Below are positions 1 through 64,000 of a stretch of 64,000 nucleotides of DNA, in pieces. The stretch covers positions 5,952,001 to 6,016,000 of the forward strand of contig NZ_CP121666.1 in the NCBI RefSeq assembly GCF_029714325.1, read 5' to 3'. This DNA comes from Bradyrhizobium sp. CB1717 (GTDB lineage Bacteria; Pseudomonadota; Alphaproteobacteria; Rhizobiales; Xanthobacteraceae). The first letter of the stretch is position 1; every line of letters starts with the position of its first letter. A model generated the notes under the pieces. It worked only from the letters and a program-made list of their open reading frames with translations. It had not been told where the DNA came from and ran no database searches. The translations under genes were made by a program, and so were the position numbers.

Positions 1-2882
1 ACTTCGGAAACTCGAGCACTGCGGCCAGCGCAACCATCACCAACAACTTTGCGGCGTCGTTCAACGGCGCCAGCACGGCCGGCAGCGCAACCATCAACAA
101 CACCTACAATCTGTCATTCACCGAAACCAGCACCGCCGGCAACGCCGTCATCACCAACAATGCCGGTGGCCCCATCAACCCCAACGGAATGACCTGGTTC
201 CGGGACAATGCCACCGCCGGCAATGCGCAGTTGATCAACAACGGGGCCAACACCTTCTTCGATTTCTCCGGCAGCTCCGGCCCGAACGGCGACAACAAGC
301 TCAGCGCCGGCTCGATCGCCGGCGACGGCACCTTCTATCTCGGCGCCATCGAGCTGACCGTTGGCAGCAACAATCTGTCGACCACCGTGAGCGGCGTGAT
401 CGCCGACGGCGGCTACAGCGGCGCCACGGGCGGCTCGCTGGTGAAGACCGGCACCGGCACGCTGACGCTCACGGGCACCAACACCTATACCGGCGGCACT
501 ACTTTCGCCGGTGGCACCGTCAGCGTCGCGTCCGACGACAATCTGGGCGACCTCGCGGGCAGCCTGACCTTCAAGGGCGGTACCTTGCAGATCACCGGAA
601 CGACGTTCAACGCAACCACGCGCAGCATCATTTGGGGGGCCAACGGCGGCACATTCGATATTGCGGCGCCAGCCAACAACTTCGTCGTCAGCCAGAATCT
701 GAGCGGCGGCGCGCTGACCAAGTCCGGCGCCGGCACGCTGACCTTGACCGGCGCGGACACATTTTCCAGCGTGACGATCTCCGCCGGAACGCTGGCATTC
801 CTCGATACCACGGCCGGTAACACGACCATCACCAACAACGCGCAATTGGCGTTCTACGGCAACTCCAACGCCGGCAACGCGATCATCCTCAACAGCGGCA
901 ACGTACTGTTCGACGGCAATTCGACGCCCGACAACGCGCAGCTCATCAACACCGCGTCCACCGCCGTGTTCGACTTCTTCACTCCTGGCCCGAGCGGCGA
1001 CGGTAAGCTTACCGCTGCCTCGATCGCCGGCAGCGGCCGCTTCGACCTCAACGGCATAGAGCTGACGGTCGGCAGCAACAATCTGTCGACCGATGTCACC
1101 GGCGTGCTCACCGGCAACGGGAGCGTCACCGGAACATCGCTGATCAAGGTCGGCACCGGCACGCTGACGCTCTCGGGCATCAACCTCTATACCGGCGCAA
1201 CAATCGTCGACGGCGGCACGCTGGCGGTGAACGGCTCGATTGCGTCCTCCAGCAGCCTCACCGTGAACAGCGGCGCCACACTCGGCGGCACCGGCATCGT
1301 CGGCAACACGACGATCGCGAGCGGCGGCACGCTGGCGCCCGGCAATTCCGTGGGCACCCTCACCGTCAGCGGCAATCTCGCCTTCACCGCCGGCAGCTTC
1401 TACAGGGTCGAGGTCTCCGCGTCAGCCGCCGACCGCACCAACGTCTCGGGCACCGCGACGCTCACCGGCGCCACCGTGCAGGCCGTGGCGATCCCCGGCA
1501 GCTTCCGCAGCCAGACCTACACCATCCTCAACGCGACCGGCGGGCTCGGTGGCACCCAGTTCGCCGGGCTGAGCGTCTCCGGCAGCTTCAGCCCCACGCG
1601 CAATCCGCATCTCACCTACGACGCCAACAACGTCTACCTCGTGCTCGATCCTGGCGCGATCGTGCTGCCGGCGGGCACCGGCGCCAACCCGACCAATGTT
1701 GCCGACGCCATCAACAGAGCGGTCGCGGGCGGCGCGACACCGCCGGCCGGCTTCGATGCACTGCTCAACATGGGCAACCCGCAACTCAACCACGCGCTCG
1801 GCCAGGTCTCGGGCCAGCCCGGCGCCGCCGGCACGCAAGCCGCGTTCAACGCGACACAGCAGTTCGTCAACATGCTCGACCCGCTCAATGGCGGCTCGGA
1901 CGGCGAGCGCGGCGGGGCCGGCGGCGATGGCGCGACGCTGGGATACGCCTCAACCGGCCCGCGCGACGCCAGGGTGCGCGAAGCCTATGCCGCGGTGACA
2001 CCGCGCGAGGCCAGCGGCGATGTCATCGACCGCCGCTGGGGCGTGTGGGCCTCAGGCTATGGCGGCGCCAGCACGTTGAACGGCAACGCCGCGGCGGGTT
2101 CGAGCACCACCACCAGCCACATCTACGGCACCGTGGTTGGTGCCGACTATCGCGTCTCGCCGAATACGCTGGTCGGCTTCGCGCTCGGCGGCGCCGGCTA
2201 TAATTTTTCGCTGTCCGACAGCCTCGGCAGCGGCCGCGCCGATCTGTTCCAGGCCGGCCTCTATGCCCGCCACAACTTTGGCCCGGCCTACATCTCCGCC
2301 GCCCTCGCCTATGGCTGGCAGGACGTCACCACCGACCGCACCGTGACGGTGTCGGGCACCGACAAGCTCACCGCGAACTTCAAGGCCAGCACGTTCTCCA
2401 GCCGCCTCGAAACCGGCTGGCGCTTCGCGCCCATCCCCGCCTCCAGCTTCGGCGTCACGCCTTACGCCGCGGTGCAGGCCACGACTTTCCATCTCCCAGG
2501 CTACGGCGAGACCGCGCTGGTCGGCAGCAACACGTTCGCGCTCTCTTACACAGCGCAAGACACCACCAATGTCCGCACCGAGCTCGGCGCCCGCACTGAC
2601 CAACGTTTCCTGGTCAGCGACGGCGTGCTCACCTTGCGCGGCCGGCTCGCCTGGGCGCACGACACCAACACCAACCGCTTCGTCAACGCAGCCTTCCAGA
2701 CGCTGCCGGGCGCAGCCTTCACCGTCAACGGCGCCCAGCCGGCGGCCGACTCCGCGCTTGTCGGCGGCCGTGCCGAGATGAAGTGGAGAAACGGTCTCAC
2801 ACTCGCCGGCACGGTCGAGGGCGAGTTCTCGCAGAGCACGCAGACTTACACCGGCAAAGGCACGGTGCGGTATGAGTGGTGA
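1..2882 (+). CDS. Autotransporter adhesin with beta-strand repeats, 5' end outside the window
   Basis: The frame is open from base 3 to the stop at 2880-2882, so the start lies to the left. About 960 residues are visible. The passenger is rich in Gly, Thr, Asn and Ser. It holds three autotransporter-associated beta-strand repeats of the form GTLTLTGxxxYTGxT (near 450-510, 720-770 and 1150-1210) and shorter units built on TAGNAxITNN. The last 280 or so residues look like the 12-stranded outer-membrane translocator, starting near WGVWASGYGG and ending RYEW, with the C-terminal aromatic residue expected of such barrels. Type V secretion to the cell surface is inferred; the ligand cannot be read. 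No partner gene is adjacent. Confidence 0.88.
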   Translation, partial: FGNSSTAASATITNNFAASFNGASTAGSATINNTYNLSFTETSTAGNAVITNNAGGPINPNGMTWFRDNATAGNAQLINNGANTFFDFSGSSGPNGDNKLSAGSIAGDGTFYLGAIELTVGSNNLSTTVSGVIADGGYSGATGGSLVKTGTGTLTLTGTNTYTGGTTFAGGTVSVASDDNLGDLAGSLTFKGGTLQITGTTFNATTRSIIWGANGGTFDIAAPANNFVVSQNLSGGALTKSGAGTLTLTGADTFSSVTISAGTLAFLDTTAGNTTITNNAQLAFYGNSNAGNAIILNSGNVLFDGNSTPDNAQLINTASTAVFDFFTPGPSGDGKLTAASIAGSGRFDLNGIELTVGSNNLSTDVTGVLTGNGSVTGTSLIKVGTGTLTLSGINLYTGATIVDGGTLAVNGSIASSSSLTVNSGATLGGTGIVGNTTIASGGTLAPGNSVGTLTVSGNLAFTAGSFYRVEVSASAADRTNVSGTATLTGATVQAVAIPGSFRSQTYTILNATGGLGGTQFAGLSVSGSFSPTRNPHLTYDANNVYLVLDPGAIVLPAGTGANPTNVADAINRAVAGGATPPAGFDALLNMGNPQLNHALGQVSGQPGAAGTQAAFNATQQFVNMLDPLNGGSDGERGGAGGDGATLGYASTGPRDARVREAYAAVTPREASGDVIDRRWGVWASGYGGASTLNGNAAAGSSTTTSHIYGTVVGADYRVSPNTLVGFALGGAGYNFSLSDSLGSGRADLFQAGLYARHNFGPAYISAALAYGWQDVTTDRTVTVSGTDKLTANFKASTFSSRLETGWRFAPIPASSFGVTPYAAVQATTFHLPGYGETALVGSNTFALSYTAQDTTNVRTELGARTDQRFLVSDGVLTLRGRLAWAHDTNTNRFVNAAFQTLPGAAFTVNGAQPAADSALVGGRAEMKWRNGLTLAGTVEGEFSQSTQTYTGKGTVRYEW

Positions 2883-3061
2883 GAAGCACGACACCCGCGC
2901 GATGCTTCGCGTGGCGCGCAGTGTCTGGAGCTGATGGGCAGGATGTCATTCTGCCGGTGTTTTGCCCGACGTGTCAAATGACCGGCAACTCGCACGCCGC
3001 GGTTCTACTGTGCATGGGGTTGTTTTGCAGGTTTTGGATTCGGGGCTCGCTCCCGGACCAA

Positions 3062-4171
3062 CTACCGCCCCGTCTTCACCTTGGTCCAGAGCCGGTTGAT
3101 CACCCGCTGCGTCGCCGGTTCGCGCGCCGTGATGACGAACAGTTTTGCGAGCGTCGCCTCGTCCGGATAGATGTTCCTGTCGTTCAGGATTTTTGGATCG
3201 ACCAGCTTCTGGCTGGCGAGGTTGCCATTGGCGTAGGACAGGAAGTCCGAGTTCTTGGCGGCGACGTCCGGACGGTAGAGATAGTTGATCAGCTCGTAGG
3301 CTTCCGCGACGTTCTTGGCATCCGCGGGGATCGCGAGATTGTCGAAGAACATCTGCGCGCCCTCCTTCGGGATGGTGTAGCCGATCTCGACACCGCTCTT
3401 GGCTTCGGCCGCACGCGCACGAGCCTGCATGATATCGCCGGACCAGCCGACCACGAAGCAGATCTCGCCGGTGGCGAGCGCGCTCAGATATTCGGAGGAG
3501 TGAAACTTGCGCACGGAGGGCCGGACCTTGGCGACGGCGTCGGCGGCCTTCTCGAGGTCCGCCTGCTTGGTCGAGTTCGGATCGAGCCCGAGCCAGCTCA
3601 GCGCCGCCGGGAAGATGTCGTCGGCGGAGTCGAGCATGTGGACGCCGCAGTCCTTGAATTTTGCCAGGTTCTCCGGTTTGAAGACGATGTCCCAGCTGTC
3701 GATCTTGGCGTCGGGTCCGAGGATCTGCTTCACCTTGGCGACGTTGTAGCCGATGCCCGTCGTGCCCCACATGTAGTTGGCGGCGTAGACGTTGCCGGGA
3801 TCGTAGATGCCGAGGCGCTGCGTCACCACGGGCCAGGCATTGCCAAGGTTCGGCAGCTTCGACTTGTCGAGCTTCTGGAAGATGTTGGCCTTGATCTGGC
3901 GCTGCAGGAAATAGGCGGTGGGCACCACGACGTCGTAGCCGGACTTGCCGGCCATCAGGCGCGTCTCCAGCGTCTCGTTGGCATCGAAGGTGTCGTAGAC
4001 CACCTTGATGCCGGTCTCCTTGGTGAAGGCCTCCAGAACATCCGGGGCCATGTAGTTGGACCAGTTGTAGAAGTTGACGACCCGCTCCTCGGCTCCTGCG
4101 GGGGCGGAGAGCAACGTCAGCGCGGCGATGGCAAGACCGAGACAAAACCCCGCGCGGCTGACGTTCGTCAT
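3062..4171 (-). CDS. Polyamine-type ABC transporter periplasmic binding protein (PotD/PotF family)
   Basis: 369 residues. The signal peptide has a hydrophobic core LGLAIAALTLLSAPAGA and likely cleavage after AGA. The mature start VVNFYNWSNYMAPDVL is the typical opening of spermidine/putrescine binding proteins, and full family length is kept. The protein should capture a polyamine or related cation in the periplasm. The start ATG is preceded by GAGG with 8-base spacing. It follows the aminotransferase stop by 6 bases, so the two are co-transcribed. No permease or ATPase gene is nearby, so its transporter partners must lie elsewhere. Confidence 0.88.
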   Translation of the reverse strand: MTNVSRAGFCLGLAIAALTLLSAPAGAEERVVNFYNWSNYMAPDVLEAFTKETGIKVVYDTFDANETLETRLMAGKSGYDVVVPTAYFLQRQIKANIFQKLDKSKLPNLGNAWPVVTQRLGIYDPGNVYAANYMWGTTGIGYNVAKVKQILGPDAKIDSWDIVFKPENLAKFKDCGVHMLDSADDIFPAALSWLGLDPNSTKQADLEKAADAVAKVRPSVRKFHSSEYLSALATGEICFVVGWSGDIMQARARAAEAKSGVEIGYTIPKEGAQMFFDNLAIPADAKNVAEAYELINYLYRPDVAAKNSDFLSYANGNLASQKLVDPKILNDRNIYPDEATLAKLFVITAREPATQRVINRLWTKVKTGR

Positions 4172-4177
4172 CTCGGT

Positions 4178-5368
4178 CTACCTCTTGCGTCCACGCACCG
4201 CGTCCGACAGCCGCTCCAGTGCGGTGTCCAGCGTCTCGTCCTTCTTGGCGAAGCAGAAGCGCACCACCGAGGTGACCGGGTCCTGCTCGTAGAACGCCGA
4301 GACCGGGATCGCGGCGACCTTGTAGTCCTTCACGATGCGCCAGCAGAACTCGGTGTCGCTCTCGTTGAGCCCGAGCGGCGACAGGTCGACGGTGAGGAAG
4401 TAGGTGCCTTGCGACTTCAGCACGGGGAAGCCGAGGCTTTCGAGGCCCTTGGTCAGGCGGTCCCTGCTCCGCGTCAGGTCTTTCCGCATCGACAGGAAGT
4501 AGTCGTCGGACTTGCCGAGGCCGTAGGCCACGGCGGCCTGCAGGTTCGGCGCGGTGGTGAAGGTCAGGAACTGATGCACCTTGGCGGCGACGCGCAAGAG
4601 CTGTGGCGCGGCGCAGACGAAGCCGATCTTCCAGCCCGTCAGCGAGAAGATTTTCCCCGCCGAGCCGACCTTGATGGTGCGGTCGCGCATGCCGGGGATG
4701 GTGATCAGCGGGATGTGCTTGTGCTCGTCGAAGGTGACGTGCTCCCAGACCTCGTCGCAGATCGCGATGACGTCGAACTCCTGGCAGTAGCGCGCCAAGA
4801 GCTCGAGGTCCTCGCGCGGATAGACCACCGCGGACGGATTCAGGGGATTGTTGAAGAGCACCGCCTTGGTCTTTGAATTGAAGACGCTTTTCAGCATGTC
4901 CTCATTCAGGCGCCAGTGCGGCGGCTCGAGGCGGACGAGGCGCGGAATGCCGCCGGCCTGGCGGATGATCGGCAGATAGGAATCATAGACCGGCTGGAAG
5001 CAGACCACCTCGTCGCCGGGCTGCACCACCGCGAGGATCGCCGAGGTCAGCGCCTCGGTGCCGCCGGAGGTGACCATCACCTCGCTCATCGGATCGAGCT
5101 TGAGGCCGTGCCAGTGGCCGTAATGGGTCGCGATCGCCTGGCGCAGCTCCGGCAGGCCCATCATCGAGGGGTACTGGTTGTAGCCGTTCAGCGAGGCGTC
5201 GGCCGCGGCGCGGCGGATGTCCTCGGGGCCGGGATCGTCCGGAAAGCCCTGGCCGAGATTGATGGCATTGTTGTCGCGCGCGGCCTGCGACATCGCCTCG
5301 AAGATGGTGACAGGAAGGTCGGCGAAGACCTTGTTCAGGGACGAGCTCTTGGACATCTTGTTAGACAT
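4178..5368 (-). CDS. PLP-dependent class I/II aminotransferase
   Basis: 396 residues, the usual length for fold-type I aminotransferases. Visible family motifs are INLGQGFPD near residue 37, the aromatic YNQYPSMMGLPELRQAI, the NPLNPSAVVY loop (NP usually followed by a Gly or Asn) and the PLP lysine in SAGKIFSLTGWKIGF near residue 235. The family includes methionine, kynurenine and N-succinyldiaminopimelate aminotransferases, and the substrate cannot be fixed by reading. It sits between the rhodanese gene (9-base gap) and the polyamine-type binding protein, so sulfur amino acid or polyamine-derived nitrogen metabolism is a reasonable guess. An in-frame ATG 12 bases downstream is an alternative start. 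Confidence 0.9.
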   Translation of the reverse strand: MSNKMSKSSSLNKVFADLPVTIFEAMSQAARDNNAINLGQGFPDDPGPEDIRRAAADASLNGYNQYPSMMGLPELRQAIATHYGHWHGLKLDPMSEVMVTSGGTEALTSAILAVVQPGDEVVCFQPVYDSYLPIIRQAGGIPRLVRLEPPHWRLNEDMLKSVFNSKTKAVLFNNPLNPSAVVYPREDLELLARYCQEFDVIAICDEVWEHVTFDEHKHIPLITIPGMRDRTIKVGSAGKIFSLTGWKIGFVCAAPQLLRVAAKVHQFLTFTTAPNLQAAVAYGLGKSDDYFLSMRKDLTRSRDRLTKGLESLGFPVLKSQGTYFLTVDLSPLGLNESDTEFCWRIVKDYKVAAIPVSAFYEQDPVTSVVRFCFAKKDETLDTALERLSDAVRGRKR

Positions 5369-5377
5369 TGGGGCCGA

Positions 5378-5704
5378 TCAGCCACCGACCTTGCTGGGAA
5401 GGCCCGCCGCCTTCCAGCCGAGCATGCCGCCGGCCAGATGCTTGTCGTAAGGCAGGCCCGCCGCCTGCGCCGCCAGCGAGGCCGTCACCGACCGCTTGCC
5501 CGAACGGCAGGCGAACACGACCTGCTTGCCCTGGGGATCGGGGATCGCCGTGGGGTCGAAGGTCGAGAGCGGAACCACGACGCCGTAAGGGTAAGCCTCG
5601 GCCTCGACCTCGTTCGGCTCACGGACGTCGACCAGAAGGTAGCGCCCTTCCGCAACACCCTTGGAGACCTCGTCCGGGGTCAGATCCTGTACCTGGTTTG
5701 CCAC
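5378..5704 (-). CDS. Single-domain rhodanese sulfurtransferase
   Basis: 108 residues from a GTG start. The GTG is chosen because GGAGG stands 5 bases before it and the protein then begins at the domain (VANQVQDLTPDEV). The frame stays open upstream, but that extension is Arg/Ala-rich and lacks a site. The active-site loop is FACRSGKRS, with Cys as the persulfide carrier, and DVREPNEVE is the usual substrate-entry motif. The size matches stand-alone GlpE/PspE-like cytoplasmic rhodaneses. It is the first gene of a likely three-gene operon with an aminotransferase and a binding protein. Confidence 0.9.
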   Translation of the reverse strand: MANQVQDLTPDEVSKGVAEGRYLLVDVREPNEVEAEAYPYGVVVPLSTFDPTAIPDPQGKQVVFACRSGKRSVTASLAAQAAGLPYDKHLAGGMLGWKAAGLPSKVGG

Positions 5705-5863
5705 TTCATCCTCCAACGTCGCAAGGCGCTTGCCGGGGCGATCCCGGCGCGCGGCAACCTCGCCTCTCGGGAAACGAAAATCAAGCACCACAAAGGCTTG
5801 AGCCGCGCGGCGCAAGTTAAAGCTAAATCGCAGCGACTTGAAGTCCGCTTTGAATCCCCGGCC

Positions 5864-7792
5864 CTAGATCGTCACCTGGGTGCCGACCTCGACCACGCGG
5901 CCCGAGGGGATCTGGAAATAGTCGGTCGCATCGTTGGCGGAGCGGCTCAGCGAGATAAACAGCCGGTCCTGCCAGCGCGGCATGCCGGAATGGGCGGCGG
6001 GCTTCAGCGCCCGGCGCGACAGGAAGAACGAGGTCGACATGATGTCGAACTGCCAGCCGAGCTTGCGGGCGATTGCGAGGGCCTTCGGCACATTGGGCGA
6101 TTCCATGAAGCCGAACTTCAGCGTCACCTTGGAGAAGGTCGGCGAGATCTGCTCCAGCCTCACCCGCTCGGCCGGGTCGATGCGCGGGGTCTGCGCGGTC
6201 TCGATGGTGAGAATGACGTTCTTCTCGTGCAGCACCTTGTAGTGTTTCAGACTATGCATCAACGCGGTCGGGGCGCTGAGCGGATCCGAGGTCAGGAACA
6301 CGGCGGTACCGGGCACCCGCTGCGGCGGCCGCTTCTCCAGCATGGCGACGAGGTCGGCGAGCGGGAACTCGAGCTTGCGCGACTTCTCGAACAGCAGCCG
6401 GCTGCCGCGCCGCCACGTGTACATCAGGATGATCATGACCGCGCCGAGCGCCATCGGCACCCAGCCGCCCTCGAAGACCTTGAGCAGGTTGGCGGCCAGG
6501 AAGGTGAGATCGAGGAACATGAACGGCGCGATCACAGCGGCAGCTGCGATCGGCGACCACCGCCAGACCTTCCAGATCACGACAAAGCCCATCATGGCCG
6601 TGACCACCATGGTCCCGGTGACCGAGATGCCGTAGGCCGACGCCAACGCGCTGGAAGAACGGAACAAGAGCACCATCAGGATCACGGCAACCAGCAGGAG
6701 CTGGTTGATGCGCGGGATGAAGATCTGGCCGGAATGGGCTTCAGAGGTATGACGAATTTCAAATCGAGGCAGAAGGCCGAGCTGGATTGCCTGACGCGTC
6801 AGCGAATAGGCGCCGGTGATGACGGCCTGACTCGCGATGACGGCGGCCAAAGTCGCAAGCACGACCATGCTCCCGCGGACCCAGCCTTGCGGAAACAACT
6901 GGAAGAACGGGCTGACGATCGCCCCGGGGTCATCCAGGACGAGCGCCCCCTGCCCCAGATAATTCAGCGCCAGCGCCGGCAGCACGATGAACAGCCAGGC
7001 GGTTTGGATCGGCCGCTTGCCGAAATGACCGAGGTCGGCGTAAAGCGCCTCGGCGCCGGTGACCGCCAGGAACACCGCGCCCAGCGTGACGAAGCCGATG
7101 ATGCCGTGGTGGAGCATGAAGGACACCGCGTAGAGCGGGTTCAGCGCGAACAGCACCTGCGGCTGCCGGATGATCGGAGCCACCGCCGCCACCGCGATCA
7201 CCGCGAACCAGACGCACATCACCGGACCGAAGAACGCCGCGACGCGCGCTGTGCCGCGCGATTGTACGGCGAACAGGCACACCATGATCACCACGGTCAG
7301 CGGAACGATGTAAGGCTCGAACGTCAGCGTGATGTCCTTCATGCCTTCCAGGGCGCCCAGGACCGAGACCGCCGGCGTGATCACGGCATCGCCGTAGAAC
7401 AGCGCGCCGGAGATGATGCCGAGCAGGACGATGGTGGCCCCGCCCGTGCCGACCGCGCGCTGGGCCAGTGCCATCAGCGCCAGGGTGCCGCCCTCGCCGT
7501 TGTTGTCGGCGCGGAGCAGGATCACGACGTATTTCAGCGTCACCACGACGATCAGCGCCCACAGGATCAGCGAGAGCACGCCAAGGACGGCCGCCGGCGT
7601 CGGCACTCCCTCCGCGCCCGAGGCCGCCATCACCGCCTCGCGGAACGCGTAAAGCGGGCTGGTGCCGATATCGCCATAGACGACGCCGATGCTGCCGAGC
7701 GTCAGCGCGCCGAAGCGGGCGGTGGTGTGGGCGTCGCCATGCCCATTGGCCGCCGCCGTTTCCGGGGCGGAAATCGCTACGTCACTTGTCAT
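5864..7792 (-). CDS. kup: Kup family potassium uptake transporter, second paralogue
   Basis: 642 residues from the ATG at 7792, preferred because the protein then opens like other Kup proteins, with the conserved [11 protein letters not shown] 45 or so residues in. About twelve membrane helices are visible in the first 450 residues, followed by a cytoplasmic C-terminal region ending [10 protein letters not shown]. It should import K+ with protons. The gene directly follows its paralogue on the same strand after 139 bases. The two share near-identical blocks, for example [14 protein letters not shown], so they derive from a tandem duplication. A possible longer N-terminus of 27 residues lacks family similarity. 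Confidence 0.93.
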
Positions 7793-7931
7793 GGGAGAGC
7801 CTGGTGGCCTCTGAAATGCTTCACTGCACAATGGCGGAAGGGCGCGGGGCTTATAGTCCTGCGCTACCGGCATGGCCTAGCCCGATTTTGGGCCTTAGCC
7901 ATGCAAATCTGCATAGTTCTGCCAGCAGCGC

Positions 7932-9830
7932 TTAAATGGTCACTTGGGTCCCGACTTCAACCACCCGCCCGGTGGGAATCTGGAAATAGTCGGTGGCGTC
8001 GTTGGCGGACCGGCTCAGCGCGATGAACAGATGGTCCTGCCAGAGCGGCATGCCCGACTGCGCCGAGGCCTTCAGCGACCGTCGCGACACGAAGAACGAT
8101 GTCGACATGATGTCGAACTGCCAGCCCTGCTTGCGCGCGATCGCCAGCGCCTTGGGTACGTTCGGCTGCTCCATGAAGCCGAAGCGCAATCGGACCTTGG
8201 AGAACTTGTCGCTGACCTTCTCCATGCGGAAGCGCTCGGACAGATCGACCCGCGGCGTTTGCGCGGTCTCGATGGTCAGGATCACGTTGTGCTCATGCAG
8301 GACCTTGTTGTGCTTGAGATTGTGCAACAACGCGGTCGGCACGAATGAGGGGTCGCTGGTGAGAAACACCGCGGTGCCCTTGACGATGTGCGGCGGCCGT
8401 TTCTCCAGGCTGCGGATCAGGTCATCCAGCGGCACCTCGATCCGGCGCGTCTTCTGGATCAGGATGCCGGTGCCCTTCCGCCAGGTCCAGATCGTCCCGG
8501 CCATGACCACGCCGAACAGCAGCGGGACCCAGGCGCCCTCGAGCAGCTTGAGCAGGTTGGCGCTGAAGAAGGTCATGTCGACCATGACGAAGGGCAGGAT
8601 CACGATCGAAGCGGTCGCGGCGCGCCAGTTCCACAGCTTCCAGATCACGATGAAGCCCATGATGCCATCGGCAACCATCGTGGTGGACACCGCGATGCCA
8701 TAGGCCGAGGCGAGACCGCTGGGCGTGCGGAACAGCAGCACCAGCAGCATCACGCCGATCAGCAGCAGCCGGTTCACGCGCGGCAGATAGATCTGGCCGG
8801 CATGGGATTCGGAGGTGTAGCGCACCTCGAAGCGCGGCAAGAGGCCGAGCTGCACTGCCTGATAGACAAGCGAATAGGCACCGGTGATCACCGCCTGGCT
8901 CGCGATCACGGTCGCGGCGGTCGCAAGCCCGACCAGCGGCAGCACGAGCTTCTCGGGCACCATGCGGTAGAACGAGTGCTCGATCGCGCTGGGATCGGAC
9001 AGCACCAGGGCGCCCTGCCCGAAATAGTTGATCAGCAGCGCGGGCAGCACGAAGAACATCCAGGCCGACTGGATCGGCTTGCGGCCGAAATGGCCGAGAT
9101 CGGCGTAAAGCGCCTCGCCGCCGGTCACCGCGAGGAACACCGCTCCCAACGTCACGAGGCCGATCGTGCCGTGCGTCAGCAGGAATTGCAGGGCGTAATA
9201 GGGATTGATCGCCGCCAGCACCGACGGATCGTCGGCGATGTGGACCGCGCCCATCACCGCCAGGACCGTGAACCAGACCACCATCACCGGGCCGAAGGCG
9301 GATGCCACCAGCGCCGTGCCCTTGCTCTGCACCGCGAACAGCAGCGCCAGGATCAGGACCGTGAGCGGCACGACATAGTGCTCGAACGCAGGCGTCGCGA
9401 GCTTCAGTCCGTCGACCGCCGACAACACCGAGATCGCCGGCGTGATCATGGAATCGCCGATGAACATGGAGGCGCCGACGACGCCCAGGGCGAGCAGGAA
9501 CCAGCTCCGCCGGCCCAGCGCGCGCTGCCCGAGGGCCATCAGCGAGAGCGTGCCGCCCTCCCCGTTGTTGTCGGCGCGCAAGAGCAGCAGGACGTATTTG
9601 GCCGTCACGACGATCAGGAGCGCCCACAGGATCAGCGAGAGCACGCCGAGCACGATCACCCGCGAGACGGGCTCACCGCCAGCCGCGCCCCTGACAGCCT
9701 CGTGGAATGCATAGAGCGGCGAGGTACCGATGTCGCCGAAGACAACGCCGATGCTCCCGAGCGTAAGGGCCCAAAAACCCGAGGTGACCGGCCCTTCCTG
9801 GGTCTCGGTCTGTGTGATGCTCGCCGCCAT
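7932..9830 (-). CDS. kup: Kup family potassium uptake transporter, first paralogue
   Basis: 632 residues from the ATG at 9830 ([13 protein letters not shown]). Conserved Kup features are [19 protein letters not shown] near the N-terminus, the [18 protein letters not shown] segment after helix 2, the [12 protein letters not shown] motif in the cytoplasmic tail and the common ending [10 protein letters not shown]. It predicts a twelve-helix inner-membrane K+/H+ symporter. It is upstream of the second kup on the same strand and may share its transcript. The longer open frame to 9992 adds an Arg-rich stretch with no family match and was not used. Confidence 0.94.
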
Positions 9831-9999
9831 GAGGATGGAAAACGCTTCGTCCCTGAATTTGATCCGGCGCCTTTTGACGCTTCCTGCGCGCCTGTCAATC
9901 CGCACAGCATAGCAGGCACGGAGCCGGATGCTGTGACGGTGCGGCCACGCCGTCGCCTGCGCGACGAGATGCCTCAGGTAAGATGGTAGCACAAGGGAA

Positions 10000-10830
10000 T
10001 TATGGCTTCAGATTCGGCGGCAACGGCGGGTCTTCGCGCATCAGCGTGATGGTCACGCGCCGGTTGGCGGCAAGCGAGGGATCGTCCGGAAACAGCGGCT
10101 GGGTGTCCGCCTTGCCGGAAACCGCGAAGATGTGGGAGGACGGCAGGCCCTCGCGCTCGAGGATCTGGCGCACGGCATTGGCGCGGTCGGCCGACAGATC
10201 GAAGGCGCCGTAATCGCTGCGGGTCGGCACGAATCCGGCCGCGGTGTGGCCGGCAATGGAGACGCGGAGCGGCGTGGCCTTGAGCGGGACCGCGAGCTTC
10301 TCGATCAGACGGCGGGTGCGGTCATAGGGCACCTTGGAGCCGTCGGCGAACATCGAACGGCCGTCCTGGTCGACGATCTCGAGGTTGAGGCCCTGCTTGG
10401 TCTCCTCGAACATGATGTGCTTGGACATCTCGGTCAGTTCCGGCATGTCCTGCAGGGCCTGCCGCAGCGAGGCCGCTGCGAGCGCGAAATTGCGGTCGAT
10501 CTTCATCTTGGCGCCCGACGTGCGGTCGCGATCCTCCTGGTCCGGCGTCGGCGTGTTGGAGGCATCCTCGGGCTGGATGTGATCGACGTTCTTCAGCCGC
10601 GGGCGTGTCGGCAGGCCGTCCGACTCGACGATGCCGGCGTAGCGCGCCTCGCTCTGCACGCCGAAGGCATCGCGCATCGAGCCGGCGACGATCTTCAGCT
10701 TGTTGGCGTCCTGCGTCGAGAACGCGACGAGCATCACGAAGAAGCTCATCATCAGGCCCATCAGATCGGCGAAGGTCACGAACCAGCCGTGACCACCGCC
10801 GTGAGCATCGCCGCGTTTCTTCTTGGCCAT
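10000..10830 (-). CDS. motB: Flagellar motor stator protein MotB
   Basis: 276 residues. A short basic cytoplasmic N-terminus leads into one membrane helix, [19 protein letters not shown], which carries the proton-binding aspartate (D22). The periplasmic part has an OmpA-like peptidoglycan-binding domain in the last 120 residues, with AGHTAAGF and the NRRVTITLM ending. With MotA it forms the stator that couples proton flow to flagellar rotation. motA ends 24 bases upstream on the same strand, so the pair forms an operon. No other flagellar genes are in the window. Confidence 0.93.
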
Positions 10831-10854
10831 CTCTGTTGATCCCGGGGAGCGGCC

Positions 10855-11628
10855 TTACGCCGGCACCGGCTCGCCCTCGGCGTGGCGATGCTTCTCCGGC
10901 AGATAGGCCAGCAGCATTTCGCGCACCAAGGTCGGGCTCTTGGAGTCGCGGATCATCAGGATGCCGTCGATGATGAGGGTGCGGTTGGTCTCTTCGTCCA
11001 GCAGCTTGCCGTGCAGCTTGTCGGCGATCGGCAGACAGAACAGGTTGGCGACGAGCGCGCCGTAGAGCGTTGCGAGCAGCGCGGTCGCCATGAACGGGCC
11101 GAGTTTGGACGGATCGGTCATGTTGGCGAACATCTGCACCATGCCGATCAGGGTGCCGATCATGCCGAACGCCGGCGCGCAGTCGCCGATGGCGCGGTAG
11201 ATCTTGCTGCCCTCGTCGAGATGCATCAGGAAGTTGTCGCGGTCGCGCTCGAGATTGTCGCGGATGAAGTCGAGGTCGTAGCCGTCGGCGACGTAGCGGA
11301 TGCCCTTGGCGAGGAAGGGCTCGTCGGTCTCGACCTTTTCGAGACCCACCGGGCCCTGCTTGCGGGCGATCTCGGCGATGCGGGCGAGCTCGTCGACGAG
11401 GTCGTGGGCCGACAGCCGGCTCATCGTGAAGGCGAACTTGGCGCCGAGCGGAAGGCCGTGCAGGAGCGCCGAGAGCGGAAAGCGGATCATGGTCGCGGAG
11501 ATGGAGCCGCCGAAGATGATGATCATGGCATGTTCGGAGATGAACATGTGCAGGTCGCCGCCCATGAAGATCATCGCCGTGATGACGATGATGCCCGCCG
11601 TGAGCCCAACGCCCGTCATGATATCCAT
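10855..11628 (-). CDS. motA: Flagellar motor stator protein MotA
   Basis: 257 residues from the ATG at 11628. GGAG is 6 bases upstream; an in-frame TTG 12 bases further out would place that GGAG inside the gene. Four membrane helices are predicted, two near the N-terminus and two in the MotA/TolQ/ExbB channel region (FGMIGTLIGMVQMF and MATALLATLYGALVANLF), with a long cytoplasmic loop between them for contact with the rotor. The domain supports the proton-channel role with MotB, encoded directly downstream. Confidence 0.93.
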   Translation of the reverse strand: MDIMTGVGLTAGIIVITAMIFMGGDLHMFISEHAMIIIFGGSISATMIRFPLSALLHGLPLGAKFAFTMSRLSAHDLVDELARIAEIARKQGPVGLEKVETDEPFLAKGIRYVADGYDLDFIRDNLERDRDNFLMHLDEGSKIYRAIGDCAPAFGMIGTLIGMVQMFANMTDPSKLGPFMATALLATLYGALVANLFCLPIADKLHGKLLDEETNRTLIIDGILMIRDSKSPTLVREMLLAYLPEKHRHAEGEPVPA

Positions 11629-11924
11629 GGGAGACTCCAACGCGTCCGCAACAACGGCCGTCCTGGCCGCTGGCGCGGCCCAACCCCGAACCGCATCGGA
11701 AACCCTAGAGCGCCGCCCTTAAAGCCGCGTAAAGGTTAAGCCGGGGCAGTGTGCGAGGCGCTGCTGCGCGCGCAGCGATTGCCGTCCAAGGACGGGAATC
11801 TCAACACTTCGCTAACCATACGTAGGCGCGCTGGAACGACGCTGCGGCCCTACGCCACGTCGAGACGATCGATCATTTGGTATTTTCTGGCCGTCCGGCA
11901 TGCTCGATCGCGGGAGACATCGCG

Positions 11925-12218
11925 ATGTTGACGCTGTTCAGTCTTCTTACCGCACTGCCGGCGGTGCTGGCGCTCCATCTGCTGGAGCCGGAGCTCGTGC
12001 TGCCGGCGTTCAGTGTGCTGCTCTTTGTCGAAGCCGCCTTCGCCGTGCTCGCAGCGCGGTTGATTCACTCCTCCGACAGCACAGACGACATCACGCTGTG
12101 GGATCTTGCCGGCGGCTGCACCCTGATCGGATGCGCCGCCGCCGTGCTCGGCGAGCCGGATCAGGCCGCCCTGTTTCTGACGGAACACGGCAACCCGCGG
12201 CCGGCATCGCGGCCGTAG
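11925..12218 (+). CDS. Small membrane protein of unknown function
   Basis: 97 residues from an ATG preceded by GGGAG at 11912-11916. Three hydrophobic stretches are visible: LTLFSLLTALPAVLALHLL, PAFSVLLFVEAAFAVLAARL and a weaker LAGGCTLIGCAAAVLG. These suggest an inner-membrane protein. I recognise no family. It runs divergently from motA, with about 300 bases between the two starts in which I see no other gene. The stop is just before the decayed rraA-like fragment. A real gene is likely from the site and the membrane pattern, but its role is unknown. Confidence 0.62.
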   Translation: MLTLFSLLTALPAVLALHLLEPELVLPAFSVLLFVEAAFAVLAARLIHSSDSTDDITLWDLAGGCTLIGCAAAVLGEPDQAALFLTEHGNPRPASRP

Positions 12219-12225
12219 GTCGCGC

Positions 12226-12425
12226 TTGGTGGATCTCCGCCGAGCGCTTCAGCGCGACCTTCGGCTTCTCCAGCGAGAAATCGGGGCTGCGGGCGATCCC
12301 GGGTCGGCATCTTCCGGCGATCGCAGAGTTCGTCGGCCTCGGGCAGCTTTGTGGCCACGTCGAGTGGGATCACGACTGCACCTTGCCGGTGAGACCATCG
12401 GACTTCACGGACCTGGGGTACCGCA
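12226..12425 (-). pseudogene. Decayed fragment of an rraA-like gene, copy of the 3' end of the gene at 13027
   Basis: Bases 12226-12425 align with 13024-13225, the 3' end of the intact rraA-like gene. Shared blocks include ATCTCCGCCGAGCGCTTCAG, CTTCTCCAGCGAGAA, GGGCAGCTTTG and TCGGACTTCACGG. On the minus strand the fragment still reads GAVVIPLDVATKLPEADELC, against GAIVIPLDIAAKLPEAAELC in the intact gene. It then loses the frame through small deletions, and the stop codon is gone. Both ends are missing, so no product is expected. Identity looks to be roughly 80 percent by eye, so the duplication is not recent. Confidence 0.8.
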
Positions 12426-12611
12426 ACCTTTGCTTGAGTTTGAACGACCACAAGCTAAAATCACTCGGACGTGATGACCTCGTGGGCTGATCGGCAAGCA
12501 AGAATGCTCGCGTGCCAGGCGGGACCTTGAACCTTCTCTCGCCAGCTCGGACCTATCGATTGCGGCGGCACATCCGTCACAGCAACCAGACTGGTTTCAA
12601 AGGAGCTGCAA

Positions 12612-12797
12612 ATGGTCGAAAAGACGTCCGAGGCAGGTGCGGCACATCAAGAGACTGTCAAACCCGGCGATCCCGCACAGGCGAAGGCGCCGGTCGCAGC
12701 GCTGAGTGATGCGCTGCCGGATGATCAACTCGACACGGTTTCGGGCGGCGCGTGGCCGACTACCACCTCGAAGTATAACACCGGCCCCGGCGGTTAG
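12612..12797 (+). CDS. Small peptide with bacteriocin-type double-glycine leader
   Basis: 61 residues. AGGAG stands at 12601-12605, 6 bases before the ATG, a near-ideal site. The first 46 residues look like a leader: charged and Ala-rich, ending in ALPDDQLDTVSGG, which matches the L-x-x-x-x-L-x-x-V-x-GG pattern of double-glycine leaders cut by peptidase-containing ABC exporters. The predicted core after GG is only 15 residues, AWPTTTSKYNTGPGG, with no Cys. A strong hairpin follows the stop. No exporter, maturase or immunity gene is in the window. Function as a secreted peptide is inferred, and a non-exported leader-like protein remains possible. Confidence 0.68.
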   Translation: MVEKTSEAGAAHQETVKPGDPAQAKAPVAALSDALPDDQLDTVSGGAWPTTTSKYNTGPGG

Positions 12798-12825
12798 TCG
12801 CCTTCGCCCCGGAATGCCATGCTCA

Positions 12826-12849
12826 ATGCCGGCCTCACGAGGCCGGCAT
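12826..12849 (+). terminator. Hairpin after the double-glycine peptide gene
   Basis: Perfect 10-base stem ATGCCGGCCT / AGGCCGGCAT with a CACG loop, starting 28 bases after the peptide stop. The sequence after it (TCTTTCTCTT a little downstream) is only weakly T-rich. It is a plausible intrinsic terminator for the peptide transcript, and possibly bidirectional for the converging rraA-like gene. Confidence 0.55.
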
Positions 12850-13026
12850 CTCCGATGACGTCTTTCTCTTATGCCCAAGCGGCCGGCGGGAGCTGGCATC
12901 GGCTTGATGCCTGCTATTGCCGGATTCGGACCAGCGGAATGTCAAGCGATGGCCGCATCATCAGGGCACGGCGGAGTTCATCTCTGCCCTGACTGCGGCA
13001 GAGTGCGAGCCTCCTCCCCCCAAAGC

Positions 13027-13746
13027 TTAGTGAATCTCCGCCGAGCGCTTCAGTGCGGCCTTCAGCTTCTCCAGCGAGAAGTCGGGGCTGCGCGCGATCT
13101 CGAGGATCGGCGTCTCGCGGCGACCGCAGAGCTCGGCCGCTTCGGGCAGCTTTGCCGCAATGTCGAGCGGGATCACGATGGCACCGTGCTGGTCGGCATG
13201 GATGAGGTCGTCGGACTTCACGGTCATGCCGGCGACGCGAACCTCGCCGCCAAAGCTCTCGGCATGCACCCAGGCATGCGACGGGCCGATCGAGCCGGCG
13301 AGCGCCTGGAAGCCAGGAGCCCATTGCGGGATGTCGCGGATCGAGCCGTCGGTGATGACCCCGAGGCAGCCAAGCGCCTTGTGCACGTTGCTCTGCACCT
13401 CGCCCCAGAACGCGCCATAGCCGACATCAGGACCGTCGATGTCCTGGATCACCGAGATGCGCGGACCGTGCCCGGTGCCGACATATTCGTAATATTCGAT
13501 GCGGCGCTTCGACTGCTCTTCAGGTGCAAGCGAGGACTTCAGCACCGAGCGAATTGCGACCGTGCGGGCATAGCCGACGATCGGCGGCAGATCGGGAAAC
13601 GGGCAGACCAGTTGCTTGGTGGTGTAGCCGATCAGCCGGCGCTCGGGCGCCACGATCTCCATGGCGTTGCAGATCGTCGGGGTGTCGTAGCGGCCCAGCG
13701 CTTCGAGGACGGAGGCGGGCAGCGGCCCGGTCGCTTTATCAGTCAC
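13027..13746 (-). CDS. RraA-like protein (HMG/CHA aldolase superfamily)
   Basis: 239 residues from a GTG start with GGGAGAG upstream. The fold is shown by YDTPTICNAME near residue 20, the central GCLGVITDGSIRD motif (G-x-x-x-D-x-x-x-R-D, which holds the metal-binding acid and substrate Arg in the aldolases) and the HADQHGAIVIPLD segment. Members are either inhibitors of RNase E (RraA) or divalent-metal 4-hydroxy-4-methyl-2-oxoglutarate/oxaloacetate lyases. The DGSIRD motif and the larger size favour a lyase or related enzyme. A decayed copy of its 3' end lies about 800 bases away at 12226-12425. Confidence 0.82.
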   Translation of the reverse strand: MTDKATGPLPASVLEALGRYDTPTICNAMEIVAPERRLIGYTTKQLVCPFPDLPPIVGYARTVAIRSVLKSSLAPEEQSKRRIEYYEYVGTGHGPRISVIQDIDGPDVGYGAFWGEVQSNVHKALGCLGVITDGSIRDIPQWAPGFQALAGSIGPSHAWVHAESFGGEVRVAGMTVKSDDLIHADQHGAIVIPLDIAAKLPEAAELCGRRETPILEIARSPDFSLEKLKAALKRSAEIH

Positions 13747-13868
13747 GGCGTTCTCTCCCAGATTGGCGGTCGCTGTTGGCGCGATGCCGCCGGCACAGGG
13801 CGATATAGCCGAGATCGGGCCTCAACCCAACTCAGAGGGCCTCATGGCAGATATCCGCGCGGGGCCGC

Positions 13869-14750
13869 TCAGTGCAGCCGTCCGGGCCGGTCGTCGTCGT
13901 GCGGCGGCTCCGACAAATTCGCCAGTGTCGGCGCCGACGGCGGCGACGGGACCTCGCCTCCCACAGGTGCGGTGGCTTCCATCGCGCGCGCCTGGTCGCG
14001 ATAGGATTTGTAGCCGAGCGGCAGAGCGAGAAGATACAGCACCGTGCCGATCGACAGCACGTGCCAGGGATAGGCAATCAGGAGCGCGATGAACACGATC
14101 ACCGCGACGAAGGCCGGCAGCACCAGCTCGGGCGGCACGCGCATGCGCTTGGTCTTGCCGGAGAACACCGGCAGGCGCGACACCATCAGGAAGGCGATCA
14201 CCAGCGTATAGGCCGCCGTCACCGCTGCGGGCAGCCGGCCGAGATCGAGGAAGGCGACATAGATCGGCAGCAGCACCGTGATCGCGCCGGCCGGCGCCGG
14301 CACGCCGGTGAAGAAATTGGCGGCGAAGGCCGGCTTATTCGGATCGTCCATGGTGGCGTTGAAGCGCGCCAAACGGAGGCCGCCGGAGATCGCGAACACC
14401 ATCGCGGCGATCCAGCCGGCATTGCCGAGCTCGTGCAATTGCCAGAAATACAGCATCAGGCCGGGCGCGACGCCGAAATTGACGAAGTCGGCAAGGCTGT
14501 CGAGCTCGGCGCCGAACTTGGACTGGCCCTTGATCATGCGCGCGATGCGGCCGTCGATGCCGTCGAGCGCGGCCGCGAACACGATGGCGTAGACGGCGAG
14601 CGACATCCGCCCCTCGATCGACAGGCGGATCGAGGTCAGGCCGGCGCAGATCGCCAGCAGCGTGATGACGTTGGGCACCAGCATCCGCACCGGAATGGGG
14701 CGGAACCGCCGGCGGCGGACATCGGGATCTCTCACGTCATAGGGCGTCAT
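13869..14750 (-). CDS. pssA: CDP-diacylglycerol-serine O-phosphatidyltransferase
   Basis: 293 residues. The CDP-alcohol phosphotransferase signature D-G-x2-A-R-x8-G-x3-D-x3-D is intact in DGIDGRIARMI followed by FGAELDSLAD, near residues 64-92. Around six to eight membrane helices are seen. It makes phosphatidylserine from CDP-diacylglycerol and serine at the inner membrane. psd, for the next step to phosphatidylethanolamine, is 86 bases upstream on the same strand, so the two steps are probably co-expressed. The C-terminal tail after residue 250 is Pro/Ser-rich and cytoplasmic. Confidence 0.94.
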   Translation of the reverse strand: MTPYDVRDPDVRRRRFRPIPVRMLVPNVITLLAICAGLTSIRLSIEGRMSLAVYAIVFAAALDGIDGRIARMIKGQSKFGAELDSLADFVNFGVAPGLMLYFWQLHELGNAGWIAAMVFAISGGLRLARFNATMDDPNKPAFAANFFTGVPAPAGAITVLLPIYVAFLDLGRLPAAVTAAYTLVIAFLMVSRLPVFSGKTKRMRVPPELVLPAFVAVIVFIALLIAYPWHVLSIGTVLYLLALPLGYKSYRDQARAMEATAPVGGEVPSPPSAPTLANLSEPPHDDDRPGRLH

Positions 14751-14836
14751 GGCTCGTCCTTATCTTAGGGCGAGATATAGCAAGCCCCGTTCCCCTCCGC
14801 CATTGCGGCGGAAGGCCCGCAAGGAACCGACTTTGG

Positions 14837-15535
14837 TTAATTGGCGCGGAAGGCGCGGCTCGGGTCGTCGCCGGCAAGGTCGGCCAAAATGGTCTCGCCG
14901 GCGATCGCGGTCTGCCCTTCCGAGACCAGCGCCTTACTGCCGACCGGCAGGTAGACGTCGAGCCGCGAGCCGAAGCGGATCAGGCCGAAGCGCTCGCCGG
15001 CGCCGATCGCCTGGCCTTCCCTGACGAAGCAGACGATGCGCTTGGCGACGAGGCCTGCGATCTGGACCACGCCGATCCGCGCCGTCGGCGTCGAGATCAC
15101 CAGCGAGTTGCGCTCATTGTCCTCGCTCGCCTTGTCTAGCTCGGCATTGATGAACAGGCCGGGCCGGTAGGCGATGCGGTCCACCCTGCCCGCTACGGGG
15201 GCGCGATTCACGTGGCAGTTGAACACGCTCATGAACACCGAGATGCGCGGCAGCGGCCGGTCGCCGAGCCCGAGCTCGGCCGGCGGCAGCGCCATGGTGA
15301 TCATCGAGACGCGGCCGTCGGCCGGCGACACGACAAGACCCTCGCGCACCGGCGTGACCCGCACGGGGTCGCGGAAAAACAGCGCGCACCACACGGTCAG
15401 GATCGTGCCGATCCATCCCAAAGGCGACCACAGCCAGAACAGGATCAGGCTTGCCAGCGCAAAGCCGCCGATGAAGGGATAGCCCTCCTTGTGGATCGGC
15501 GGGATCTGACGCTGGATCGAATCGAGAATGGACAT
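14837..15535 (-). CDS. psd: Phosphatidylserine decarboxylase proenzyme
   Basis: 232 residues, the short type found in Rhizobiales. One or two membrane helices lie near the N-terminus ([20 protein letters not shown]). The body contains [10 protein letters not shown] and [16 protein letters not shown], both typical. The self-cleavage site that forms the pyruvoyl cofactor is read as the G-S bond in [12 protein letters not shown], where long Psd enzymes have LGST. It decarboxylates phosphatidylserine to phosphatidylethanolamine. It lies upstream of pssA on the same strand. Confidence 0.94.
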
Positions 15536-15616
15536 CGCTATCTGCCGCCTAGGAGTTTATGGCACGCGGGGTGCCCCGCGCGGTTGTTTAGGCCAGAGTT
15601 GGGACCGGAGACAAGG

Positions 15617-17575
15617 TCACTCCGCCGCCGCAGGCGTCGTCAGGGCGTCCCGGACCGGCGGCGGCTCCCGGTTGGGAGCCTCGCCAGAGTCGGCCATCTG
15701 GGCCAGCTTCTCGCGCGCCGCCTCGGCCTCGCGCTGCCTGTTCCACATGCTGGCATAGAGGCCGCCCAGTGCGAGCAGCCTTGCGTGGGTGCCGCGTTCG
15801 GCGATCCGGCCCTGGTCCAGCACGATGATCTCGTCGGCGCCGACGATGGTGGAGAGCCGGTGCGCGATCACCAGCGAGGTGCGGTTCTTCGCCACGCGCT
15901 CGAGCGCGCCCTGGATCTCGTGCTCGGTGTGGGTGTCCAGCGCCGAGGTCGCCTCGTCCAGCACCAGGATCGGCGGCGCCTTCAAGACTGTGCGCGCGAT
16001 CGCGACGCGCTGCTTCTCGCCGCCCGATAGTTTCAGGCCGCGCTCGCCGACCTGGGTCTCGTAGCCTTTCGGCGACATGCGGATAAAATGGTCGATCTGC
16101 GCCAGCCGCGCCGCCTCCTCGACCTCGGCATCGCTGGCGTCCCAGCGGCCGTAGCGGATGTTGTAGCGGATGGTGTCGTTGAACAGCACGGTGTCCTGCG
16201 GCACCATGCCGATCGAGGCGCGCAAGCTGGCCTGGGTGACCTCGCGAATATCCTGGCCGTCGATCAGGATTTTGCCGCCCGAGATGTCGTAAAGGCGGAA
16301 CAGAAGCCGCGACATCGTCGACTTGCCCGCGCCCGACGGGCCGACGATCGCGACCGTCTTGCCGGCCGGCACCTCGAAGCTGATGCCCTTGAGGATCGGA
16401 CGCGACGGCTCGTAGGCAAAGCGCACGTCCTCGAAGCGCACCGTGCCGGCCGAGACCACCAGCGGCTTCGCGTCGGGCGCGTCCTTGATCTCGGCCTCGC
16501 GCCCCAGCACGCCAAACATCTTCTCGATGTCGATGATCGCCTGCTTGATCTCGCGATAGACCATGCCCATGAAGTTCAGTGGCTGGTAGAGCTGGATCAT
16601 CATGGCGTTGACCAGCACGAAATCGCCGACCGTGTTGGTGCCGTTGCGGATGCCGATCGCGCACATCAGCATGGTCGCGGTCAGACCCAGCGTGAAGATC
16701 ACGGCCTGGCCGGTGTTGAGCACGGCGAGCGAGGTGTAGGCCTGGATGCTCGACTCCTCGTAGCGCGCCACGGAGCGATCGTAGCGCTGCGCCTCGCGGG
16801 TCTCGGCGCTGAAATACTTCACGGTCTCGTAGTTGAGCAGCGAGTCGATCGCCTTGGTGTTCGCCTCGGTGTCGGAATCGTTCATCTTGCGGCGGATGCC
16901 GATCCGCCACTCGGTCGCGATGTAGGTGTAGTACATGTAGACCGTGACCGTGATCAGGGTTGCGACCACGTAGCGCCAGTCGAACTGCCAGAGCAGCACG
17001 GCCATCAGCAGCGAGACCTCGACGATGGTCGGGATCAGTTGCAGGATCACCATGCGCACGATGACCTCGATGCCCTCGCGGCCGCGCTCGAGCACCCGCG
17101 TCAGGCCGCCGGTCTTGCGCTCCAGATGAAAGCGCAGCGACAGCTCGTGCATGTGGACGAAGGTGATGGTGGCGAGCTTGCGCACCGCGTGCATGGCGAC
17201 GCGGGCAAAAATGCCGTCGCGCCATTGCGTCAGCACCGCCATCAGGATGCGCATCACGCCGTAGCTGGCGGTCAGCAGCAACGGCGAGGCGATCACCCAG
17301 AGGTGCCAATTGTCAGCCTGTACCGGCGCGGTGTTGGCGCCGGTCAGCGCATCGGTCGCCCATTTGAAGCTGAACGGCACCGTCAGCGTGATCAGCTTGG
17401 CCGCGAGCAGCAGCACCATCGACCAGATCACCCGCATCTTCAGGTCGAAGCGGTCGCCCGGCCAGATATAGGGCCACAGATGCGCCAGCGTGCCCATCAG
17501 CGTGGCCCCGGCCTGCGGCCCCCCGGCGGGAGGATCAGGAACGTCGGCGCCGGGAAGCGATTGAGGTTGGTCCAT
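15617..17575 (-). CDS. Atm1-type ABC exporter, fused membrane and ATPase domains
   Basis: 652 residues from the ATG at 17575 (a TTG lies just before it). The N-terminal half has six membrane helices. The ATPase half has Walker A GPSGAGKST, signature LSGGEKQRVAIAR, Walker B ILVLDEATSALD and H-loop IAHRLST. The length and the fragment WRIGIRRKMNDSDTEANT fit the Atm1/HMT1 group, which exports glutathione or thiol-linked species and is tied to Fe-S and heavy-metal handling. It is predicted to be an inner-membrane homodimer. It is upstream of psd on the same strand with an 81-base gap, so co-transcription is possible. Confidence 0.92.
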   Translation of the reverse strand: MDQPQSLPGADVPDPPAGGPQAGATLMGTLAHLWPYIWPGDRFDLKMRVIWSMVLLLAAKLITLTVPFSFKWATDALTGANTAPVQADNWHLWVIASPLLLTASYGVMRILMAVLTQWRDGIFARVAMHAVRKLATITFVHMHELSLRFHLERKTGGLTRVLERGREGIEVIVRMVILQLIPTIVEVSLLMAVLLWQFDWRYVVATLITVTVYMYYTYIATEWRIGIRRKMNDSDTEANTKAIDSLLNYETVKYFSAETREAQRYDRSVARYEESSIQAYTSLAVLNTGQAVIFTLGLTATMLMCAIGIRNGTNTVGDFVLVNAMMIQLYQPLNFMGMVYREIKQAIIDIEKMFGVLGREAEIKDAPDAKPLVVSAGTVRFEDVRFAYEPSRPILKGISFEVPAGKTVAIVGPSGAGKSTMSRLLFRLYDISGGKILIDGQDIREVTQASLRASIGMVPQDTVLFNDTIRYNIRYGRWDASDAEVEEAARLAQIDHFIRMSPKGYETQVGERGLKLSGGEKQRVAIARTVLKAPPILVLDEATSALDTHTEHEIQGALERVAKNRTSLVIAHRLSTIVGADEIIVLDQGRIAERGTHARLLALGGLYASMWNRQREAEAAREKLAQMADSGEAPNREPPPVRDALTTPAAAE

Positions 17576-17767
17576 CAAAAAGCCTGACAGCCCGCCGGAT
17601 GCGGGCAGCGTTACGATTTGCGATTTTCGCCCGTCATATAGAGCCTTCCGGATGCCAGCGCACCCCGCCAGATGGCGAATCTTTGATTGTTTGTCGCCGT
17701 TTACCGGTAGATTTCCGGATGGGCCGAATCACCGATTGGACTTGACGCCCCTTCGCTGCAATGCATC

Positions 17768-18382
17768 ATGGCACCAATGAGCACGATCAAAACCGTCTGT
17801 GTCTATTGCGGCTCCGGTCCCGGAACCAATCCCCACTTCACCGAAGGCGCCAAGGCGTTCGGCAAGGCGCTCGCCGAGAACAACGTCCGCCTGGTCTATG
17901 GCGGCGGCTCGCTCGGCCTGATGGGCTCGGTCGCGACCTCCGTGCTCGATCACGGCGGCACCGTCACCGGCATCATCCCCGAATTCCTGCGGATGCGCGA
18001 GAACGCGCTGACGCGCGTGCAGGAGATGATCGTCACCCCCGACATGCACGAGCGTAAGCGGCTGATGTTCGAACGCTCCGACGCCTTCGTGGCGCTGCCG
18101 GGCGGCGTCGGCACGCTGGAGGAGCTGGTGGAGCAGCTGACCTGGAAGCAGCTCGGCCGTCACGCCAAGCCGGTGCTGCTCGCCAATATCGACAATTTCT
18201 GGGAGCCGCTGTTCTCGCTCCTGTCGCACATGCGCCAGACCGAGTTCATTCGCGCCGGCCTGTCGGTCGACATCATCAAGGCCGATCGCGTCGAGGAGAT
18301 CCTGCCGAAGCTGAAAGCGGCCGCGGCACAGATCGCCGAGGCGGAAAAGCAGCTCGCCCCGGAAGTGGCGCGCAAACTCTAG
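17768..18382 (+). CDS. LOG family protein (cytokinin-type nucleoside 5'-monophosphate phosphoribohydrolase)
   Basis: 204 residues. The Rossmann-like fold opens with CVYCGSGPG and carries YGGGSLGLMGSVA. The LOG signature PGGVGTLEELVEQLTWKQLG is complete, with the catalytic Arg/Glu motif. Family members cut nucleotide monophosphates, including cytokinin precursors, to base plus ribose 5-phosphate. In a plant-associated genus this could release active cytokinin, though housekeeping nucleotide salvage is as likely. An ATG at 17777 is an alternative start. It is monocistronic and divergent from the ABC exporter. Confidence 0.92.
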   Translation: MAPMSTIKTVCVYCGSGPGTNPHFTEGAKAFGKALAENNVRLVYGGGSLGLMGSVATSVLDHGGTVTGIIPEFLRMRENALTRVQEMIVTPDMHERKRLMFERSDAFVALPGGVGTLEELVEQLTWKQLGRHAKPVLLANIDNFWEPLFSLLSHMRQTEFIRAGLSVDIIKADRVEEILPKLKAAAAQIAEAEKQLAPEVARKL

Positions 18383-18760
18383 TCACTCCTGCGGAAACGT
18401 CACCGCCTCGATTCGATTACCATCGGGATCGAAGACGAAGGCCGCGTAGTAGCGCACGCGATCGTGCGGACGGAGGCCCGGCGCGCCGTCGGACGCGCCG
18501 CCGGCGGACAACGCGGCGGCGTGAAACGCGTCGATCTCGGCCGTGGTCTTCGCCCGCAGGCAGACGTGCACGCCGCTCTCCGGCCCGACACGCGGCATGC
18601 CTTCGCGCAAATTGATCCAGAACTCCGGATAGGCCTTGCCGAAGCCCACCGTGCGCGGCCGCGTGACGAGGCGCGTGAGGCCGAGGGCGGCGAGCGATGC
18701 GTCGTAGAATCTTGCTGAGCGATCGAGATCGCTGACGCCGACGGAGATGTGGTCGATCAT
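18383..18760 (-). CDS. VOC family (glyoxalase-like) protein
   Basis: 125 residues from the ATG at 18760, where the fold begins (MIDHISVGVSDLDRSARFYD). The frame continues upstream only into a dispersed repeat. The ending is the usual VFDPDGNRIEAVTF, with the metal-ligand Glu. Members are metal-dependent dioxygenases, isomerases or resistance proteins; the substrate cannot be told from sequence. It converges on the LOG gene, with one base between the stops. Confidence 0.85.
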   Translation of the reverse strand: MIDHISVGVSDLDRSARFYDASLAALGLTRLVTRPRTVGFGKAYPEFWINLREGMPRVGPESGVHVCLRAKTTAEIDAFHAAALSAGGASDGAPGLRPHDRVRYYAAFVFDPDGNRIEAVTFPQE

Positions 18761-18778
18761 ATGCCGTGCTCCCCCCTC

Positions 18779-18856
18779 GTCATTGCGAGCGAAGCGAAGC
18801 AATCCAGAGTCTATCCGCCGAGGCAGTCTAGATTGCTTCGCTTCGCTCGCGATGAC
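18779..18856. repeat. Dispersed palindromic intergenic repeat, imperfect copy
   Basis: The left arm reads CATTGCGAGCGAAGCGAAGC and the right arm is its near reverse complement, ending CTTCGCTCGCGATGAC, with about 20 bases between. A better-preserved copy of the same element is at 43322-43401. It lies between the VOC gene and cimA and can fold into a long hairpin. Its role is unknown; it may act as a terminator or mRNA stabiliser. Confidence 0.8.
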
Positions 18857-18892
18857 GGCGCTTGTGGCGCCGCCGTTCCCTACGTCATCATC

Positions 18893-20491
18893 CTACGCCG
18901 GCGCACCCGATTTCACGAGCTTGTAGATCACCGAATCCATCAGCGCCTGGAACGAGGCGTCGATGATGTTCGGGGAGACGCCGACCGTGGTCCAGCGGTC
19001 GCCATTCTCGTCCTCGCTCTCGATCAGCACGCGCGTGACCGCGCCGGTGCCGCCATTGAGGATACGGACGCGGTAGTCGATCAGCGTCAGCCCCTCGATG
19101 TATTTCTGGTACTTGCCGAGGTCTTTTCGCAAGGCGACGTCGAGGGCGTTGACGGGGCCGTTGCCTTCGGCCGCCGAGATCAGGTGCTCGCCCGCGACAT
19201 CGACCTTGACCACGGCCAGCGCCACCGTGACGCGCTCGCCGAGCGCGTTGTAGCGCTGCTCGACATTGACGTCGAACTGCTCGACCTCGAAATAATGCGG
19301 CACCTTGCCGAGCGTGCGGCGCGCCAAAAGATCGAACGAGGCGTTGGCGGATTCGTAGGCGTAGCCCTGTGCCTCGCGCTCCTTCAACTCCTCGACGAGG
19401 CGCGTCAGCTTCGGATCGCTCTTCTCGTAGGCAATGCCGGCGCGGTCGAGCTCGGCGATGACGTTGGAGCGGCCGGCCTGGTCGGACACCAGCACCTTGC
19501 GATGGTTGCCGACCAGCTCCGGCAGCACATGCTCATAGGTCTGCGGATCCTTCAGCACCGCGGAGGCATGGATGCCGGTCTTGGTGACGAAGGCGCTCTC
19601 GCCGACGTAAGGAGCATGCCGGTTCGGCACGCGGTTGAGCATGTCGTCGAGGGTACGTGACACCTTCACCAGCGTCGCCAGCTTCTCCGCGGTGACGCCG
19701 ATCTCAAAGGTGTTCGCAAAATCCTTCTTCAATTTCAGCGTCGGGATCAGCGAGCAGAGATTGGCGTTGCCGCAGCGCTCGCCAAGGCCGTTGAGCGTGC
19801 CCTGGATCTGCCGGGCGCCGGCGCGCACCGCGGCGAGCGAATTCGCCACCGCCTGCTCGGTGTCGTTATGGGCGTGGATGCCGACGTGATCACCGGGAAT
19901 GTGCTTCGTCACCTCGGTGACGATGGCCTCGACCTCATCAGGCATGGTGCCGCCATTGGTGTCGCACAGCACCACCCAGCGTGCGCCAGCTTCATAGGCA
20001 GCCGTGGCGCAGGCCAGCGCGAATGCGGCATCTTCCTTGTAGCCGTCGAAAAAATGCTCGCAGTCGAGCATCACTTCGCGGCCCGCCGCCTTTGCCGCCG
20101 CGACGCTGTCGCGGATCGAGGCGAGGTTTTCCTCTTTCGTTGTCTCCAGTGCGACGCGCACCTGATAGGCGGAGGATTTTGCAACGAAGCAGATCGCATC
20201 GGCCTTGGCTTCCAAAAGGCCCGCGACGCCGGGATCGTTGGAGACCGATCGCCCTGCCCGGCGCGTCATGCCGAAGGCGGTAAAGCGCGCGTGATTGAGC
20301 TTCGGCTTGGAGCCGAAAAACTCCGTATCGAGCGGGTTGGCGCCGGGATAGCCGCCCTCGACATAGTCGATGCCGAGGTCGTCGAGCATCGCCGCGATGA
20401 CCTGCTTGTCGGTCAGCGTGAAATCGACGCCGTTGGTCTGTGCCCCATCGCGCAGCGTGGTGTCGAACAGATAAAGACGCTCCTTGCTCAT
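18893..20491 (-). CDS. cimA: Citramalate synthase
   Basis: 532 residues from the ATG at 20491. The DRE-TIM aldolase motifs are DTTLRDGAQTNGVDF at the N-terminus and the metal ligands HAHNDTEQA, with NGLGERCGNANL after them. The C-terminal LeuA-like dimer/regulatory domain is present (NALDVALRKDLGKYQ, DYRVRIL). The type is the long CimA/AksA form, which condenses acetyl-CoA with pyruvate to give citramalate for isoleucine synthesis. The start overlaps the stop of the GNAT gene as ATGA, so it is translationally coupled to the cysS operon. Confidence 0.9.
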   Translation of the reverse strand: MSKERLYLFDTTLRDGAQTNGVDFTLTDKQVIAAMLDDLGIDYVEGGYPGANPLDTEFFGSKPKLNHARFTAFGMTRRAGRSVSNDPGVAGLLEAKADAICFVAKSSAYQVRVALETTKEENLASIRDSVAAAKAAGREVMLDCEHFFDGYKEDAAFALACATAAYEAGARWVVLCDTNGGTMPDEVEAIVTEVTKHIPGDHVGIHAHNDTEQAVANSLAAVRAGARQIQGTLNGLGERCGNANLCSLIPTLKLKKDFANTFEIGVTAEKLATLVKVSRTLDDMLNRVPNRHAPYVGESAFVTKTGIHASAVLKDPQTYEHVLPELVGNHRKVLVSDQAGRSNVIAELDRAGIAYEKSDPKLTRLVEELKEREAQGYAYESANASFDLLARRTLGKVPHYFEVEQFDVNVEQRYNALGERVTVALAVVKVDVAGEHLISAAEGNGPVNALDVALRKDLGKYQKYIEGLTLIDYRVRILNGGTGAVTRVLIESEDENGDRWTTVGVSPNIIDASFQALMDSVIYKLVKSGAPA

Positions 20492-20979
20492 GGCACAGCT
20501 CCAAGCGTCTTCTTCATGGTGGTGTTGGCGAGCCACTCGTCATTGATGGTGACGCTGTTGCGCTGCTGGGCGGTGTAGCCGCGCTTGGCGAAGAAGCCCT
20601 CCGCGGTATCGCTGGCATCGACCGAAAGGCTCTTGGCGCCGCGGCCGCCGGCGAGCTTCTCCAGTGCGTCGACCAGCATGGTCGCGATGCCCTGCCCGGC
20701 CACGGCCGGATGCACGTAGAGCATCCGGATGTGATCGGCGCCGCGCAGCGAGGCGAAGCCGACCGGCGAGCCCTCGAGCGTCGCGATCAGCGTCAGGTCG
20801 GAGGCGAGCCGCTTGCCGAACTCCTCGTCCTCCGACGCCTCCATCCAGGCCTGCTGCTGCGCTTCGCTGTAGTCGTCGCCGGTCAGCTGTTCGATGCTGG
20901 CGGTGAAGATCGCAGCGAGCACCGGCACGTCATCGGGCAGGAACGGCCTAAGTGCGGGCTTTGGCAAAGTCTGTCCCAT
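20488..20979 (-). CDS. GNAT family N-acetyltransferase
   Basis: 163 residues. The acetyl-CoA-binding motif is in LYVHPAVAGQGIATMLVDAL (V-x-P-x-x-x-G-x-G-x-x-L), preceded by a typical beta-strand FASLRGADHIRM. FFAKRGYT near the C-terminus is also usual. The acceptor substrate cannot be named. It starts 5 bases after the stop of the 37-residue membrane protein, and its own stop overlaps the cimA start. The four genes cysS, small protein, GNAT and cimA thus form a tightly packed operon. Confidence 0.88.
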   Translation of the reverse strand: MGQTLPKPALRPFLPDDVPVLAAIFTASIEQLTGDDYSEAQQQAWMEASEDEEFGKRLASDLTLIATLEGSPVGFASLRGADHIRMLYVHPAVAGQGIATMLVDALEKLAGGRGAKSLSVDASDTAEGFFAKRGYTAQQRNSVTINDEWLANTTMKKTLGAVP

Positions 20980-20984
20980 CGTCC

Positions 20985-21098
20985 TCACCACATCCCATAG
21001 AGTTTCAGCACGATCGCCACGGCGGCACCGAGCAGCAGAATCTTCAGCGCGATGTAATAGAGCCAGTGCCGCGGAAACGGCGTGTCGGGCCGCTTCAT
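20985..21098 (-). CDS. 37-residue single-span membrane protein in the cysS operon
   Basis: The ATG overlaps the cysS stop (ATGA), and GGGAGG stands 7 bases upstream inside cysS. The product begins [12 protein letters not shown], then one hydrophobic span [19 protein letters not shown] and a short end LYGMW. The net-positive N-terminus predicts that end in the cytoplasm. The stop is 5 bases from the GNAT start, so the space between cysS and GNAT is fully used. I know no family. The packing, strong site and clean membrane pattern argue that it is translated. Confidence 0.72.
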
Positions 21099-22474
21099 CG
21101 CGCGACCTCCCAGGTCGTTCCGTCCTTGGAGTCCTTGATCGCAACGCCCATCGCGGCGAGCAGATCGCGGATGCGGTCGGATTCCTTGAAGTCTTTCCGC
21201 GCACGCGCAGCCGTCCGCTCCGCGAGCAGGCGCTCGACTTCAGCGGCATCGACGCCGCTCGCCTGCTGCTTGCGGCTTTCCCATTGCGCTGCACTCTCGG
21301 CGAGGAAGCCGAGCAGCCGCAACGAACCCGACAATGCTGCGGCTTCGCTACGCAAGCCGTGCAGCGCCGCGATCGCCAACGGCGTGTTGAGGTCGTCGAG
21401 CAGCGGCTCGACCACGGACGCAGCCGGCTCGCCTGGCACGACGTCGGCGGCGACGCGATACCAGTCGTCGAGCGTCCTGGCGCTCTCCTCCAGCGACTTC
21501 ATGGTCCAGTCGATCGGCGAGCGATAATGCGTCTTCAGCATGTTCAGGCGCAGCACCTCGCCCGGCCAGTCCTTGAGCAGCTCGTGGATCGTGATGAAGT
21601 TGCCGAGGCTCTTCGACATCTTCTCGCTCTCGACCTGCAGGAAGCCGTTGTGCATCCAGTAATTCGCCATGCGTTCACGGTGGAACGCGCAGCAGGTCTG
21701 CGCGACCTCGTTCTCGTGATGCGGAAACACGAGATCGATGCCGCCGCCATGGATGTCGAAATGCTCGCCGAGATGCTTCCAGGCCATGGCCGAGCACTCG
21801 ATATGCCAGCCCGGCCGGCCCTCAGCCTTGATACCGGCCGGTGACGGCCATGACGGCTCGCCCGGCTTGGACGGCTTCCACAGCACGAAGTCGGTGTTGC
21901 CCTTCTTGTAGGGCGCGACATCGACGCGAGCACCGGCGATCATCTCGTCCAGCGAGCGATTGGACAGCGCGCCGTAGCGCGGCAGCGAGGAGTTGGCCGC
22001 GTTCATCGCCTGCGGCGAGAACAGCACGTGGTCCTCGGCGGCATAGGCGAAGCCGCCGGCAATCAGCCTTTCGATGATCTCGCGCATTTCGGCGATATGC
22101 TCGGTCGCGCGCGGCTCGACACTCGGCCTGAGCGCACCGAGCGCATCGACGTCGGCGTGAAACTGCTTGCCCGTCTGCTCGGTGACCTTGCGGATCGCCT
22201 CGTTCAGCGGCAGGCCGGGAAAGTCGCGCGCGGCACGGTCGTTGATCTTGTCGTCGACGTCGGTGATGTTGCGGACATATTTGACGTGCGCCTCGCCGTA
22301 AGTGTGGCGCAGCAGCCGAAACAACACGTCGAACACGATCACCGGCCGCGCATTGCCGATATGGGCGAAGTCGTAGACCGTCGGTCCGCAGACATACATG
22401 CGGACGTTCTTCGCATCGAGCGGCACGAAGGGGCGCTTTTCCTTCGTCAGCGTATCGTAAAGGCGCAATTCCAT
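21095..22474 (-). CDS. cysS: Cysteine-tRNA ligase
   Basis: 459 residues, normal for the family. Zinc ligands begin with the Cys of YVCGPTVYD. The class I HIGH motif reads HIGN in [10 protein letters not shown], the common CysRS form, and KMSKS is intact in [25 protein letters not shown] carries further zinc ligands. It charges tRNA-Cys in the cytoplasm and is first in the operon cysS, 37-residue membrane protein, GNAT, cimA. Confidence 0.97.
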
Positions 22475-22757
22475 AGGGACACCCGTCGGCTGTTGGCCGG
22501 GCGTCCAGTGCTCTCAATGTGTTTGAGAAAAGACGGCTCCAGCCAGCGAATCGCTAGCTCGTAATCTCGCAAATGATGCAAATGGCGAGGAGACCGTTCA
22601 TGCGGGAACATATGGGCCACGAGGACCCCTGACGTCAAGGGAGCCGCGAAAATGCCGTCTTCTGCCCGCAATGCGCGCCGGCCCGCCGCAATGGTTCCAT
22701 TCCCCTTAACCTTTTGAGTTTATTAAGAGCGGGCGGTCTCCAGCCCCCGGTACCCCC

Positions 22758-23063
22758 ATGCGATCCCTGTTCGCGCTCGTCTCTTGTGCCTCCCTCGTCG
22801 CGGCATCCGGCGCATTCGCCGAGACCCGCGTCTTCATCATCGCCAACCAGGCGGACGGCTACGGCGTCGACAAGTGCCTGGCCAAGGGCGACAAATGCGG
22901 GGCGCAGGTCGCACGCACCTACTGCCAGTCACGGGATTTTGCCCAGGCATCAAGCTATCGCCGGGTCGATCCCGACGAAATTACCGGCTCTGTCCCCAAA
23001 ACCGGCGCAAACTGCTCCCATGGCCGTTGCGACGAATATGTCGCAATCACCTGCCAGCGCTGA
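22758..23063 (+). CDS. Small secreted cysteine-rich protein of unknown function
   Basis: 101 residues. A clear signal peptide, RSLFALVSCASLVAASGAFA, ends in AFA before ETRVF. The mature part of about 80 residues has six Cys (KCLAKGDKCG, YCQSR, NCSHGRCD, TCQR), which suggests disulfides in the periplasm or outside. I recognise no named family. The 283 bases upstream, back to cysS, hold no other gene I can support. The start follows a T/A-rich stretch (CTTAACCTTTTGAGTTTATTAAG) that could hold its promoter. Confidence 0.78.
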   Translation: MRSLFALVSCASLVAASGAFAETRVFIIANQADGYGVDKCLAKGDKCGAQVARTYCQSRDFAQASSYRRVDPDEITGSVPKTGANCSHGRCDEYVAITCQR

Positions 23064-23201
23064 ATTCCCTCGGAGCTGGCGGACCTTAGGACCAGTCTTC
23101 GGCCCCTGAAACGACGTGACGATGCCGCAGGAAGCGGCTATTGGAGGGCGCGCTTCGGCCCCCAGATCATGCCGGGCCGTGACCTCGCTAGAATGGCGGA
23201 T

Positions 23202-24392
23202 ATGCCTGAATTTTTGTCCCTCTCCCGTGCCCGCTCCCTTCTTACCTGCACCGTGCTCCTCGGCACCGTCGTGCTCGCCAATGGCGCTTTCGCGCAGGCA
23301 GGTCCCCCCGGCCCGCCGCCTCAGCCCGGCCAGAACGGGCTTGGCCCCAATCCAATGTGCGCCCGGCTGGAGGGCCAGCTCGCCGCGCTCGACCGTGGCG
23401 GCGGCGGTGGCGATCCCGCGCGCGAGGAGCAGATTCGCCGTTATCAGGATTCCCAGGCCAAGCAGCAGGCCGAGCTCGACCGCGTCACCATGCAGGCCAA
23501 GCGCATGGGCTGCGACTCCTCCGGCTTCTTCTCGCTTTTCAACGGCCAGTCGGCGCAGTGCAGCCCGGTCAACACCCAGATCCAGCAGATGCGCGCCAAT
23601 CTGGACCAGATCACCGGCAATCTCGAGCGCCTGCGCGGCGGCTCCGGCGGCTTCAGCCCGGAACGCGACAACCAGCGCCGCTCGGTGCTGATGGCGCTGG
23701 CGCAGAACAATTGCGGTCCGCAATATGCCAACGCCGCGCAGTCGCAGGGCGGCGGCAACTTCCTGAGCAACCTCTTCAACGGCGGCAACAACCCGAACAA
23801 TCCGCAAGCCGTACCGCCCTCCGATCTCGGCCCGCAATCCGGCACCTTCCGCACCGTGTGCGTGCGCACCTGCGACGGCGCCTATTTCCCGATCTCCTTC
23901 GCCACGGTGCCGGCGCGCTTCCCCGATGACGAGAAGACCTGCAAGGCGCTGTGCCCGGCCGCGGAAGCCGTGCTCTACACCCATCGCAATCCCGGCGAGG
24001 ACATGAATGCGGCGGTCTCCATCGGCGGCCAGCCTTACACGGCGCTGCCAACCGCGTTCAAATTCCGCAGCGAGTTCAACCCGTCCTGCTCCTGCAAGGC
24101 GGCCGGACAGACCTGGGCGGATGCGCTCAAATCGGCCGACGACAAGGCGACCGTCGAGCAGCAGGGCGACATCATCGTCACCGAGGAGAGCGCCAGGAAG
24201 ATGCAGCAGCAGCGTCTCAACAAGGGCGCGCCGCAGCCTGCCAACACCAAGAAGGGCGCGGCGCCCGCGCCGACGACGGCCGCTGCACCGGCCGCGACAC
24301 CGCCGGCGGATAGCGGCACGGCTGCGCCGAGTTCAGAGAACAAGCCGATCCGTTCGGTCGGCCCGACCTTCCTGCCGCAGCAGCAGAAGTAG
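23202..24392 (+). CDS. DUF2865 domain protein, exported
   Basis: 396 residues from ATG 23202; ATGs at 23193 and 23169 are alternatives. The signal peptide runs SLLTCTVLLGTVVLANGAFA. The next region is Pro/Gly-rich, then a helical Gln-rich part (IRRYQDSQAKQQAELDRV), then the conserved C-terminal domain with VCVRTCDGAYFPISFATVPA and CSCKAAGQTWADALK, which mark DUF2865 of Rhizobiales. Four Cys pairs are visible. The tail is low-complexity Ala/Pro. A periplasmic or cell-envelope place is likely; no function is known. Confidence 0.85.
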   Translation: MPEFLSLSRARSLLTCTVLLGTVVLANGAFAQAGPPGPPPQPGQNGLGPNPMCARLEGQLAALDRGGGGGDPAREEQIRRYQDSQAKQQAELDRVTMQAKRMGCDSSGFFSLFNGQSAQCSPVNTQIQQMRANLDQITGNLERLRGGSGGFSPERDNQRRSVLMALAQNNCGPQYANAAQSQGGGNFLSNLFNGGNNPNNPQAVPPSDLGPQSGTFRTVCVRTCDGAYFPISFATVPARFPDDEKTCKALCPAAEAVLYTHRNPGEDMNAAVSIGGQPYTALPTAFKFRSEFNPSCSCKAAGQTWADALKSADDKATVEQQGDIIVTEESARKMQQQRLNKGAPQPANTKKGAAPAPTTAAAPAATPPADSGTAAPSSENKPIRSVGPTFLPQQQK

Positions 24393-24445
24393 GCCTAACC
24401 CATCATGCCCAGCGAAGGCGGCCGCCAGGCGCGGCCGTTTCGCAG

Positions 24446-25354
24446 TTACTGCTCGCCCTCGCGGCTCCACGGGAAGAGATTGGCCGGAAAGTCCGCTGCG
24501 TAGCGCTTTCCCTTCGGGGGCGGCGGCGGCTCGTCCGGTGGATTCGGGTTGGGCTCGACCATCCGCCGATAGAGGTGCCAGGTGGCATGACCGAGCACCG
24601 GCAGAACGACGGCGAGACCGACGAAGAGCGGTAGCGAGCCGATCACGAGCAGCGCCGCCACGATGAGGCCCCATCCGGCCATCGCAACCGGATTCGTTCC
24701 CACCGCTCGGAGCGACGTGCGGATCGCGTCGATCGCAGTCGCATGCCGGTCGAGCATCAACGGGAACGACACGACGCTGACGCACAAGGCCACAACCGCA
24801 AACAGGAAGCCGACACCGCAACCAACGACGATGAGCGACCAGCCTTCCGGTGTCGTCAGCACGCGCGTCGCGAAATCGGGAATGCTTGCAGCCGCCGCGT
24901 GACCGAAGATCGTGACATAAATTGCGTTTGCGACACCGATCCAGGCCCCGAACAGGACCAGCAGGAGCACGCCGAGCTCGACCATGGCACCGAACGACGG
25001 TGCGCGCAGCACCTTGATCGCATCCCACGCATCGACCTCCTCGCCACGTTCGCGACGCCGGCTGAGTTCGTAGAGACCGATCGCGGCAAAAGGCCCGATC
25101 AAGGCGAAGCCGGCGGCCAGCGGAAACAGGAGCGGCAACACCGAATAGCCGAGAACCATCCTGAACAGCACGAGACCGAGAACGGGATAAATCACGCACA
25201 CGACGATCGCGTGACTCGGCATCGCCTGGAAATCCTCCCAACCCAGGCGCAGCGCCTCGGTCAGGTCCGACAAGCTGATCTTGCGAATGGGATAGGAGGC
25301 CGCTTCGCCGAAGACGTGCCGCCTGATGATGTCGTGGGAGTACAGAGTGGCCAT
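24446..25354 (-). CDS. DUF2189 family multi-span membrane protein
   Basis: 302 residues from the ATG at 25354, with GGGAGG 8 bases upstream. Six or so membrane helices are visible, for example AIVVCVIYPVLGLVLFRMVL and WSLIVVGCGVGFLFAVVAL. ALRLGWEDFQAMPSHA and the Arg-rich cytoplasmic loop ELSRRRERGEEVDAWDA are typical of DUF2189, a family often found beside cytochrome oxidase genes. Here it diverges from the cox operon, separated by a 532-base gap. That context suggests a link to respiration, but the role is unknown. The tail is Pro-rich. Confidence 0.82.
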   Translation of the reverse strand: MATLYSHDIIRRHVFGEAASYPIRKISLSDLTEALRLGWEDFQAMPSHAIVVCVIYPVLGLVLFRMVLGYSVLPLLFPLAAGFALIGPFAAIGLYELSRRRERGEEVDAWDAIKVLRAPSFGAMVELGVLLLVLFGAWIGVANAIYVTIFGHAAAASIPDFATRVLTTPEGWSLIVVGCGVGFLFAVVALCVSVVSFPLMLDRHATAIDAIRTSLRAVGTNPVAMAGWGLIVAALLVIGSLPLFVGLAVVLPVLGHATWHLYRRMVEPNPNPPDEPPPPPKGKRYAADFPANLFPWSREGEQ

Positions 25355-25886
25355 GAACGGAGCCTCCCGTGCTGAAAATCGCGATTGTCGATAACACGCG
25401 CTTTTCAGCCACGCGTGTCCGCCTGACGAGCAGGAAACGCGATGGGTCGGGTACGGCAACCCAGGTTCAGCGAAACGAGCCTGGCCGGACGGAACCCGTC
25501 GCGACCTGCCTCGCGAGCTTAGCGCGCGCGGGGCACGGCTGTGCTCACGGTTAGGTGAATTGTGCACCAGCACGGGTTTGTGCGTCGCATCAACCTGACC
25601 CGACGTGCGCACCTGACGCGTTGTCGGCTTGCCGGCGACGGCAACCACGCCACGTCGGGGCACCTACATTGCTCTATTGACGCCGGATTGGGGCGGTATC
25701 ATTTTAGACGCAGACGCCCTTAGTTGATGGTCGCGAAGCGTTCTCTTGATTTCGCGACCCGTGGAATGGGCGAGGCAAAAGGCCGGCGATGGCATAGATG
25801 CCAACCAAGAAAGGCCAGCCATCGCGACAGACTGAGCTCCGCCCTGGATTCGTATCCGTAGCCTTCGATGGCAAGGATGGATCAGG
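25355..25886. promoter_or_regulatory. 532-base gap between DUF2189 gene and the cox operon
   Basis: No coding region I can support. The gap must hold the promoters of both divergent genes. TTGACG at 25677-25682, followed 17 bases later by an A/T-rich CATTTTA, is a candidate sigma-70 promoter for the cox operon, but the -10 match is poor. No clear FixK box (TTGAT-N4-ATCAA) was seen by eye. Confidence 0.3.
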
Positions 25887-26741
25887 ATGGCTGTCGCACT
25901 GATACTGCTTCTGGTCGCGATCGGCTCGGTGCTGTTTCACATCTACAGCCCGTGGTGGTGGACGCCGATCGCCACGAACTGGGCCTATATCGACCACACC
26001 ATCAACATCACATTCTGGATCACGGGCTTCGTTTTCGTCGCGGTCATCGCCTTCATGGCTTACTGCGTCTTCCGCTTTCACCACAAAGAGGGAAGACGGG
26101 CTGACTACAATCCGGAAAACAAAAGGCTCGAGTGGTGGCTGAGCGTCGGGACCGGCGTCGGCGTCGCGGCCATGCTGGCGCCTGGCCTCGTGGTCTGGCA
26201 CCAGTTCGTGACGGTGCCTGCGGATGCCACCGAGGTCGAGGTCATGGGCCAGCAATGGCAGTGGAGCTTCCGCCTTCCGGGCAAGGATGGGCAGCTGGGC
26301 ACATCCGATGTCCGCAACATCGCGTCCGACAATCCGATGGGGCTCAATCGCGACGACGCACACGCGCAGGACGACGTCGTGATCGAGAACGGTGACCTGC
26401 ACCTTCAATTGGGAAAGCCGGTCAAGGTTCTTCTCCGCTCGGTTGATGTCCTGCACGATTTCTACGTGCCCGAATTCCGGGCCAAGATGGACATGGTTCC
26501 AGGCATGGTGACCTATTTCTGGATAACGCCGATCCGGACCGGAACGTTCGATGTTCTCTGTGCGGAGCTCTGTGGCGCGGCTCACTATCAGATGCGGTCC
26601 AAGGTCATCGTCGACGAAGAGCGTGAATATCACGCTTGGCTGGAGCAACAAAAGACGTTTGCCGAATTGTCTTCGGCAAAAGCCGTCGTGAAGGCGACGT
26701 ACCAATCCGGTGGCAAGGAGCAAGCTGCCGCCACGAAATAG
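25887..26741 (+). CDS. coxM: Cytochrome c oxidase subunit II (CoxM-type)
   Basis: 284 residues. Two N-terminal membrane helices lead to a periplasmic cupredoxin domain. The CuA site is complete: a His in DVLHDFYVPEF and CAELCGAAHYQM, giving both Cys, the Glu, the His and the Met. VMGQQWQWSFRLPG is the usual aromatic patch for electron entry. There is no fused cytochrome c. It takes electrons from cytochrome c and passes them to subunit I. First gene of a five-gene operon with the layout reported for Bradyrhizobium coxMNOP, an alternative heme-copper oxidase. Confidence 0.93.
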   Translation: MAVALILLLVAIGSVLFHIYSPWWWTPIATNWAYIDHTINITFWITGFVFVAVIAFMAYCVFRFHHKEGRRADYNPENKRLEWWLSVGTGVGVAAMLAPGLVVWHQFVTVPADATEVEVMGQQWQWSFRLPGKDGQLGTSDVRNIASDNPMGLNRDDAHAQDDVVIENGDLHLQLGKPVKVLLRSVDVLHDFYVPEFRAKMDMVPGMVTYFWITPIRTGTFDVLCAELCGAAHYQMRSKVIVDEEREYHAWLEQQKTFAELSSAKAVVKATYQSGGKEQAAATK

Positions 26742-26797
26742 ATCGGGCGCATGAGGCCAACGCCTCGCTTCCGATGGAAACGACCGAGGAGGTTTCT

Positions 26798-28576
26798 ATG
26801 GTCGATATTCCATATGAAGGGATCGAAGGCATTCCGCCTGCCGAAGTACCTGACGTCGAGCTCTATCATCCGAGGAGCTGGTGGACACGGTATGTCTTCT
26901 CGCAGGACGCCAAGGTGATCGCCATTCAGTATTCGCTGACGGCCACGGCCATCGGGCTGGTGGCCCTGGTGCTGTCGTGGCTGATGCGGCTGCAACTGGG
27001 ATTCCCCGGCACCTTCTCTTTCATCGATGCCAACCAGTACCTCCAGTTCATCACCATGCACGGCATGATCATGGTGATCTATCTGCTCACCGCATTGTTC
27101 CTCGGCGGCTTCGGCAACTACCTGATCCCGCTGATGGTCGGCGCCCGGGACATGGTCTTCCCTTATGTGAACATGCTGAGCTACTGGGTCTACCTGCTCG
27201 CGGTCCTGGTGCTGGCCTCGACGTTCTTCGTGCCCGGCGGTCCCACCGGCGCCGGCTGGACGCTCTACCCGCCGCAGGCAATCCTCTCCGGAACACCCGG
27301 GCAGGATTGGGGCATCATTCTCATGATGTCGTCCCTGATCCTGTTCATCATCGGCTTCACCATGGGCGGGCTGAATTACGTGGTGACGGTGCTGCAGGCG
27401 CGTACCCGCGGCATGACGCTGATGCGCCTGCCCCTGACGGTGTGGGGCATCTTCACGGCGACCGTCATGGCGCTGCTGGCATTCCCTGCCCTCTTCGTTG
27501 CCTCGGTCATGCTGCTGCTCGACCGTCTCCTGGGAACCAGCTTCTTCATGCCGTCTCTCGTAGAGATGGGACAACTGTCGAAGCATGGCGGCGGCAGCCC
27601 GCTGCTCTTCCAGCACCTGTTCTGGTTCTTCGGCCATCCCGAGGTCTACATCGTCGCCCTGCCCGCCTTCGGCATCGTCTCCGATCTGATCAGCACGCAT
27701 GCGCGCAAGAACATCTTCGGCTACCGCATGATGGTCTGGGCGATCGTGGCGATCGGCGCGCTCAGCTTCATCGTCTGGGCGCACCACATGTATGTGAGCG
27801 GCATGTTCCCGCAATTCGGATACTTCTTCGCCACCACGACGCTTATCATCGCCATCCCCACCGCGATCAAGGTCTACAACTGGGTGCTGACCCTGTGGCG
27901 CGGCGACATTCATCTCAGGGTGCCGATGCTGTTCGCCCTCGGCTTCATCATCACCTTCGTGAACGGCGGGCTCACCGGCCTCTTCCTCGGCAACGTCGTC
28001 GTGGACGTGCCCCTCTCGGATACCATGTTCGTTGTCGCGCATTTCCACATGGTGATGGGCGTGGCGCCGATCATGGTCGTGCTCGGCGCGATCTATCATT
28101 GGTACCCAAAGGTGACGGGGCGGATGCTGAACGACGCCCTCGGCAAGTTTCACTTCTGGGTCACCTTCCTGGGCGCCTACCTGATCTTCTTCCCGATGCA
28201 CTATCTCGGACTGCTCGGGGTTCCACGCCGGTATTTCGAGCTCGGGGACACGTCGTTCATCCCCTCCTCGGCCCATTCACTGAACGCCTTCATCTCCGTG
28301 GTGGCCTTGACCGTCGGCTTCAGCCAGATGGTGTTCCTGTTCAATCTCGCCTGGAGCTTGTTCAAGGGTGAGGCCTCAGGCGGCAATCCGTGGCGGGCAA
28401 CGACGCTGGAGTGGCAAACGCCGGAGACGCCTCCGGGACACGGCAACTGGGGCAAGGAGCTCCCGATCGTGTACCGCTGGGCCTATGATTACAGTGTGCC
28501 TGGCGCCGCGGAGGACTTCATTCCGCAGAACCAGCCGCCACGCGCGACGCAGCTCGTTCAGGGAGCTGCTTTGTGA
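26798..28576 (+). CDS. coxN: Cytochrome c oxidase subunit I (CoxN-type)
   Basis: 592 residues from the ATG at 26798. AGGAGG at 26787-26792 decides this start over the in-frame ATG at 26774. About twelve or more helices. Heme and copper ligands are all seen: the low-spin heme His in ITMHGMIMV, the CuB His and cross-linked Tyr in FFGHPEVYIVALPAFG, the His pair in VWAHHMYVSG, and AHFHMVMG for both hemes. The Glu in GHPEVY marks an A1-type D-channel. It reduces oxygen and pumps protons. The stop overlaps the coxO start (GTGA). Confidence 0.95.
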   Translation: MVDIPYEGIEGIPPAEVPDVELYHPRSWWTRYVFSQDAKVIAIQYSLTATAIGLVALVLSWLMRLQLGFPGTFSFIDANQYLQFITMHGMIMVIYLLTALFLGGFGNYLIPLMVGARDMVFPYVNMLSYWVYLLAVLVLASTFFVPGGPTGAGWTLYPPQAILSGTPGQDWGIILMMSSLILFIIGFTMGGLNYVVTVLQARTRGMTLMRLPLTVWGIFTATVMALLAFPALFVASVMLLLDRLLGTSFFMPSLVEMGQLSKHGGGSPLLFQHLFWFFGHPEVYIVALPAFGIVSDLISTHARKNIFGYRMMVWAIVAIGALSFIVWAHHMYVSGMFPQFGYFFATTTLIIAIPTAIKVYNWVLTLWRGDIHLRVPMLFALGFIITFVNGGLTGLFLGNVVVDVPLSDTMFVVAHFHMVMGVAPIMVVLGAIYHWYPKVTGRMLNDALGKFHFWVTFLGAYLIFFPMHYLGLLGVPRRYFELGDTSFIPSSAHSLNAFISVVALTVGFSQMVFLFNLAWSLFKGEASGGNPWRATTLEWQTPETPPGHGNWGKELPIVYRWAYDYSVPGAAEDFIPQNQPPRATQLVQGAAL

Positions 28577-29277
28577 GCGCCATCATTCTGTTCCTGGCTG
28601 TGCTTGCGGTGATCGCCGGATGGTGGCTGTCGCAGCAGCGGCTGACGGCCAAGCCCTGGCTGGAGGAAGGCCCGGTCGGTGACTTCCCCGGCGGCGATGC
28701 CATGACCTGGCCGGCGGCAAAGGTCGGACTTGGCGTGTTTCTCGCTGTCGCGAGCGCACTGTTCGTCCTCTTCATCAGCGCCTACTCGATGCGCATGAGC
28801 GTGGTGGACTGGCGGCCGATGCCGATACCGCGGCTGCTGTGGGTCAACACGGGCGTCCTGGTCCTGAGCAGCGTCGCGCTGCAATGGGCGTACGTGGCTG
28901 CTCGGCGACAGGACACTGAGAGCGTCATGATCGGTCTGCTCGCTGGCGGAGCATCTGCCGTGATCTTCCTCGCCGGACAGCTGCTGGCCTGGCAACGGCT
29001 CGGGGCTGCCGGATATTTCGTAGCGTCCAATCCGGCGAATTCCTTCTTTTACCTGTTGACCGCGGTACACGGGCTGCATCTGACGGGCGGTCTGGTGGCC
29101 TTGGGTCGAACCTCAGCCAGGATGTGGCGTGGCGCCGGGATCGCCGAGATGCGATTGAGCGTGGAACTGTGCGCCATCTACTGGCACTTCCTGCTGCTGG
29201 TCTGGCTTGTCCTGCTCGGTCTTCTCACCGGCTGGACCGATGATTTCGTCGACATCTGCCGCCGATTGCTGAGCTAG
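28573..29277 (+). CDS. coxO: Heme-copper oxidase subunit III-like protein (CoxO-type)
   Basis: 234 residues from a GTG that overlaps the coxN stop (GTGA), with GGGAG a few bases before. About six to seven helices. The subunit III signatures near the C-terminus are AVHGLHLTGGLVALG and IYWHFLLLVWLVLLGLL. It is less conserved than CoxP and lacks obvious Glu residues of the lipid cleft. It probably supports subunit I stability. Having two consecutive subunit III-like genes is the known coxOP arrangement. Confidence 0.86.
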   Translation: MSAIILFLAVLAVIAGWWLSQQRLTAKPWLEEGPVGDFPGGDAMTWPAAKVGLGVFLAVASALFVLFISAYSMRMSVVDWRPMPIPRLLWVNTGVLVLSSVALQWAYVAARRQDTESVMIGLLAGGASAVIFLAGQLLAWQRLGAAGYFVASNPANSFFYLLTAVHGLHLTGGLVALGRTSARMWRGAGIAEMRLSVELCAIYWHFLLLVWLVLLGLLTGWTDDFVDICRRLLS

Positions 29278-29291
29278 GGAGGCAAGTCCAG

Positions 29292-30014
29292 ATGGCTGAG
29301 ACCGTGCTGACACATTCTGGCCAATCGACTGCGCGGCTTGAAGGCTGGCGCGGCATCGCCGACGACTGGGCGTCCGATCAGCGCGCCTTCAAGAACGTGT
29401 CCTGGGGCAAGGCCATGATGTGGATCTTCCTCCTCAGCGACACCTTCATCTTCAGTTGCTTCCTGCTCTCCTACATGACGGCGCGCATGTCGACGACCGT
29501 GCCGTGGCCGAATCCCAGCGAAGTCTTCGCCCTCAATATCGGGGGCAACCACATCCCCCTGATCCTGATCGCCATCATGACCTTCGTGCTGATCAGCAGC
29601 AGCGGAACGATGGCGATGGCCGTCAATTTCGGCTACCGCCGCGATCGCGTGAGAACCGCAATCCTGATGCTGGTCACCGCAGCCTTCGGCGCAACCTTCG
29701 TCGGAATGCAGGCCTTCGAATGGACCAAGCTGATCATGGAGGGGGTTCGGCCTTGGGGCAATCCATGGGGTGCGCCGCAGTTTGGTGCGAGCTTCTTCAT
29801 GATCACCGGCTTCCACGGCACCCACGTGACGATCGGCGTGATCTTCCTGATCGCGATCGCGCGAAAAGTCTGGCGCGGAGACTTCGACGTCGAGAGGCGC
29901 GGCTTCTTCACGAGCCGCAAGGGGTACTACGAGATCGTCGAGATCATGGGCCTGTACTGGCACTTCGTCGATCTCGTGTGGGTCTTCATCTTTGCATTCT
30001 TCTACCTTTGGTGA
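29292..30014 (+). CDS. coxP: Heme-copper oxidase subunit III (CoxP-type)
   Basis: 240 residues. GGGAGG lies 9 bases upstream of the ATG, and the gap to coxO is 14 bases. Around six to seven helices with the family blocks MMWIFLLSDTFIFSCFLLSY, GFHGTHVTIGVIFLI and LYWHFVDLVWVFIFAFFYLW. Closer to classical subunit III than CoxO. It is an inner-membrane part of the same oxidase. Confidence 0.9.
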   Translation: MAETVLTHSGQSTARLEGWRGIADDWASDQRAFKNVSWGKAMMWIFLLSDTFIFSCFLLSYMTARMSTTVPWPNPSEVFALNIGGNHIPLILIAIMTFVLISSSGTMAMAVNFGYRRDRVRTAILMLVTAAFGATFVGMQAFEWTKLIMEGVRPWGNPWGAPQFGASFFMITGFHGTHVTIGVIFLIAIARKVWRGDFDVERRGFFTSRKGYYEIVEIMGLYWHFVDLVWVFIFAFFYLW

Positions 30015-30023
30015 GGTCGGCGC

Positions 30024-30416
30024 ATGACAAACGCGGCGGTACACATGGAAGGACAGCTCCACGCTCCGGCGCATGGCGCAGTCGCAACGGGAGCCGTTCA
30101 CGCCAAGGGTCAACAGCACCCGATCAAGCTCTACCTCGTGGTCTGGGGCTGGCTGTTCGTCCTCAGCACGGGCTCCTATCTCGTCGACTTCTTTGGCCTG
30201 CACGGCTATCTGAGGTGGTCGTTGATCCTGCTGTTCATGATGTTGAAGGCCGGCCTGATCGTCGCCGTCTTCATGCACATGGCCTGGGAGCGACTGGCCC
30301 TGGCCTATGCCATCCTGCTGCCGCCGATCGCGGTGTTGGTATTCGTGTCGATCATGGTGCTCGAATCCGAATACACGCACTTCCTACGGGTGCTGTTTTT
30401 CGCAACCCCGTCATAG
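30024..30416 (+). CDS. Prokaryotic cytochrome c oxidase subunit IV family protein
   Basis: 130 residues. A 35-residue polar N-terminus rich in His and Ala is followed by three helices: LYLVVWGWLFVLSTGSYLV, WSLILLFMMLKAGLIVAVFM and LAYAILLPPIAVLVFVSIMV. The MLKAGLIVAVFMHM block is typical of the small subunit IV/CyoD-like family. It starts 9 bases after coxP and ends the operon. nadE converges from the other side with 25 bases between and no clear hairpin. Confidence 0.85.
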   Translation: MTNAAVHMEGQLHAPAHGAVATGAVHAKGQQHPIKLYLVVWGWLFVLSTGSYLVDFFGLHGYLRWSLILLFMMLKAGLIVAVFMHMAWERLALAYAILLPPIAVLVFVSIMVLESEYTHFLRVLFFATPS

Positions 30417-30441
30417 CACTCGCCGCCGCTCAAGACGGAGT

Positions 30442-32199
30442 TCACCCCTCGAACGCGTCGATCGACGCCTTGCTGCCGCGCGAGACCAGCGTCTCGTCCG
30501 GGGCCGGCAGCCTCTCACCCTTGTCGCGAAAGCGGTTGGTGATGGGATAGCGGCGGTCGCGGCCGAAATTCCTGGGTGTCACCTTCACGCCGGGCGCAGC
30601 CTGGCGGCGCTTGTATTCGGCGACGTTGAGCAGATGATCGATACGGGTGACGGTCTCGTGGTCGAAGCCGGCGGCGATGATCGCATCGAGCGGCTCCTCG
30701 CGCTCGACCAGACGTTCGAGGATGGCATCGAGCACGTCGTAAGGCGGCAATGAATCCTGATCGGTCTGGTTCTCGCGCAGCTCCGCCGTCGGCGGACGCG
30801 TGATGATGTCAGGGGGAATGACCTCGCCTGCAGGTCCGAGCGCGCCATCCGGCTTCCAGCCGTTACGCAGGCTCGCCAGCCGAAACACCTGCGACTTGTA
30901 GATGTCCTTGATCGGGTTGAAGCCGCCGTTCATGTCGCCGTAGAGCGTGGCGTAGCCGACCGACATCTCCGACTTGTTGCCCGTCGTCACCACCATCAGC
31001 CCGGTCTTGTTGGAGATCGCCATCAGCAGCGTGCCGCGGGTGCGGGCCTGGAGGTTTTCCTCGGTGATGTCAGGCGGCAGGTTCTTGAAGATGCCGGACA
31101 GGATGGTCTCGAACCCGGTCACGGCTTCCGCGATCGGCAACACCTCGTAGCGGATGCCGAGATGGCCAGCGAGTTCGCCGGCATCCGCAATCGAGTGTGC
31201 CGCCGTATAGCGATAGGGCAGCATCACGCCATGCACCTGGTCGGCGCCGAGCGCATCGACCACGATCGCCGCGCACAGCGCGGAATCGATGCCACCGGAG
31301 ATGCCGAGCAGCACGCCGGGAAAACCGTTCTTGCCGACATAGTCGCGCAGGCCCAGCACGCAGGCGGCGTAATCGGCCTTGTCGCCCTCGACCTGCTCCG
31401 CGATCGGCCCCGTGCAGCGCCAATCGTCGCCGTTTCTGGTGAAGCGGAGCGTGGTGACGTTTTCCTCGAACGCCGGCAGTTGCGCTGCGAGCGAGAGATC
31501 GCCGTTGAGCGCGAAAGAGGCGCCGTCGAACACCAGTTCGTCCTGCCCGCAAACCTGGTTCAGATAGACCAGCGGCAGCCCGCTCTCGGTGACGCGCGCG
31601 ACCGCCACCGACAGCCGCACGTCGCTCTTGTCGCGGGCGTAAGGCGAGCCGTTCGGGACGAGGATGATCTCGGCGCCGGTCTCGGCCAGCGTCTCGACCA
31701 CGTTCTCGTAGTCCTCGGACTCCTCGAGCCAGATGTCCTCGCAGATCGGCACGCCGATGCGCACGCCGCGCACCGTGACCGGGCCGGCCGCAGGTCCCCG
31801 CGCAAACAACCGCTTCTCGTCGAACACGCCGTAGTTCGGCAGATTGCACTTGAAGCGGAGCGCGGCGATGCGGCCGCCGTCGAGCAGCGCACAGGCATTG
31901 TAGAGCCGGCCGTCCTCGACCCAGGGCGTGCCGACCAGCATGGCCGGCCCGCCATCGGCGGTCTCACGGGCGAGCGCTTCGATCGCGACGCGGCAGGCGG
32001 CCTGGAAGGCCGGCTTCTGCACCAGATCTTCCGGCGGATAGCCAGAAATGAACAATTCCGGAAACAGCACGAGATCGGCGCCGTCGCCGGCCGCTTGCGC
32101 GCGCGCGGCGCGCACCTTCGCGGCATTGCCCTCGATGTCGCCCACGGTCGGATTGAGCTGGGCGAGCGTGACCGCGAATGCGTTGAGACGTTCGGTCAT
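30442..32199 (-). CDS. nadE: Glutamine-dependent NAD+ synthetase
   Basis: 585 residues from the ATG at 32199, with AAAAGG 6 bases upstream. The N-terminal nitrilase domain holds the triad Glu (FPELFISGYPPEDL), Lys (LRFKCNLPNYGVFDEKR) and Cys (GVPICEDIWLEES), which frees ammonia from glutamine. The C-terminal synthetase domain has the ATP loop GISGGIDSALCAAI and GNKSEMSVGYATLYGDM. It amidates deamido-NAD+. It is last in the set aroG, dgkA, nadE on the same strand, 21 bases after dgkA. Confidence 0.96.
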   Translation of the reverse strand: MTERLNAFAVTLAQLNPTVGDIEGNAAKVRAARAQAAGDGADLVLFPELFISGYPPEDLVQKPAFQAACRVAIEALARETADGGPAMLVGTPWVEDGRLYNACALLDGGRIAALRFKCNLPNYGVFDEKRLFARGPAAGPVTVRGVRIGVPICEDIWLEESEDYENVVETLAETGAEIILVPNGSPYARDKSDVRLSVAVARVTESGLPLVYLNQVCGQDELVFDGASFALNGDLSLAAQLPAFEENVTTLRFTRNGDDWRCTGPIAEQVEGDKADYAACVLGLRDYVGKNGFPGVLLGISGGIDSALCAAIVVDALGADQVHGVMLPYRYTAAHSIADAGELAGHLGIRYEVLPIAEAVTGFETILSGIFKNLPPDITEENLQARTRGTLLMAISNKTGLMVVTTGNKSEMSVGYATLYGDMNGGFNPIKDIYKSQVFRLASLRNGWKPDGALGPAGEVIPPDIITRPPTAELRENQTDQDSLPPYDVLDAILERLVEREEPLDAIIAAGFDHETVTRIDHLLNVAEYKRRQAAPGVKVTPRNFGRDRRYPITNRFRDKGERLPAPDETLVSRGSKASIDAFEG

Positions 32200-32220
32200 G
32201 ACGGCCCTTTTCAATTCTCG

Positions 32221-32574
32221 TCAGACGAAACCCAGCCGCTCGACGATGGCGAAGATCCAGAACGCGCCCGCCATCAGCAGCGCCACACCAACGGCCGCCG
32301 AGCCCATGTCCTTGACTCGGCCGATCTGCTTGTCGTGATCCATGGTCAGACGGTCGGCGAGCTTCTCGATCGCGGTGTTGAGCAGCTCGACCGTCAGCAC
32401 GAACGCGACCGCACAAATCAATTCGACCGCACGCATCGCTGTGGCGCCGATGAACCAGGCCAGCGGCAGCGACAGGAGGAGCGCAAATATCTCCTCGCGG
32501 ATGGCCTGCTCCGAACGGAACGCAAAAGCCAGACCGTTGCGGGAATTGATCGTGGCCTTCCAGATTCGCAGCAA
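32221..32574 (-). CDS. dgkA: Diacylglycerol kinase, prokaryotic type
   Basis: 117 residues if the TTG at 32574 is used. The frame is open further, into the aroG end, but those residues are Arg/Pro-rich and unlike the family. No ATG fits. Three helices, with the catalytic motif ELLNTAIEKLADR (Glu of the small DgkA enzymes) and KDMGSAAVGVALL. It phosphorylates diacylglycerol at the inner membrane, recycling lipid head-group turnover. The start lies 4 bases after the aroG stop, so coupled translation is likely despite the weak site. Confidence 0.88.
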   Translation of the reverse strand: MLRIWKATINSRNGLAFAFRSEQAIREEIFALLLSLPLAWFIGATAMRAVELICAVAFVLTVELLNTAIEKLADRLTMDHDKQIGRVKDMGSAAVGVALLMAGAFWIFAIVERLGFV

Positions 32575-32578
32575 GGTC

Positions 32579-33967
32579 CTAGAGCCCCGCTGCGGCCGGC
32601 ATCGGCTTGGTCTTGCCGGCACGTTCCTGCTTCAGCAGCTCGGCGACCAGGAAGGCCATGTCGATGGATTGCTCGGCGTTGAGGCGCGGATCGCAGACCG
32701 TGTGGTAGCGGTCGTTGAGATCCTCGTCCGTGATCGCGCGGGCGCCGCCGAGGCATTCGGTGACGTCCTTGCCCGTCATCTCCAGATGCACGCCGCCGGC
32801 ATGGGTGCCTTCGGCGGCGTGGATCGCGAAGAACGACTTCACTTCGGACAGGATGCGGTCGAACGGCCGCGTCTTGTAGCCCGACGTCGAGGTGATGGTG
32901 TTGCCGTGCATGGGATCGCACGACCAGACCACCACTTTGCCCTCGCGCTTCACGGCGCGGATCATGTTCGGCAGATGCTCGCCGACCTTGTCGGAGCCGA
33001 AGCGGCCGATCAGCGTCAGCCGGCCCGGCTCGTTGTCGGGATTGAGCACGTCAATCAGCTTCAGGAGCTCGTCGGGCTTCAGCGACGGGCCGCATTTGAG
33101 CCCGATCGGGTTCTTGATGCCGCGGAAATATTCGATGTGGCCGTGATCGAGCTGGCGGGTGCGATCGCCGATCCAGATCATGTGGCCCGAGGTCGCATAC
33201 CAGTCGCCGGTGGTGGAATCGACGCGGGTCATGGCCTGCTCGTAGCCGAGCAGCAGTGCCTCGTGGCTGGTGTAGAAATCGGTCGAGCGGAGCTCGGGAT
33301 GGGCCTCGAGATCGAGGCCGCAGGCGCGCATGAAATTGAGCGCATCCGAAATGCGGTCGGCCAATTCCTTGTAGCGGCGGGACTGCGGGCTATCCTTGAG
33401 GAAGCCGAGCATCCATTGATGCACGCTGCCGAGATTGGCGTAGCCGCCGGTGGCGAAGGCACGCAGCAGGTTCAGCGTCGCCGCCGACTGGCGATAGGCC
33501 ATCAGCTGGCGCTGCGGATCCGGCACCCGCGCCTCTTTCGTGAACGCGATGTCGTTGACGATGTCGCCGCGATAGCTCGGCAGCTCGATGCCGTTCAATT
33601 TCTCGGTCGGCGACGACCGCGGTTTTGCAAATTGGCCGGCGATACGGCCGACCTTCACCACCGGCACCGCGCCGGCATAGGTCAACACGACCGCCATCTG
33701 CAGCAGCACGCGGAAGAAGTCGCGGATGTTGTTGGCGCCGTGCTCGGCAAAGCTCTCGGCGCAGTCGCCGCCCTGGAGCAGGAAGGCCTCGCCGGCCGCG
33801 ACACGGGCCAGCGCCTTCTTCAAATTGCGCGCCTCGCCGGCGAACACCAGCGGCGGAAAGGTCGCAAGCTGCGCCTCGACGTCGGCCAGGGCCTTGGCGT
33901 CGGGATAATCGGGCACCTGTAGCACCGGCTTGCTGCGCCAGGACTCGGGCGTCCACCGCTCGGACAT
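32579..33967 (-). CDS. aroG: Class II 3-deoxy-7-phosphoheptulonate synthase
   Basis: 462 residues from the ATG at 33967, with GGAGAG upstream. Class II (plant-like) DAHP synthase is shown by [40 protein letters not shown] and [11 protein letters not shown], which hold the metal Cys/His/Glu/Asp ligands and phosphoenolpyruvate contacts. It condenses erythrose 4-phosphate and phosphoenolpyruvate, the first step of the shikimate pathway. dgkA and nadE follow on the same strand. Confidence 0.95.
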
Positions 33968-34147
33968 CGCAATCTCTCCGTGAAGCAAAAAGCACAACCT
34001 GATCTAGGGGTTGCGAGGGCCGCCTTATACACAGGCTGGCACGACATCGCCAGTTGTAAATCCGTTTCGCATTGCAAACCCTTGCGGGCAAAGCTGAATT
34101 CGCATTTGCTAGGGGTAGCGAGGAAACCGGCAAGACACCTTCCGCCC

Positions 34148-35044
34148 ATGGACGCGGCACTGGACGACGTTTTCATCGACGAGATCAGCTTCCCGGCGAC
34201 TGACGGGTATGCGCTGGCCGGCACCCTGTTCCTGCCGCGCGGCACCAAGCGCCACGCCGTCCTGATCAATTCGGCCACCGCCGTCCCGCGAAAAATCTAC
34301 CGCGGCTTTGCCTCCTACCTCGCCCATCGCGGCTGCGCGGTCCTCACTTACGACTACCGCGGCATCGGCGATTCCCGGCTGCCGGCGATGGTCGGCTACA
34401 ACCAGCCGAAATCGCTGGTCGGCTTCAAGGCCTCGATGTCGGACTGGGCCGCGCTCGACGTCACCGCCGCGGTGCGCTGGATGCGCGAGCGCTATCATGG
34501 CCTGCCCCTTGCCTATGTCGGCCATTCCTACGGCGGCCAGGCGCTCGGGCTGATCGAGAACAACAGCGATATCTCCCGCGCCGCCTTCGTCGCCTCGCAG
34601 GCCGCGACCTGGCGGCTGATGACCTCACCGGAGAAATACCGCGTCTACGCCTTCATGAATTTTGTCGGCGTGCCGTTGGCCCACGCGCTCGGTTACGCGC
34701 CGGGCTGGGCCGGCATCGGCGAGGATCTGCCCAAGGGCGTGTTCCTGCAATGGGCCGAGTGGGTCCGGAGCCCGCGCTATCTGTTCGATTCAAAGCTGCC
34801 GGCGCTGGAGAATTTCGCGACGTTCAAGGGCGAGCTGCGCGCGCTGTGCTTCTCGGACGATCCCTGGGCGACGCGGCCCGCGGTCGAGCTGCTCACGGGC
34901 GGCTTCACCGCGATCAAGCCGGACGTGCTGACGGTCAGGCCATCCGAGGTCGGCGCCAAGGCTATCGGCCATTTCGGCTTCTTCCGCCCCGCGCACCGCG
35001 ACACGCTGTGGCGCGGCGTCGCGGAATGGCTTCAGGGCGAGTGA
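34148..35044 (+). CDS. Alpha/beta hydrolase of unknown substrate
   Basis: 298 residues from the ATG at 34148. The nucleophile elbow is GHSYGGQ (G-x-S-x-G), with the oxyanion region in LTYDYRGIGDSR. An acid in the SDDPWATRP strand and a late His (AIGHFGFF or FRPAHRD) can complete the triad. The frame upstream of the ATG has no family likeness. It is cytoplasmic, with no signal peptide. It diverges from aroG. It may be an esterase or a lipase-like enzyme; I cannot narrow it further. Confidence 0.82.
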   Translation: MDAALDDVFIDEISFPATDGYALAGTLFLPRGTKRHAVLINSATAVPRKIYRGFASYLAHRGCAVLTYDYRGIGDSRLPAMVGYNQPKSLVGFKASMSDWAALDVTAAVRWMRERYHGLPLAYVGHSYGGQALGLIENNSDISRAAFVASQAATWRLMTSPEKYRVYAFMNFVGVPLAHALGYAPGWAGIGEDLPKGVFLQWAEWVRSPRYLFDSKLPALENFATFKGELRALCFSDDPWATRPAVELLTGGFTAIKPDVLTVRPSEVGAKAIGHFGFFRPAHRDTLWRGVAEWLQGE

Positions 35045-35051
35045 GACTGCG

Positions 35052-35315
35052 TCAGCGGATGATCGTCGTCAGCGCCGAGTAGCGCCTGGTCGGCTTGGCG
35101 TCGCTTGGCGCAAACTGCGCGAACGCTTCGCTGACGCGGATCGCCGGCGGCGTGTCGCTCGCGAACCGAAACTCCTTCGGCTTGGGTGCGTAGAAGCTGG
35201 CGCTGTAATAGGCGTCGTCGAAGCGCGCCTCGCCGACGCCGAACACCGCGTCGCAGGCGAACAGGAGCGCGTACACTCCCGCAACCGCGACGACGATCTC
35301 CCTGAAGATTGACAT
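35052..35315 (-). CDS. Small exported or anchored protein of unknown function
   Basis: 87 residues from the ATG at 35315. One hydrophobic N-terminal segment, IVVAVAGVYALLFACDAVFG, could be a signal peptide or a membrane anchor. The rest is polar with many Ala, Phe and Pro. No family is recognised. It converges on the hydrolase gene with a 7-base gap. The ATG has only a weak site upstream, so the start is uncertain. Confidence 0.6.
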   Translation of the reverse strand: MSIFREIVVAVAGVYALLFACDAVFGVGEARFDDAYYSASFYAPKPKEFRFASDTPPAIRVSEAFAQFAPSDAKPTRRYSALTTIIR

Positions 35316-35501
35316 GATGATGCCCTGCCCTGTTGCGGGCAGGATGCAGCTCGGTTCCAAAGCTCTGGTTTAAGGCGCCGCGCTTCTTGTCGGGAGGGTT
35401 TGCGCCTGCTGAGCCGGATGCAGACAATTTTATCGATCTCGAAAAAGAGCCCGCCTGACCGGACGATCAGGCGGGCCCAGGATTGGCCGATCGGGAGGTT
35501 A

Positions 35502-36986
35502 TCAGACGGCCAGATTCATCCAGACAGCCTTGGGCTCGGTGAAATTGTCGAGCGCCGCGGTGCCGTGCTCGCGGCCGAGGCCGGAGTCGCGCTCGCCGCC
35601 CCAGGGCAGGCGCACGTCGGTATAGCCATAGGTGTTCATCCAGACCGTGCCCGCGCGCGCCCGCTTGGCGAAGCGCTGCAGCTTGCCGATGTCACGGCTC
35701 CAGACGCCCGCGGCGAGGCTGTAGGCGGTGCCGTTGGCGATCCGCAGGGCATCTGCCTCGTCCCTGAACTTGATGACGCTGACGACGGGGCCAAAAATTT
35801 CCTCCTGGGAGACCCGCATCTCGTGCTCGACGTTTGCGAACACCGTCGGGCTGATGAAGTGGCCGCGCTCCCCGACCCGCGTCCCGCCGGTGACGAGGGT
35901 CGCGCCCTCCTTCCGGCCGATATCGACGTAGTCGAGGATCGACTTCATTTGCTTCTCGGAGATGACGGGGCCGAGCGCCGTCTTGCGGTCGAGCGGATCG
36001 CCGATCCTGAGCGATTTCGCGCGCGCAGCCAGTCGCTCGACCACCTCGTCATAGGCCTTCTCCTGCACCAGCACGCGGGAGCCGGCCGAGCAGACCTGGC
36101 CGGCATTGAAGAAGATGCCGGAGGCCGCCGCCTTCGACGCTGCTTCAAGATCGGCATCGTCAAAGATGACGTTGGCCGACTTGCCGCCAAGCTCGAGTGA
36201 GACGCGCTTGAAGTTGCCGGCGGCACCCTTCATGATTCCGCGCCCCACGCCGGGCGAGCCGGTGAAGGTGACCTTGTCGACATCGGGGTGATTAACCAGC
36301 GCATCGCCGACGACTCGTCCCGGTCCCGTCACGACGTTGACGACGCCCGCCGGCAGTCCGGCTTCGAGCGCGAGCTCGGCGATGCGCAGCGCCGACAGCG
36401 AGGTCAGCTCGGCCGGCTTCATCACGATGGTGCAGCCGCAGGCGAGCGCCGGTGCAAGCTTCCACATGCCGATCATCAGCGGGAAATTCCACGGCACGAT
36501 TGCCGCGACCACGCCGACAGGCTCACGCATGGTGTAGGTCAGGGCATCGTCGCGCACCGGCACGACGTCGCCGCTGATCTTGTCGGCCCAGCCGGCGTAG
36601 TAGATCAGCGTGTCGACGGCGGCCGGAAAGTCCTGGCGCATCGTCGCGGAAATCGGCTTGCCGGCATCGATCGACTCGAGCTCGATGATTTCTTCGGCGT
36701 GTGCCTTAAGCAGATCCGCCCAGCGCAGCAGGATCTGGCCGCGCTCGGAGGCGCGCATCGTCCGCCATGGGCCTTCGAACGCCCGGCGCGCGGCGGCGAC
36801 GGCATGCTCGACATCGGCCTCGCCACCCTCGGCGACGGCGGCGATGACCTGCCCGGTGGCGGGATTGAGGGATTTGAAGGTGCGGCCGGAGCTGGCGGGG
36901 ACGCGGCGGCCGTCGATGAGCAGGTGCTGCGGCCGGGCCATGAACTCGGTCGCCGGCGAATGCGCAAAGTCATATGCAACGGACAT
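35502..36986 (-). CDS. NAD(P)-dependent aldehyde dehydrogenase
   Basis: 494 residues, full family length. The catalytic Cys is in NAGQVCSAGSRV and the general-base Glu in SLELGGKSANV. The cofactor motif FTGSPGVGRGIM and IVPWNFPLMIGMWK are present. AGGAGG lies 7 bases before the ATG at 36986 and 4 before an ATG at 36989; the former spacing is better. The substrate is unknown. A regulator with an HTH and a binding-protein-like domain is divergent from it across 114 bases, so that regulator probably controls it. Confidence 0.92.
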   Translation of the reverse strand: MSVAYDFAHSPATEFMARPQHLLIDGRRVPASSGRTFKSLNPATGQVIAAVAEGGEADVEHAVAAARRAFEGPWRTMRASERGQILLRWADLLKAHAEEIIELESIDAGKPISATMRQDFPAAVDTLIYYAGWADKISGDVVPVRDDALTYTMREPVGVVAAIVPWNFPLMIGMWKLAPALACGCTIVMKPAELTSLSALRIAELALEAGLPAGVVNVVTGPGRVVGDALVNHPDVDKVTFTGSPGVGRGIMKGAAGNFKRVSLELGGKSANVIFDDADLEAASKAAASGIFFNAGQVCSAGSRVLVQEKAYDEVVERLAARAKSLRIGDPLDRKTALGPVISEKQMKSILDYVDIGRKEGATLVTGGTRVGERGHFISPTVFANVEHEMRVSQEEIFGPVVSVIKFRDEADALRIANGTAYSLAAGVWSRDIGKLQRFAKRARAGTVWMNTYGYTDVRLPWGGERDSGLGREHGTAALDNFTEPKAVWMNLAV

Positions 36987-37071
36987 CATATTTCCTCCTG
37001 TTCTGGTATGCCAGACTAGGCGCCTACTGGCCGGAGTAAATATGATATGATCTGCAAATGAACGCGGAACA

Positions 37072-37089
37072 TATGAAGCGTAGTTCATA
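37072..37089. promoter_or_regulatory. Perfect inverted repeat in the aldehyde dehydrogenase/regulator gap
   Basis: TATGAA-GCGTAG-TTCATA, 6-base arms and a 6-base spacer, 11 bases before the regulator ATG at 37101. Position and symmetry fit an operator for the regulator at 37101, acting on itself and perhaps on the divergent dehydrogenase. TATGATATGAT at about 37041-37051 nearby could be promoter sequence or a second site. Confidence 0.45.
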
Positions 37090-37100
37090 AGGAAAGGCCG

Positions 37101-38183
37101 ATGCTTCAGATCGAGATCGAGGCTGTCTGGCGGTTTCGCCGCGAGGGCAGCCCGCGCACCGTCGCCGTCATGCTCGGCGTGCTCAACGAAATCCGGAAGA
37201 CCGGCAAGATCACCAGCGCCGCCAGCGACGCGCACCTCTCCTATCGCCATGTCTGGAATCTGATCGAGCAATGGTCGGAGTTCTTCGGCACGCCGCTGGT
37301 CGAGACCCAGCGCGGCAAGGGCTCGAAGCTGACGCCGTTCGGCGAGCGGCTGGTGTGGGCCGGCGAGCGCATGCAGGCGCGGCTCGGGCAGCAGCTCGAA
37401 AACCTCGCGCAGGAGCTCGCCAGCGAGATCAAGCCGTTCCTCGAACAGCGTCCCGCGGTGATCCGCGTTCACGCGAGCCACGGCTTTGCGGTGGCGAAGC
37501 TGCGCGAATTCCTCGACCGCGAGCCCGGCATCGGCGTCGATCTGCGCTATGTCAGCAACCAGCATTCGCTGGTCTCGCTGGCGCAAGGTGCCTGCGACCT
37601 CTCCGGCCTGCATCTGCCGCACGGCGCGCTGCGCGCCCAGGGCATCAAGGCGGCGCGCGAATGGCTCGATCCGCGCGAAGACCGCATCATCAGCTTCGTC
37701 ACGCGCGAGATGGGCCTGATGGTCGCGCGCGGCAATCCGCTGCGCATCGCCTCGCTTCATGACCTCACCAGGCCGAACGTCCGCTTCGTCAACCGCGACC
37801 ATGATTCCGGCACGCGCCTCTTGTTCGACCAATTGCTCGCCGCGAACGGCATCGAGGAGAGCAGGATCAACGGCGCGCAACAGATCGAGTTCACCCACGC
37901 GGCGGTTGCAGCCTATGTCGCGAGCGGCATGGCGGATGCGTGCTTCGGCGTCGAGGCGGCCGCGCGACAGTTCGGCCTCGACTTCATCCGCCTCCTTACC
38001 GAGGATTATTTCTTCGTCTGCAAGCGCGCGTTCCTGGACACCGCGCCAATGCAGCGCATCCTCGAGATCATCCGCAGCGCCGATTTCCGCGCCGCCGTCG
38101 CCACCCTGCCCGGCTACGTGCCGTCGGACACGGGCACAGTGACCGGCGTGAAGGCGTTTCTGGAGATGCACGCCGTGCGGTGA
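37101..38183 (+). CDS. One-component regulator: ModE/LysR-type winged HTH joined to a periplasmic-binding-protein-like domain
   Basis: 360 residues. The N-terminal 110 form a ModE-like winged helix: VLNEIRKTGKITSAASDAHL, SYRHVWNLIEQWSEFFG, GKGSKLTPFGERLV. Residues from about 120 on look like a cytoplasmic binding-protein fold (VIRVHASHGFAVAKLREFL, RFVNRDHDSGTRLLFDQLL, HAAVAAYVASGMADACFGVEAAAR), known in HTH-fused regulators of the ModE/PBP_like type. No signal or membrane segment. It should sense a small ligand, perhaps an oxyanion such as molybdate. Start is marked by AAGGAAAGG. Divergent from an aldehyde dehydrogenase. Confidence 0.82.
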   Translation: MLQIEIEAVWRFRREGSPRTVAVMLGVLNEIRKTGKITSAASDAHLSYRHVWNLIEQWSEFFGTPLVETQRGKGSKLTPFGERLVWAGERMQARLGQQLENLAQELASEIKPFLEQRPAVIRVHASHGFAVAKLREFLDREPGIGVDLRYVSNQHSLVSLAQGACDLSGLHLPHGALRAQGIKAAREWLDPREDRIISFVTREMGLMVARGNPLRIASLHDLTRPNVRFVNRDHDSGTRLLFDQLLAANGIEESRINGAQQIEFTHAAVAAYVASGMADACFGVEAAARQFGLDFIRLLTEDYFFVCKRAFLDTAPMQRILEIIRSADFRAAVATLPGYVPSDTGTVTGVKAFLEMHAVR

Positions 38184-38262
38184 TGAAGGACCGCGCGCTC
38201 ACCTTGTCCACGGCAAGCAAGAGTGGCAATCTCAGTTGCGAATTGATCCAAGAGTCCTCGTC

Positions 38263-38637
38263 ATGCCGCGCGCCAGCGCCAAACCGCTTCCCCAGTTGAG
38301 CCTTCGCATCGACCTCGACGGCGAGGACCGGATCGGCCCCGGCAAGATCGAGCTGCTTGAGCAGATCCGCGAGCACGGCTCGATCTCGGCGGCCGGCCGC
38401 GCCATGGACATGTCCTACAAGCGCGCCTGGGACCTCGTCGACGAGATCAAGCGCATCTGCGGACATGCCGTGGTCGAGCCGCAGGCCGGCGGCAAGAACG
38501 GCGGCGGCGCCATGCTCACGCCGTTTGGCGAAAAGCTCGTCGCGCGCTACCGCAAGATCGAGCGCGACGCCGCGCGCGCCGTGCACAAGGAGCTGGAGGC
38601 GCTCAGGAGCGACATCGCCAGGTCGCGGAAGTCGTGA
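38263..38637 (+). CDS. Stand-alone ModE-type winged-HTH protein
   Basis: 124 residues from the ATG at 38263. It is the N-terminal domain of ModE only: IELLEQIREHGSISAAGRAM, MSYKRAWDLVDEIKR and GGKNGGGAMLTPFGEKLVARY. The TOBE molybdate-binding part is absent. It may act as a truncated regulator of molybdenum or related genes. It follows the HTH/binding-protein regulator by 80 bases on the same strand, so two ModE-like DNA-binding domains are encoded in a row. Confidence 0.88.
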   Translation: MPRASAKPLPQLSLRIDLDGEDRIGPGKIELLEQIREHGSISAAGRAMDMSYKRAWDLVDEIKRICGHAVVEPQAGGKNGGGAMLTPFGEKLVARYRKIERDAARAVHKELEALRSDIARSRKS

Positions 38638-38650
38638 ACACACTCTGCCA

Positions 38651-39028
38651 CTAGTTCGGCCGCACCGTCACTTCCGGCATCGGCTGCGTCAGCGCTTCGC
38701 CGAGCAGGCTCTGCTCCGCCTTCGGGATCGAGAAGCGGACCTTGAAGCCGTCCTCGGTCTGAAGCGTGATGATGCGCTGGGTCGTGTCGGTCGATTGCTC
38801 CAGCACCCAGGACGCCAGCGGATAGGCGTAGCGCAGGCTCTGGTCGCCGTAACGGGCCTTCAGCGCCGTCTCGAGCAATCCCGGCAGCGTCATGATGAGG
38901 GCGCCGACCTGGTTGAGCGAGACGCTGACGGCGGCAGGATTGCCGGTCACGTCCTCGAAGCCCAGCGAGATCGCGCCGCCGTCGGCCGCCACCTCGCAGG
39001 TCGTGAGCGCTCTGACCTTGATTTCCAT
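38651..39028 (-). CDS. Conserved hypothetical protein
   Basis: 125 residues, with GGAG 6 bases before the ATG. No signal or membrane segment. The composition is that of a soluble, beta-rich protein (KVRALTTCEVAADGGAISLGF, RIITLQTEDGFKVRFSIP). I do not recognise a family. It converges on the ModE-like gene with 13 bases between. The coding look is convincing (codon use and site), but nothing points to its role. Confidence 0.65.
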   Translation of the reverse strand: MEIKVRALTTCEVAADGGAISLGFEDVTGNPAAVSVSLNQVGALIMTLPGLLETALKARYGDQSLRYAYPLASWVLEQSTDTTQRIITLQTEDGFKVRFSIPKAEQSLLGEALTQPMPEVTVRPN

Positions 39029-39184
39029 CGAGAACTCCGGAGCGCAGTTCCGCTATATCCTGAAAAATATAGCGATAGTTGCGATCAGGTCCAGCCGGTT
39101 GTTTTGGAATATCTCGAACCGGCCGGAGGGAGCGTGGTTTCGACTTCGGACGGCGACACGGTCCCGGCAGCGCCACGCGGCCGC

Positions 39185-39763
39185 TTACATCAGCGGCTCG
39201 TCCTTCAGCGCCGACACCACCTGCTCGCCGCGCTCGGTCAGGCGATAGGTCACCAGCGGCCGGCTCGATGGCGGCTTGCGATCGATCTCGACGATGTAGC
39301 CGCGCACCATCAGCGCTTCGAAGCTGCCGTAATAGCCGAACATGCTGATCTGGTTCTGCTTCAGCAGCTTGAACTCGCGCAGGAGGCGGATCTCGTTGCC
39401 CGAGAGCAGCGAGCGGCGCACGCGCTGCACGAAGCGTGCGCGCTGCTCGAACCAGGCCTGATCGGGCAATTCATGTGCGGCCGGCGCCGGGTCGCGCTCG
39501 CAGGGGCGCAGCTCCGGCGCGGCGTCGGCCATCACCTGCGGCAGGCACGGCATGCTGCTGACGACCGCTTCCCTGGCGACATCGAGCAAGGCGATCGGCC
39601 AGCGCCGCTTGTTGTCCACCATCACCGGCGGCGGCACGACGTTGTCGCGCACGAGTTGCTCGAAGCGCCCGGCGGTCACGCCGACATAGGCGGCCGCCCG
39701 TCGGCGATCGACCAGACGGGTGTCCGGCCCGTGCTCCAGCTCGCAAGCGATGTTCCCGTCCAC
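39185..39763 (-). CDS. Putative DNA-binding protein with excisionase/AlpA-like helix-turn-helix
   Basis: 192 residues from a GTG at 39763. The frame is open to 39928, but that would overlap the divergent LysR start, and the extra residues look non-coding. An AlpA/MerR-like helix is read from LVDRRRAAAYVGVTAGRFEQ to RRWPIALLDVA. A winged-helix-like tail follows (LVTYRLTERGEQVVSAL). It is not beside an integrase, so a host regulator is as likely as a mobile-element remnant. The start is uncertain. Confidence 0.6.
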   Translation of the reverse strand: MDGNIACELEHGPDTRLVDRRRAAAYVGVTAGRFEQLVRDNVVPPPVMVDNKRRWPIALLDVAREAVVSSMPCLPQVMADAAPELRPCERDPAPAAHELPDQAWFEQRARFVQRVRRSLLSGNEIRLLREFKLLKQNQISMFGYYGSFEALMVRGYIVEIDRKPPSSRPLVTYRLTERGEQVVSALKDEPLM

Positions 39764-39926
39764 CCCGAAATCCCCTGGCGCCTCGTTGCGCACGGCATGG
39801 CGTCTTCCCGGCAGGGCCGGCCAAACCGGCGGCGAACCTAAGGAGAAGCAGCGCTCTCGAAAAGCAGAGAATTTCGCACATGTTGCTGCCGTTTCGGCAA
39901 CGGCTATAGTCTCCCCAGGGCACCCC

Positions 39927-40865
39927 ATGCGATTTCATTCACCCGCCATCCAGTACTTCCACGCGGTCCGCCGCACCGGCTCGATCCGCGCCGCGGCGCG
40001 CGTCCTGAACGTTGCCTCCTCGGCCGTCAGCCGCCAGATTCTCAAGCTGGAGCAAGAGGTTGGATCACCCTTGTTCGAGCGCAACGCGCGCGGCCTGACG
40101 CTGACGACGGTCGGCGAGATGCTGGCCCGGCATGTCATGAACGTGCTCCAGGACCTCGACCGCTTCCGCTCGGACGTCGCCTCCCTTTCCGGCGCCTGGA
40201 GCGGCACCGTCCGCATCGCCTGTATCGAATCGCTGACGGAATCCGTGCTGCCGGACCTGATCGCATCCCATCGCGGCCGGGCCCGCCGCGTCAGCTTCAC
40301 CACCGAGGTGAAGGGGTCGTCGGACGTGCTGGAGTCCTTGAGCCGCGGCGAAGCCGACATCGGCATCGCCATGGCGCTCCGCCACCCGCCCGATTTGCGG
40401 CAGGTCGCCCTGAAGCGGTTTCGTCTCGGCGCGGTGGTCGCACGCGAGCATCCGCTGGCGCGCCGCAAGACGGTGACGCTGGAGCAATGCCTCGCCTTCC
40501 CCGTCATCAACGCGCTGCCGGAGCTGTCGATCTATCATCTGCTGCAGCCGCTGATCGCGCAGCTCTCGGAGACGCCGGAGCCGGCGATCCAGGCCAACTC
40601 GATCGACCTGATGCGCGAGCTCGCCGCGCGCGGCGTCGGTGTGGCCTTCCAGACCCAGCTCGGCATCAACAGGCTGTCACGCGACGGCCAGCTCGTCTTC
40701 CTGCCGCTCGACAATGCCGGCAGCCCGGTCTGGTCCGATCTCGGCATCTATGTCCGTGCCGAGCGCACCCTGCCTGCCTACACCGAATCCCTCCTTCAGG
40801 AGCTGGTGCGCGAACTGGGCGAGCGCGAGCGGCGCGAGAACGCGGCCTATCCTCAGACGCCGTGA
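39927..40865 (+). CDS. LysR family transcriptional regulator
   Basis: 312 residues. The N-terminal winged HTH is classical (IQYFHAVRRTGSIRAAARVL, ASSAVSRQILKLEQEVGSPL, GLTLTTVGEML). The C-terminal effector domain has the usual two-lobe binding fold (VRIACIESLTESVLPDLI). The GSIRAAARVLNVASSAVSRQ stretch resembles regulators of the YwfM/HexA-like kind. Its target and ligand are unknown. It diverges from the HTH protein at 39185-39763, which may be a target. Confidence 0.9.
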   Translation: MRFHSPAIQYFHAVRRTGSIRAAARVLNVASSAVSRQILKLEQEVGSPLFERNARGLTLTTVGEMLARHVMNVLQDLDRFRSDVASLSGAWSGTVRIACIESLTESVLPDLIASHRGRARRVSFTTEVKGSSDVLESLSRGEADIGIAMALRHPPDLRQVALKRFRLGAVVAREHPLARRKTVTLEQCLAFPVINALPELSIYHLLQPLIAQLSETPEPAIQANSIDLMRELAARGVGVAFQTQLGINRLSRDGQLVFLPLDNAGSPVWSDLGIYVRAERTLPAYTESLLQELVRELGERERRENAAYPQTP

Positions 40866-40888
40866 CGTCCGGTCAGGTGCGCCCGCGC

Positions 40889-41473
40889 TCAGCCGTGGCC
40901 TGCCGCCTTGCGGTGGCCGTTCTCGCTGAGGCGGTCGACCCAGGCGATGCCGATCGCGGAGATGATGAAGGTCAGGTGGATCAAGACCTGCCACATCACG
41001 CCGCTCTCGGTGAAATTGCTGCGCGTGGTGCCGAGATTGCCGGCCTCGATGAAGGTCCGCAGCAGCGAGATCGAAGAGATGCCGATGATCGCCATCGCCA
41101 GCTTGATCTTGAGCACGCTGGCATTGACGTGGCTCAGCCATTCCGGCTCGTCGGGATGGCCGCTCAGGTTGAGACGGGAGACGAAGGTCTCGTAACCGCC
41201 GACGATCACCATCACCAAGAGGTTCGAGATCATGACGACGTCGATCAGTCCGAGCACGACGAGCATGATCTGCTGCTCGCTGGCATCGAACGAATGCACG
41301 ACCAGGTGCCAGAGCTCTTTCAGGAACAGCAGCACGTAGACGCCCTGCGCGATGATCAGGCCGACATAGAGCGGCACCTGCAGCCAGCGCGAGCCGAAGA
41401 TCAGCTGCGCGAACGGGCCGATTTGCGGCCGCGACAACGGCGCAACCAAATGTGCTTTGGGTTCAGGCTTCAT
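40889..41473 (-). CDS. YqhA/UPF0114 family membrane protein (TIGR00645)
   Basis: 194 residues. Three to four helices: WLQVPLYVGLIIAQGVYVLL, IMLVVLGLIDVVMISNLLVM, VLKIKLAMAIIGISSISLL and VLIHLTFIISAIGIAWVD. The VPLYxGLIIAQ and VMISNLLVMVIVGGYETFVS stretches are the core of this family. Function is not known. It is downstream of a TerC-like gene on the same strand (48-base gap), so it may be part of the same membrane-stress cluster. Confidence 0.9.
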   Translation of the reverse strand: MKPEPKAHLVAPLSRPQIGPFAQLIFGSRWLQVPLYVGLIIAQGVYVLLFLKELWHLVVHSFDASEQQIMLVVLGLIDVVMISNLLVMVIVGGYETFVSRLNLSGHPDEPEWLSHVNASVLKIKLAMAIIGISSISLLRTFIEAGNLGTTRSNFTESGVMWQVLIHLTFIISAIGIAWVDRLSENGHRKAAGHG

Positions 41474-41521
41474 TGATCACTCCGGAGTGCAGGCAGGAGA
41501 TTTCGCTTCAAGGATTCGCGC

Positions 41522-42157
41522 TCAGAGACTCGCGATCACGGGCGCGAGCTCGAGCGAGCCGCGATAGATCATCTCGAAGGCGACGTAAACGATGATGGCG
41601 AGACCGACATAGGCGATCCAGCGCTGCTTCTGCAGCACCCGGCCGAGCAGGTCGGCGGCAACGCCCATCATCGCGACCGACAACAGCAGGCCGAAGGCCA
41701 GGATGTAGGGGTGCTCGCGCGCGGCGCCCGCGACCGCGAGCACGTTGTCCAGCGACATCGAGACGTCGGCGGCGACGATCTGCACCGCGGCTTGGCCGAA
41801 GGTCTTTCGCTGCACCGGCGCGCTACCTGCGCCGCCGCCATGGTTGAATGCGAGCTCGCCCGAATGCGGCTGTTCGCGCAGCTCGCGCCACATCTTCCAG
41901 CACACCCAGAGCAGCAGCACGCCGCCGGCGAGCAGAAGGCCGATCACCTGCAACAGCTGGGTCGCGACGCCGGCAAACACGATGCGCAAGCCAGTTGCCG
42001 CGGCAATGCCGACGATGATGGCGCGCCGGCGCTGATCGGCCGGAAGGCCGGCCGCGGCAAGACCGATGACGACGGCGTTGTCGCCGGCAAGCACGAGGTC
42101 GATCAGGACGACCTGAAGCAGTGCAGACAGCGCGTCGGCGGTGATGAATTCAGTCAT
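41522..42157 (-). CDS. TerC family integral membrane protein
   Basis: 211 residues with about seven helices. The two conserved acidic motifs are DLVLAGDNAVVIG near residue 20 and DVSMSLDNVLAVAG near residue 130. These are expected for TerC/YjbE-like proteins, linked to Mn2+ export and metalation of exported enzymes or to tellurite resistance. The ATG overlaps the stop of the upstream PGPGW gene (ATGA). No yybP-ykoY-type leader can lie directly upstream, because the gene starts inside its neighbour. Confidence 0.9.
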   Translation of the reverse strand: MTEFITADALSALLQVVLIDLVLAGDNAVVIGLAAAGLPADQRRRAIIVGIAAATGLRIVFAGVATQLLQVIGLLLAGGVLLLWVCWKMWRELREQPHSGELAFNHGGGAGSAPVQRKTFGQAAVQIVAADVSMSLDNVLAVAGAAREHPYILAFGLLLSVAMMGVAADLLGRVLQKQRWIAYVGLAIIVYVAFEMIYRGSLELAPVIASL

Positions 42158-42516
42158 GATTGATCATTTTTCGGTGTGGACGGATCGAGCCAATGCGGCT
42201 TCTTCCGCTCGATCCAGTCGAAGACCTTTGAACGGGAGGAACGCAGCGCCGGCACGTCCTCGGCGAGCAGCGCAAGGCCAAGCGGCAGCATCCAGACGCC
42301 GAGCACCGGCAGGAAGGAGAGCACTCCGCCGACGACGAGCAGCGCGCCCGAGGGGATCCGCACCCAGCGGCTGGACGGCTTGAGCAGATAGCTGACGGTG
42401 TCGGCCATGCGCGGCGGCAGGCGGTGGACGAGCTTGTCGAGGCGCGGATCGCCGCCGGCCAGCTGGCTGGCGGCGCCCGCCGTCCCGGTCGTGTGCTCAT
42501 CCGATGCTGTGCTCAT
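42154..42516 (-). CDS. Small membrane protein of the PGPGW type
   Basis: 120 residues from the ATG at 42516, with AGGAG 5 bases upstream inside the preceding terB gene. A GTG at 42522 overlaps the terB stop and is an alternative. One or two hydrophobic stretches, SGALLVVGGVLSFLPVLGVW and MLPLGLALLAEDVPAL, have the P-x-G-x-x-x-P pattern of the PGPGW family. Role unknown. It is the middle gene of a coupled trio between terB and terC. Confidence 0.72.
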   Translation of the reverse strand: MSTASDEHTTGTAGAASQLAGGDPRLDKLVHRLPPRMADTVSYLLKPSSRWVRIPSGALLVVGGVLSFLPVLGVWMLPLGLALLAEDVPALRSSRSKVFDWIERKKPHWLDPSTPKNDQS

Positions 42517-42518
42517 GC

Positions 42519-42974
42519 TCACTCCTTTGGGGCGGAGCTCACCGCACCCGGCCCGACCTGCTTTGCGCGCGGCAGCACCAGCGTCAAAAGCCGCAGCAGC
42601 TTGATCGCCTGCACCTCATGCGGATGCACGTCCTCGTCCGCGGCCGCGACGCGCTCCGACAGCTCGATCAGATGCGACGACAGCGGCATGTTCGAAACCG
42701 GCCGCAGCGTGTCGATCACCACATTGGCAAAGTCCGGCTCTTCCAATCGTTCCGCCAGTTCGTCGAACATCGAAAGCAGCCGCTCGTCGCCGATATGCGG
42801 CGCCAATCCGCGATCCCTGATGAAGCGGATCACCTCGTCACGCTCGACCGGCGAGACGCGCCGGTCGGCCACGGCGACCAGCGCGCCGGCAATGACCAGC
42901 GCCACTGCGGCCTGCTCGTTCAGGCTGGACGGTTCGGTGATCTCGATTGTATTTGAGAATTTGGCGTCAGACAT
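42519..42974 (-). CDS. TerB-like tellurite resistance family protein
   Basis: 151 residues from the ATG at 42974. The helical TerB core is seen in AAVALVIAGALVAVADRRVS, with paired acidic motifs (SPVERDEVIRFI and VAAADEDVHPHEVQAIKLL), which are the proposed metal-binding sites. Soluble. First gene of a three-gene unit with PGPGW and TerC-like membrane proteins, all overlapping by 4 or a few bases. The set fits a membrane-associated Ter-type stress response. Confidence 0.86.
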   Translation of the reverse strand: MSDAKFSNTIEITEPSSLNEQAAVALVIAGALVAVADRRVSPVERDEVIRFIRDRGLAPHIGDERLLSMFDELAERLEEPDFANVVIDTLRPVSNMPLSSHLIELSERVAAADEDVHPHEVQAIKLLRLLTLVLPRAKQVGPGAVSSAPKE

Positions 42975-43610
42975 CGTTGCTCCTCGTTTTGCGCAAATGG
43001 CCGCGCGGAGCTGCGATGGGGACGGCGGGTCGGAAGGAACTCGATAAGGCCCGACGGTCGGCCGATCCATCGCATTCGCGCGGGACAGGTCATCCGACAT
43101 CGCGAGGTTTGCCGACATCTGTCGGCGTCCTCGCCAGAGGGGCCCGGATTCTTGTTCGCCTCAGAGATAAAGATGGGTCTGTCGGAATCAAGGCGATACG
43201 ACTGCGACCAGCCGCCGCATCGGTTCCGTGTTGCCTTGTTTGGTTAAGCAGTTGCGCACGCAGCCCCCGTGTCCCGGACGGGAACGGGAGCGCAAGGTTT
43301 CGTACACACCTGTTTCAACACCGTCATTGCGAGCGTAGCGAAGCAATCCAGACTGTCTCCGCGGAAAGACTCTGGATTGCTTCGCTACGCTCGCAATGAC
43401 GGAGTGTGGGCGACGGCGTCGCTCCTTCAATTCGCGCCTCGACAAGATGCGCGACGGGACGGCGACATCGCAGCCGTGTCACGATGGTTCGCTACGATCT
43501 CGGGAACGAGCGCCCCGATGGCGCGCAGCGCTGCTGCGCCGCCATAGCGCCCGCGCAAGCTTCGGCGGCGAAAGTGCCGTCCGTGAATTTCGATGATCGC
43601 GGAGAAGCGC
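42975..43610. other. 636-base gap without a supported gene
   Basis: Only the perfect dispersed palindrome at 43322-43401 stands out. The rest has no frame with both a good site and protein-like composition. It should contain the terB-operon promoter on the left and the promoter of the gene at 43611 on the right. I could not assign either. Confidence 0.5.
43322..43401. repeat. Dispersed palindromic intergenic repeat, perfect 31-base arms
   Basis: The arms 43322-43352 and 43371-43401 are exact reverse complements, beginning CGTCATTGCGAGCGTAGCG. The 18-base centre contains CCGCGG. The same family occurs at 18779-18856. It would form a very stable hairpin in RNA. No coding role here. The perfect match suggests recent arrival or gene conversion. 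Confidence 0.9.
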
Positions 43611-43796
43611 ATGAACAGCATCACGTCCTGCACCGGCTGCGGCCATGCGCTTGTCCCGATGCTGACGGCCAAGGGCCGCGCGGAGCTGAGCTGCCTCTGG
43701 TGCGAAGGCATCGACGCGCGCGCGGTGGACATGGCGAAGTGGGCGGACAGCCCATCCGGCAAGCCCGAGCGGATGGCTCGTCGGTCGTTCGAATGA
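43611..43796 (+). CDS. Small zinc-ribbon-like protein
   Basis: 61 residues from the ATG at 43611, with GGAGAAG before it. Two CxxC pairs, SCTGCGHAL and LSCLWCEGID, about 20 residues apart suggest a single zinc site. No signal peptide and no membrane span. The family is not named, but the pattern is that of short alphaproteobacterial zinc-ribbon proteins. Alone on its strand here, with nothing that suggests a partner. Confidence 0.7.
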   Translation: MNSITSCTGCGHALVPMLTAKGRAELSCLWCEGIDARAVDMAKWADSPSGKPERMARRSFE

Positions 43797-44142
43797 GCGG
43801 TATCAGACGCTGAGCCGGCGGCATTCGCCTATGCCCGCGACTTGCAGGGCTGCATGCCGTTTGCAGGACATGCCGACAAATTAGACAAGATACACCCCCG
43901 CACCGGACTTGCGGGCTTTGCGAGTTGGCCCGGGCAGGTTGGTGAACATGTTCCCTAACCTCAGGCGCAATCTCGATTTTTTTCGCGCCGCGTGAAGCCG
44001 GAGAGCTTGCGCGCTGTGCCGTGCGCCGACTGGCCCAAAATTCGCAAGACATCGTTACGCCGGATTCCCTGCCCTCCCACGACAGGAGCAGCAAGATGCG
44101 TGCGCCCAGCTCCGGGATGACGGCATCACATCGGAGAATGCC
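43797..44142. other. 346-base gap without a supported gene
   Basis: A 6-base hairpin, CCCGCA/TGCGGG, with a 7-base loop lies at 43897-43915 and is followed by CTTTG. It may end the small zinc-ribbon transcript, but is weak. GGAGAATGCC at the right edge is the ribosome site of the cupin gene. I see nothing else. Confidence 0.4.
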
Positions 44143-45282
44143 ATGAACGTGCATGCCGCGGGCGATCTCAAATTCACCGGCCTCACCCGTCCGGATGGCA
44201 CACCCCTTCGCCTGAATAACCAGGATTTCGTCGCGATCGACCGCGACAAGAATGCGAAATATGAGGCGACCTACCGGCCGCAGGCGCTCTACAACCGCGC
44301 TAATGAGGGCTTCCACGCCAACAACGAGACCTTCCTGCTGCACGAGGTCGCGACCAACCTGCCGATCTACCGCCCGGATACCGGTCCCACCGATTTCCAC
44401 CTTCATCTTCCGCCGGGCGGCTTCCAGCTCGTGCTGGTCACCTCGGGCGCATTCACCTTCGACTATGACGGACGCTGGTACAATGTCGGCCCCGGCGCGG
44501 TGATGCTGCAAAGCGCGATCGTGCATCGCCAGCTGTTCTACACTTGGTCGGGCCTGTCGACCGAAGAGAACCTGAAGACGCCGCAGACGGTGGTGCCCGA
44601 TCCGATCTCGATGGGCTATTCCGGCAAATTCCTCGAAGCCTTCATCACCGATCCTACCACCTTTCCGAACCCGACCATTGTCGGCCCGGACCAGATCAAT
44701 GAGGACGAAACGCCGCGCGTGGCCTGGAGCCATCCGCTGCATGACCGCCCGGCCAATGCCGGCTTCTGGCTTCAGGATCCCCTGGCGCTGGACGCGCTGT
44801 TCAAGCCGCTCACCGATGGTTCTGTCAAATCAGCCATGCCGGTTTACGTGCGCGATATCGGCATCGAGATTCCGAGCGGGCATCTCGTCACTGGCCACAT
44901 CGTCGCGACCGACCCGCGTGGCCACGCACTCTTGCCGAAGAGCACGTCTGCCGCAGCGGACGCGACCTGTTTTGCGAAGGGCGAGGTCGTGATCTACCGC
45001 GTCATTCGCGGCACGGCCGAGTTCAAGAAGAAGTCCGGCGAGAGCTTCCAGCTCTCCGCCGGCGATGTGGTGACGGCGGGCAAGGAGTCCATCAGCCTCG
45101 TCGCCGTCGGCGAGAACACCCAGGTCCTCCGCCTCGGCCTGCTCAAGGGCATGAACGAGTTGCGCAGCTGGACGCCGACGCAGCGCGACGAGATCGACGG
45201 CCTCGCCGGCCAGATCATCACCCACAAGGATATCCGTCCCCTGCGCACCGAGGGCAAGCCGGTCGGGTATCTGTATAGCTGA
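44143..45282 (+). CDS. Bicupin protein of unknown function
   Basis: 379 residues, with GGAG ahead of the ATG. Two cupin-like barrels are read. The first contains FHLHLPPGGFQLVLVTSGAF with the glycine-rich turn after it. The second is marked by VIYRVIRGTAEFKKKSGESF and LSAGDVVTAGKES. The first has His-x-His (FHLH) as a possible metal site; the second lacks an obvious one. No signal peptide. Dioxygenase-like or binding roles are both possible. Confidence 0.72.
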   Translation: MNVHAAGDLKFTGLTRPDGTPLRLNNQDFVAIDRDKNAKYEATYRPQALYNRANEGFHANNETFLLHEVATNLPIYRPDTGPTDFHLHLPPGGFQLVLVTSGAFTFDYDGRWYNVGPGAVMLQSAIVHRQLFYTWSGLSTEENLKTPQTVVPDPISMGYSGKFLEAFITDPTTFPNPTIVGPDQINEDETPRVAWSHPLHDRPANAGFWLQDPLALDALFKPLTDGSVKSAMPVYVRDIGIEIPSGHLVTGHIVATDPRGHALLPKSTSAAADATCFAKGEVVIYRVIRGTAEFKKKSGESFQLSAGDVVTAGKESISLVAVGENTQVLRLGLLKGMNELRSWTPTQRDEIDGLAGQIITHKDIRPLRTEGKPVGYLYS

Positions 45283-45319
45283 AGCGGGTCGCAGCTAGAC
45301 GCCCGCGGCTTTCTTCCTT

Positions 45320-45339
45320 CTCCCCTTGTACAAGGGGAG
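45320..45339. repeat. Short palindromic relative of the dispersed 140-base repeat; possible bidirectional terminator
   Basis: CTCCCCTTGTACAAGGGGAG is a perfect 20-base palindrome between the converging cupin and gor genes. Both of its flanks, TTTCTTCCTT and AGGGTAA, also flank the longer repeats near 59051 and 61842. It reads as the outer arms of that repeat joined together after loss of the middle. Confidence 0.65.
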
Positions 45340-45390
45340 AGGGTAAGCGCGCACCAACTTGTTCGATTGAGAGTGCTCGTACCGCCGGTC

Positions 45391-46779
45391 CTACTCCGCC
45401 GCCTGACGCACGTGCCGCGCGGTCGGGGTGCGCATGGTGACGAGCTCTTCGGCCGCGGTCGGATGCAGCGCGATGGTCGCGTCGAAATCCGCCTTGGTCG
45501 CCTTCATCTTCACCGCGATCGCCACCACCTGGGTGACCTCGGCGGCGCAATCGCCAACGATGTGGCAGCCGAGCACGCGATCGGTCGAACCGTCGACCAC
45601 GAGCTTCATCAGCACGCGCGTGTCGCGGCCGGACATGGTCGCCTTGATCGGGCGGAACGTCGTCTTGTAGATGTCGACGCGACTGAACTGCGCGCGCGCC
45701 TCGGTTTCCGTCAGACCAACCGTGCCGACCTCCGGCTGCGAGAACACGGCCGTCGGGATGTTGGCGTGATCCACCTGCACCTCGCGCTTGCCGAACACGG
45801 TGTCGGCGAAGGCATGACCCTCGCGAATCGCGACCGGCGTCAGGTTGAAACGGTGGGTGACGTCGCCGATGGCATAGATGCTGTCGACCGAGCTCTTGGA
45901 GAAATGGTCGACCGCGATGCCGCCGTTCTTCGGATTGATGGCGACGCCGGCGTTCTCCAGGCCGAGATTGGCGACGTTGGGATGGCGGCCGATCGCGAAC
46001 ATCACCTGGTCCGAGGCGATGCTCGAGCCGTTCGACAGATGCGTGGTGAACTCGTCGCCGTGGCGGTCGACCTTGGCCACCGTGCAGCCGGTGAGGATGG
46101 TGATGCCCTGCTTCTCCATCTCGGAGCGGACATGGGCGCGCACGTCCTCGTCGAAGCCGCGCAAGATGTTGTCGCCGCGATAGATCACGGTGACGTCGGA
46201 GCCGAAGCCGGCGAAGATGCCGGCGAACTCCAGCGCGATGTAGCCGCCGCCCTGGATCACGATCCGCTTCGGCAGCTTCTTGAGGTGAAACGCCTCGTTG
46301 GACGAGATCACGTGCTCGATGCCGGGAATCGCCGCGCCGTGGTTGGGCGCGCCGCCGGTGGCGATGAGGATGTACTTCGCCCTGATCTTGCGGTCGTTCT
46401 CGAGCAGGCGGACGGTGTGCTTGTCCTCGATCGCCGCGCGGCTCTTGACGATCTGCGCGCCCGACTTCTCGACATTCGTCGTGTAGGCCGCCTCCAGTCG
46501 CGCGATTTCCTTGTCCTTGTTGGCGATCAGCGTCGCCCAGTCGAAGCTCATGGACGGGATGGTCCAGCCGAAGCCGGCGGCGTCCTCGATCTCGTGACGG
46601 ACATGCGAGCCGATCACGAACAGCTTCTTGGGCACGCAGCCGCGGATCACGCAGGTGCCGCCCATGCGGTACTCTTCCGCGATCATCACGCGGGCGCCGT
46701 GACCGGCCGCGATGCGGGCGGCACGCACGCCGCCCGAGCCGCCACCGATGACGAAGAGGTCGACGTCGAATTCAGCCAT
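45391..46779 (-). CDS. gor: Glutathione-disulfide reductase
   Basis: 462 residues, normal length. FAD-binding VIGGGSGGVRAARIA at the N-terminus, redox pair in GGTCVIRGCVPKK, NADPH fold GGGYIALEFAGIF, second FAD motif DSIYAIGDVTHR and the catalytic His-Glu near the end (ALHPTAAEE). The arginine-rich NADPH loop supports NADPH. It keeps glutathione reduced in the cytoplasm. Last in a likely operon after rpiA and a DUF2059 gene (49-base gap). Confidence 0.95.
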   Translation of the reverse strand: MAEFDVDLFVIGGGSGGVRAARIAAGHGARVMIAEEYRMGGTCVIRGCVPKKLFVIGSHVRHEIEDAAGFGWTIPSMSFDWATLIANKDKEIARLEAAYTTNVEKSGAQIVKSRAAIEDKHTVRLLENDRKIRAKYILIATGGAPNHGAAIPGIEHVISSNEAFHLKKLPKRIVIQGGGYIALEFAGIFAGFGSDVTVIYRGDNILRGFDEDVRAHVRSEMEKQGITILTGCTVAKVDRHGDEFTTHLSNGSSIASDQVMFAIGRHPNVANLGLENAGVAINPKNGGIAVDHFSKSSVDSIYAIGDVTHRFNLTPVAIREGHAFADTVFGKREVQVDHANIPTAVFSQPEVGTVGLTETEARAQFSRVDIYKTTFRPIKATMSGRDTRVLMKLVVDGSTDRVLGCHIVGDCAAEVTQVVAIAVKMKATKADFDATIALHPTAAEELVTMRTPTARHVRQAAE

Positions 46780-46828
46780 TGTCCACTCCGACCTCTTCTT
46801 TCAAGGATTACTGATCAGATAGGTACCG

Positions 46829-47380
46829 TCAGATTTCCTTGCCACGCTTGCGCATCTCGGCGCGGAAGGCCCCCATCACGGTCTCGGAGAAGTTCTGGGC
46901 CCAGGAGTTCATGAAGGCCATGCTGAGGCCGATGGCGCGCGGCTCGGCGTCGATCAGCTTCTTGCCCAGCGGCGACTTGTAGAAGGTGACGAGGTCCTTC
47001 AGCTCCTGCTCGGTGAACTCGCTGGCATAGATCTGCGCCATGCCATCGCCGATCTCGTTCTGGCGGCCGTTGAGCTGCTGGGCGACGACCTGGGCGACCT
47101 CGTTGAGGTCCTTCTGGTAGTTGAGGTTCTGCTGGATCAGCGCGATCTTGGTCTTCTCAACGAGACCGGGCACGGCGCCTTGATACATCGCAGTCGCGTT
47201 CTTGATCTGCAAAATTTCCCTGGCCGCCGCGACCGCGGCCGGCGAGGCCTTCGGCTGGGCCGGCGCGGCGGGTGCCTTGGGCTGCGCGGGAGCCGCCTGC
47301 TGCGCGAAGGCCGGGGCGGCCGAGACGGCCAGGCCAGCAGCAAGGGTCACGGCCGGCAACAATTTCAAAACGCTCTTCAT
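46829..47380 (-). CDS. DUF2059 family exported protein
   Basis: 183 residues; AGGAG before the ATG. A signal peptide with core LLPAVTLAAGLAVSAAPAFA is followed by an Ala/Pro/Lys-rich linker, then the DUF2059 domain (IYASEFTEQELKDLVTFYKS, PLGKKLIDAEPRAI). The domain is helical and found in periplasmic proteins of unknown role. It is 11 bases after rpiA and 49 before gor. Confidence 0.88.
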   Translation of the reverse strand: MKSVLKLLPAVTLAAGLAVSAAPAFAQQAAPAQPKAPAAPAQPKASPAAVAAAREILQIKNATAMYQGAVPGLVEKTKIALIQQNLNYQKDLNEVAQVVAQQLNGRQNEIGDGMAQIYASEFTEQELKDLVTFYKSPLGKKLIDAEPRAIGLSMAFMNSWAQNFSETVMGAFRAEMRKRGKEI

Positions 47381-47391
47381 TCCTAGTCTCC

Positions 47392-48090
47392 TTAGGGCTT
47401 TCGCCGTTCAATTACGCGGATTCCCTCGCCGCCCGCCAGAACGGCCGAGCTGGCCAAGCCGATGAACAATCCATGCTCGACCACGCCGGGAATCGCGCTC
47501 AACGCCTTGGCGAGGCTGGCGGGATCCGCGATCCGTCCGAGCTGGGCATCGACGATCCAGTGGCCGCCGTCGGTGACGAAAACGTGGCCGTCCTTGGCCT
47601 TGCGGACCGCCATTTGCCCGGAAACGCCGCAGTCCGCAAATGCCTTCTCGATCGCGCGGCGCGTCGCGCCAAGCCCGAACGGGATGACCTCGACCGGCAG
47701 CGGAAACTTGCCGAGCGTCGGCACCCATTTGCTGTCGTCGGCTATCACGATCATGCGATCCGAGGCGGCCGCCACGATCTTCTCGCGCAGCAGCGCACCG
47801 CCGCCACCCTTGATCAGATTGAGCTCGGGATCGATCTCGTCGGCACCGTCGACGGTGATGTCGAGATGATCGACCTCATCGAGCGTGGTCAGCTTCACGC
47901 CACAACGCTCCGCATCGGCGCGCGTCGCCTCGGAGGTCGGCACGCCGATCACCTTCAGCCCGGCAGCCACCCGCTCGCCGAGCAGCTCGACGAAATGCTT
48001 CGCGGTCGAGCCGGTGCCGAGCCCGAGTTGCATGCCGTCACGCACCTCCTCCAGCGCACGCGCCGCCGCCTGCCGCTTCAACTGGTCCAT
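47392..48090 (-). CDS. rpiA: Ribose-5-phosphate isomerase A
   Basis: 232 residues from the ATG at 48090; a TTG 6 bases before is an alternative. The substrate-binding [16 protein letters not shown], the catalytic region [20 protein letters not shown] and the anion loop are complete. It interconverts ribose 5-phosphate and ribulose 5-phosphate in the pentose phosphate path. First in a run with DUF2059 and gor, which links NADPH-related sugar metabolism with glutathione reduction, though that link is only positional. Confidence 0.96.
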
Positions 48091-48260
48091 GTTCAAGTTT
48101 GCGCCCGCCTCTGGCTTGAGAGTGCCGCCGGTATACCTGCTTGCGGCGGCCTATGTAGCCTCGTTTTCCCCGCCGGAACAGGCCTCTGCGCCGATCTTAT
48201 AAGGTGAACTTATGGCTTCTGCCCTTGCGCCGATCCGGCCGGCCCGATAGCGCTTGGCCC

Positions 48261-48950
48261 ATGACCTCGCCCTCCACGACCTCCCCCTACACCCTCGTCT
48301 TCGATCTCGACGGCACGCTTGTGGATACGGCGCCCGACCTGATCACCGCGCTGAACTACGTGCTCGACCGCGAAGGCCTGCCGCCGGTGCCGATGGCCTC
48401 GGCCCGCAACATGATCGGCGCCGGCGCCCGCAAGCTGATCGAGCGAGGCCTGGAGGCCGAGGGCCGCACCGTCTCCCCCGCCGACATGGACCGGATGACG
48501 GCGGATTTCATCGCCTATTACGCCGAGCATATCGCGGTCGAATCCCGCCCCTTCGAGGGGCTCGAGGCCGCACTCGACCATTTTGCGGCGCAAGGCCATC
48601 GCCTCGCGGTCTGCACCAACAAGCTGGAATGGCTGTCCAAGCGCCTCCTGGACCAGCTTGGCCTCAGCCGCCGTTTCGCGGCGATCTGCGGCGCCGACAC
48701 CTTTGGCGTCCAGAAGCCCGATCCGACCATCTTCCGGGAGACGGTGGCCCGGGCCGGCGGCAATGTGAAATCCAGCATCATGGTCGGCGACGCCGGAACC
48801 GACGTCGGGGTCGCCCGGCGGGCCGGGGTTCCCGTGATCGGGGTCAGCTTCGGCTACACGGACGTGCCGATCGCCGAGCTGAAGCCGGACCGGCTGATTC
48901 ATCACATGCGCGACCTGCCCGCGGCCGCCAGCAGCCTGATGACGGCCTAG
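48261..48950 (+). CDS. gph: HAD-family phosphatase, phosphoglycolate phosphatase type
   Basis: 229 residues from the ATG at 48261. The four HAD motifs are visible: nucleophile FDLDGTLVDTAPDL, second-motif Thr (AVCTNK), the Lys in FGVQKPDPTIF and the acidic GDAGTDVGVARRAG. The helical cap fits Gph. It likely removes phosphate from 2-phosphoglycolate. Divergent from rpiA with 170 bases between. Confidence 0.86.
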   Translation: MTSPSTTSPYTLVFDLDGTLVDTAPDLITALNYVLDREGLPPVPMASARNMIGAGARKLIERGLEAEGRTVSPADMDRMTADFIAYYAEHIAVESRPFEGLEAALDHFAAQGHRLAVCTNKLEWLSKRLLDQLGLSRRFAAICGADTFGVQKPDPTIFRETVARAGGNVKSSIMVGDAGTDVGVARRAGVPVIGVSFGYTDVPIAELKPDRLIHHMRDLPAAASSLMTA

Positions 48951-49104
48951 AGTTCAGCAAGATCTTGAAATCCCAGCAATAAACTTAAAAACCCCGCGTT
49001 AACCAATTGTTAACTATGCGCGGCGCGCCGGTTGCCTGCCCTCAGCGACATCCCTAAGGTCCGCCCGGGATGTGGCGATTCGTCGCAGCGGATGTGGGTG
49101 GTTC

Positions 49105-49575
49105 ATGCGTCGTGTATTGGCGATTGCGCTGGCCGGAGCAAGCCTGGGTGGCTGCTCCTCGATGTCCTGGGACATGTTCAAATCGGCGCCGCCGACCGTC
49201 CAGGTCCGGCTCGAATCCAATCCCCCGGGCGCTGACGCCACCACCTCGCTCGGTCCGGGCTGCAAGACGCCCTGCTCGGTCTCGATTCCCGCCCCGGATG
49301 CGCCGTTCACCGTCGCCTTCGCGCTGCCCAAGTACCAGCCCGCGAGCGTGCCGGTGAACGTGATCAAGAATCCCGGGGATTTCACCACGCCCGCTTCGGT
49401 CACCACCGATCCGAATCCGGTATTTGCGGAACTCCAGCCGGCGACCCCGCCGAAACCCGTCCGCAAGCCGCACCGGCCGAAGAAGCCGAAGCCGGCCGCG
49501 ACGGCCGCGGCACCGGCTGATGCCGCACCTGCCACCGGCTCGCCGTTTCCCGATCCGAACGCGGGCAAGCGCTGA
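49105..49575 (+). CDS. Lipoprotein with PEGA-like domain
   Basis: 156 residues from the ATG at 49105. The type II signal peptide RRVLAIALAGASLGGC ends in a lipobox with the Cys near residue 17. The next 80 residues (VQVRLESNPPGADATTSLGP, CKTPCSVSIP, VAFALPKYQPASVPV) look like a PEGA-like repeat, a surface-associated fold. The last third is Lys/Pro/Ala-rich, fit to bind cell wall. Function unknown. Alone on its strand between gph and moaA. Confidence 0.8.
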   Translation: MRRVLAIALAGASLGGCSSMSWDMFKSAPPTVQVRLESNPPGADATTSLGPGCKTPCSVSIPAPDAPFTVAFALPKYQPASVPVNVIKNPGDFTTPASVTTDPNPVFAELQPATPPKPVRKPHRPKKPKPAATAAAPADAAPATGSPFPDPNAGKR

Positions 49576-49683
49576 GTTACGTATACCACCCGATTGTCCT
49601 AGCCGCGTCCGATGCTTAGATTGCTTCCAGAGCACCGCTGAAGCAAAGGTGCGCCCGTCGCCGTAAGTGACAAGGCAGTTGGT

Positions 49684-50718
49684 ATGAACGGATTTTCTGC
49701 TAGCCCCCGCGCGGCGCTGTCGAGCGCGATGACTGATCCGTTCGGGCGGACCATCACCTACTTGCGCGTTTCCGTCACCGACCGCTGCGACCTGCGCTGC
49801 TTCTACTGCATGTCGGAAGACATGACGTTCCTGCCCAAGGCGGACCTGCTGACGCTGGAGGAACTCGACCGGCTCTGCACGGCCTTCATCGCCAAGGGCG
49901 TGAAGAAGCTGCGCCTCACCGGCGGCGAGCCGCTGGTCCGCCGCAACGTGATGACGCTGGTGCGCTCGCTGTCGCGGCATCTGACAAGTGGCGCCCTGAA
50001 CGAGCTGACGCTGACCACCAACGGCACCCAGCTCGCAAAGCATGCGAAGGAGCTGGCCGATTGCGGCGTCCGCCGCATCAACGTCTCGCTCGACACGCTC
50101 GATCCCAAGAAGTTCCGCGAGATCACCCGCTGGGGCGAGATCGACAAGGTGCTGGAAGGCATCGAGGCCGCGCGGGCCGCAGGCCTCGCCGTGAAGATCA
50201 ACGCGGTCGCCCTGAAGAACCTCAACGAGGACGAGCTGCCTTCACTGATGCGCTGGGCCCACGGCAAGGGCATGGGCCTGACCTTGATCGAGGTGATGCC
50301 GATGGGCGAGATCGGCGCGGGCCGCATCGATCAGTATCTGCCGCTGTCGCTGGTGCGCGCGCGGCTCGCCCAGCAGTTCACCATGACTGATCTCGCTGAA
50401 TCCACCGGCGGCCCTGCGCGCTATGTCAGCGTCGCCGAGACCGGCGGCAAGCTCGGCTTCATCACGCCGATGACCCATAATTTCTGCGAATCCTGCAACC
50501 GCGTGCGCATCACCTGCACGGGAACGCTGCACACCTGCCTCGGCCACGAGGATGCCTCGGACCTGCGCAAGCCGCTGCGTGCATCCGACGACGATGAGCT
50601 GCTGGCCGCTGCGATCGACCGCGCCATCGGGCTCAAGCCCAAGGGCCACGATTTCATCATCGACCGCCGCCACGACCGCCCCAGCGTCTCCAGGCACATG
50701 AGCGTCACGGGCGGCTGA
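49684..50718 (+). CDS. moaA: GTP 3',8-cyclase, molybdenum cofactor synthesis
   Basis: 344 residues. The radical SAM cluster site is CDLRCFYC near residue 38. The second cluster Cys residues lie in [15 protein letters not shown]. The protein ends VTGG, keeping the C-terminal Gly-Gly that is needed in MoaA. It turns GTP into the first intermediate of cyclic pyranopterin synthesis. An ATG at 49729 (MTDPFGR) is an alternative start and agrees with shorter family members. moaC and other moa genes are not adjacent. Confidence 0.95.
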
Positions 50719-50727
50719 AGCATGATC

Positions 50728-50743
50728 CGGCCCCGGAGGGCCG
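50728..50743. terminator. GC hairpin between converging moaA and the channel fusion gene
   Basis: CGGCCC-CGGA-GGGCCG, a 6-base stem with a 4-base loop, in the 46-base gap between the two stops. No T-run on either side, so termination is only a possibility. Confidence 0.35.
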
Positions 50744-50764
50744 CGGCAGTGCATTACGCGTGCC

Positions 50765-53014
50765 TCACAAGGCATAACGCCGGTAGAGCACGACGATGAC
50801 AGCGAGCACCGTCCCGGCATAAATGACCTGCGCTGCGTGATCCAGAACGACAGCGGCGCGCTTTCGGCCGGTGGCCCGAAGTTTTTCATGTTTGTAGCCC
50901 GCCAATATCGTCATCAGGCATAGTACGAAGAAAATGTAGAACATCTCTTCGACCACCACCGTGTATCCGACATCGCCGATCTGGCTGCTCACCGCTACGA
51001 GCAGCACCGCGCTCGCCAGGATCGAGGTCACTGGGATCGTCACGCGTTCACGAAACATGGTTTCGGGAAAGAACAGCGTCGCGAATACGACGAGCACGAG
51101 CAGGAACATCGGCAGCAGGTTCTTCAGCATGTAGATGGAGGAGCTGCGGCGCAGCACGATGGTCGCATCGAATCCTGCGAATTCCGTCATTGCCTCGGCA
51201 TCAAACAAAGACGCCTTGCCGAGCGTCGATCCGCTGGACATGGATTCGACGAAATAGTTCAGTCCCAGAAATCGCCAGAGCGGAAGCCCGGAATAGGCCC
51301 CGTCCTCGGCCCGCGAGCTTCCGTCGTCGGCAAGGCGCAAGCCGAACCGATCGATGACATACGTGATGAGTTCCCGCCGTTGTTCCGTGTTCTGGAAATG
51401 CAGACGCAATTCCTGCGTGTCGAACGGATAATCATGGAGATCGAAACGGGTCTTGAAATCGCCGTTGATGCGATAGAGCCGATAACTCAGGCCGTCTTCC
51501 CGTCCAGCCTGCATCGGCCGAGCTGCATCGAACGCCCCGCGATCCAGCAAGGCCGGGAATTCGACGTGCGTCTGCGCCTCATCGTCGCCAGCGAACCGCA
51601 TCCAGAGATAGAAGTCGACGTTGAACGAATTTTGTTTCACGTCGATCCGACCGACGCGAATGATGTCGATGCCGGTATAAACGACGCGTTGAATCCAATA
51701 GCGCCGCCCCTCGAACGCGATGACATGGCCCTTCTCCCGTTCGGCGTCGAGATCGATCCCATCCGGCTGATCGATGCGCACGAGTTGCAGCGGCGCCGTG
51801 ACGAACCGACCGTAACGGAAGAAGCCCATTCGGATCGGGCGCGGAATGTCGCGGTTCGCGTTGAAATAGAGCCGCCCCGTCAGCCCGACGACCGCCGATT
51901 TCGGACTGTCGATCGCGGCCAGTGCGAGGCGCACCCGGTCGCGATCCGCAACCTTGCTGTCGGATGGCTTCTGAATCCCCTGCCCCATAAACCGGCGATG
52001 TACGGCAGCTCGTCTCAGCGCGTCGATCATCAGGCGCGCGGCGTCATACGAGCCACCGCCAACCCAGCTTGGGGAGGTTCCCGCTCTCGCTTTGTAGTCG
52101 GCGGCGAAAGCCTGCGCCGCCACGCCGGCGCTGTCGAAAATCAGCGACGATGCCGCATACAGATTCTCACTGAAGAAACCCGGACGCGTTTGTTCCTCGG
52201 GCTCGTTGACGAAATTTCTCAAATAGCTTTCGCGGCCCGCGCCCTGGGTTGTGATGATCGTCCCCTTGATGCCGCGGCGACGCAGCGCCTTGACGATGTC
52301 TGCGATATAGTCGGCTGCCGCGCCGACGACGATGACACCGGGACCTGGCTCCTGCGCGGCAGCGTCCAGCACCTCATCCATCGATCGGATCTGACCGGCT
52401 GCGACGTCCAGTCCGAACACACGCAGCTGCTCCGCCGGATAGGCCGCCGCAAATCCACGCTCAAAACTCTTGCCGTAGGAATCGCGCGTGTGAACAAGAC
52501 GGACTCTCGGCTCCTTCATCACGGCGCGCAGATGTTCCGCGATCGAGCGCGCCTGTGCGGAGACTGGCGACAACGCACGAAAATAGTAATCACTGGTGGA
52601 TGTCAGATCGTCGGCAGCCGCGCTTCCCGTGAGCGCCGGAATCCGCGCATCCTTATATGCCGGCGCGGCCGCGAGCGATGCGGAGCTGAGATAATGGCCG
52701 AGCACAGCGACGCATGGGCTGTCGGCGATCGCCTGCGCATTCGCGCGCGCCACGGCCGGATCGCTTGCGTCGTCGAACAGAACCAGTTCAATCAGCCGTC
52801 CGTTGACGCCACCCTTGGCGTTCACTTCGTCGATTGCAAGCTGCATCGCGATCAGGCTTTCCGTCCCAGCCGGGGCGGATGGGCCAGAGAGCGAATTGGC
52901 GAACGCGATGCGAATAGGCTCCGGGCGGGTCCAGAGGACGGCGGCCCAGGCGACGCCGAGCACCAGGGCGATGCCCGCAACAACGGCAAGCCACATGATA
53001 AGCCGCGGCTTCAT
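50765..53014 (-). CDS. LivJ-type periplasmic binding domain fused to a pentameric ligand-gated ion channel
   Basis: 749 residues from the ATG at 53014 (GAGG 7 bases upstream; ATG 53029 is an alternative). An N-terminal hydrophobic signal or anchor leads into a type I binding domain, residues about 35-400 (IRIAFANSLSGP, AIDEVNAKGGVNGRLIELV, VVGAAADYIADIVKALRR). Residues about 440-622 read as a pentameric-channel ectodomain: FNVDFYLWMRFAGD and the loop HDYPFDTQELRLHF (529-534), without the animal Cys pair. Four helices follow: M1 (about 627-649, with LLP), M2 ERVTIPVTSILASAVLLVAV, M3 (686-706), M4 (730-747). M2 aligns with nicotinic M2: Glu -1', Arg 0', Thr 2', Leu 9'. Ligand unknown. Confidence 0.85.
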   Translation of the reverse strand: MKPRLIMWLAVVAGIALVLGVAWAAVLWTRPEPIRIAFANSLSGPSAPAGTESLIAMQLAIDEVNAKGGVNGRLIELVLFDDASDPAVARANAQAIADSPCVAVLGHYLSSASLAAAPAYKDARIPALTGSAAADDLTSTSDYYFRALSPVSAQARSIAEHLRAVMKEPRVRLVHTRDSYGKSFERGFAAAYPAEQLRVFGLDVAAGQIRSMDEVLDAAAQEPGPGVIVVGAAADYIADIVKALRRRGIKGTIITTQGAGRESYLRNFVNEPEEQTRPGFFSENLYAASSLIFDSAGVAAQAFAADYKARAGTSPSWVGGGSYDAARLMIDALRRAAVHRRFMGQGIQKPSDSKVADRDRVRLALAAIDSPKSAVVGLTGRLYFNANRDIPRPIRMGFFRYGRFVTAPLQLVRIDQPDGIDLDAEREKGHVIAFEGRRYWIQRVVYTGIDIIRVGRIDVKQNSFNVDFYLWMRFAGDDEAQTHVEFPALLDRGAFDAARPMQAGREDGLSYRLYRINGDFKTRFDLHDYPFDTQELRLHFQNTEQRRELITYVIDRFGLRLADDGSSRAEDGAYSGLPLWRFLGLNYFVESMSSGSTLGKASLFDAEAMTEFAGFDATIVLRRSSSIYMLKNLLPMFLLVLVVFATLFFPETMFRERVTIPVTSILASAVLLVAVSSQIGDVGYTVVVEEMFYIFFVLCLMTILAGYKHEKLRATGRKRAAVVLDHAAQVIYAGTVLAVIVVLYRRYAL

Positions 53015-53161
53015 CGTCGATCCTCGCATCGGTCGGCATAAGCCGAGATTCTCCAGATCGAGGCCTCACTCAGGTGGAGATTGCCGCCGCTGAGAGCGTT
53101 TTTCAAGCCTGCCCGATCGCCCCGGCAAGATCTACGACCGCTCAAACAATAGCCTAAAGCC

Positions 53162-54691
53162 TTACTCCCGAATCCCCAGCGCGTAGCCGAAGCCCACAGC
53201 CGGCTCGGCCGCGGTCTCGACCCAAACGCTTTTGACCTGCGTGTATTCGAAAAGTGTCTCGACCCCGCTCGAACGGCCGTAGCCGCTCATGCCGAAGCCG
53301 CCGAAGGGCGATGCGACGCTGATCGTCTTGTAGGAGTTGATCCAGAACGTCCCGGCCCTGACTTGCGCGGCGACCCGGTGCGCGCGCGCGACATCGCGGG
53401 TCCAGACCGCGCCGGCCAGACCGAAATCGCTGTCATTGGCGAGCGCGATCGCCTCCTCCTCTGAATCGAACGGGATCGCTGCGACGACAGGTCCAAAAAT
53501 CTCGTCGCGCGCAACCGCCATGCTGTTGCTGACGTCGCGCAGCACGGTCGGCGCGACGAAGAAGCCGCCCTTCCCCATGTTGCCATCGCTGCCGGTCGCG
53601 AGCGTTGCGCCCTCGGCGAGGCCCTGCTTCACCATGCTGAGCACGCGGGCGTATTGCCGGGCGTTGTTGATCGGACCGACCTCGGTCTCCGCCGTGCCGG
53701 GCGCGCCGACCTTCAGCTTCGCGGCCCCATCGGCGACCATCCTGACGAAGCGGTCGTAGACGGAGCGTTCGACCAGCAGCCGCGAGCCCGCGACGCAGCT
53801 CTGTCCGGCGCCCGCGAAGATCGCCGCCTGGGCACCGATCGCGGCGCGCGCGAGGTCGGCGTCGGCAAATACGATGTTGGCGGATTTCCCGCCGAGCTCC
53901 AGCACGCAGGGCAGCAGCCGCTTGGCCGCGGCTTCCGCGATCAGCCGGCCCGTCGGCACTGAACCCACGAACACGACTTTCTTCACCGCCGGCTGGCCGA
54001 GCGCGGCCTGCCCCGTCGTATGTCCGTAGCCTGCAAGCACGTTGACGAGACCGACCGGCAATCCCGCTTGTTCTGCTAGAAGCGCCACCGCCATCGAGGT
54101 CAGCGGCGTCAGCTCGGAAGGCTTGAGCAGCACACCGTTGCCCATGGCGATGGCGGGTGCGACCTGCCAGCCGCAGGTGAAGATCGGCGCATTCCAGGGC
54201 GTGATCTGGAGCACGACGCCGACGGCTTCGCGCCGCGTATAGTTGAGATGGCTCGACGGCACCGGGATCACGTCGCCATGGAATTTGTCGGCCCAGCCGG
54301 AATAGTACTCGAACATCTCGGCGACCTTGGCGACCTCGACACGCGTATCGCGGATCGGCTTGCCCGCCGACAGCGACTCAAGGCGCGCCAGCTCCTCGGC
54401 CTTGCCCTGAATGGCCCGCGCGATCGCCTGCATGACGCGCCCGCGCACCGCGCCGGTGAGCCGCGACCAGCCGGCTTGCGCCGCGATCGCCGCCGAGGCC
54501 GCCTCGGCAACAACCGCCTCGCCGGCATCACGATAGGCATAGAGCGGCGCGCCGGTTGCGGGATCGTCGATCGTGATGAGCTCGCCGGTGCCAGCGACAA
54601 TTCGGCCCGCGACGTGAGAGCCGATCGCCGCGCAGTCGGGCCAGAAGGGCGCGAGCGCATCGCGCAGCCGCGTTTCGATGAAGGAGGTCAT
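53162..54691 (-). CDS. NAD(P)-dependent aldehyde dehydrogenase
   Basis: 509 residues from the ATG at 54691; a GTG at 54703 that overlaps the neighbour's stop is the alternative. Catalytic Cys in AGAGQSCVAGSRL, Glu in LELGGKSANIV, cofactor loop VFVGSVPTGRLI and ITPWNAPIFTCGWQ. It differs from the aldehyde dehydrogenase at 35502-36986 in sequence throughout. It lies directly after a beta-hydroxyacid dehydrogenase gene on the same strand, and a LysR gene is divergent from the pair. A small catabolic unit is likely; the substrate is unknown. Confidence 0.92.
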   Translation of the reverse strand: MTSFIETRLRDALAPFWPDCAAIGSHVAGRIVAGTGELITIDDPATGAPLYAYRDAGEAVVAEAASAAIAAQAGWSRLTGAVRGRVMQAIARAIQGKAEELARLESLSAGKPIRDTRVEVAKVAEMFEYYSGWADKFHGDVIPVPSSHLNYTRREAVGVVLQITPWNAPIFTCGWQVAPAIAMGNGVLLKPSELTPLTSMAVALLAEQAGLPVGLVNVLAGYGHTTGQAALGQPAVKKVVFVGSVPTGRLIAEAAAKRLLPCVLELGGKSANIVFADADLARAAIGAQAAIFAGAGQSCVAGSRLLVERSVYDRFVRMVADGAAKLKVGAPGTAETEVGPINNARQYARVLSMVKQGLAEGATLATGSDGNMGKGGFFVAPTVLRDVSNSMAVARDEIFGPVVAAIPFDSEEEAIALANDSDFGLAGAVWTRDVARAHRVAAQVRAGTFWINSYKTISVASPFGGFGMSGYGRSSGVETLFEYTQVKSVWVETAAEPAVGFGYALGIRE

Positions 54692-54699
54692 GGTGTCGC

Positions 54700-55572
54700 T
54701 CACATCCTGCCGAGCTGGGTCTCGACGATCCTGTTGAAGTCTTCGCCGTCGCCGATCGAGGCGGCGCTTTCCGCCCAGATCCGCGCGGCTTCCGCGGCGA
54801 TCGGCAAGTCGAGCGCGAGCTCGCCGATGAGCTGGCTCGCCAGGCGCACGTCCTTGCGCATCAGCTTCATGGTGAAACCGGAATCGAAGGCGCCGTTCAG
54901 CACCCAGGTCGGCAGATTGACCTGCGTGACGCCGGACCGGCCGGAGCCGGCATTGAGGCCTTCGAGCAGCCGGGCCGGATCGACCTCGGCTTCGCGCGCG
55001 ATGCGTATCGCCTCGGCAGCGGTCAGCAGATGCGCCGCGCACAGCAAATTGTTGATGAGCTTGCAGACATGCCCGGCGCCGACCGATCCGACATGAACGC
55101 GCTTCGCGCTCATGCCCGCAAGGACGGGCTCGACCGCGGCCACATCGGCATCCGCGCCGCCGATCACCATGGTCATGGTGGCGGTGATGGCGCCTTTCGG
55201 ACCGCCGCTGACCGGCGCGTCGATCATGGACATGCCATGCGCGGCGAGCGCCGCGGCAAGCCGCCGGGTCGTCGCGGGATGGGATGTCGAGGTGTCGACG
55301 ACGCGTAAGCCGGGCCGTGCATGGGCGATGATTCCACCCTCGCCGGCGACGACGGCATCGACGATCTCGGCGGTCGGCAGCGAGAGGACCAGCAGATCCG
55401 CACGGGCGCAAAGCGGCCCGACACTCCCGAAGACCGCAACACCTTCCGACGCGAGCGAGCTGCGCGCCTTTTCCAAGGCGTCGGTCCCGAGCACCTCATG
55501 CCCGGCCCGCATCAGCGAGAGCGCCATGCCGCGCCCCATATTCCCGAGCCCAACGACGCCGACGACCGCCAT
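54700..55572 (-). CDS. Beta-hydroxyacid dehydrogenase family oxidoreductase
   Basis: 290 residues from the ATG at 55572. NAD(P)-binding VVGLGNMGRGMAL at the N-terminus, substrate loop DAPVSGGPKGAITATMTMV and catalytic Lys in GAGHVCKLINNLLCA. This is the 3-hydroxyisobutyrate/tartronate semialdehyde reductase family. With the aldehyde dehydrogenase downstream (stop overlapping its GTG) it could process a hydroxyacid to its semialdehyde and then to the acid. The LysR gene 107 bases away, divergent, is the probable regulator. Confidence 0.92.
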   Translation of the reverse strand: MAVVGVVGLGNMGRGMALSLMRAGHEVLGTDALEKARSSLASEGVAVFGSVGPLCARADLLVLSLPTAEIVDAVVAGEGGIIAHARPGLRVVDTSTSHPATTRRLAAALAAHGMSMIDAPVSGGPKGAITATMTMVIGGADADVAAVEPVLAGMSAKRVHVGSVGAGHVCKLINNLLCAAHLLTAAEAIRIAREAEVDPARLLEGLNAGSGRSGVTQVNLPTWVLNGAFDSGFTMKLMRKDVRLASQLIGELALDLPIAAEAARIWAESAASIGDGEDFNRIVETQLGRM

Positions 55573-55655
55573 GTCCTGTCCCTCACCCTGCGAGTGCCGG
55601 GAAGACCATAGGGATCCGGCCCGGGTTCGGGCATCAGCAGGACGATTGCCTAATG

Positions 55656-55670
55656 TTGCCTCATGGGCAA
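55656..55670. promoter_or_regulatory. LysR-type inverted repeat in the divergent gap
   Basis: TTGCC-TCATG-GGCAA, a 5-base inverted repeat with a 5-base spacer, 9 bases before the LysR start at 55680. ATTGCC (55645-55650) and TTGGGCA (55674-55680) on the two sides give partial extra half-sites. The length and placement fit a LysR box with autoregulation. Confidence 0.5.
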
Positions 55671-55679
55671 CACTTGGGC

Positions 55680-56603
55680 ATGAGCAATGCACTCGACGAG
55701 AACCGCCTCCGCTATCTGTTCGAAGCCGCGCGCTACGGCGCCGTGCGCGCCGCGGCCGACGCACTCGGCGTCAACCCGTCCGTGGTGAGCCGGCAGATCG
55801 CCCTGCTGGAACGGGAGCTCGATGCCGCCCTGCTCGATCGCCATAGCCGCGGCGTGCGGCCGACCGAGGCCGGCGAGCTTCTGATCGCGCATTATCGCCG
55901 CCACAAAGTGGACCGCGACGACACCCTCGCCCGCTTGCGGGAACTCCAGGGACTGCACCGCGGTCACATCGACCTCGTGCTGGGCGAAGGCTTTGTCGCC
56001 GATCTCATGGGCGGCGCGCTCGGCGAGTTCTGGCGGAAGCATCCACGGCTCACCATTTCGCTGGAACTTGCCGGCACGAGCGAGGTCATTCGTGCCATTG
56101 CCGACGATCGCTGCCATATCGGGCTCGTCTATCATCCGCCGCAGGATCCGCGAATCCGCTCCTGCGCTACCATCCGGCAGCCGATCTGTCTGATCGCGCG
56201 CCCCGACCATCCGCTTGCGAAGCTCCGCCGCCCGCTCAAGCTCCGGGAGATTGCCAGGCACACGCTTGGGATCATGCATGCGGGTTACGGCACGCGTCAG
56301 TTGCTCGCGATGGCCGAAACGTCCGAGAAGATCGGTCTCTCGCCGAAGCTGACGACGACCTCGATCAGCATCTTGAGAGATTTCGTCCGCTCCGACCTTG
56401 GCGTGACGCTGCTCCCGGCGTTTTCAGTGGCCGCGGACCTCGAGGACGGATCGCTGATCGCCCTCCCCGTCGACAATGCGCTGCTTTCCTCGGCAGAAGC
56501 CCACATCGTCACCCGATTGGGCCGCGAGCTGCCGACCGCGGCCAGCCAGTTGCTCAGGTTCTTGATCGGCCGGATGAAGGCCTTCCAGGCCGGCCGGCGC
56601 TAA
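55680..56603 (+). CDS. LysR family transcriptional regulator
   Basis: 307 residues from the ATG at 55680. The HTH reads LRYLFEAARYGAVRAAADAL and NPSVVSRQIALLERELDAAL. The effector domain has HIDLVLGEGFVADLMGGALG and FVRSDLGVTLLPAFSV, typical of LysR proteins with type II binding folds. It diverges from the beta-hydroxyacid/aldehyde dehydrogenase pair and probably controls them. Whether it also affects the channel fusion gene downstream of them is open. Confidence 0.9.
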   Translation: MSNALDENRLRYLFEAARYGAVRAAADALGVNPSVVSRQIALLERELDAALLDRHSRGVRPTEAGELLIAHYRRHKVDRDDTLARLRELQGLHRGHIDLVLGEGFVADLMGGALGEFWRKHPRLTISLELAGTSEVIRAIADDRCHIGLVYHPPQDPRIRSCATIRQPICLIARPDHPLAKLRRPLKLREIARHTLGIMHAGYGTRQLLAMAETSEKIGLSPKLTTTSISILRDFVRSDLGVTLLPAFSVAADLEDGSLIALPVDNALLSSAEAHIVTRLGRELPTAASQLLRFLIGRMKAFQAGRR

Positions 56604-56893
56604 CCTAAGCTTTTGCGGTGTTAAGCTTTTGAGCCGGCGTCAATTTGTCCATTTTCCGATTGACGGCAGGTGACGCCGCTGGTTTGGTGCGACCGCCTTT
56701 GCTTGCCCGGCAGCAATAAGCCGGCCCGCCCGTTGGCGGTCGCGGTCAAGACGGCAAGGCACGAGGGGAGGACTGACGCCGCAACGCTTTTCGGAAAAAG
56801 AGCCGTGCGGTCGCGTGCTTTTTCGCATGCGGACCGAGCGATGCGTGCTGATGCTGCTCCCGTGAAGTTAGACCGCGACGGAGAAAAAATAAG

Positions 56894-57433
56894 ATGCGTC
56901 CATTGCTGGCGGTGAGCAACGCCATCGACCTTCTCAATGAGAAGATCGGCTACGTCTGTAATCTCCTGGTGCTTCTGTCATGCCTGGTCAGTGCGGCCAA
57001 CGCCATGATCCGCTACGCCTTCAGCTACTCCTCCAACGGCTGGCTGGAGATGCAATGGTACATGTTCGCGATCCTGGTGATGTTCGGCGCGTCCTACACC
57101 TTCAAGCGCAACGAGCACGTCCGGGTCGAAATCTTCTATCTGCTGCTGTCCGAGCGCGGCCAGCTCCTGCTCGACCTGATCGGCACGCTGTTCTTCCTGA
57201 TCCCCGCCTGTCTCCTGCTCGCCTATCTGTCCTGGCCGTTCTTCATGCAGGCCTATGACGTCGGCGAGATGTCCGGCAATGCCGGCGGCCTGATCCGCTG
57301 GCCGATCAAGTTCGTAATTCCCGCCGGCTTCGTCCTGCTGGCGCTCCAGGGTGTTTCCGAAGTCATCAAGCGTATCGCGGCTCTCCAGGGCTATGTGACG
57401 ATCGACGCCAAGTACGAGAGGCCGACCCAATGA
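56894..57433 (+). CDS. TRAP transporter small permease (DctQ type)
   Basis: 179 residues with four helices: VCNLLVLLSCLVSAANAMI, MQWYMFAILVMFGASYTF, LLDLIGTLFFLIPACLLLAY and FVIPAGFVLLALQGVSEVI. The NGWLEMQWYMFAILVMFGAS and FKRNEHVRVEIFY blocks are diagnostic of DctQ, of the kind found with mannitol/chloroaromatic TRAP systems. It pairs with the large permease, whose start overlaps its stop (ATGA). A binding protein gene is not next to it. Confidence 0.92.
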   Translation: MRPLLAVSNAIDLLNEKIGYVCNLLVLLSCLVSAANAMIRYAFSYSSNGWLEMQWYMFAILVMFGASYTFKRNEHVRVEIFYLLLSERGQLLLDLIGTLFFLIPACLLLAYLSWPFFMQAYDVGEMSGNAGGLIRWPIKFVIPAGFVLLALQGVSEVIKRIAALQGYVTIDAKYERPTQ

Positions 57434-59031
57434 TTACGCTGGAAATGATGCCGCCGCTGATGTTCGGCGGCCTGGTTCTGGCGATGCTGATCGGCTTCCC
57501 GGTGGCGTTCACGCTCGCCGCGGTCGGCCTGTCCTTCGGCTTCCTCGCCATCCATCTCGGCTTCTTCGACCTCAACTTCCTCCAGGCCATTCCCGGCCGC
57601 GTGTTCGGCAGCGTGCTCTCCAACGAGCTGCTGCTCGCGATCCCGTTCTTCACCTTCATGGGCGCGATATTGGAGAGATGCGGCCTCGCCGAGGACATGC
57701 TGGATTCGATGGGCCAGCTGTTCGGCCCGGTCCGCGGCGGCCTCGGCTATTCCGTGATCATCGTCGGCTTCATCCTCGGCGCCATCACCGGCACGGTGGC
57801 GGCGCAGGTGATCGCCATGGCACTGATCTCGATGCCGGTGATGATCCGCTACGGCTACAACATGCGCTACATCACCGGCGTGCTGGCTGCCTCCGGCACC
57901 ATCACGCAGCTGGTGCCGCCCTCGCTGGTGCTGATCGTGCTCGCCGACCAGCTCGGCAAGTCGGTCGGCGACATGTATCTCGGCGCCTGGGGTCCCTCGG
58001 TGTTCCAGATCATGCTGTTCGCCGGCTACACCTTCATCCTCGGCCTGATCAAGCCGGGCCACGTGCCCCCGGTGCCGAAGGAGGCCCGCACGCTGACCGG
58101 CTGGGCGTTGTGGAAGAAGTGCCTGATGGGCATCATCCCCTCTGCCGTCCTCATCTTCGTCGTGCTCGGCACCATGATGATGGGCCTTGCGACGCCGACG
58201 GAAGCCGGCGCCATGGGCGCGGTCGGCGCCATCGTGCTCGCCGCGATCCACCACAAGGATTTCACCTCGAACGATCGCAAGGTACTGGTCATTGGCGTGA
58301 TCGCCGCCGGCATCGGCACCATCATCGCGATGCTGTACAGCGAGAATCTGATCTTCAAGCTCGCCTTCGCGGTGACTTATCTCGCGGTGGCGTGGATCTG
58401 CTTCCAGGCCGCGCGCATCCCGGACCTGCGCGACCTCATCAAGCAGGGCTACGAATCCACCATGCGCCTCACCTGCATGGTCACCTTCATCCTGATCGGC
58501 TCGACCTGCTTCTCGGTGGTGTTCCTCGGCGTCTCCGGCGGCGTCTGGCTCGAGCATCTCCTGACCTCGCTGCCCGGCGGCGTCTGGGGCTTCCTGATCT
58601 TCATCAACCTCTTCATCTTCTTCCTGGCGTTCTTCCTCGACTTCTTCGAGATCGCCTTCATCATCCTGCCGATGATCGCGCCGATCGCGCAGAAGATCCT
58701 CGCCCCCGTCGTGGGACCGGACGCTGCGCTGATCTGGTTCGGCGTGATGCTGTGCGTGAACATGCAGACCTCGTTCCTGCATCCGCCGTTCGGCTTCGCG
58801 CTGTTCTACCTGCGCGGCGTGGCTCCGAAGGAAGTGAAGAGCTCCGACATCTATTGGGGCGCGATGCCGTGGATCGGCCTGCAGATGATCATGGTGCTGC
58901 TGGTGATCATCTTCCCGTCCGTGGTGACGGGTCTGCTCGACAAGCCGCTCAACGTCGATCTCGACAAGGTCAAGATCGAGGTCCCGCAGATCGAGCTGCC
59001 GCCGCTGGATCTGGGACCACCGCAGAAGTAA
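57430..59031 (+). CDS. TRAP transporter large permease (DctM type)
   Basis: 533 residues, longer than the usual 430, as in the mannitol/chloroaromatic-type TRAP group. Thirteen or more helices. Family blocks are FFTFMGAILERCGLAEDML, GTVAAQVIAMALIS, GVLAASGTITQLVPPSLVLI and PTEAGAMGAVGAIVLA, all from the DctM core. It takes the substrate from a periplasmic binding protein and couples uptake to Na+. The binding protein is not in the window. Start coupled to the DctQ stop. Confidence 0.93.
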   Translation: MITLEMMPPLMFGGLVLAMLIGFPVAFTLAAVGLSFGFLAIHLGFFDLNFLQAIPGRVFGSVLSNELLLAIPFFTFMGAILERCGLAEDMLDSMGQLFGPVRGGLGYSVIIVGFILGAITGTVAAQVIAMALISMPVMIRYGYNMRYITGVLAASGTITQLVPPSLVLIVLADQLGKSVGDMYLGAWGPSVFQIMLFAGYTFILGLIKPGHVPPVPKEARTLTGWALWKKCLMGIIPSAVLIFVVLGTMMMGLATPTEAGAMGAVGAIVLAAIHHKDFTSNDRKVLVIGVIAAGIGTIIAMLYSENLIFKLAFAVTYLAVAWICFQAARIPDLRDLIKQGYESTMRLTCMVTFILIGSTCFSVVFLGVSGGVWLEHLLTSLPGGVWGFLIFINLFIFFLAFFLDFFEIAFIILPMIAPIAQKILAPVVGPDAALIWFGVMLCVNMQTSFLHPPFGFALFYLRGVAPKEVKSSDIYWGAMPWIGLQMIMVLLVIIFPSVVTGLLDKPLNVDLDKVKIEVPQIELPPLDLGPPQK

Positions 59032-59050
59032 GCGGCGCGCTTTCTTCCTT

Positions 59051-59190
59051 CTCCCCTTGTGGGAGAAGGTGGCGCGAAGCGCCGGATGAGGGGTTGTCTC
59101 GGCGAACTCAAGTGAGAGTGGGACTCGCGGAGAGAACCCCTCACCCGTCTCGCCGCTAACGCGGCGAGCCACCCTCTCCCGCAAGGGGAG
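59051..59190. repeat. Dispersed 140-base palindromic repeat, intact copy
   Basis: Begins CTCCCCTTGTGGGAGAAGG and ends CTCTCCCGCAAGGGGAG, arms nearly complementary. The interior holds GCGCGAAGCGCCGGATGAGG and ACCCCTCACCCGTCTCGCCG. A second copy in the same direction lies at 60570-61842, split by an insertion sequence. A short relative is at 45320-45339. It fills most of the gap between dctM and the M20 peptidase gene. Confidence 0.9.
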
Positions 59191-59267
59191 CGGGTTCAGC
59201 AGCGCGCGTGACAAGCGTCGCGAACACAGGCATACCGGCTCCTTCTTCAACCGAAGGACCGCCGCGG

Positions 59268-60551
59268 ATGCCCCGATCTGTTCCCTCGCTCGTCGCTCCG
59301 TTGATCGCCTCGCTGTGGCTGGCATGTGCCGCCACCGTCACGCACGCCGAGCCGGTGGCCGATGTCCACGCGCTGGCACAGAAGGAGCAGCAGCCGCTGC
59401 TCGACACGCTGCGCGATCTCGTCAGCATCGAATCCGGCAGCAAGGACATCGACGGCCTGAACCAGATCGCCGGGCGGGTCGCCGACCAGCTCAAGCAGCT
59501 GGGCGGCACGGTGGAGATCCTGCAGCCCACCGACATCTATCGCCTCGACGACACGCCCGAGAAGATTGGTCCGGCCGTGCACGCCGTGTTCAAGGGCACC
59601 GGAGCTAAGAAGATCATGCTGATCGCCCATATGGACACGGTGTACCTGAAGGGCATGCTGAAAGACCAGCCGTTCCGCGTCGACGGTGACAAGGCCTATG
59701 GCCTCGGCATCGCCGACGACAAGCAGGGCGTCGCGCTCATTCTCCACACCGTGGCGATGCTGCAGAAACTGAACTTCAGGGAATACGGCACGCTCACGGT
59801 GCTCACCAACGGCGACGAGGAGATCTCCTCGCCGGGCTGGCGCAGCACCATCACGAAACTCGCCTCGGATCAGGACGTGGTGTTCTCGTTCGAAGGCGGC
59901 GGCACCGACGGTACGCTGCGGCTCGCCACCAGCGGCATCGGCTCGGCCTATCTCTCGGTGATCGGCAAGTCGTCGCATGCCGGCGCAAGGCCCGAGGGCG
60001 GCATCAACGCACTCTACGAGCTCTCGCACCAGGTGCTTCAGATGAAGGACCTGTCCAAGCCCGAGCAAGGCCTGAAGCTGAACTGGACCGTCTCCAAGGC
60101 CGGGACCAACCGCAACGTGATCCCGGCCGAAGCCACGGCCCAGGCCGATGCGCGCGCGCTCAAGGTCTCGGATTTCGACGAGCTGGAAAAAGCGCTGCAG
60201 GAGAAGATCAAGAACCGCCTGCTGCCCGATTCCAAGGTCGAGCTGAAATTCGAGGTGCGCCGTCCGCCGCTCGAGGCCAACGACGCCTCGCGCCGCGTGG
60301 CGGCCTACGGCAAGACGATCTATGGCGAGCTCGGAATGCCTCTCAAGGTCGACGAGAAGGCGACCGGCGGCGGCACCGACGCCGCCTTTGCCGCGCTCAA
60401 GACCAAGGGCGCGGTGGTCGAAGGCATGGGCCTCTCGGGCTTCGGCGCGCATTCCAATGATGCCGAATATGTGAAGCTCGACACTATCGTGCCGCGACTT
60501 TACCTCGCCACGCGCATGATCATGGACTTGTCCAACAGCAAGGTGAAATAG
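59268..60551 (+). CDS. Exported M20 family metallopeptidase, glutamate carboxypeptidase (CPG2)-like
   Basis: 427 residues from the ATG at 59268. A signal peptide, core VAPLIASLWLACAATVTHA, directs it to the periplasm. Zinc-site motifs are in order: the first His-x-Asp in LIAHMDTVYLKG, the bridging Asp in GLGIADDKQG, the catalytic Glu pair in TNGDEEISSPG and the late His in GFGAHSNDAEY. The dimer domain SSHAGARPEGGINAL is present. CPG2-like enzymes release C-terminal glutamate from folates or peptides. It stands between two direct copies of a dispersed repeat. Confidence 0.9.
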   Translation: MPRSVPSLVAPLIASLWLACAATVTHAEPVADVHALAQKEQQPLLDTLRDLVSIESGSKDIDGLNQIAGRVADQLKQLGGTVEILQPTDIYRLDDTPEKIGPAVHAVFKGTGAKKIMLIAHMDTVYLKGMLKDQPFRVDGDKAYGLGIADDKQGVALILHTVAMLQKLNFREYGTLTVLTNGDEEISSPGWRSTITKLASDQDVVFSFEGGGTDGTLRLATSGIGSAYLSVIGKSSHAGARPEGGINALYELSHQVLQMKDLSKPEQGLKLNWTVSKAGTNRNVIPAEATAQADARALKVSDFDELEKALQEKIKNRLLPDSKVELKFEVRRPPLEANDASRRVAAYGKTIYGELGMPLKVDEKATGGGTDAAFAALKTKGAVVEGMGLSGFGAHSNDAEYVKLDTIVPRLYLATRMIMDLSNSKVK

Positions 60552-60580
60552 CGCGCCGCTTTTTTCCTTCTCCCCTTGTG

Positions 60581-61705
60581 GGCCTGTTGCGTAATTCGCC
60601 AGTTGTGATTCCCTAGGGCAAAGCCTTGAGGGGATGACGATGGCGGTTAAGCGGACGGGACAGCCGAGCTTTGTGGAAGCACTGATGCCGAAGGGGGCCG
60701 GCGCCAATGCAGCGCTGGATCGGCTGGCTGGCCTGGTCAAGTGGTACCGGTTCGAGAAGCTGATCGGCCATCTGCGGGATGAAGGGAGCCCCGGTCGTCC
60801 AGGCTATCCGGTGCTGGTGCTGTTTCGTGCGGTGCTGTTGCAGTCGCTCTATGGTCTTTCGGAACGCGAACTCGAGGAAGCGTTGGGCGACCGGTTGTCG
60901 TTCAAGCGCTTCGTCGGTTTGAGCCTCGAAGATGCGACGCCCGACCACACGGTTCTGAACCGCTTCCGGAACCAGCTCGTCGAACAAGGGCTGTTGGAGA
61001 AGCTGTTTGGCGAGCTGGATCGCCAGCTCGAGAATGCCGGGGTCATCCTCAAGCGCGGCACGATGCTGGATGCGACCTTGATCCAGGCGGTGTCAACCCC
61101 TCCGAAGCAGGATCGTCCCTCAAACGACCCAGATGCCCGGTTTACCAAGCGGCAGGGCAAGGGTGGTTCGACCTTCGGCTACAAGGCTCACATGGGTGTC
61201 GACGAGGGATCCGGCCTGATCCGCGCAGTCCTGACCACGCCCGCCAATGTCAACGACACAACGCCGGCCGACGAACTGATCCGTGGCGATGAAGCCGTGG
61301 TGTGGGCCGATGCAGCCTACGACACCCATGCCCGACGGGCTCGGCTGAAAGCGGAAGGCAAGAAGCCCCGCATCGCCCGTCGTCCCAACCGACATCACCC
61401 GGAGCTACCGCCTCGGCTCAAACGCTACAACCTCCTCATCGCGCGCCGACGAGCCCAGGTCGAGACCACCTTCGCCACTCTCAAACGCCGCATGCGGCTG
61501 ACCTGCATCCGCTATGTCGGTCTCATGAAGGCAAGCGGGCAGGTCCTGCTTGCCTCCATCGCGTTCAACATGAGGCGCTGGGCCGCGCTCGCCGCCTGAG
61601 ACGCCCGCCAAGGGCACCAAGTACAGATCTCGGCCTGACAATCGGCGTCAACACAGCCCTCTCTCCCTACGTCTCCTGCCTCAAAAGGCCGTAGCGCAAC
61701 AGGCC
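60581..61705. mobile_element. IS5-like insertion sequence, complete
   Basis: About 1,125 bases with terminal inverted repeats GGCCTGTTGCG / CGCAACAGGCC. It is flanked by CCCTTGTGG on both sides (60573-60581 and 61705-61713), a 9-base direct repeat if the last base of each inverted repeat is counted as target. One intact transposase gene fills it. The intact repeat copy at 59051 shows the empty target site, which proves the boundaries. Confidence 0.9.
60634..61599 (+). CDS. IS5 family DDE transposase
   Basis: 321 residues in one frame. The N-terminal DUF772-type domain is seen in GYPVLVLFRAVLLQSLYGLS and the catalytic residues as Asp in MLDATLIQAV, Asp in VVWADAAYDTHARR and Glu in RAQVETTFATLKRRMRL. 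It is full length, with no frameshift, so the element may still be active. It belongs to the insertion sequence at 60581-61705. Confidence 0.94.
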   Translation: MTMAVKRTGQPSFVEALMPKGAGANAALDRLAGLVKWYRFEKLIGHLRDEGSPGRPGYPVLVLFRAVLLQSLYGLSERELEEALGDRLSFKRFVGLSLEDATPDHTVLNRFRNQLVEQGLLEKLFGELDRQLENAGVILKRGTMLDATLIQAVSTPPKQDRPSNDPDARFTKRQGKGGSTFGYKAHMGVDEGSGLIRAVLTTPANVNDTTPADELIRGDEAVVWADAAYDTHARRARLKAEGKKPRIARRPNRHHPELPPRLKRYNLLIARRRAQVETTFATLKRRMRLTCIRYVGLMKASGQVLLASIAFNMRRWAALAA

Positions 61706-61807
61706 CCTTGTGGGAGAAGGTGGCGCGAAGCGCCGGATGAGGGGTTGTCTCGGCAAGCTCAACAAAGAGTTTGGCTCGCGGACAAAGACCCCTCACCCGT
61801 CTCGCCG

Positions 61808-63199
61808 CTATCGCGCCGAGCCACCCTCTCCCACAAGGGGAGAGGGTAAAGCGCCCTCCTCCGCCAGCCGAAACCGCAACGTGAACTCCGCGCCGCCGCC
61901 GGGAAGGTTCGCCACCGCCACCGTCGCGGCGTGATCGTCGGCGACGCCGCGCACGATCGAGAGGCCGAGGCCGGCGCCGTCGCTGCGCTGGCGGTCGGCG
62001 CGCCAGAAGCGCTGGAAGATCAGGTCGCGCTCGGATTCCGCGATGCCCGGGCCGCAATCGCGCACGCGCACGGAGCCGTCCTCGCCGACCTCGACGTCGA
62101 CCGCAGTGTCCGTCGCGGTGAACTTGATGGCGTTTTCGGCGAGGTTGAAGATCGCGCGCTGGAGCATCTCCGCATTGCCGTGGATCAGCACCGGCGCATC
62201 GGTGCCCTTCAGCGCGATGTCCTTGTGCTGGGCGAGTGCGAACGGCGCGATCGAACCGACCACCTCGGTGCAGACCGCGCGCAAATCGGCGGTCTCGCCG
62301 GGATCGAGCACCAGCGTGTCGAGCTCGGCGATCTCCAGCAACTGGGCGACGATGCGGCTCATGCTCTCGATGTCGGCATGCAGCGCCTCTCTTGCCGCGC
62401 CGTCATGCAGCGTCTCGATCCGCGTGCGCAGGATCGCGAGCGGCGTGCGCAACTGATGCGCCGCATCCGCGGTGAACTGGCGCTGCACGCGAAAGCCGTC
62501 CTCGAGGCGGTCCAGCGCCTGGTTCACGGCGGTGACGAGCGGCATGATCTCGCGCGGGATCTGCTCGGTCGGCAGGCGGACGTCGGTGCGCGCCGGGCCG
62601 ATATTGCTGGCTTCCTCCGAGGCCTTCCACAGCGGCGCGATCGCGCGGCGGAAGATGATGATGTCGGTGGCGAGCAGGACCAGCAGGATCGGGATGGTGA
62701 TCCATCCCACCCGCCGGAAGAAGTTCGAAATGATGTCGTCGATGATGACGTCGCGATGCGAAAGGTCCTCGGCGACGCGGATGCGCACCGTCTTGCCCTC
62801 GATGACGCGCGTCACGCCGGCGCCGGAAATCGTCTCCGACAGCGGCGGCGCCGGTGTCGCGGCACCCGCCTTGCGGCGGGACGAGAACAGCACACGGCCG
62901 TCCTCATCGCGGATGTCGTAGAGATACCGGCCATAGGCTTCCGAATAGAGACCTCGCAGGCTGTCCGGCAGAATGAACGTCAGCGTCCCGTCCGCCTGCG
63001 GGACGATGCGTTCGCCGAGCACCTCGGCCTGGGCGCGCATGGCGTCGCGATGGAGCTGGTCGACCTCCGAGTTGAGCAGCCAGAACAGCACCAGCGGCAG
63101 GAAGATCGCGACCACCGCGACCGCGACGATGTGCAGGAACACGATGCGCCAGATCAGCGATTTGAACGTCGGCCTGGCGGATGACCGGGCGCCGGACAC
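61808..63199 (-). CDS. Two-component sensor histidine kinase (TctE/QseC-like)
   Basis: 463 residues from a GTG, AGGAG 8 bases before it, which starts 1 base after the response regulator stop. Two helices (IVFLHIVAVAVVAIFLPLVLF and WITIPILLVLLATDIIIF) bracket a periplasmic sensor domain, followed by HAMP-like sequence, the phosphorylated His in DAAHQLRTPLA, and N and G boxes NLAENAIKF, RDCGPGI, GAGLGLSIV. The last 13 or so residues, ending PSPLVGEGGSAR, are encoded by the dispersed repeat. The signal is unknown; TctE relatives respond to carboxylates. Confidence 0.92.
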   Translation of the reverse strand: MSGARSSARPTFKSLIWRIVFLHIVAVAVVAIFLPLVLFWLLNSEVDQLHRDAMRAQAEVLGERIVPQADGTLTFILPDSLRGLYSEAYGRYLYDIRDEDGRVLFSSRRKAGAATPAPPLSETISGAGVTRVIEGKTVRIRVAEDLSHRDVIIDDIISNFFRRVGWITIPILLVLLATDIIIFRRAIAPLWKASEEASNIGPARTDVRLPTEQIPREIMPLVTAVNQALDRLEDGFRVQRQFTADAAHQLRTPLAILRTRIETLHDGAAREALHADIESMSRIVAQLLEIAELDTLVLDPGETADLRAVCTEVVGSIAPFALAQHKDIALKGTDAPVLIHGNAEMLQRAIFNLAENAIKFTATDTAVDVEVGEDGSVRVRDCGPGIAESERDLIFQRFWRADRQRSDGAGLGLSIVRGVADDHAATVAVANLPGGGAEFTLRFRLAEEGALPSPLVGEGGSAR

Positions 63200-63200
63200 G

Positions 63201-63875
63201 CTATTTCTCCTCGGCCATCAAATAGCCGACGCCGCGGATGGTGTGGATCACGACCTTGGCGCCGTGCTCGGCGAGCTGCTTGCGCAGCCGCGAGACGTAG
63301 ACCTCGACCGCGTTGGAGGCGACCTCGCCCTCGAGGCCGAAGATGTGGTCCTCGACGTTCTTCTTCGGCACCACCCGCCCCTGCCGGCGCAGCAAAATCT
63401 CGAGCACCGAGGTCTCGCGCGCGGAGATGATCCGCGGCTGGTCGTCGACGAAGATCTGGCGGCTCTCGGTGTCGTAGACGAGGTTGGCCAGATGCAGCGA
63501 GCGGCCGAGCAGCTGGCCCGGCCGGCGCAGGATCGCCTCCAGCCGCGCCACCAGCTCCTCCATCGCGAACGGCTTTGCGAGATAGTCGTCGGCGCCGCTG
63601 CGCAGGCCGCTGACGCGGTCCTGCAGGCCGCCGCGCGCCGTCAGCACCAGCACCGGCAGCGGTTCCATCTGCCGGCGCAGCTCGCGCAGCACCGACAGGC
63701 CGTCGCCATCGGGAAGACCGAGGTCGAGGATCATCGCGGCGTAGCTGACGCTGCTGACCGCCTCGCGCGCCTCGGCCGCGCTGCCCACGATGTCGCTCTC
63801 ATAGCCGGCCGCCGACAGCCCGGCGGCCACGAGCCGCGACAGCTCGGCATTGTCCTCGACGATCAGAAGGCGCAT
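63201..63875 (-). CDS. OmpR/PhoB-type response regulator (TctD-like)
   Basis: 224 residues from the ATG at 63875. Receiver domain: acidic pair in LLIVEDNAEL, phosphorylated Asp in MILDLGLPDGDGL, Thr in VLVLTARGG and Lys in DDYLAKPFAMEEL. The winged-helix output domain (RETSVLEILLRRQGRVVPK, NAVEVYVSRLRKQL, IHTIRGVGYLM) binds DNA. It is first in a two-gene operon with its kinase. Targets are not evident; the neighbouring TRAP genes are one candidate. The 125 bases to the window edge should hold its promoter. Confidence 0.94.
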   Translation of the reverse strand: MRLLIVEDNAELSRLVAAGLSAAGYESDIVGSAAEAREAVSSVSYAAMILDLGLPDGDGLSVLRELRRQMEPLPVLVLTARGGLQDRVSGLRSGADDYLAKPFAMEELVARLEAILRRPGQLLGRSLHLANLVYDTESRQIFVDDQPRIISARETSVLEILLRRQGRVVPKKNVEDHIFGLEGEVASNAVEVYVSRLRKQLAEHGAKVVIHTIRGVGYLMAEEK

Positions 63876-64000
63876 CGCATTTCCCGCCGGATGTCCCGGT
63901 GTCACGGCACGGCTCGCGCCGCATCCGTGCTCTCTTCCCCCATTCGACCGGTTTCGGCCAGCGAAAAAGCACTCTGGCAGGAAGCTCCTGTCAGGTTCAT

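Follow-up and report, generated by a model that had tools for sequence, protein, structure and literature searches.

Does one gene of Bradyrhizobium sp. CB1717 encode a receptor that carries a solute-binding domain on top of a nicotinic-like pore, and if so, what kind of receptor would it be? The question arose from an open frame in a 64,000-nucleotide stretch (hereafter, the window) of the single 9.23-Mb contig of this genome, in which the initial annotation had recognized a LivJ-like type I binding domain (PBP-I), a pentameric-channel (pLGIC) ectodomain and four membrane helices. The single open frame is borne out: it lies on the minus strand, which had been left unstated, from 53029 to 50765, contains no internal stop and encodes 754 residues, or 749 if translation begins at a second ATG at 53014. 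Frame 1 of the plus strand over 50765-53014 contains a stop and is unrelated, and an antisense open frame (51380-53041, plus strand, 553 aa) is likely a GC-driven by-product. The AlphaFold2 model of the single chain (mean pLDDT 82.9, pTM 0.77) consists of a PBP-I domain, a beta sandwich and four helices, with moderate pLDDT over M1-M3 (47-78 per block of ten residues). The features are collected in the table.

Table. Features of the window's gene and frames of related channels. Positions of the related channels are those of their own loci.
Feature	Positions	Strand	Basis
Whole gene, PBP-I + pLGIC ectodomain + four-helix pore, 754 aa	50765..53029	-	open frame, homologues
N-terminal hydrophobic helix, residues 8-33 (signal anchor or signal peptide)	52931..53008	-	AlphaFold2 model and hydropathy
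PBP-I (LivJ-type) domain, residues 37-420	51770..52921	-	
Pentameric-receptor ectodomain (beta sandwich), residues 434-628	51146..51730	-	profile matches and model
Pro-loop YPFDTQ, residues 534-539	51413..51430	-	P535, F536 and D537 invariant in 47/47 rows of alignment A1
M1 helix, residues 630-653	51071..51142	-	AlphaFold2 model
M2 pore helix, residues 660-683 (E661 -1', R662 0', T664 2', T668 6', L671 9')	50981..51052	-	model and alignment
M3 helix, residues 689-719	50873..50965	-	AlphaFold2 model
M4 helix, residues 723-752	50774..50863	-	AlphaFold2 model
Longest block shared with relatives that lie at a different genomic site: the gene with 9 bp of downstream and at most 117 bp of upstream sequence	50756..53146	-	DNA comparison
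L042, distant PBP-I receptor channel without Glu -1'	1327-3609	-	
L044, distant PBP-I receptor channel without Glu -1'	1375-3705	+	
L046, distant PBP-I receptor channel without Glu -1'	1453-3693	-	
L071, distant PBP-I receptor channel without Glu -1'	949-3339	-	
L072, distant PBP-I receptor channel without Glu -1'	1360-3507	+	
L047, MscS-class frame	1-3321	-	
L048, MscS-class frame	109-3297	-	
L049, MscS-class frame	1399-4632	+	
L050, MscS-class frame	1-3027	-	

The N-terminal half is a LivJ-like type I binding domain, as had been proposed. Pfam Peripla_BP_6 matches residues 38-349 (E 4.6e-42) and ANF_receptor residues 59-396 (E 6e-16), the best PDB sequence match is LivJ (1z15, E 9.2e-21), mGluR3 is also among the matches (E 2.6e-4), and the modelled fold is the two-lobed one of PBP-I. 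Nearly all rows shown by a fold search with the whole model were PBP-I domains, so that this search tested only residues 36-420 and did not reach the ectodomain. The two halves are not separate genes parted by a frameshift: a PBP Pfam domain is present in all 120 homologues listed of 144, and 98 of these 120 align over at least 90% of the query. The named homologues are Bradyrhizobium proteins with 84-98% identity.

For the ligand, the initial annotation had suggested an amino acid or a small carboxylate. In LivJ, the contacts with the amino acid include Ser79, Thr102 and Glu226, with Glu226 contacting the amino group of the ligand. In an alignment of 47 rows including the window's protein (A1), Ser79 is kept in 46 rows, and the Thr102 position holds Ala, Phe, Ser, Leu or His. 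The Glu226 position, Gln262 here by HMMER alignment, is Gly, Gln, Ala or Ser in 47/47 rows and never Glu; among 18 wider receptor-pore representatives it is Glu in four. A classical amino-acid ligand is therefore doubtful as judged from these residues, and an amino acid was retained only as a possible candidate; a small carboxylate appears to fit better, with aromatic-acid binders among the fold neighbours of the domain.

The C-terminal half was harder to place with Pfam, which lists neither Neur_chan_LBD nor Neur_chan_memb for the window's protein at E up to 1 and matches few of the A1 rows at E up to 0.1 (Neur_chan_memb 3/47, Neur_chan_LBD 2/47). A whole-genome search with PF02931 gave no match, but it carries no information, as the control genomes likewise had none. 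NCBIfam models did match, though with scores far short of their curated cut-offs, at residues 529-709 (TIGR00860, E 3.2e-11) and 615-737 (NF033918, E 3.5e-7), and the A1 profile found GABA-A receptors among PDB sequences: a delta chimera (E 4e-13), alpha-5 (E 8.8e-11) and gamma-2, the last over profile positions 491-741, that is, from the ectodomain through the pore (E 2.1e-9). Because the NCBIfam and PDB comparisons match, we ascribe the Pfam miss to a limit of sensitivity; the assignment of residues 440-749 to the channel families thus stands by NCBIfam and GABA-A profiles and is without a Pfam Neur_chan match. The GABA-A matches and the strand order in the model agree with a full channel ectodomain, and the four membrane helices reappear in the model, with the hydrophobic 9' residue present in M2. 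The window protein's ectodomain has no cysteine, as has been described for prokaryotic relatives of receptor channels lacking the Cys-loop cysteines (PMC4795631). The Pro-loop proline, P535, is present in 47/47 A1 rows and in 18/18 receptor-pore representatives.

The M2 register is as originally claimed, the aligned residues being conserved in A1 as Glu -1' (45/47), Arg 0' (44/47), Thr 2' (41/47), Thr 6' (45/47) and Leu 9' (45/47). Pro at 4', found in 46/47 rows, is unusual among pentameric channels. The protein is likely a cation pore of the inner membrane, with Glu at -1' pointing to cations. The same Glu is absent from five of eight distant PBP-I receptor channels aligned (L042, L044, L046, L071 and L072), so selectivity would not be uniform across the PBP-I receptor-channel architecture, and ion selectivity may differ within it. 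Separately, two Myxococcota loci (L027 and L028), and two more without a pore match (L030 and L032), hold ectodomain frames of 406-434 aa, which are too short to hold PBP-I too and are probably plain receptor channels.

How new is this combination? GLIC, ELIC and sTeLIC have a Cys-less ectodomain and a four-helix pore and, to our knowledge, no N-terminal binding domain. Ionotropic and metabotropic glutamate receptors carry an N-terminal PBP-I domain, as does the window's protein, but their pores or helix bundles are of other folds and lack a pLGIC ectodomain; in the ionotropic receptors, a PBP-II domain is split by a P-loop pore. No PBP-II domain is among the three Pfam matches of the window's protein, and its pore matches receptor channels. 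The earlier statement that prokaryotic channels lack such a module is correct for GLIC and ELIC, yet it cannot be generalized. DeCLIC is a bacterial pentameric channel that, like the window's protein, has an extra N-terminal domain on the periplasmic side, which in DeCLIC consists of two jelly-roll lobes with calcium sites instead of PBP-I (PMC9897478, PMC12664993), and it is described as the only pentameric channel with a partly characterized N-terminal domain (Fan et al. 2025, PMC12664993). Moreover, Tasneem et al. (2004, PMC549065) reported N-terminal PBP-I fusions in receptor channels of Magnetospirillum magnetotacticum and B. japonicum, the latter from the same genus, which by description have the same order of PBP-I, ectodomain and four transmembrane helices; they likened them to NMDA-type and metabotropic receptors and proposed that they are chemotaxis receptors. 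The central idea of the initial annotation was therefore already in print, and its claim of novelty falls. As in most genomes of their set, there is one receptor channel in the genome studied here. The passages of PMC549065 on these fusions contain no functional test, and Jaiteh et al. (2016, PMC4795631), who discarded terminal parts, call for experiments before biological conclusions are drawn. No functional study of a receptor channel with PBP-I was found in the literature searched (the starts of abstracts, with most subscription journals outside its coverage). The window's protein is thus a real, conserved, single-gene example of an architecture described in 2004 and, as far as these sources go, functionally uncharacterized.

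The surroundings of the gene bear on two other explanations. Homologues are usually annotated as ABC transporter substrate-binding proteins, and ALDH, hydroxyisobutyrate-dehydrogenase-like, LysR and TRAP-transporter genes adjoin in the window, all of which would suit a solute-uptake protein whose membrane part is a mere anchor or a vestigial pore. We consider this very improbable: the pore and coupling residues are conserved, a Pfam scan of six neighbours revealed neither an ABC permease nor an ATPase, and the neighbours are not conserved. Across 17 named channel loci (L009-L025, several with flanks cut short by contig ends), the moaA/ALDH setting is shared by four only (L009, L010, L013 and L016), and no frame family near the gene occurs in more than five, the gene itself and the antisense frame excepted. 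At another locus (L084), which lacks the channel, moaA and ALDH lie next to each other, and window positions 50719 and 53164 map 5 bp apart. Given that only four loci share the setting, and given L084, we also rejected the idea that the gene forms an operon with its ALDH and hydroxyisobutyrate-dehydrogenase-like neighbours, which would have hinted at the ligand.

The other explanation is a decaying or selfish lone gene that has no channel function. Its distribution is patchy: 21 of 265 genomes in the genus sample carry it, with one match each (E 1e-60). One of these matches (G039) begins only at residue 89, and in B. erythrophlei (L022, 7826-10138) the N-terminal part of the gene is in another frame. 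Such decay is nevertheless hardly credible, given that dN/dS against eight relatives is 0.13-0.31 and that none of the 21 genus matches has an internal stop. Wider samples gave 5/397 matches for the order, the own genome counted, and 6/385 for the class, namely the own genome, a receptor-pore protein (L046) and four MscS-class proteins described below; the 40 other matches in the own genome are all confined to the PBP-I half. No plasmid copy of the window's gene was found in PLSDB at E 1e-60. Outside the four loci with the moaA/ALDH setting, and where the gene could be matched at the DNA level (L024 and L025 being too distant), similarity to the window stops upstream between window positions 53108 and 53146 (at 53146 in five loci) and downstream at 50756-50762, and some relatives have about 70 bp extra downstream in common among themselves. 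A common leader of at most 117 bp (53030-53146) and a short tail (50756-50764) occur at unrelated sites in L011, L012, L014, L017, L021 and L023. Taken together, the varying sites, the common leader and the dN/dS values show that the gene stands alone, brings its leader along and is kept under selection. The flanks of the B. erythrophlei locus (3613-5451, plus strand, and 11428-13812, minus strand) hold, by eye, primase-like mobile-element, patatin-like phospholipase and nucleotidyltransferase-like genes, reminiscent of CBASS defence.

The four MscS-class proteins came from the class search with the full-length profile. These longer frames (L047-L050, 1009 to 1107 aa, two clipped by the locus end) resemble the window's protein along PBP-I and the ectodomain and then diverge. 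All four carry Peripla_BP_6 and the MscS beta domain (PF00924, E 4.7e-15 to 6.7e-19), and L047 additionally carries a cyclic-nucleotide-binding domain; NCBIfam MscS models also identify the pore of this family. Its members have the PBP-I and ectodomain module in common with the window's protein but an MscS pore, of which Pfam and NCBIfam found no match in the window's protein. The same combination in single frames is present in L052-L061, L063, L064 and L066-L070. A database search from the L048 ectodomain region, in which 7996 candidates were scored, returned at least 307 proteins at E 0.001, and PBP and MscS Pfam domains occur together in 115 of the 120 matches listed; among the named sources are Azospirillum, Magnetospirillum, Magnetococcales and Gammaproteobacteria. 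The gene is present in nine Azospirillum plasmid records, the B510 copy (NC_013856.1) being annotated as a substrate-binding protein. An MscS protein with a receptor ectodomain was not found in the same body of abstract starts, which leaves most subscription journals aside, and the words 'MscS' and 'mechanosensitive' are absent from the text of PMC549065; this larger family is apparently undescribed.

Two lines of evidence connect the MscS-class ectodomain with the receptors: its profile matches the receptor-pore class, and its predicted fold agrees. Both ectodomain profiles used rows of one class only, so that matches within a class are circular and those across classes are not, and the best E-values of the two profiles in a reversed-sequence control were 1.8 and 0.87. 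Against PDB sequences, the MscS-class profile (18 pieces) matched no receptor and gave one chance-level match (E 1.5). The TM-scores that Foldseek gave for the predicted fold were modest, 0.36-0.46 by query and at most 0.59 by target; a second aligner, run on Foldseek's own list, gave a clearer match. At least three assemblies contain both pore types (G1066 with L053 and L087, G1081 with L056 and L088, and G1102 with L068 and L089), a co-occurrence that depends on assembly since all three are drafts with more than 100 contigs. A further frame of 729 aa (L090, G1117:C222:25700-29100) has PBP-I, the ectodomain and a hydrophobic end, lacks Pro-Phe-Asp and matches neither pore profile; it may be an MscS-class gene that has broken, or else represent a third kind of output.

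Does the ectodomain differ with the pore that it sits on? From 311 ectodomain rows, 12 without an assigned pore were dropped, leaving 299, of which 160 are receptor-pore (114 database proteins and 46 locus frames) and 139 MscS-pore (118 and 21). These rows are redundant, since they include near-copies and some repeated genes; 160/160 receptor-pore versus 41/139 MscS-pore rows have the Pro-loop proline, and 159/160 versus 16/139 the aspartate. After 19 of the 299 rows, with an ectodomain starting before residue 330, had been left out, 64 representatives at 60% identity were chosen. Pro-Phe-Asp occurs in 17 of the 18 receptor-pore and none of the 46 MscS-pore representatives, 14 of the latter having the proline alone and 44 having Gly at the aspartate position; five additional receptor-pore loci all have Pro-Phe-Asp. 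Trp476, Arg478 and Gly453 are kept in both classes (18, 17 and 18 of 18 for the receptor pore; 46/46 each for MscS). An STLG-like motif after the Pro-loop was discarded as a mark common to both, being found in 140/160 versus 42/139 rows. The distribution of the loop residues is as would be expected if the Pro-loop serves the receptor pore and was remade upon the change of pore. In a tree of PBP-I plus ectodomain (64 rows, 567 columns), a single branch parts the pore types (support 97/89; 96% of 200 bootstrap trees). The tree is unrooted, long branches join within its receptor-pore part and a long-branched MscS protein (L069) adjoins there, so the tree does not settle the direction of the change. 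We favour the receptor pore as the earlier one, because the Pro-loop was lost and because the ectodomain is found elsewhere on its own pore.

Our leading reading, which we regard as fairly probable, is that the gene product assembles with itself, probably as a pentamer, into a ligand-gated channel of the inner membrane, with PBP-I sensing a small solute and a probable cation pore. The PBP-I domain and the ectodomain would sit in the periplasm. The two PBP-I lobes would close on a small solute, for which an organic acid or amide is a likelier candidate than a classical alpha-amino acid. The closure would act through a short linker (about residues 413-440) on the ectodomain, and the movement would be passed on by the Pro-loop and by the strand that enters M1, so that the M2 pore opens. 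Given Glu at -1', cation flow is the best guess, and the physiological output would then be depolarization or cation entry. Alternatively, PBP-I may only capture and concentrate the solute or tune the channel, with the true agonist bound at the subunit interface of the ectodomain, as in animal receptors. Tasneem et al. (PMC549065) proposed that such domains pre-concentrate or sense a ligand that then binds the channel's own domain, and the N-terminal domain of DeCLIC influences gating (PMC9897478, PMC12664993). We give this account perhaps one chance in a few; PBP-I stayed with the ectodomain across the change of pore, which fits a direct sensor at least equally well. Under direct sensing by PBP-I, PBP-I and ectodomain would be an old sensor unit that sits on an MscS pore in the sister family.

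The window's gene, present in one copy, is an uncomplicated example of a type of receptor that was named more than 20 years ago, and the sister family raises its worth. With somewhat better than even confidence, we propose that PBP-I and the receptor ectodomain form a portable ligand-gating unit that has been combined with pores of two unrelated kinds, namely the receptor pore of four helices and, in Azospirillum, magnetotactic and other proteobacteria, MscS, where another conserved motif replaces the Pro-loop. If this is true, MscS channels with the PBP-I and ectodomain cap would be ligand-gated, which is testable, and an ectodomain of the nerve-receptor kind could drive a pore of a different fold. 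Textbook symmetry is five for receptor channels and seven for MscS, and either the ectodomain ring or the MscS pore would have to depart from it. The sister family would also be a natural experiment that separates residues serving the pore (the Pro-loop) from those serving the sensor (Trp476, Arg478 and Gly453), and the combination of PBP-I and ectodomain looks like a portable ligand sensor that can serve pores of different kinds.
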